A DNA stretch of 22,150 bases from a virus: IMG/VR virus record IMGVR_UViG_3300006874_000163, positions 1 to 22,150 of that record. One strand, given 5' to 3'. The notes under the pieces were generated by a model. That model worked only from the letters and a program-made list of their open reading frames with translations, was not told the origin of the DNA and did not search any database. Shown here piece by piece: positions 1 to 22,150 of this stretch (positions are counted from its first letter, which is position 1; every line of letters starts with the position of its first letter). Both the position numbers and the translations under genes were made by a program.

Positions 1-64
1 ACAAATAGTAAGCCGCTTATATAGGCAAATGGGAAAATGTGTAATCAGATCCATATAAACTCCT

Positions 65-72
65 TACATTTG
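65..72 (+). promoter_or_regulatory. Possible Bacteroidota -7 element upstream of the first gene
   Basis: TACATTTG matches the Bacteroidota sigma-A -7 consensus TAnnTTTG and lies 88 nt before the ATG at 161. No clear TTG -33 element is found 17-23 nt upstream, so the match may be chance in AT-rich DNA. Bases 1-160 hold no other feature that I can support. Confidence 0.25.
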
Positions 73-160
73 TCAATCAGATAGGGGGAAATAAATGGGG
101 GATGGGTTGGTAGTTAGAAAGAATATTCATATATTTAGATGTAATTAATTAGTAAAAGAT

Positions 161-451
161 ATGAAGTATTCAGTAAAAGTAAAGAAAGCCAGTACCCTCC
201 TTAAAGCTATTAACGGCCTATCAGATGGAGAGTCTGTTAGTATTGTATATAAAGGCGATACATATGCCATAAGAGCCTATAAGGACTTTAAAGATGGAAT
301 AACATATAGTGTCTGGGATAAAGGCTTTAGAGGTATGAATGTTAGTAAGGTTGGTAAGACCTCTTTGGCGCTATATTCATATGATATGATGAGTCAACGT
401 ACCACCTATAGGCTAGACCTTACCCAATGCACCATGCTCCTTCCGGAATAA
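161..451 (+). CDS. Hypothetical phage protein, 96 aa
   Basis: This small, basic, soluble protein is not one I recognise. It has no signal peptide or membrane segment. The alternation of hydrophobic and polar residues (for example ESVSIVYKGDTYAIRAY, residues 24-40) suggests a mostly beta fold. The ATG follows an A-rich leader (AGTAAAAGAT) that fits SD-independent initiation in Bacteroidota. It is the first plus-strand gene of the accessory region and faces a minus-strand pair that ends at 621, so the two units converge across 452-620. I assign no function. Confidence 0.6.
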   Translation: MKYSVKVKKASTLLKAINGLSDGESVSIVYKGDTYAIRAYKDFKDGITYSVWDKGFRGMNVSKVGKTSLALYSYDMMSQRTTYRLDLTQCTMLLPE

Positions 452-620
452 ATTTGATGGTGGGGTGGTGTCAATTTTACATCACTCTGCTGTCACCTTG
501 CCATAACACTGCCGGTATTGTTCCCTACAGGGCTCGTAAGGTGCTCGGGTGCGCTTTACCTAAGAATCTATATCTGCTAATTTTTCGGTATATAGTAATA
601 TATATTTATATATGTATATA
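452..620. other. Convergent intergenic region, locally GC-rich and structured
   Basis: This 169-nt gap separates a plus-strand gene (ending 451) from a minus-strand gene pair (ending 621). About half of bases 481-570 are G or C, well above the surrounding DNA. It contains the hairpin listed at 536-559. No convincing protein was found on either strand. The expected job is transcription termination from both sides. An unannotated small RNA is the alternative. Confidence 0.4.
536..559 (+). terminator. 9-bp RNA hairpin between convergent genes, possible terminator
   Basis: GTAAGGTGC (536-544) pairs with GCGCTTTAC (551-559) across a 6-nt loop, giving nine pairs of which two are G-U. The wobble pairs become A-C mismatches on the other strand, so the stem is best formed by plus-strand RNA. 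No U-tract follows directly, so it is not a textbook intrinsic terminator. Confidence 0.35.
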
Positions 621-734
621 TTATTTAGATTTACCACACCTACCACATATATCTAACCATCCGGCATTTAATGCCCCACATGTACAGTTCCATGATAGTT
701 TAGTCCATTCTTTAATACGGTCCTTCTCTTCCAT
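621..734 (-). CDS. Zinc-finger microprotein, 37 aa (RanBP2-like spacing)
   Basis: A very short gene starts at 734 and stops at 621. The C-terminal half reads WNCTCGALN...CGRCG, placing cysteines at 17, 19, 30 and 33 with W15 and N23. The spacing W-x-C, then C-x3-N-x6-C-x2-C, follows the RanBP2-type zinc-finger pattern, except that the first pair is C-x-C instead of C-x2-4-C. A single structural zinc is the expected ligand; what it binds (RNA, protein, RNA polymerase) is unknown. The start lies inside the end of the upstream membrane-protein gene (22-nt overlap), so the two are probably co-transcribed and translationally coupled. The ordered cysteines and the overlap argue that it is real despite its size. 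Confidence 0.6.
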   Translation of the reverse strand: MEEKDRIKEWTKLSWNCTCGALNAGWLDICGRCGKSK

Positions 735-909
735 ACATTAGATATAAAAGTATCAGTCCTATAGCCGTACTTATAAGCCATCTATTATTTATCTTACTCC
801 TCATATCTGGGGTTATATTGTGTCCTCTAATAATAATATCTTTCACTATATGGAAAGTAACCATTACTATGATGAAAACTACGGCGGTAATTATGAAGCT
901 TTGACTCAT
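712..909 (-). CDS. Small two-helix membrane protein, 65 aa
   Basis: Two hydrophobic segments are visible, at about residues 5-22 (IITAVVFIIVMVTFHIV) and 44-60 (WLISTAIGLILLYLMYG). A polar, mainly basic loop of some 20 residues joins them. This predicts an inner-membrane hairpin with both ends on the same side. The family is not recognised. It overlaps the start of the downstream zinc-finger gene by 22 nt. On the minus strand a TATAAATA element (1001-994) lies 85 nt before its ATG and could be its late promoter. Small phage membrane hairpins often act in lysis, lysis inhibition or superinfection control, but nothing here selects among these. Confidence 0.6.
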   Translation of the reverse strand: MSQSFIITAVVFIIVMVTFHIVKDIIIRGHNITPDMRSKINNRWLISTAIGLILLYLMYGREGPY

Positions 910-993
910 ACTTTAATATAAGAACTTTTTGTCATTTATACAAGAATACCCGGGGAAATTTTGCGGGAAAATTTTTGTGCTACAGGGGGATAC

Positions 994-1001
994 TATTTAT
1001 A
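994..1001. promoter_or_regulatory. TATTTATA / TATAAATA element in a divergent intergenic region
   Basis: TATTTATA on the plus strand ends 12 nt before the ATG at 1014. Read on the minus strand it is TATAAATA, the exact T4 late-promoter -10 element, 85 nt before the minus-strand gene starting at 909. It could serve either direction. The extended string TATTTATATTAAA recurs before the gene at 16743. Confidence 0.4.
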
Positions 1002-1013
1002 TTAAAAATTTAT

Positions 1014-1697
1014 ATGAACGGCACTGTATGGGCGTTTGGAGATAGTTTTACAAGAGGTTGTTGTGTAGGTGGACCAATAGATGGTAATTACTTAGAACAA
1101 CCTTATGTAAAAATCATAGCCGAAAAATTACAAATGAAATGTAATAATAAAGCTAGAGAAATAATGACCTTCACAGATATATTCGCGACCATAACAAAAC
1201 ATCTACAGTACATTAAAAAAGGAGATATAGTTATAGCAGGTCCTACTTCTCTTTTCCGTATTATGTACCCCACAGACTATGAGTATGTACAAGATTACCA
1301 CGGTACAGAAGATACAGGTGAAGAATCTCTTACAGGTCTCAACCTACCTAGTATTGAATCAGCAGCACATTTTATAAATGCTAAAAATGTAGATAGAAAG
1401 AAACTTAAGATGTTTTTAATAGATTGGTGGGAAAATATAGTTCAACCTAATGAAGATGCTTTTAATAAGTTTTATAGTGATTACTATACTAATTGGTGTA
1501 GCTACTTTACCTCTATAGGTGTTCCGTTTTATTGGTGGGATAACGTATGGGTTCATCACCGTACTAAACTAAGATGTAAATGTGGACATTGGAATCAAGA
1601 GTATCATTTTGAATTTGCAAATATTTTACTTACATTTATGAAAGATAATCCTTACGGTAAACTACCTAACCCGGCCCAGCCAATTATACAATTATAA
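1014..1697 (+). CDS. SGNH/GDSL hydrolase-like protein 1, atypical active site
   Basis: The N terminus VWAFGDSFTRG carries the block I GDS motif with Ser11, as in SGNH esterases/lipases. A strand and turn IVIAGPTSLFR (72-82) corresponds to the block III region of phage-type SGNH proteins. The C-terminal histidine region is CKCGHWNQEYH (188-198), with H192 aligning to the catalytic His of the second SGNH protein downstream. The usual Asp two residues before it is Cys190 here, and the block II Gly/Asn is not obvious. The protein may therefore be a weakened or repurposed hydrolase; C188, C190, H192 and H198 could bind a metal. I start at 1014 rather than at an in-frame ATG at 975, because the fold begins there and the upstream 13 residues are unlike the family. 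Its end overlaps the end of the opposite-strand gene by 6 nt. The substrate is unknown. Confidence 0.7.
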   Translation: MNGTVWAFGDSFTRGCCVGGPIDGNYLEQPYVKIIAEKLQMKCNNKAREIMTFTDIFATITKHLQYIKKGDIVIAGPTSLFRIMYPTDYEYVQDYHGTEDTGEESLTGLNLPSIESAAHFINAKNVDRKKLKMFLIDWWENIVQPNEDAFNKFYSDYYTNWCSYFTSIGVPFYWWDNVWVHHRTKLRCKCGHWNQEYHFEFANILLTFMKDNPYGKLPNPAQPIIQL

Positions 1698-2126
1698 AAG
1701 AAGGTGTTTGTGTTTAGTCGAACCAAATACAGTTAAAGATATCCGCGTGCCTCTTTGTATTTTAGGAAGACCATGTAAGTCAAAACACCCTATAACTCCT
1801 TCTTCAAACTCCTTACCTTCTACCATTAGTTTAGTATTACAATCAGAAGGTTGTAACTCACTTATAAATGCCCACTTACGGCTATATCTACTATCTATAT
1901 GTTCATAGAAAAAATCTCCTTCTTCCCATGTATGTATATGGTACATATCATAAGTAGCTTCTGTATCTATATTAGGAAAAGAGTAAATATAGTCTCTTAA
2001 TTCCTTATGAAAAGGAACTCTACTAATCTCTATGTTAGTAAACTTATAACTTCTATCTGACCAGCTGTATGCTTCTTGTTCGGTATCTCTATTACCTATA
2101 AACCAATCTTTATACTCTTGTTTCAT
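1692..2126 (-). CDS. 2-oxoglutarate/Fe(II)-dependent oxygenase-like protein, 144 aa
   Basis: The second half carries the facial-triad pattern of 2OG-Fe(II) oxygenases: H76-x-D78 in FFYEHIDSR, then H118 in CFDLHGLP, with R128 exactly ten residues later in GTRISLTVF, where the 2-oxoglutarate carboxylate is normally held. The protein is a minimal double-stranded beta helix with about 60 N-terminal residues before the core. Members hydroxylate or demethylate proteins, nucleic acids or small molecules; the substrate cannot be read from sequence. Related small oxygenases are common in marine T4-like phages. It stands alone on the minus strand between the two SGNH genes, with its 3' end overlapping SGNH 1 by 6 nt. 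A minus-strand TATAAATA (2222-2215) lies 89 nt before its start. Confidence 0.7.
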   Translation of the reverse strand: MKQEYKDWFIGNRDTEQEAYSWSDRSYKFTNIEISRVPFHKELRDYIYSFPNIDTEATYDMYHIHTWEEGDFFYEHIDSRYSRKWAFISELQPSDCNTKLMVEGKEFEEGVIGCFDLHGLPKIQRGTRISLTVFGSTKHKHLLL

Positions 2127-2214
2127 TTTACATTAAGAACGCTTCTCTCTATACAAGATACGATTTTTCTTTCTATCTTTCAACTAACTTTATGATGAAC
2201 TTCCTAATTTGGGG

Positions 2215-2222
2215 TATTTATA
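2215..2222. promoter_or_regulatory. TATTTATA / TATAAATA element in a divergent intergenic region
   Basis: TATTTATA on the plus strand ends 4 nt before the ATG at 2227. On the minus strand it reads TATAAATA, 89 nt upstream of the oxygenase gene. Its plus-strand position is too close to the ATG to leave a normal leader. It is therefore either a promoter for the minus gene, a promoter for a leaderless mRNA, or part of the translation-initiation region. Confidence 0.35.
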
Positions 2223-2226
2223 AAAG

Positions 2227-2658
2227 ATGAACAAGCTTGACCCACATACATTATTTTCTATCTTCGAACAAGGAGATGAAGAAATCTATAAAGAGCACGG
2301 TTTAGAGAGTAATCTTAAAAACCCATTTGTGCTTATAGGTATGGTAATAAGAGGTATAGAGAATTACCAAATGATGGATATGATGTATATGAAGCAATAC
2401 CCTCAAGAATATAAAAACGTAAGAGCGATAACCAGATACAAATACTACAATAGGTTATACAGCTATCTTACTAGGATAAAAAGTGATAGACTAGATAGTA
2501 AATTCACAATAGGAGATTCTTTTGATTTAGATAGTGTAAAAAATGCTCTTGATCATTTAAGGGTATATTACGAAAAATTAGAAGAATACGAAAAGTGTGC
2601 TGTCATAAAAAAATTTTTAGACTTCACTTATTTACAAAATAGAAAAGTTTTAATATGA
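2227..2658 (+). CDS. Hypothetical helical protein with UVR-like C-terminal motif, 143 aa
   Basis: The protein is predicted to be almost entirely alpha-helical and rich in Tyr, Lys and Glu, without a signal peptide. Near the C terminus, LEEYEKCAVIKKFLD (118-132) resembles the UVR helical hairpin of UvrB/UvrC (YEKAA-x-IRD-like). That motif mediates protein-protein contacts and recurs in unrelated phage proteins. I do not recognise the rest. Its stop overlaps the ATG of the second SGNH gene (ATGA), so the two are translationally coupled and may work together. The ATG at 2227 follows AAAAG and a TATTTATA element. Confidence 0.6.
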   Translation: MNKLDPHTLFSIFEQGDEEIYKEHGLESNLKNPFVLIGMVIRGIENYQMMDMMYMKQYPQEYKNVRAITRYKYYNRLYSYLTRIKSDRLDSKFTIGDSFDLDSVKNALDHLRVYYEKLEEYEKCAVIKKFLDFTYLQNRKVLI

Positions 2659-3455
2659 TAAATACTTTATGGGTATTTGGGGATAGCTTTAGCGTACCCC
2701 TTGGGATTATACCATATACTTCAAGAAGAGGTATATTTAGATCTGACTTGTTTGATAATCAACAAAGAGACTCTGCTTGGTATAATCAAATAAAAAAAGA
2801 AGTAGGAGTAAAAGAAATAAAAAATACCTCTCTCCCTGGAGCTAATAATAATGAGATACTGACTTACTTAATAGATAAGTTACCATTTTTTGAACAAGGC
2901 GACCAAGTCATTATAGGTTTAACCGGTTGTGGCCGAGTTGAACATACATGGGATAATGTCCCAAATCAAAATGCTTTCCAGACCTTTTCGTCCCAAGTAT
3001 GGGTTACTATGACTTACGATATACCTAGATTAAAAGAACTCCAGGGTAAAGACTTTCACAAACAATCAGGCTACCTAGTAGATGAGATAAATAATCAACA
3101 TCTTTATTCTAGTAGGTATATGCACTACCAACACTACCCTATCTTAAAACTAGCACTTTACATCTATAATTTTTTATGTAAAGATGTAATAGTGTGGCAC
3201 CCGATCCTTTGGAGGGAATACGAAAATATTACTACTTACACAAAAGGTAGGTATACTGACAATCATTGGTCCCCTAACGGTAATATAGAATTTAGTAAAA
3301 CAATAATACCATTGGTTGGAAAAGGGTTTAAAGTCTTGAAAAGCAAACAAGGGTGCGACGGAATTAAGTACCTGAAGCATGAATATTACATACATAAGGG
3401 GGATAAACCGCGGGCAAACTCTCGCGTTTCGCGCGGCGGTAAAAATCTTTTATAA
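2655..3455 (+). CDS. SGNH/GDSL hydrolase-like protein 2
   Basis: The N terminus LWVFGDSFSVPLG has block I GDS with Ser11. Block II appears as NTSLPGANNNEIL (57-69), with the oxyanion Gly/Asn. VIIGLTGCGRVE (85-96) fits the block III region, and TDNHWSPNG (201-209) supplies Asp202 and His204 of the triad. All catalytic positions are therefore present, unlike its paralogue at 1014, and a carboxylester hydrolase (for example a glycan deacetylase) is plausible. The substrate and location are unknown; no signal peptide is seen. The fold should end near residue 222. The remaining ~44 residues are basic and are encoded by an unusually GC-rich stretch with inverted repeats, so they may be a late addition. 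Confidence 0.75.
   Translation: MINTLWVFGDSFSVPLGIIPYTSRRGIFRSDLFDNQQRDSAWYNQIKKEVGVKEIKNTSLPGANNNEILTYLIDKLPFFEQGDQVIIGLTGCGRVEHTWDNVPNQNAFQTFSSQVWVTMTYDIPRLKELQGKDFHKQSGYLVDEINNQHLYSSRYMHYQHYPILKLALYIYNFLCKDVIVWHPILWREYENITTYTKGRYTDNHWSPNGNIEFSKTIIPLVGKGFKVLKSKQGCDGIKYLKHEYYIHKGDKPRANSRVSRGGKNLL
3407..3440 (+). other. GC-rich inverted repeat at the 3' end of the SGNH 2 gene
   Basis: ACCGC (3407-3411) pairs with GCGGT (3436-3440). Inside lie imperfect stems including CGCG-TTT-CGCG. The block is followed by AAAAATCTTTT. It is strikingly GC-rich against an AT-rich genome and lies inside the last codons of the gene, just before the promoter of the next gene. It may act as an attenuator or insulating terminator. 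Confidence 0.35.
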
Positions 3456-3461
3456 AAACGC

Positions 3462-3492
3462 TTGTCTCCTTGACTTTTTTTTCTTATATTTG
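3462..3492 (+). promoter_or_regulatory. Bacteroidota-type sigma-A promoter for the lipoprotein gene
   Basis: TTG at 3462-3464 and TATATTTG at 3485-3492 are separated by 20 nt, matching the Bacteroidota consensus (TTG, about 19-21 nt, TAnnTTTG). A start site a few bases downstream gives a leader of roughly 10-13 nt before the ATG at 3510. This is the only promoter of this type with both elements that I found, and it implies expression by unmodified host RNA polymerase. Confidence 0.55.
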
Positions 3493-3509
3493 AGTATAAA
3501 ATCAAGGTT

Positions 3510-4073
3510 ATGTTATTTATATTTATTAAAGGTTTATTCATTGGTGCAATATACGGAACAATATCGTATATCTTATACTTTAACACTAAAAGATTTCTAT
3601 TATTAGTTTCTAGCTTAGTACTATTAACTTCCTGTACTAAAGAAGAAGTAAGTACACCTACTTGTATTAATAATGACTGCTCTGCTCAATTATCGATCCC
3701 GGGTCAGCTTGATGTAAATGGATTTTACCATATAGATTTAGATTGGACAGGTGATCATTATCCTCGATTTAGTATTGATATAGATGCTACTATTACCGAT
3801 CCTTGGTATTGGTATAACGGTATACCTTCTGTTCAAGCTAACTTTTATACAGAGGATACTTGGCAGTTTAATCATGATATTCTCCCAGTAGTACAAGGAG
3901 CTAGAGTATATCTTAGAAAATATTCCGAAGAAAGAGCTTCAGGTAAACGTATAGTTGGCCCTTTTCCCCCGGAAATGGAAGGAGATACTATAGAAATCTC
4001 ATCAAGAATATGGTGGGAAGCCGGCATGGCTACTAAGTATAAAGACTTTTCTATAAAATTTATTGTAGAATAG
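3510..4073 (+). CDS. Predicted surface-exposed lipoprotein, 187 aa (moron candidate)
   Basis: Residues 26-42 (TKRFLLLVSSLVLLTSC) form a lipoprotein signal peptide: basic n-region, hydrophobic core and lipobox L-T-S-C, with C42 as the lipidated cysteine. The next residues, T-K-E-E, contain K-(D/E)2, the export signal that sends Bacteroidota lipoproteins to the cell surface. The mature domain (~145 residues) looks beta-rich with many aromatic residues; its family is not recognised. Two extra cysteines (C52, C57) could form a disulfide. An additional hydrophobic segment (1-24) precedes the signal, but no later in-frame ATG offers a shorter start. The gene has its own host-type promoter and neighbours no functional partner. 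Phage lipoproteins of this kind typically block superinfection by binding receptors or injection machinery; that role is inferred here. Confidence 0.7.
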   Translation: MLFIFIKGLFIGAIYGTISYILYFNTKRFLLLVSSLVLLTSCTKEEVSTPTCINNDCSAQLSIPGQLDVNGFYHIDLDWTGDHYPRFSIDIDATITDPWYWYNGIPSVQANFYTEDTWQFNHDILPVVQGARVYLRKYSEERASGKRIVGPFPPEMEGDTIEISSRIWWEAGMATKYKDFSIKFIVE

Positions 4074-4074
4074 T

Positions 4075-4095
4075 TGATTCTTTGAAAAAAAATCA
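4075..4095 (+). terminator. AT-rich hairpin after the lipoprotein gene, weak terminator candidate
   Basis: TGATT (4075-4079) and AATCA (4091-4095) form the base of a stem that continues as TTT/AAA after one mismatch. It begins two bases after the lipoprotein stop codon. The stem lacks G-C pairs and a U-tract, so its strength is doubtful. Confidence 0.2.
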
Positions 4096-4156
4096 TTATC
4101 TTAATTTATATTATATATAAAAGTATATAGAAATATAAAAAAATAATATATAAGTA

Positions 4157-4174
4157 TATAAATATATATAAATA
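4157..4174 (+). promoter_or_regulatory. Tandem T4-type late promoter elements (TATAAATA x2)
   Basis: TATAAATA occurs at 4157-4164 and again at 4167-4174, in register ten bases apart, 21-31 nt before the ATG at 4195. This is the T4 late -10 element recognised by gp55, and a gp55-like gene lies downstream in the same operon. The whole 4096-4194 leader is almost pure A/T, which raises the chance of coincidental matches. Even so, two exact copies directly before the structural operon are a credible late promoter. Confidence 0.5.
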
Positions 4175-4194
4175 ACTAATAAAATTAATCTAAT

Positions 4195-4929
4195 ATGTCA
4201 TTATCGGCCGAAAAAATACAAAAAAACTACGAAAAGCACCTTAAGATTATAGACACTTACATAGGAGATCGTAAAGATTCTATTAAAGAGATGATCTCTC
4301 ACATGGAAGATACTTACGTAATGGCTCCTGCTAGTGGTAAAACTTGGTACCATAGTGCTTTTCCCGGTGGCTATGTTGATCATGTTAATAGAGTTGTGGA
4401 ATATGCGGTGAAGCAGTCAAGGTTATATCAAGAGATGGGTGGAACAATAGATTACACCGAAGAAGAACTAGTCTTTGCCGCATTATTTCACGATTTAGGT
4501 AAGATGGGTGATGGAGATCGTCCAAACTATATACCTCAAACAGATAAATGGCGTCAAGATAAGCTATCAGAAATGTATACTTTTAACCCTGATCTTGATT
4601 TTATGTTAATTCCAGACAGGTCGTTGTTTATTTTACAGAAATTTGGTATAAAAGTTAGTCAGAAAGAGTTTTTAGCTATTAGATGTCATGATGGTGTGTT
4701 CGATGACGCTAATAAAGCATACTTTTTTAGTCATGTCGAGTCATCTAGACAAAAAACCTCTATTATCTCAGTACTTCACAGTGCAGACTTCTTAGCCTCT
4801 AAGGTAGAATACGATATGTGGAAGAGAAATGGTGGATCCTCTACTCCAAAAACACAGAAAACAGGTTCTTCCACCGGAAAACGTGTAAATTCTTCGGAAG
4901 GTCTTACTAATATGTTAAAAAACCTTTAA
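4195..4929 (+). CDS. HD-domain metal-dependent phosphohydrolase, 244 aa
   Basis: The H...HD...H...D signature is visible: H63 (GYVDHVNRV), H99-D100 in AALFHDLGKMGDGD, H165 in IRCHDG and D198 in LHSADFLASKVEYD. The HD superfamily hydrolyses phosphoesters of nucleotides or nucleic acids with bound metal ions; here the substrate could be (d)NTPs, an alarmone or an oligonucleotide signal. The C-terminal ~35 residues are Ser/Thr/Lys-rich and probably disordered. It is the first gene after the tandem late promoter, three bases before a small membrane-protein gene and upstream of the late sigma factor, so it is expressed with virion genes. No sequence feature ties it to the particle itself. Confidence 0.8.
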   Translation: MSLSAEKIQKNYEKHLKIIDTYIGDRKDSIKEMISHMEDTYVMAPASGKTWYHSAFPGGYVDHVNRVVEYAVKQSRLYQEMGGTIDYTEEELVFAALFHDLGKMGDGDRPNYIPQTDKWRQDKLSEMYTFNPDLDFMLIPDRSLFILQKFGIKVSQKEFLAIRCHDGVFDDANKAYFFSHVESSRQKTSIISVLHSADFLASKVEYDMWKRNGGSSTPKTQKTGSSTGKRVNSSEGLTNMLKNL

Positions 4930-4931
4930 TA

Positions 4932-5240
4932 ATGTTAATATATCAAATTATTTCCGGAATATTAGTTGTTATTCTTATTATTTTTATTTATATTCTTAGA
5001 AACCTACTTAAAAAAGTAGAAAAATACGAGGATGTTGTACAAGACCAGGTGCGATATCTACAAAATATATCAAACGCCGTAGGCGAAGGTCAAAAGCACC
5101 TACAGAACCTTGACGAGAAAGGGGTCTTCCAGTCAGATGATGAGGTCGGTTATTTTTTTGAACAAATGAAATACGTACAAGACGAGCTAAACCGATACAT
5201 GCTCCCCGAAAATTATGGCAAGGAAGAAATCCAAAGCTAA
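4932..5240 (+). CDS. Small membrane-anchored coiled-coil protein, 102 aa
   Basis: Residues 4-25 (YQIISGILVVILIIFIYILRN) are one hydrophobic helix. A Lys/Glu/Gln-rich region (28-95) follows, with heptad-like spacing expected to form a cytoplasmic coiled coil. There is no lipobox and no cleavage site. The family is not recognised. Its 3' end overlaps the start of the sigma-factor gene by 26 nt, implying coupled expression. Possible roles include tethering a phage process to the membrane or spanin/holin-like work, but none is supported by a specific motif. Confidence 0.65.
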   Translation: MLIYQIISGILVVILIIFIYILRNLLKKVEKYEDVVQDQVRYLQNISNAVGEGQKHLQNLDEKGVFQSDDEVGYFFEQMKYVQDELNRYMLPENYGKEEIQS

Positions 5241-5922
5241 CTACTTTACATCAGAGACCGAAGAATATATAAAGAAATATAATACTTCAACAGATCAAGA
5301 TTACCGAAATAAGATCTTTACAGATCATATCTACCTACCTTTTTATAAGTTAGCAGAGAATATTATACATACTTTTAAATTCTACTATACAGACGTAGAC
5401 CAAATTGAGGACTTAAAACATGAGATAGTATCAGTTTTACTAGAGGAGAAAATTATGAAGTTTGATCCTACTAATGGAGCAAAAGCATATTCCTATTTTG
5501 GCACTATAGTGAAACGCTGGTTAATAAACTATAATAATAAAAACTATAAAAAACTTAAACAGATTGGTTCTTTCTCAGACGTTGAGGATTCATATGAAGA
5601 CGATCTAGATGATCTTGATGCTCCAGGTGCACTTCCTTTAAGTAAGTTTATTGATCAATGGGTTAACGAAGTTTACGAAAATCTCGAAAAACTTTTTGTA
5701 AAGGAGCATGAACTACAAATAGCAGATGCTGTTTTAACTATTTTTAAGACCCGACACGATTTAGAAATATTTAAAAAGAAAGCACTATATATCTATATAA
5801 GGGAAATGACAGACTGTGACACTCCGCAGCTTACAAAAGTAATTACCTCCTTAAGAGAACTTTTTCGAACACAGTATCAAGCTTACTACGATAAAGGGTT
5901 AATATCTAATAATCCTTTGTAA
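5215..5922 (+). CDS. 55: Late-transcription sigma factor, T4 gp55-like
   Basis: The protein is small for a sigma factor (235 aa; T4 gp55 is 185). Residues 60-120 resemble sigma region 2 as seen in gp55: DVDQIEDLKHEIV, then KFDPTNGAKAYSYFGTIV and a basic segment NYNNKNYKKLK, the same order as the FDETKYKNPHAY block of T4. An acidic linker (121-137) follows. A helical C-terminal part (165-225, including YIYIREMTDCDTPQLTKVI) could be a region 4-like helix-turn-helix. Its role would be to bind host core RNA polymerase and direct it to late promoters with the T4 sliding clamp and co-activator, neither of which is in this window. The ATG at 5215 lies within the preceding gene. Confidence 0.7.
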   Translation: MARKKSKANYFTSETEEYIKKYNTSTDQDYRNKIFTDHIYLPFYKLAENIIHTFKFYYTDVDQIEDLKHEIVSVLLEEKIMKFDPTNGAKAYSYFGTIVKRWLINYNNKNYKKLKQIGSFSDVEDSYEDDLDDLDAPGALPLSKFIDQWVNEVYENLEKLFVKEHELQIADAVLTIFKTRHDLEIFKKKALYIYIREMTDCDTPQLTKVITSLRELFRTQYQAYYDKGLISNNPL

Positions 5923-5925
5923 GTC

Positions 5926-5933
5926 TATTTATT
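5926..5933 (+). promoter_or_regulatory. TATTTATT element upstream of the baseplate block
   Basis: CTATTTATTATAAACT lies in the 27-nt gap before the ATG at 5950. It is a one-base variant of the TATTTATA element found before the genes at 1014, 2227, 8705 and 16743. Confidence 0.25.
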
Positions 5934-5949
5934 ATAAACTATTTTTATT

Positions 5950-6309
5950 ATGAGTTTAGATAAAGAAATATTTTCAGGAAAGACTCTATCTGACCTCTTT
6001 GGTGAAATATACGACAACTCTAAAGAAACTAAAGGACAGGTTAAAGCTCTTATCGGGGAGTTAAAACCTCTAATAGAAAACATTGGAGACGCTACTCTTA
6101 TTGTTCCTATGATAAAGGAATATATGGAGATAGGAGTAAAGAATGACGAGCATTTGATTAAATTAGCGACGGTAATTCAACGTATAGAAACAGCACAAGC
6201 CAAAGGAGAAACAGGTGAATTTGATTTCTCAGACTTACAGGATTTACTAGAAGAGCAAGAAGCTCTTGACCAACAGGTAGATGAAGTACAAAAAGAAGAA
6301 GAGGAGTAA
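5950..6309 (+). CDS. Hypothetical acidic coiled-coil protein, 119 aa
   Basis: The protein is helical, strongly acidic at the C terminus (residues 95-119 are mostly Glu, Asp, Gln and Leu) and has no membrane segment. A first helical part (1-70) may form a bundle, and the tail a coiled coil. It resembles small unknown proteins of T4-like phages only in general character. It ends immediately before the spike gene (TAA then ATG with no gap), which suggests co-regulation and perhaps a chaperone or assembly role in baseplate formation. That role is inferred from position alone. Confidence 0.6.
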   Translation: MSLDKEIFSGKTLSDLFGEIYDNSKETKGQVKALIGELKPLIENIGDATLIVPMIKEYMEIGVKNDEHLIKLATVIQRIETAQAKGETGEFDFSDLQDLLEEQEALDQQVDEVQKEEEE

Positions 6310-7473
6310 ATGGCAATCAATTATAACTTTGGTTCAAGATTAACTCCTTCTAGAAGTAGTCAAGCTAAGGGAAGTAGTAGCGGAAACATTCCTAATATAC
6401 TTTACGGAAGGGTTACCGATATAGTTGTAGACGCTTTTCATCCTCTTTACAATACATATGGAAAGAGTCAAGCACTATATGGGGTAGAGTACGTAGAAGT
6501 AACTACAGCAGCAGACTTATCTGATGATGCTGAAAAAAAGTTTGCGTACTGCGGTTCTACTTTTTTTAAAAGACTACCTTTAAAGAGTGAAATTGTTTTA
6601 ATAATAAATGCACCTTCATCAGGGAATAGAGATTTTGGTGGTACAAGCCTAAATAAATACTGGATAGATATTGTACCCATATGGAATCACACACACCATA
6701 ACGCTTACCCGGATGTTACACAGGAAGGAGAAGGAGATGCAGATTTAGGTAAATATTTCGAAGAGCAGTCTGCAGTTAATAACCTACAGATGTTCCCCGG
6801 GGATGTTATTGTAGAAGGTAGACATGGAAGCTCACTACGTTTTGGTGGAACTAAATTTGATTCTAACGAAATAACTGATTCATCAAATAATATGAAACCG
6901 TTTACTATACTTCGTAACGGTCAAGTTGAATCTCAAGATGGAATAGATACTGTTTTAGAGAATATAGATGAAGATCCTAGCTCAATATACTTAACATCAG
7001 ACCACACTATTAACTTAACTCAAGCTAATGACAAGAGAGACGCATTAGAAGAGGAACCAGATAAGGCTAATTCCTTTAAAGGGAATCAAGTTTTAATTAA
7101 TTCGGGTAGGTTATTTTTTAATGCAAAAGAAGAGGGTATATTTCTTTCTGCTGCAGAACAAATAGGTTTCAATTCCAAAGAAATTGGATTAGATGCTGAT
7201 AAGTATATTGCATTGGATTCTAAAAAAATCTACTTAGGGGTAGAAGGGTTTAGAGAAAACGAACCTGTACTTAAAGGACAGTCTTCTATTGACTGGTTAG
7301 ATGATTTTATATCTCAGTTTGAAACCATAGTAAAAGGAATGGCGACAGCACCACCCGCCCCACCTGCATTTGTTGCTAAGATGGTCGCTACATCTAACGC
7401 TTTACTTCCTAACATACCTGTATTAAAACAACAATTAAAATTACTTCTCTCTAAAAAAGTATACACAGAATAA
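6310..7473 (+). CDS. 5: Baseplate central spike protein, gp5-like, without lysozyme domain
   Basis: The N-terminal part (about 28-126) looks like the OB-fold of the T4 gp5/VgrG group: LYGRVTDIVVD, then beta strands ending IWIDIVPIWN-like at 117-126. Next comes MFPGDVIVEGRHGSSLRFGG (161-180), the conserved turn at the OB/helix junction. From about 220 to 312 there are short beta repeats (INLTQ, VLINSGRLFFNA, IFLSAAEQIGF, KYIALDSKKIYLG) typical of the triple-stranded beta-helix. The C terminus is helical with a proline-rich patch (APPAPPAF). T4 gp5 (575 aa) has an internal lysozyme domain that is absent here, so cell-wall digestion must come from another protein. The trimer would form the membrane-piercing tip of the tail. 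Confidence 0.75.
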   Translation: MAINYNFGSRLTPSRSSQAKGSSSGNIPNILYGRVTDIVVDAFHPLYNTYGKSQALYGVEYVEVTTAADLSDDAEKKFAYCGSTFFKRLPLKSEIVLIINAPSSGNRDFGGTSLNKYWIDIVPIWNHTHHNAYPDVTQEGEGDADLGKYFEEQSAVNNLQMFPGDVIVEGRHGSSLRFGGTKFDSNEITDSSNNMKPFTILRNGQVESQDGIDTVLENIDEDPSSIYLTSDHTINLTQANDKRDALEEEPDKANSFKGNQVLINSGRLFFNAKEEGIFLSAAEQIGFNSKEIGLDADKYIALDSKKIYLGVEGFRENEPVLKGQSSIDWLDDFISQFETIVKGMATAPPAPPAFVAKMVATSNALLPNIPVLKQQLKLLLSKKVYTE

Positions 7474-8687
7474 TGCCATACGTTAATATACCAGATAGTG
7501 GATTAGGAGGAGTAGTAGCTGTATTAGTAGGTAAAATACAAGGTAAACTCTCAGCTCAGGTTTTAAATAAAGCTACACAGATAACTAATAAACTTAATGT
7601 TAGTGGCTGTCCATCAAAAAGAGATGTACAAAGACTAAGAAGTCAAAAACAGCAATTAGATAATATAATTAACAGCCTCAATAATAGATTATCTAAATTT
7701 CAAAGACTTCCCTCTAAACTTAAAGGACCACTGAACGGCTTCAAGGCAGCTTTAAAAATTATACTTTCACTACCTATACCTCAATCAGTCCCTCCGGGAT
7801 TTGGTATACCTATAAATATTACAACTAAGTATGCAGATATAATGCACTTACTTAAAGAATTTATAAAGCAGATAGATGAAATTATTAAATCAATAGAGGT
7901 AGTACTGGATACACCCTCAGTAGTAGTAGGAGGAATATCAACAAACTTAAATAGAGCAGATAATGCTCTAAAGGCATGTGAAGCACAAATTGCTTTACAA
8001 GATGAGCTGGATAGCGGTAATGTAAGTATAGAAGAATTAACTCAGATAGGACTAATAGATGATAATGAAATTTTTATTTTTTCAACTTTAGGACCAAGAC
8101 TTCTTGGAAACACTACAAATAGCGGTTTAGAAGCTATTGGTAAACAAAGCAGTTTTAATGATAACTCAGACAGTAGATTAAAAGGTAAATGGATTTCGGG
8201 TAGAGAGTATAAAGAACTTGATAATATTTTATTTAATAATCTGAAGTGGTCTTGTACTAAAGATCATATTTCACGAAAAGACGGTAATAAATTAGATGGG
8301 CCTCCTGGTATAGGTCCATGGAAAGAATTAAATAAATTAGAGCAAGAAAGTATCGATACTCTTAATGAACTATTAAGAAAGTTAAACGATAGTAACCTAT
8401 CAAGTGATATAAAAAATAGAATAAAGTCTATATTAGATAACTTTAACACCCCAACGCAGGCCACTACTGTAGCAGACTCTAATTTCTTTCATACTGGTCC
8501 AAACGGGATAGTTTATAAACTAGAAATTTTAACTGCCTCAGACTCTCCTGCAATAGCTCCAAAACGATTTGCAGTAGCAAAAGATAGACAAGGAGTAATA
8601 GTACTGAGAGGGCCTAAGTCTTTTAGTTCATCTACACAAGTACTTTTAAACGAAATAAAATTTAGAATAGATAATCAACTTCCATAA
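7473..8687 (+). CDS. Predicted baseplate/tail structural protein, 404 aa
   Basis: I do not recognise this family with certainty. Residues 40-85 form a likely coiled coil (CPSKRDVQRLRSQKQQL onward), and a long helical middle follows. A compact mixed domain closes the protein (345-404, NGIVYKLEILTASD ... RFAVAKDRQGVIVLRG). The gene sits between the spike and the gp25-like wedge, starts on the stop codon of the spike gene (TAATG overlap) and is oriented with the whole block. A baseplate hub or hub-to-wedge connector is therefore the most natural reading. A gp27- or gp29-related role is possible but not shown by sequence. Confidence 0.6.
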   Translation: MPYVNIPDSGLGGVVAVLVGKIQGKLSAQVLNKATQITNKLNVSGCPSKRDVQRLRSQKQQLDNIINSLNNRLSKFQRLPSKLKGPLNGFKAALKIILSLPIPQSVPPGFGIPINITTKYADIMHLLKEFIKQIDEIIKSIEVVLDTPSVVVGGISTNLNRADNALKACEAQIALQDELDSGNVSIEELTQIGLIDDNEIFIFSTLGPRLLGNTTNSGLEAIGKQSSFNDNSDSRLKGKWISGREYKELDNILFNNLKWSCTKDHISRKDGNKLDGPPGIGPWKELNKLEQESIDTLNELLRKLNDSNLSSDIKNRIKSILDNFNTPTQATTVADSNFFHTGPNGIVYKLEILTASDSPAIAPKRFAVAKDRQGVIVLRGPKSFSSSTQVLLNEIKFRIDNQLP

Positions 8688-8693
8688 CTAAAC

Positions 8694-8701
8694 TATTTAT
8701 A
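8694..8701 (+). promoter_or_regulatory. TATTTATA element directly before the gene at 8705
   Basis: ACTATTTATATATATG: the element ends three bases before the ATG. That is too close for a promoter -10 box serving this ATG with any leader, and it hints instead at a translation-initiation signal or a minus-strand TATAAATA. Confidence 0.3.
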
Positions 8702-8704
8702 TAT

Positions 8705-9109
8705 ATGAAACTCGATCAATTAAGAAAAATCATACGAGAAGAAGTAAGAGCTGCAGTTAAGGAGGAGTTACAAGAAGTAATGAATGAAGCAGTTAAAATC
8801 GCTTCTACTCCAACTAAAATGCAGGAAGTACCAAAAGGACAGTCAAAAAAATGGTCTGTAGGTAAATCAGCTACATTAGATGAAATGTTAAATGCGACTA
8901 GAGCTGAAATGACATATCAAGATGTTAGTAATATTGTAGGCAGTACAGGAGTTCAAAAGCCAAATTTTGCAGCAATGATGTCTAATCAGATGGTAAGAGA
9001 AAACACCGGTCCAATGCCCGGGATAGATATAAGTAAATTAGATTTTGTTGGAAAAGCTAAATCCATTTTTGATGCATCTTTAAAGAAAGATAAAAACAGG
9101 TTAGGATAA
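8705..9109 (+). CDS. Hypothetical phage protein with charged N-terminal helix, 134 aa
   Basis: The N terminus MKLDQLRKIIREEVRAAVKE opens a long amphipathic, charged helix (1-32). Similar openings recur in small proteins of marine T4-like phages. The remaining sequence is less regular (residues 33-134) and has no cysteines or membrane segments. It sits four bases before the gp25-like gene, inside the baseplate block, so an assembly or minor structural role is likely. The strong N-terminal helix supports this start even though the TATTTATA element crowds it. Confidence 0.6.
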   Translation: MKLDQLRKIIREEVRAAVKEELQEVMNEAVKIASTPTKMQEVPKGQSKKWSVGKSATLDEMLNATRAEMTYQDVSNIVGSTGVQKPNFAAMMSNQMVRENTGPMPGIDISKLDFVGKAKSIFDASLKKDKNRLG

Positions 9110-9113
9110 AACA

Positions 9114-9524
9114 ATGGCATATAATGTAGAAATAAAAGATCCACTAGATCTCCAGCCAAGAAAGGCTATAGGAGTAAAATTACCATTTTCTAGTGACTCT
9201 GTATTTACATCTACATATGCTTCTAGAGATGCAATAAAAACTAACTTAATAAACTTTTTTCTCACTGGTAAAGGAGAAAGATACCTTAATCCGACTTTTG
9301 GCTCTGAGATTAAAAACTTTCTATTTGAACATATCAACTCAGATAATCTTAGAATTATAGACGCTCTAGTAAGGAAAGAAATACAAATATTTTTTCCAAA
9401 AGTAGAACCTATTAGTATAAACCTAATAGGAGACCCAGATAGAAACACACTTCAATTTTCTATGACATACACTGTTAAGCAGACTAACATAGACGATGAA
9501 GTAATAATTAACTTTGAACAGTAA
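9114..9524 (+). CDS. 25: Baseplate wedge subunit, gp25-like
   Basis: The length (136 aa) is typical of T4 gp25 (132) and of the GpW/gp25 family. The family signature is present: NFFLTGKGERYLNP (47-60) followed directly by TFGSEIKNFLFE (61-72). The C-terminal strand pattern (FSMTYTVKQTN) also fits. The protein binds the gp6 wedge and helps start sheath polymerisation; the family is shared by contractile phage tails, type VI secretion (TssE) and related injection machines. Its stop codon overlaps the ATG of the gp6-like gene (TAATG), preserving the 25-6 order of T4. Confidence 0.9.
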   Translation: MAYNVEIKDPLDLQPRKAIGVKLPFSSDSVFTSTYASRDAIKTNLINFFLTGKGERYLNPTFGSEIKNFLFEHINSDNLRIIDALVRKEIQIFFPKVEPISINLIGDPDRNTLQFSMTYTVKQTNIDDEVIINFEQ

Positions 9525-11335
9525 TGGCTGAAGAAAAAGACATAAAGTATATCAATAGAGAGTTTGGGGATTTTAAAGCTCAACTAATTGAATTCGCTAA
9601 AAATTACTTCCCAGACACCTATAACGACTTCACAGAAGCTTCTCCGGGTGCTATGTTTATTGAAATGGCAGCATACGTGGGAGACGTGCTGTCTTTCTAT
9701 ACAGATACCCAGCTTCAAGAAAGTTTTCTTCAACATGCACAGAATCCTTCAAATCTTTATTCTCTAGCCTACATGATGGGGTATAGACCTAAAGTCTCTA
9801 ATGCAGCTGAAGTAGAATTAGAAGTATCTCAAAGGGTTCAAGCTTCTGGTTCTAATTTTTTACCGGACTTTAAACAAGCTCTAAAGCTGAGCGATAACAC
9901 AGTAAGTACTTCTACATCTACTGGTAATCAGACATTTATTCACACTAAGCCTATAGATTTTAAGTTTAGTAGTTCTTTTGACCCAACTGATATTCAAATT
10001 TACTCATTAGAAAACGGACAGCCTGAAGAGTATATACTTACTAAAAAAGTAAGAGCATTTTCAGGAGAAATAAAAACCTACAGTAAAGAGTTTACTACTG
10101 CTGAAAAATTTGCAACTATAGAAATACAAGATACAGATATCATTAAAGTCTTAGATATTACTGACAGTGATGGAAATGTGTGGTACGAAGTACCGTATTT
10201 AGGGCAAGATACTATTTTTATTGAAGAATCTAACACTGGAGATGATAGAGATATTACCCCTAGTGTTATGAAACTTCAAAGCGTCCCTAGAAGATTTATA
10301 TCTAGATTTACATCTAAGGAAGTACTCCAAGTACAGTTCGGTTCAGGAGTGGTTATAGCTAAAGACGAAGAGTTTTTACCTGACCCTACATTTATTAAAA
10401 AGTATGGAGACGCAGATACAATAAATAAGTTTGATATTTCGTATGATCCATCAAATTTTCTTTTCACAAGAACATACGGCTTAGCTCCAAATAATACAAC
10501 CTTAACAATAAGGTATATTACAGGAGGAGGAGTATCAGCTAACGTACCCGCCAATACTATAACTGATATAACTACAACTCCGACTGGTACTGATACTACT
10601 TATGCTAGTACTATTACCTGCAATAACCCTACACCAGCATCAGGAGGAAAAGATGGAGATACAGTAGAAGAACTAAGACAAAATAGTTTAAGATCTTACG
10701 GTGAACAGAAAAGAGCTGTAACTCTTCAGGATTTTACTGTCAGAGCTGCTTCTCTTCCTTTTCAATTTGGGACTGTTGCAAAAACATTTGTTACAAGAGA
10801 GTTGACAGGAAACAGTGATAGAAGTGTATTAGATAAGAATCCCTTAGCACTAGCTATGTATGTACTAGCTTATGATGGAAACGGTAAGCTCACAACAGCT
10901 GGTACAACAGCTAAGAATAACCTACAGACTTATCTATCTCAATATATGCTACTTACTGATGCGTTAGATATAAAAGATGCTTTTATAGTAAACATTGGGG
11001 TAAAGTTTGAGATATTAACCTTACCTAATTACGCTTCTAGAGATGTACTTTTAAGTTGTACTACTGCTCTAAAAGATTATTTTAAAATTAGTAAGTGGAG
11101 TATAAATCAACCTATTAACCTCTCTTCTATTTACACACTACTTGATAAAATAAAAGGAGTACAGACAGTTAAAAAGGTATATATAGAAAATAAGCAAGGA
11201 GGAAATTACTCACAATATGCATACGACGTCAAAGGAGCAACTAAAGATAACATAGTGTACCCTTCCTATGACCCTAGTATATTTGAAGTAAAGTTTCCAA
11301 ACACAGATATTGAAGGAAGAGTAACAAATATTTAA
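9524..11335 (+). CDS. 6: Baseplate wedge subunit, gp6-like (baseplate J family)
   Basis: The N-terminal block with KNYFPDTYNDF (27-37), SPGAMFIEMAAYVGDVLSFY (40-59) and the LAYMMGYRPK turn matches T4 gp6 and the baseplate J-like family. The core continues as a mixed beta region, with a likely baseplate J segment around 380-420 (GGKDGDTVEELRQNSLRSY) and a C-terminal domain ending FEVKFPNTDIEGRV. The length (603) is near that of T4 gp6 (660). In the particle, gp6 dimers form the ring that holds the baseplate wedges together and rearrange on contraction. It starts on the gp25 stop codon. Confidence 0.9.
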   Translation: MAEEKDIKYINREFGDFKAQLIEFAKNYFPDTYNDFTEASPGAMFIEMAAYVGDVLSFYTDTQLQESFLQHAQNPSNLYSLAYMMGYRPKVSNAAEVELEVSQRVQASGSNFLPDFKQALKLSDNTVSTSTSTGNQTFIHTKPIDFKFSSSFDPTDIQIYSLENGQPEEYILTKKVRAFSGEIKTYSKEFTTAEKFATIEIQDTDIIKVLDITDSDGNVWYEVPYLGQDTIFIEESNTGDDRDITPSVMKLQSVPRRFISRFTSKEVLQVQFGSGVVIAKDEEFLPDPTFIKKYGDADTINKFDISYDPSNFLFTRTYGLAPNNTTLTIRYITGGGVSANVPANTITDITTTPTGTDTTYASTITCNNPTPASGGKDGDTVEELRQNSLRSYGEQKRAVTLQDFTVRAASLPFQFGTVAKTFVTRELTGNSDRSVLDKNPLALAMYVLAYDGNGKLTTAGTTAKNNLQTYLSQYMLLTDALDIKDAFIVNIGVKFEILTLPNYASRDVLLSCTTALKDYFKISKWSINQPINLSSIYTLLDKIKGVQTVKKVYIENKQGGNYSQYAYDVKGATKDNIVYPSYDPSIFEVKFPNTDIEGRVTNI

Positions 11336-11336
11336 C

Positions 11337-12389
11337 ATGGCAGTATATAGAATATTTCCCGAAAAAGACACAACTATATGGTCAGAACCAAATACAGTAG
11401 ATGTTTACGGTAATGCTGGTTTAGATCCTGTTATAGAAGTAGGAGGATATCCTGATGCTAATCTAGTTGGAAGAACACAGAGGTCATTAATACAGTTTAA
11501 ATCTACTGATATAGCTTCTGTATTAGAAAGTAAAATAACTGGTGCCTGGTCTTCCAGCTTACATCTCTACCTAGCATCTGCAACAGAAATACCTACCTCG
11601 TACACTCTATACGCATACCCAGTCTCTCAATCATGGACAAATGGGACCGGGCGTAGAGACGATAGTCCTTTAGATAAGACAGGAGTATCTTGGAAGTATA
11701 GAGGAGCTCAAGAAAATGAATGGGATGCTTTAGGAGGAGACTATATTACCTCCAGCGTATCAGGTAGTCAAACTTTTGGTTTAGATTCTACTCATGACGT
11801 AGATATGGATGTTACCTCCATAGTTTCTTCACATTACAGTAGCAGCCTACCTAACTATGGAATAATGTTAAGAATAGAGGATACTTACGAAAACTATGTG
11901 TCTGCTAGTATAAATTTAAAATATTTTGGAGCTAACTCTCATACTATTTTTCCTCCGTACTTAGAATTCAAATGGGACGATAGTTCTTATAGTTCTACCC
12001 TAACTGAACTATCAACAGATATTGCTACAGTATCAATAAAAAACCATAAAGAAAAATATACTGATTCTGATTCTGTTAGATTCAGACTATCAGCTAGACC
12101 TAAATACCCTACAAGAAGTTTTACAACATCGTCTATATACTTAACAGAATATAAGCTACCAGCAGCATCATATTGGGGTATCAAAGATGAGTATAGTGGA
12201 GAGATGATTATTGACTTCAATACAACATATACAAAGGTAAGTGCCGACAATACAAGTAGTTATTTTGACGTGTATATGGATTCTCTTCAACCAGAAAGAT
12301 TCTATAGATTATTAGTCAAAACTACTTTAAATGATAGCACTATTGTATTAGATAATAATAATGTTTTCAAAGTAGTAAGACATGGCTAA
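11337..12389 (+). CDS. Baseplate-associated DNRLRE/CBM96-like protein, 350 aa
   Basis: Residues 1-200 resemble the DNRLRE/CBM96-like beta-sandwich seen in cell-surface and phage proteins: FPEKDTTIWSEPN (7-19), an IEVGGYPD strand, RSLIQFKSTDI (49-59), a LYAYPVSQSWTNGTG segment and a YGIMLRIED strand near 174. Related domains bind glycans. The second half (~200-350) is another beta region ending with a FYRLLVKTTL strand. It lies one base after the gp6-like gene, where T4-like phages encode wedge or fibre-attachment proteins. I infer a baseplate decoration or fibre adaptor that may touch host surface polysaccharide. The carbohydrate ligand is unknown. Confidence 0.6.
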   Translation: MAVYRIFPEKDTTIWSEPNTVDVYGNAGLDPVIEVGGYPDANLVGRTQRSLIQFKSTDIASVLESKITGAWSSSLHLYLASATEIPTSYTLYAYPVSQSWTNGTGRRDDSPLDKTGVSWKYRGAQENEWDALGGDYITSSVSGSQTFGLDSTHDVDMDVTSIVSSHYSSSLPNYGIMLRIEDTYENYVSASINLKYFGANSHTIFPPYLEFKWDDSSYSSTLTELSTDIATVSIKNHKEKYTDSDSVRFRLSARPKYPTRSFTTSSIYLTEYKLPAASYWGIKDEYSGEMIIDFNTTYTKVSADNTSSYFDVYMDSLQPERFYRLLVKTTLNDSTIVLDNNNVFKVVRHG

Positions 12390-12720
12390 TGAAGTAAGAA
12401 TAGAAAAAAGAGTATATGTAAAAGATCAGTTTGATAAAGTAATCGACAGATCGTTTAAAACATACGCTCAACCTGCTGCGGTAGAGGAACAACCTACTAT
12501 AGAGGACTTTTTTATTCTTTACGATCAGCTGTACTATGAAATACCAGCTGAAGGAGATACAAATTCACATAGGCACCTTATTGAAAGAAGCTCAGAACTT
12601 GTAGATTTTGAAAAGACTACTGAAGATATACAACCTCTTCTAGACGAAATAGCTACATTAAGAGAACAAATATTAGAGTACCAACAACAGTTAATAGAAG
12701 CTAACACACCTGAAGTATAG
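12382..12720 (+). CDS. Hypothetical baseplate-block protein, 112 aa
   Basis: The N-terminal half begins with strands (VRIEKRVYVKDQFDKVID), and the C-terminal 35 residues are a clear coiled coil (IQPLLDEIATLREQILEYQQ). There is no membrane segment. It overlaps the upstream gene by 8 nt, and its stop codon overlaps the GTG start of the 1004-residue wedge gene. This tight coupling suggests it partners that protein, perhaps as an assembly chaperone or oligomerisation adaptor. I do not recognise its family. Confidence 0.6.
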   Translation: MANEVRIEKRVYVKDQFDKVIDRSFKTYAQPAAVEEQPTIEDFFILYDQLYYEIPAEGDTNSHRHLIERSSELVDFEKTTEDIQPLLDEIATLREQILEYQQQLIEANTPEV

Positions 12721-15700
12721 TGGCTGAATATATTTACAACATATCTGAAATACCGTCTAACTTTATAGATCAGGAAGTAGCTATTAAAGAAAATGATAGT
12801 AAGCTAATAGAAGCGTTTACTATAAACTCTAAGTTTAATCAATCTAAACATAGAGTAGATCTTTTTGTATACTCTTTAGACAATCAGTTACTCGAAGAAA
12901 ATACAGGATATACAGGATTTTCTCAACTACTTAACTCTGCTGGCGCTGGTCAAGAAGGAACTTCCAATATAGTTATCGACCCTGAAAAAGATATTAGAGC
13001 GTTAGGTTATGAAAATAGTGATGTAAGGCTTCTTTACACATTTAACAATAACTTATTTACTGACGGAATATTTGGAGGCGATTTATTTGTTGAAGATATT
13101 TCTACTGATAGAACTGAATTTAGAGCTCTTTCTATAAATCTCACTAGTGAACAAATAAAGAAATATGTAACTAGTATAAAATCCAAACTTAACGACCCAT
13201 CTTATTTTTCTGAATTTAAACTTAATTTTGGGAACAACACAGTAAGTATAGGATTAAATATAGACTTTGAAGATACTAGTAAAGGAACTGCAGTAGTATT
13301 TAAAGTTTATGAAGGATTACCCGCTTCTATAGAACTAAATTCTGAATTTGCTGTAGAAGAAATAATTTCTGATAGTAGAGCATTTGAAATTATTACTACT
13401 ACGGTACAAGATGAAATATTAATACCTAAGCTAAAAGGACCTAACTTTCAAGTAGAGCTAGCAGAAGGAACAAGTAATTCTACAGATTACTTTAATTATA
13501 ATGAACTTTTTAGCTACCCAGTAACTAGTTCTAATTTTAAACTATATTCACTCGTAAATGAAAAAGGAGCAAATATTGCTATCCGTTACGACTCATTCAG
13601 TAACTTTATTCACTTTTCCTCAGCTGAAGAACGTTTACGAAACTTCCAATATAAATTAGCTTTATTAGAATCTTATGAAAATAACTTAGATGTTTATAAA
13701 ACTGGTTCTATCTCATCAAATAACACCTCTGGAAGTAGAGTATATTACGAAAATTTAATTTCTGGTGTAATTAATAATTTCGATCATTACGATAGATTTT
13801 TATATTACGGCAGTGGTTCTCATTCTTGGCCAAAGCAGACATCAAGTAGTTTAGAGGCTACTACTTCTTCAATAGCAGAAAGTTGGTTTGAAGATAAACT
13901 GTTATCTGCATCTACTTTCGATAATACTAACTATGATGCTCTTATAAATACTATTCCGACTTTTATAAGAGAAGATTCAAATAATGAAAATTACTTAATG
14001 TTTACCCACATGATAGGTCAGCATTTTGATAATATTTGGGTCTACATAAAAGCTATGTCTGATAGATACGATACAGACCATAGATTGGATTTCGGTATAT
14101 CTAAAGATCTAATCAGAAGTGCTATTGAATCTTTCGGAGTAAAATTATACAACAGTAATCAAAATTTAGATAATATATTTTCCATGTTAGTAGGAGAAAC
14201 ACCTTCTACAGGAAGTGAAAAAAATATATTATCAATGTCTATAGCTACTTCTGCTTCTTTTAACTCTGGGAGTACAGCATTAGAATACCTTCAACCAGTA
14301 GCTAAACTAGACTATGAGCAAGAAGTTTATAAGCGTATATATCACAACTTACCGTACTTAACAAAAACTAAAGGTACAGAAAGAGGATTAAGGGCACTAA
14401 TAAACTGTTTCGGTATACCATTTAATTTGCTTTCTATAAAGCAATATGGAGGAGCCGAAATAGATGTAGAAAGGTTTTTTGGCCCTGAAGCGTTCCTTTC
14501 TTCGAGTATTTCAGAATCTTTCGATACAAGTATTACAACAAGCTACGAACCTAGCGGATCAGTAAGATTTCATCTTAACCCGGTTAGTAAAGTAAGGATT
14601 GACAATACAGGTAGTGTAGTGGAAGGTAATACTCTTTCTAGATATGTTTCTATTAATAAAAAAGAAAAAAAATATACTGACGATTCTCATCAACTACAAG
14701 TAGGATTTAATATATCTAGAGGTACAAATGAATTTATAGATTTAAAAGTATCTGGTAGTTTTGACATAGACAATTACATAGGAGACCCTAGAGACGCCTC
14801 AGACAAAAAGTATCACCTACTTACAAAATTAGGTAGAAATGTAACTAATCTATCTTATACTTGGGAAGATATTACTACAAGATGGGAAAAAGCAGATTGG
14901 AATTGGGATGATCATTTAGAATACGCAAGAGATCCTAAATCTTTTATAAGACTTTTAAACTTCTTTGATAGTTCACTATTTAGAATAATTAAGGACTTTG
15001 TCCCTGCAAGAGCAAAAGTTGATACTGGCATTATAATAGAATCACATAAGCTAGCTAGAAGTAAAGCTCAACAACCATCCGGAATATTAACAGATGAAAC
15101 TAAATCAGGCTCTCTTTCAATAGCATCTATAACCGGTAGTCAAGGAGGAAGCTACGATTTATCATCCAGCTTCGGATACACCACTAATTATTCTTCTTCG
15201 GTAATTACTCCTTTAGGGGTAACTTATAAAAATATTACTGATGAATCCCCAATGTATAACGGAGAGTTTAGTGGTTCACTCCTTATATCTACAGATGGGG
15301 AGGTAGGTAGAAATAACCCGTTTATAGGTTCTGTACAACCTATTATTACTTTTGACTTAACTCTATTTAACTTATCTCTACCCCCACCAGCCGCTTGTAT
15401 CCTTATCTTATCCGCGTCATACCAAGGAGAATTCTTCCAAGCGTTCGCTACAGGAAGTGTAGGAGATTATGTTTCTGGATCTGTACAGTTAATATACCCT
15501 ACAGCAGGAACTCCTTCAGAAAACAGTATAAGATTCTCACATACTTTTGATGATTACGAGTTCTTTACTCTACAGGCTGAAGAAAGTTACCTTAGCACGT
15601 TCAGAGGATGGTATACCCAATTCCCAACCGGTAGTGGGGATACAAACAAGATTACATCAAATACTAATTTAACTATTTATTATACAGACGAAAATACATA

Positions 15701-15734
15701 CGGCAATTCATACTATGCAGTATTTGATCCATAA
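12720..15734 (+). CDS. Very large baseplate wedge protein, gp7-like candidate
   Basis: At 1004 residues it is close to T4 gp7 (1032), and it follows the 25 and 6 homologues as gp7 does in T4. The start is GTG at 12720, embedded in the upstream stop (TAGTG). Residues 402-450 (IPTFIREDSNNENYLMFTHM, then FDNIWVYIKAMSDRYD) and 537-567 (HNLPYLTKTKGTERGLRALI) resemble the tail-protein-I module of contractile tails, where KGT...AL-x-x-LI is typical. The flanking regions are beta-rich and Ser/Gly/Thr-rich, and so are likely adaptor domains. Its role would be to link the gp6 ring to peripheral baseplate parts and fibres. The gp7 equivalence rests on size, order and the module, not on overall similarity. 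Confidence 0.65.
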   Translation: MAEYIYNISEIPSNFIDQEVAIKENDSKLIEAFTINSKFNQSKHRVDLFVYSLDNQLLEENTGYTGFSQLLNSAGAGQEGTSNIVIDPEKDIRALGYENSDVRLLYTFNNNLFTDGIFGGDLFVEDISTDRTEFRALSINLTSEQIKKYVTSIKSKLNDPSYFSEFKLNFGNNTVSIGLNIDFEDTSKGTAVVFKVYEGLPASIELNSEFAVEEIISDSRAFEIITTTVQDEILIPKLKGPNFQVELAEGTSNSTDYFNYNELFSYPVTSSNFKLYSLVNEKGANIAIRYDSFSNFIHFSSAEERLRNFQYKLALLESYENNLDVYKTGSISSNNTSGSRVYYENLISGVINNFDHYDRFLYYGSGSHSWPKQTSSSLEATTSSIAESWFEDKLLSASTFDNTNYDALINTIPTFIREDSNNENYLMFTHMIGQHFDNIWVYIKAMSDRYDTDHRLDFGISKDLIRSAIESFGVKLYNSNQNLDNIFSMLVGETPSTGSEKNILSMSIATSASFNSGSTALEYLQPVAKLDYEQEVYKRIYHNLPYLTKTKGTERGLRALINCFGIPFNLLSIKQYGGAEIDVERFFGPEAFLSSSISESFDTSITTSYEPSGSVRFHLNPVSKVRIDNTGSVVEGNTLSRYVSINKKEKKYTDDSHQLQVGFNISRGTNEFIDLKVSGSFDIDNYIGDPRDASDKKYHLLTKLGRNVTNLSYTWEDITTRWEKADWNWDDHLEYARDPKSFIRLLNFFDSSLFRIIKDFVPARAKVDTGIIIESHKLARSKAQQPSGILTDETKSGSLSIASITGSQGGSYDLSSSFGYTTNYSSSVITPLGVTYKNITDESPMYNGEFSGSLLISTDGEVGRNNPFIGSVQPIITFDLTLFNLSLPPPAACILILSASYQGEFFQAFATGSVGDYVSGSVQLIYPTAGTPSENSIRFSHTFDDYEFFTLQAEESYLSTFRGWYTQFPTGSGDTNKITSNTNLTIYYTDENTYGNSYYAVFDP

Positions 15735-15736
15735 TT

Positions 15737-16699
15737 ATGACGCTACAAGAATTCATAGAAACTAGACCACAGTCCTACGGTAATGGAAATGCTAACTTGC
15801 TATACAGTAGTAGTGTCTCCGGTTCAGAGGACGTACCTATAGCACCTTTTACTTTGCAGGGAATCACTCTACCTTTTACAAGCCAAGAAGGTATAGATAT
15901 ATCTGCTGCTTATAAAGAAGTAAATGTAATAAAATTTAGATACCCTACCGGTACTATTGCAGCTACAGTAACAGGAAGACAAAAAAGAAGTCAATATTTT
16001 TATTTTACCTTTGAACCTATCATAGTTAACCAACTTCCTACTAGTTTAGATTCGGCCGGTAACACTGTAGAGCAAGACTCAGAATTTGTCTTTGTTCCTT
16101 ACACTACACTTACCTTTAATAACAACGACTATAATCCTTTAATTAACAATAGTGAAGGAAGTAAAAGAAATAGTAAAACAAGAAAGGTTGATAGGTTTGC
16201 AGACGCAGTAAATCCAACAAACATTCAGGCTATAATTTCTCAATCAGCTGAATTTGCAGAAATTCAAAACTGTTCATATACTAAAATAGGAATAATTAAC
16301 GGTAGATATAATGGGACTAAAGCAACCTCAGCAGGACCTATTACAGAGTACAATAAAGAAATTTTTGTATCTAGAGTAAATGCTAATAGTATTTTAGGGA
16401 ATAGCCCTGCTCAGTCATACAAAGGATTTCAAGGTAGTACCCATACAAGTGATGCTGATACTACAACAATAAAAGCAATTACCCAATCGGATAGAGAATT
16501 AAAAGAAATATACTTTAACTCTGTTATTACCGGGGTACATCCTACAAAATCCTTTCCTAACTTCCCTAGCTCAGGAAGCTTCTTATATACAGAAGACGGT
16601 AACGTACTAGTAAGGCTAGTAGGGAGTAAAGTTTATTCTATCGACAAAGGTCAGGTTTTTACAACAAATGAGCTAGGAGGAGTAATTCTAGTTGAATAA
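15737..16699 (+). CDS. Predicted baseplate structural protein, 320 aa
   Basis: A beta-rich soluble protein with no recognised domain. The N-terminal segment (LLYSSSVSGSEDVPIAPFTL, 21-40) shares the Ser/Gly-rich style of the neighbouring fibre and baseplate proteins. The middle is rich in Asn, Thr and Lys, and the C terminus ends with short strands (VLVRLVGSKVY). It begins three bases after the large wedge gene and closes the unbroken baseplate block; a 43-nt gap follows. By position it could take the place of T4 gp8 or of a fibre-binding wedge protein, but I see no sequence proof. Confidence 0.55.
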   Translation: MTLQEFIETRPQSYGNGNANLLYSSSVSGSEDVPIAPFTLQGITLPFTSQEGIDISAAYKEVNVIKFRYPTGTIAATVTGRQKRSQYFYFTFEPIIVNQLPTSLDSAGNTVEQDSEFVFVPYTTLTFNNNDYNPLINNSEGSKRNSKTRKVDRFADAVNPTNIQAIISQSAEFAEIQNCSYTKIGIINGRYNGTKATSAGPITEYNKEIFVSRVNANSILGNSPAQSYKGFQGSTHTSDADTTTIKAITQSDRELKEIYFNSVITGVHPTKSFPNFPSSGSFLYTEDGNVLVRLVGSKVYSIDKGQVFTTNELGGVILVE

Positions 16700-16716
16700 A
16701 ATACTTAATTTACATA

Positions 16717-16724
16717 TATTTATA
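16717..16724 (+). promoter_or_regulatory. TATTTATA element before the fibre module
   Basis: TATTTATATTAAA lies in the 43-nt gap upstream of the ATG at 16743, and the same 13 bases occur before the gene at 1014. The spacing (18 nt from element to ATG) would suit a -10 box with a short leader. An unbroken A-rich stretch (ATAAAAAAAA) precedes the ATG, which fits SD-independent initiation in Bacteroidota. Confidence 0.4.
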
Positions 16725-16742
16725 TTAAACACATAAAAAAAA

Positions 16743-17399
16743 ATGGGATACTTAGATAATTCGATCGTTACAGTGGATGCGATCTTAACAAAAAAAGGAA
16801 GAGAGCTGTTAGCTAGAGGGGACGGTTCTTTTAGGATCACTCAATTTGCATTAGCAGATGATGAGATCGACTATACTTTATATAATCCATTACATCCCTC
16901 TGGTTCTGCACTCTATGGAGAAGCTATCGAAAACATGCCGTTACTAGAAGCATTCCCAGATGAGACCCAAATTATGAAGTACAAACTTACTACCTTACCT
17001 AGAGGTACTTCAAAACTACCAGTACTAGATTTAGGTTACTCTTCTATTTCTCTTAAACAAGGAGCGTCTGTAGCAGTTACCCCTCAAACCCTTAACTACC
17101 TAGGTGCTACATCTATTTTTGAAACAGAAGGATACACAGCTACGATTGCTGATGTAAGAACATTAAACTCATTTACAGGAGTAGGTATAAACACAGATGA
17201 TGCAGAAAGATTAAATACGTTACTTACTGTAGGAACTAATGTGTCTAAGACAGTAATAGGTACTACGATAAACCTTACAGCAACATCAGTTAACACTTTA
17301 TTTGGTTCAAGAACAACTCTACAAACTACTCTAACCGTAATTGGAAGAGGATCAGGAGCAAGATTAACTGTCCCAGTAACAATAACTAAAACTAACTAA
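16743..17399 (+). CDS. Conserved T4-like phage structural protein, 218 aa
   Basis: The N-terminal region (MGYLDNSIVTVDAILTKKGR, then DGSFRITQFALADDEIDYTL and MPLLEAFPDETQIMKYKL) is a pattern I associate with a widespread structural protein of marine T4-like phages. No biochemical role is known to me. The C-terminal half (120-218) is Thr-rich and beta, like a small immunoglobulin-type or fibre-like domain. It heads the second structural cluster after a gap with a candidate promoter and is two bases from the next gene. A neck, tail or fibre-base component is the likely role. Confidence 0.65.
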   Translation: MGYLDNSIVTVDAILTKKGRELLARGDGSFRITQFALADDEIDYTLYNPLHPSGSALYGEAIENMPLLEAFPDETQIMKYKLTTLPRGTSKLPVLDLGYSSISLKQGASVAVTPQTLNYLGATSIFETEGYTATIADVRTLNSFTGVGINTDDAERLNTLLTVGTNVSKTVIGTTINLTATSVNTLFGSRTTLQTTLTVIGRGSGARLTVPVTITKTN

Positions 17400-17401
17400 T
17401 T

Positions 17402-18424
17402 ATGTCATACAAAAGATTTGATCAAGAAGATGTAGTAGTTAGTGCTGAATCAGTAACTGCTCCAGTATGGTCTAACGATGTAGCAACCTTAACATCATTT
17501 TTTACTTCTTCAACCCAGATTGGGGGAACATCTGCTGATTACTACTACGATGTTTATCAAACAGCTTCTATACTAGATACAGCTAGAGTTCAATTTAGTA
17601 TTGCTTATGCTGATAAAAAAGGAAGTGGCTCACTTTACTATAATGCTAATGTACCAGGCAAATCACCTTCTTCAACTATCTATGGTCAGTACAGAAATCT
17701 TGTACTAGGTACAGAAGAAGAAGATTTCACCTTCGGGTCAGTAACGTCAGAATATTTTTATGCAATAACTATAGACAGAGCAAGATATAAAGAGAAACTT
17801 TTACCGGGTACTCTAGCATTAAAGTTACATGTATCCTCTTCTGGAGCTGAAATTACTCTGACAGATAATAGCCAAATAGTAACTACAACTACGTTTACTG
17901 ACGCTGGACGTGTATATGATTTAGTATCTGGTTCTCTTGGGAATGTATATACTTCTTTAGAGTCTAACGGATATACAAGCAATTCAGGCTCTTACGGTAA
18001 ACTGCTCCCAGATATTGGAATATTGCTATTGAACGGAAAAGCACTTGACGTACCAGCTATCTCTGGTGGTCTAGCTTTAAGTACTAATAGAAATGCTAAT
18101 GCTGCAGGAGCTAACGCAGGAAAGTTATACAACCTTCTAACAGTAAGCGGAAGTTTTAGAATACAATCAGAGGAAACTATTACTTCTAACTTTGTATTTG
18201 TAAGAGCAAGAAACTCTGAGTTTAACTACTCAACTAATCCTTCCTTAATTACAGGTTCAGGAGAACTTAGACATAACGTAATGATTGATTCACCTCAATC
18301 CTACATTACAGCAGTCGGACTATATAACGACAATAATGACTTACTTGCAATAGCTAAATTATCTAGACCGTTATTAAAAGATTTTTCAAAAGAATCATTA
18401 GTTCGAATTAAGCTAGATTACTAA
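17402..18424 (+). CDS. Structural protein, paralogue A of a tandem pair, 340 aa
   Basis: The N terminus MSYKRFDQEDVVVSAESV parallels the next gene's MSAYKKLNRQDVYVTDYV. An IYGQYRNLVLG segment (93-103) and RARYKEKLLPGTLALKL (126-142) are patterns seen in virion proteins of marine T4-like phages. The last ~75 residues (NSEFNYSTNPSLITGSG ... SYITAVGLYNDNNDLLAIAK) are clearly shared with the following protein, so the pair arose by duplication. Both are beta-rich and lack membrane segments. Position between a conserved structural gene and the fibres suggests a tail, collar or fibre-attachment part. Confidence 0.65.
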   Translation: MSYKRFDQEDVVVSAESVTAPVWSNDVATLTSFFTSSTQIGGTSADYYYDVYQTASILDTARVQFSIAYADKKGSGSLYYNANVPGKSPSSTIYGQYRNLVLGTEEEDFTFGSVTSEYFYAITIDRARYKEKLLPGTLALKLHVSSSGAEITLTDNSQIVTTTTFTDAGRVYDLVSGSLGNVYTSLESNGYTSNSGSYGKLLPDIGILLLNGKALDVPAISGGLALSTNRNANAAGANAGKLYNLLTVSGSFRIQSEETITSNFVFVRARNSEFNYSTNPSLITGSGELRHNVMIDSPQSYITAVGLYNDNNDLLAIAKLSRPLLKDFSKESLVRIKLDY

Positions 18425-18427
18425 TGA

Positions 18428-19462
18428 ATGAGTGCATACAAAAAATTAAATCGTCAGGACGTATACGTAACTGATTATGTAGCTAAAAAAAACTGGTATG
18501 CAACTGGAAGCTACATTACAGAATACAGTATAGAAACATTAAGAGGGTTTTCTGGTTCAACACCGGGTTACCCTTACCCTGCTGATTATAGAAATAACCG
18601 TTATGAAAAATTAGTATATAATAGCACCCATCAAAACTTCTATAGTAATACCTCAGGCTCTGTAGACGGGTACACTACTTTTTCTGGCTCTTTTGACATT
18701 TCTCCCACAACTACTCTTAACCTTTCAAGATCACGATTTGAATCAACTGAGGTAGGAGTTATTTCTATACCGAGAGATGTATCTGGGATTGGGATTGAAC
18801 CTGGCACAGTTCATATAGAACATTTTACCGAATCTGTCGATAAATACTGCACAGATGCATATGTAAGTGATGAACAGACAGGAGCAAACCAGTTTATAGA
18901 AAATATAAAGTACTGGTATAATTGTGCTCCTATAGATACCGGAAGTTATTTAATAGACGAAGAACAGTACATCGATGAATCAACAGAAGAGTATATGGAT
19001 GTTATTACAGGTTCTATGCAAGAAATTGTTGTTATTGATGACGGAGAAGGCAGGTTGCTAATTTCTGGTTCTGAAAGTATATGGACCCTCCCTACCCGAT
19101 ATGTAGGAGATATTATTTATAATCAAGGATTAATAATATTTACTGACGAAATAGTAGCTAGATATTATTCTACTTATTCTAGACATAAAGTTACCTGGAA
19201 ATCAAAACAACCTATTTATACATATAACATTCACTGTACGGTAAAAGAGTCTGAGTTTAACCATACTTATAACCCTTCAGCGTTAACAGGTTCTAATAAT
19301 ACTGTTCAAGACAATTTGACTGGTAGTAATTTTAGGCCGTATATTACAGCTGTAGGATTATATAATGAAAGTAACGAACTGCTAGCAGTAGGAAAAATGA
19401 ACAGACCAATTCCTAAATCAGAGAATGTTGATATGACATTCGCAATAAAAATAGATATATAA
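18428..19462 (+). CDS. Structural protein, paralogue B of a tandem pair, 344 aa
   Basis: It has the same architecture as its upstream neighbour: the N-terminal opening, a central NRYEKLVYN segment, a GVISIPRDVSGIGIEPGTVH segment (residues ~110-130) in the place of the PGT segment of paralogue A, and a C-terminal block (ESEFNHTYNPSALTGSN ... PYITAVGLYNESNELLAVGK). Between these, a long acidic insert (about 170-240, rich in Asp, Glu and Tyr) sets it apart. The ATG at 18428 is preferred because it aligns with the paralogue's start; an ATG at 18424 is out of frame. Its stop overlaps the first fibre gene (TAATG). Confidence 0.65.
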   Translation: MSAYKKLNRQDVYVTDYVAKKNWYATGSYITEYSIETLRGFSGSTPGYPYPADYRNNRYEKLVYNSTHQNFYSNTSGSVDGYTTFSGSFDISPTTTLNLSRSRFESTEVGVISIPRDVSGIGIEPGTVHIEHFTESVDKYCTDAYVSDEQTGANQFIENIKYWYNCAPIDTGSYLIDEEQYIDESTEEYMDVITGSMQEIVVIDDGEGRLLISGSESIWTLPTRYVGDIIYNQGLIIFTDEIVARYYSTYSRHKVTWKSKQPIYTYNIHCTVKESEFNHTYNPSALTGSNNTVQDNLTGSNFRPYITAVGLYNESNELLAVGKMNRPIPKSENVDMTFAIKIDI

Positions 19463-20127
19463 TGTCAACAATAACGTTTAGAGCAAATAAAGGAGAAGCA
19501 CTGACTTATTCAGAAATGGATAAAAACTTTGGTTCTTTTTTCTATTCAAGTTCTCTTTCAGGAAATGGCCAAAATATAGTACTACATTACACTAGTAGTG
19601 TTGACGTACCGATTAATTCTGGTTCAGTTTCTTATTCACTAATAAAAGGCTTACAGAACGCCGGTTCAGATCTCAGAGTTGCTTTATTTAGCGGCTCATC
19701 TACTATAGAAACCCGCTCAGGATTTTTCTGTGATAGAAGCGGAAGCGTAGGAATAAAAGTAAATGAAAGCTTAGTTCCTCTATCTTATGCATTAGATGTC
19801 TCAGGGAGCATTAGGGCAACCGGAACAGTTCTTCAATCATCAGACGAAAGGTTAAAAGAAAATATTTATATTATAGATAACGCTTCTGACAGGTTGGATG
19901 CAATTGACGGAGTCTACTTTAACTGGAAAGAAAAAGAAGGAAGACAAGTTGGTGTAGTCGCTCAACAAGTACAGAAAGTACTACCAGAAGTTGTATCGGA
20001 AGACAATAATGGCTATCTTAATGTAGATTACGGTGGTCTTGTTCCATTATTAATTGAGACTATTAAGGAACATAAAAGTATAATAACCGATTTAGAGAAT
20101 AGAATTTCTCAATTAGAAGGAAAGTAA
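19462..20127 (+). CDS. Short tail fibre with C-terminal S74 chaperone domain, 221 aa
   Basis: The N-terminal anchor (ITFRANKGEALTYSEMDKNF, 4-23) is shared with the next gene. A short beta stalk (30-120) follows, then an intramolecular chaperone of peptidase family S74 (about 124-221). Its motif SSDERLKENI places the catalytic dyad at S127 and K132. RQVGVVAQQVQKVLPEVV (161-178) is the conserved helix of the family, and a C-terminal coiled coil (200-220) ends the protein. In S74 proteins the domain trimerises the fibre and then cuts itself off next to the catalytic Ser. After cleavage only about 126 residues would remain, so the mature product is a very short fibre or a fibre cap. Confidence 0.85.
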   Translation: MSTITFRANKGEALTYSEMDKNFGSFFYSSSLSGNGQNIVLHYTSSVDVPINSGSVSYSLIKGLQNAGSDLRVALFSGSSTIETRSGFFCDRSGSVGIKVNESLVPLSYALDVSGSIRATGTVLQSSDERLKENIYIIDNASDRLDAIDGVYFNWKEKEGRQVGVVAQQVQKVLPEVVSEDNNGYLNVDYGGLVPLLIETIKEHKSIITDLENRISQLEGK

Positions 20128-20128
20128 G

Positions 20129-21805
20129 ATGGCTATAACGTTTAGAGAAACCAAAGGCAGTCCGCTAACACATGATGAGCTAGATCAGAATTTTAGAGAA
20201 TTCTTTTTTAGTTCTTCTTACATAGGTGAACAAGAAAGACCTTACGGTGTAACTATGTATAGGAGTAAATCTCTAAGCCAAGGCACCGATATATACTTTC
20301 CACAAGCTATAGGGAGTAATTACTGGATTCAAATAAAATCAGGTTCCAACAATATTTCATCTTCTCATTTAACCGGTTCAAGTAATTTTCAATATAACTA
20401 CGACACAGACCATCTTTCTGTTTCCGGATCAGGTAATTTTCAAGGCGACCTAGTCGTAAACGGCAAATTAAGCGCCACTACTTTTGAAACAGTGTATGTT
20501 AGTTCATCTATTATACAGGAATCAGGTTCGTCTGTGTTTGGGAATACATCTGATGATATACACAGCTTTACCGGCAGCCTTAGAGTAAACGGTAGCCTAA
20601 CAGGTTCTTTACTATCCACCAACGGTATACTCTCAGGTTCAATACAGATAGCATCAGACATATCAGGCTCTTCATCACAACCTATCACTTCTCTTAGCTC
20701 TTCAGTAGCATCAGACATAGCTGATATAAACACAACTAAAGCTGATAAGTCTGCAATTACAGGAGCATTCAGCCCTACTTCTTCTTCTCTAGCAAGCAGG
20801 GTAACAACTATAGAAGCTAATAATGCTACACAGACAGAACTAGATAATGTTAGCTCTTCTTTAGCAACCCGTATTTCATCTAACGATACAGAAATAGCTT
20901 CTTTGACTGCTGCAACTTCATCTTACCTGCTAAATACAACAGACACGTTGAGCGGTGACCTTACAATTACAGGTAACTTAGCTATACCTGGATTTGCTTC
21001 TGTATCAGCATCCCTTGCTTCAGCAATCTCAGCCTCTGGGACAAGCAATGTTAGTATTTCCAACAACACAAATAATAATGTAATCACTGCTACTGGGACT
21101 GACACACTTAATGGGGAAAGTAATTTAACTTTTGACGGCTCTACTTTAGGAGTAACTGGTGCATTAACAGTAACAGGTAATGCAACTATCAACGGAACTT
21201 TACACACTAAATTTACCTCGTCTGATACAGATATTAATGCACTTATTGGAGGGACTAATACCGGTACATTAATCGAGGGGCTATCAACAGGACACGTTGT
21301 AATTGGAATAAGAGAAGATAATTTAACAGATTCTTTTGCTGTCATAGGCGGTGGAGGAGATTATTACTCCTCAACTAATTATGATAAGCTAATGTTTAAA
21401 GTTTCCGGCTCTGGCCAAACCTACATAGGAGGGCCATTAGATGTAGACGGTGCAGCAGATATAAACGGAAATTTGAGCGTAACCGGGACCATATCGGCTA
21501 CTAGTGATATTATAGCATACTCAACGTCTGATGAAAGACTTAAGGAAAACATCACTCCTATAAGTGATGCAATAAATAAAATAAATCAAATAGGAGGATA
21601 TGGATTTGATTGGAATAGTAATTCTGAGCATAGCGGTCACGATGTTGGTGTTATCGCTCAAGAAATCGAAAAAGTGCTGCCAGAAGTAGTAACTACTCGA
21701 GACAATGGCTACAAAGCCGTACGTTATGAAAAAATTGTCGCGTTATTAATTGAAGCTGTTAAAGAACAGCAGTTGCAGATTGAAGAGCTGAAGTCTAAGC
21801 TCTAG
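20129..21805 (+). CDS. Long tail fibre with C-terminal S74 chaperone domain, 558 aa
   Basis: The N-terminal anchor (ITFRETKGSPLTHDELDQNF, 3-22) matches that of the shorter fibre. The shaft (about 100-460) consists of short Gly-led beta repeats (GDLTITGNLAI, GALTVTGNATINGTL, GAADINGNLSVTGTI) broken by a heptad region near 205-270. The C-terminal S74 chaperone starts at STSDERLKENI, with S467 and K472 as the catalytic pair, then HDVGVIAQEIEKVLPEVV (504-521) and a terminal coiled coil. Self-cleavage next to S467 would release a mature trimeric fibre of about 466 residues whose distal part contacts the host receptor. It is one base from the short fibre gene, so both are made together. Confidence 0.88.
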   Translation: MAITFRETKGSPLTHDELDQNFREFFFSSSYIGEQERPYGVTMYRSKSLSQGTDIYFPQAIGSNYWIQIKSGSNNISSSHLTGSSNFQYNYDTDHLSVSGSGNFQGDLVVNGKLSATTFETVYVSSSIIQESGSSVFGNTSDDIHSFTGSLRVNGSLTGSLLSTNGILSGSIQIASDISGSSSQPITSLSSSVASDIADINTTKADKSAITGAFSPTSSSLASRVTTIEANNATQTELDNVSSSLATRISSNDTEIASLTAATSSYLLNTTDTLSGDLTITGNLAIPGFASVSASLASAISASGTSNVSISNNTNNNVITATGTDTLNGESNLTFDGSTLGVTGALTVTGNATINGTLHTKFTSSDTDINALIGGTNTGTLIEGLSTGHVVIGIREDNLTDSFAVIGGGGDYYSSTNYDKLMFKVSGSGQTYIGGPLDVDGAADINGNLSVTGTISATSDIIAYSTSDERLKENITPISDAINKINQIGGYGFDWNSNSEHSGHDVGVIAQEIEKVLPEVVTTRDNGYKAVRYEKIVALLIEAVKEQQLQIEELKSKL

Positions 21806-21823
21806 CGACCAAAACCAAAATAT

Positions 21824-22150
21824 ATGGATATGACTAACCCTACCTGGACTTACCAGGGTAGGATCTTCAACAATATTACAGATTTCCCAGAAGACACTTA
21901 TGGATTCATCTACGAGGTGTTTCATAAACCTACCGGCCAAAAGTATATTGGTAAAAAAGTCCTACGCTTTGAGCGTAACAAAAGACTCGGAAAACGAGCC
22001 CTAGAAGCTTTACGTGAAGAACGAAAAGCCCAAGGAATAGGAGGACGAGTTCCTCTCAAACAAAAAGTAGTAACGGAATCCGATTGGAAAGATTATTACG
22101 GTTCTCACCCTACTATTAAAAAGTTAGTTAGTGAGTCAAAAGATCTTAGA
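21824..22150 (+). CDS. GIY-YIG nuclease-like protein, 3'-truncated by the window
   Basis: The first 109 residues are visible and the frame is open to the last base. The GIY-YIG module appears as YGFIYEVFHKPTGQKYIGKK: GFIY (27-30) stands for GIY and YIG (41-43) is exact. A basic region follows (KRLGKRALEALREERK), then SDWKDYYGSHPTIKKL, a motif common in GIY-YIG nucleases of T4-like phages, several of which are homing or Seg-like enzymes. The catalytic Arg and Glu cannot all be assigned because the gene is cut off. It starts 18 nt after the long-fibre stop. It may be a free-standing homing endonuclease or a resident phage nuclease. Confidence 0.75.
   Translation, partial: MDMTNPTWTYQGRIFNNITDFPEDTYGFIYEVFHKPTGQKYIGKKVLRFERNKRLGKRALEALREERKAQGIGGRVPLKQKVVTESDWKDYYGSHPTIKKLVSESKDLR

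Follow-up and report, generated by a model that had tools for sequence, protein, structure and literature searches.

The most interesting part of the phage DNA analysed here (IMG/VR record IMGVR_UViG_3300006874_000163; the whole stretch of 22,150 nt is called the window) is a conserved GC-rich element that lies outside positions 3462-4073, the feature which an earlier sequence-only reading had singled out as the gene of a surface-targeted lipoprotein and a candidate superinfection-exclusion moron. On balance, we lean towards the view that a large T4-like lineage, marine and from other aquatic habitats, carries with this element an undescribed single-copy cis-acting site, probably for replication, packaging or late-operon control, which is kept at the nucleotide level while the adjoining genes swap freely. 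The affiliation of the lineage with T4-like phages related to Immutovirus is strongly supported, and so is the position of the lipoprotein gene in a slot at the junction of the early small-gene region and the late-structural module, flanked on its upstream side by the single-copy, sequence-constrained GC-rich element and on its downstream side by a spacer, rich in AT, with the promoter of an HD-domain phosphohydrolase gene (HD). Taken as a whole, an early surface lipoprotein that would bind or mask from a replaceable slot, together with an independent DNA element, is the best explanation, which we put forward tentatively.

A replaceable gene slot upstream of the HD gene

In the window, the GC-rich element (3405-3439), the gene of the 187-aa lipoprotein precursor (3510-4073), the AT-rich spacer (4074-4194) and the HD gene (4195-4929; Pfam HD, phrog_5889), which is the conserved anchor of the slot, follow each other on the + strand, with a baseplate module downstream. 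Directly after the HD gene, in the window (4932-5240) as in nearly all loci, a 102-aa protein with an N-terminal transmembrane segment and a conserved DDEVGxFF motif is encoded. On the upstream side, a 266-aa protein (2655-3455; N-terminus MINTLWVFGDSFS) with an SGNH-hydrolase-like GDS start and no Pfam match stands where many relatives carry a T5orf172 (GIY-YIG-like) gene, and the GC-rich element overlaps the last codons of its gene.

A tblastn search with the lipoprotein retrieved three relatives from IMG/VR and, as a weak match, the hypothetical protein gp149 of the Flavobacterium phage immuto (vB_FspM_immuto), which is likewise encoded upstream of an HD phosphohydrolase and possesses a lipobox and a similar Cys pattern. 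Loci were then gathered via the HD gene and subsequently via the DNA pattern of the element, and the slot directly upstream of HD was assessed in the 158 loci with enough upstream sequence. A homologous lipoprotein is encoded there in approximately 130 of them, a count which leaves out two false lipoprotein calls (L021 and L022). The remaining occupants are diverse: a non-lipidated version of the protein (L184), a different secreted repeat protein (L049, L052, L074, L089, L127, L133 and L177), a methyltransferase-like protein (L095 and L113) or only a 57-aa ORF or bare spacer (L021, L022, L072, L098, L101, L151 and L167). The secreted short-repeat protein (xYxSQADVKVYxV) that follows the element in place of the lipoprotein was noted in L061 as well as in the seven loci named for it. 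In about 12 loci of the immuto clade, only ~300 nt separate the element from HD, too short a distance to accommodate a lipoprotein gene.

The slot is thus conserved but replaceable and not a one-off insert, since homologues fill the same position in immuto as well as in most members of the lineage. The designation as a moron consequently stands in part: an own promoter, replaceability and rapid divergence agree with it, while the conserved slot in most relatives and in immuto does not, nor does the result that no terminator-like site was found on the + strand between 3000 and 4400. Divergence is indeed pronounced, with a median identity among relatives of ~33% for the lipoprotein versus 83% for HD; even where HD is 90-100% identical, the lipoprotein reaches a median of 38% versus ~80% for a sigma-like protein in the same loci. 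Either strong diversification or an exchange of cassettes would be compatible with this decoupling of the lipoprotein from its neighbours, and the fast divergence could mean relaxed constraint or gene exchange instead of an arms race.

A single-copy GC-rich element conserved independently of reading frame

The element AAACCGCGGGCAAACTCTCGCGTTTCGCGCGGCGG (3405-3439, + strand) contains a 17-nt core, CGCGTTTCGCGCGGCGG (3423-3439), of which the window holds one copy with 0 expected in shuffles. Scanning IMG/VR by the DNA pattern alone, independently of any gene, recovered at least 120 stretches, and among the matches listed the element is located 190-1375 nt upstream of HD on the same strand, with the exceptions of L118, apparently a chance match, and a few loci that end before HD. 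This arrangement holds for 155/155 loci in which both are present. Thirteen contigs of 51-191 kb carry exactly one copy each, and in a 167.7-kb contig the element is the only 28-mer at the GC threshold used. When de-duplicated loci fetched by HD were considered, 39 of the 47 marine ones carried the element, 37 in its full form, and on the immuto side GCGCGGCG was present at up to one mismatch in 35 of 45, with 28 exact copies. Immuto itself carries only a shortened form; in its genome (160,410 nt, both strands) the hexamer GCGCGG occurs once, at the position of the element. In a 257-Gb collection of bacterial genomes, 17 exact pattern matches were found, none of them in a record named Bacteroidota, which is consistent with chance, and a DNA similarity search of plasmids and cultured phages gave chance-level matches only, among them 19 nt at the terminus of a short AS-1 record. 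A literature search for earlier descriptions of a conserved, GC-rich intergenic element in phages of Bacteroidetes retrieved none.

In roughly half of the lipoprotein genes, the element lies inside the coding sequence for the n-region of the signal peptide (LRAFRAAA), threaded through it in an otherwise AT-rich genome; elsewhere it falls in non-coding sequence or in a different frame. That it merely encodes a conserved n-region, with the non-coding copies as relics, could be argued from the peptide L(R/C)AF(R/C)AA, common to 43 distinct coding loci, but this is highly improbable. Intact copies stand outside the frame of the exported protein in nine loci (the window, L002, L003, L009, L016, L021, L022, L038 and L155), indels of 0-2 nt shift the reading frame of the element, and it is kept in loci without any exported gene. 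Within the coding copies, moreover, alanine is encoded by GCG in 129/129 cases versus 12/47 in the neighbouring lipobox region. Several other candidates were rejected. A structured RNA element is not indicated, as folding was no better than in shuffles (mean z near 0) and the only consensus hairpin never covaries; an Rfam search with the element gave only a chance match and none near the gathering score. Cumulative GC skew rises throughout and does not reverse at the element, GCGC and CGCG are overall not strongly avoided, so that restriction-site avoidance does not account for its rarity, and contigs of 51-191 kb cross the element, which discounts a fixed genome end.

As the element is frame-independent, uses only GCG for alanine, is kept without an exported gene and shows no RNA structure, a DNA site is the simplest reading, and we consider it probably cis-acting on the basis of these patterns of conservation. 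It would act as such independently of the lipoprotein. An unlikely, though not negligible, alternative is that the element is a boundary sequence which persists by seeding homologous recombination and so drives the exchange of the flanking gene cassettes. Gene content does vary on both sides of the element and the identity of the lipoprotein does not track that of the HD gene, yet recombination leaves unexplained both the fixed single position relative to HD and the retention of the short form in the immuto clade. As a probable cis-acting site, the element is a rare case of phage DNA conserved independently of reading frame and flanking genes. Learning what it does could reveal a key step, be it the start of replication, packaging or the control of late genes, in aquatic phages of an abundant but poorly known group.

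A lipoprotein gene with its own host-type promoter

The promoter that the sequence-only reading had placed before the lipoprotein gene, a TTG (3462-3464) separated by 20 nt from TATATTTG (3485-3492, + strand), proved base-exact and beyond chance. The pattern TTG-N17-22-TATATTTR occurs three times in the window versus 0.8 per shuffle and, in the complete immuto genome, 26 times on the + (coding) strand versus twice on the - strand, with the immuto matches mostly in the small-gene region at 60-76 kb. A host-type promoter precedes immuto gp149 too, with the box TATATTTA, and in eight divergent loci (the window, L002, L003, L009, L011, L016, L038 and L155) the promoter box is located 23-25 nt past the GC-rich element. 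That the lipoprotein gene has its own host-type promoter is thereby strongly supported, and the predicted promoter supports the transcription start of its own that had been proposed.

The spacer downstream of the lipoprotein gene harbours a promoter of its own, with TTG at 4074 and TATCTTA at 4097-4103, 20 nt apart. Its pattern TTG-N17-22-TANCTT[AC] is present in 90 of the 95 homologous lipoprotein-HD spacers, always with a spacing of 20 nt, versus 3/95 when shuffled. In the window, in two large contigs and in 28 of the 31 loci of at least 9 kb, no other 100-mer is as rich in AT as this spacer.

By eye, TATTTATA followed by an A-rich sequence precedes the start of immuto late genes (L231-L234) by ~25 nt and is a candidate for the late promoter of the lineage. 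As the promoter of the lipoprotein gene is host-type and differs from TATTTATA, it is consistent with a gene outside the late class; from this difference in promoter type, early expression is inferred.

The start codon (ATG at 3510) and its context IKVM are conserved among homologues. Overlooked before, an additional hydrophobic segment in residues 1-25 (approximately residues 2-25, 3513-3584) precedes the signal peptide; it is conserved in a subfamily to which the window protein belongs (L002, L003, L009-L011, L016, L019, L078, L079, L083 and L155) and absent from immuto gp149. The precursor has two hydrophobic segments ahead of the lipidated Cys (3510-3632), and cleavage would free a two-helix peptide of ~41 residues. 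The type II signal peptide (3585-3635) ends in the lipobox LTSC at residues 39-42, as had been noted, with the Cys42 codon at 3633-3635. LTSC follows a hydrophobic signal and agrees with [LVI][ASTVI][GAS]C, nearly all of the 93 distinct homologues carry a lipobox of the LxSC type, and Pfam LPAM_1 matches below threshold. The identification of the ORF as an envelope lipoprotein is strongly supported, and its destination, judged from these signals, is probably the outer membrane of the marine bacterial host.

Directly after the lipidated Cys, the mature N-terminus reads C-T-K-E-E, so that the K-E-E pointed out by the sequence-only reading is present. The resulting C-T-K-E-E-V fits the optimal surface export signal of Capnocytophaga, C-X-K-(D/E)2-X beside the lipidated Cys; the consensus given for Flavobacterium in the same paper is SDDFE (PMC5080379). 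The exact C-X-K-(D/E)2 is found in only 21/93 distinct homologues, while positions +2 to +7 are net negative in 85/93; surface display, as suggested by the motif, is therefore plausible for the window phage and not uniform across the lipoprotein family.

The mature domain (3633-4070), in which a Cys pair stands between the C-T-K-E-E start and the folded part, was rightly described as unrecognised. Across 56 aligned mature sequences, the lipidated Cys, a Cys pair of the C-x2-G-x-C type and several D, N, G, F and W positions are nearly invariant. The proposed structure prediction and remote-homology search delivered a confident Ig-like fold and no family: AlphaFold2 models a nine-strand Ig-like beta-sandwich (pLDDT 94.9, pTM 0.85), and Foldseek and VIA-align retrieve many unrelated Ig-like or beta-sandwich proteins. 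The best Z, 7.2, falls in the range stated for unrelated matches; the fold is thus a common one, from which no function is drawn and by which no family is excluded. Searches of Pfam, PHROGs and PADLOC with the protein and its homologues gave no convincing family, only scattered weak matches without recurrence, nor did a known exclusion or defence protein turn up as a homologue. A profile search against all PDB sequences reached a best E of 0.11, which is chance level, with none at E <= 0.1, and did not reveal a sequence relation to a solved exclusion protein; no close family emerged from Pfam, PHROGs or the PDB. By sequence, the lipoprotein is an undescribed, fast-evolving family with immuto gp149 as its cultured representative.

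Possible roles at the envelope

According to the proposed course of events, the lipoprotein would be made early in infection, lipidated at Cys42 and moved to the outer membrane; in the window phage it would probably be flipped to the cell surface, where the Ig-like domain may bind a host or competitor surface component. Judged from these sequence features, superinfection exclusion or other surface masking is the most likely use, though we assert it with considerable reserve. The generic fold counts against an exclusion-specific reading, and the high prevalence of the lipoprotein in the marine clade would equally fit a general role in infection. Somewhat doubtful, but still to be considered, is that the protein alters the host envelope otherwise, for example to take up a metabolite, to ward off predators or to interfere with a surface machine of the host; the generic binding fold and the variable content of the slot, mostly secreted proteins, are compatible with this, while no single target is specifically supported.

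A role in lysis is improbable. The lipoprotein would then be the outer-membrane half of a two-part spanin that fuses the membranes together with the 102-aa protein, whose transmembrane segment may be accompanied by a coiled-coil stretch. The two genes are at most one gene apart and mostly found together, and a very weak PHROG match (E 0.29) to an Rz-like spanin covers the signal region. Against it, the promoter is host-type and not the late-type motif, many loci that retain the gene of the 102-aa protein have lost the lipoprotein gene or carry another in its place, and the annotated holin and chitinase genes of immuto are located elsewhere. The mature domain, as modelled, is a globular beta-sandwich and not a short or coiled-coil o-spanin, and the gene was not found to be a late lysis-cassette gene with an i-spanin partner, as an o-spanin requires.

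Even less probable is a virion or adsorption-related protein displayed by the particles and not by the infected cell. Some virions carry Ig-like domains, and the baseplate module follows downstream; the lipidation signal and the host-type promoter speak against it, as does the dispensable slot. Homology to a virion protein, named beforehand as evidence against the exclusion proposal, was not found in the family searches.

Surface masking or exclusion thus remains our tentative preference, and its relation to known systems differs from what had been assumed. T5 Llp, cited as an analogue that blocks receptors or injection, is periplasmic and acts on the FhuA plug from inside (PMC9586334), so that a surface signal alone is no argument for an Llp-like mechanism. 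Exclusion lipoproteins of the Llp type share with the window family the phage-encoded outer-membrane lipoprotein and the proposed early expression, whereas Llp is small and jams its receptor from the periplasmic side and the window family has an Ig-like domain of 146-200 aa and, in the window, a surface-export-type N-terminus. The surface lipoproteins of the Capnocytophaga canimorsus type have the motif directly after the lipidated Cys in common with the window protein (PMC5080379), which differs in being phage-encoded, in the looser acidic motif of most homologues and in the extra hydrophobic segment of its subfamily. Immuto gp149 resembles the window lipoprotein in its slot between a T5orf172 gene and the HD gene, Cys pattern, lipobox and host-type promoter, in contrast to its plain signal peptide, longer mature domain, ~28% identity and shortened GC-rich element. 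With this cultured representative, exclusion by a large-domain surface-type lipoprotein is testable in Flavobacterium. The immuto genome also encodes QueC, QueD, QueE and QueF-type enzymes and a DNA guanine transglycosylase (DpdA) at L231:18607-37015, which suggests that its DNA may carry 7-deazaguanine.
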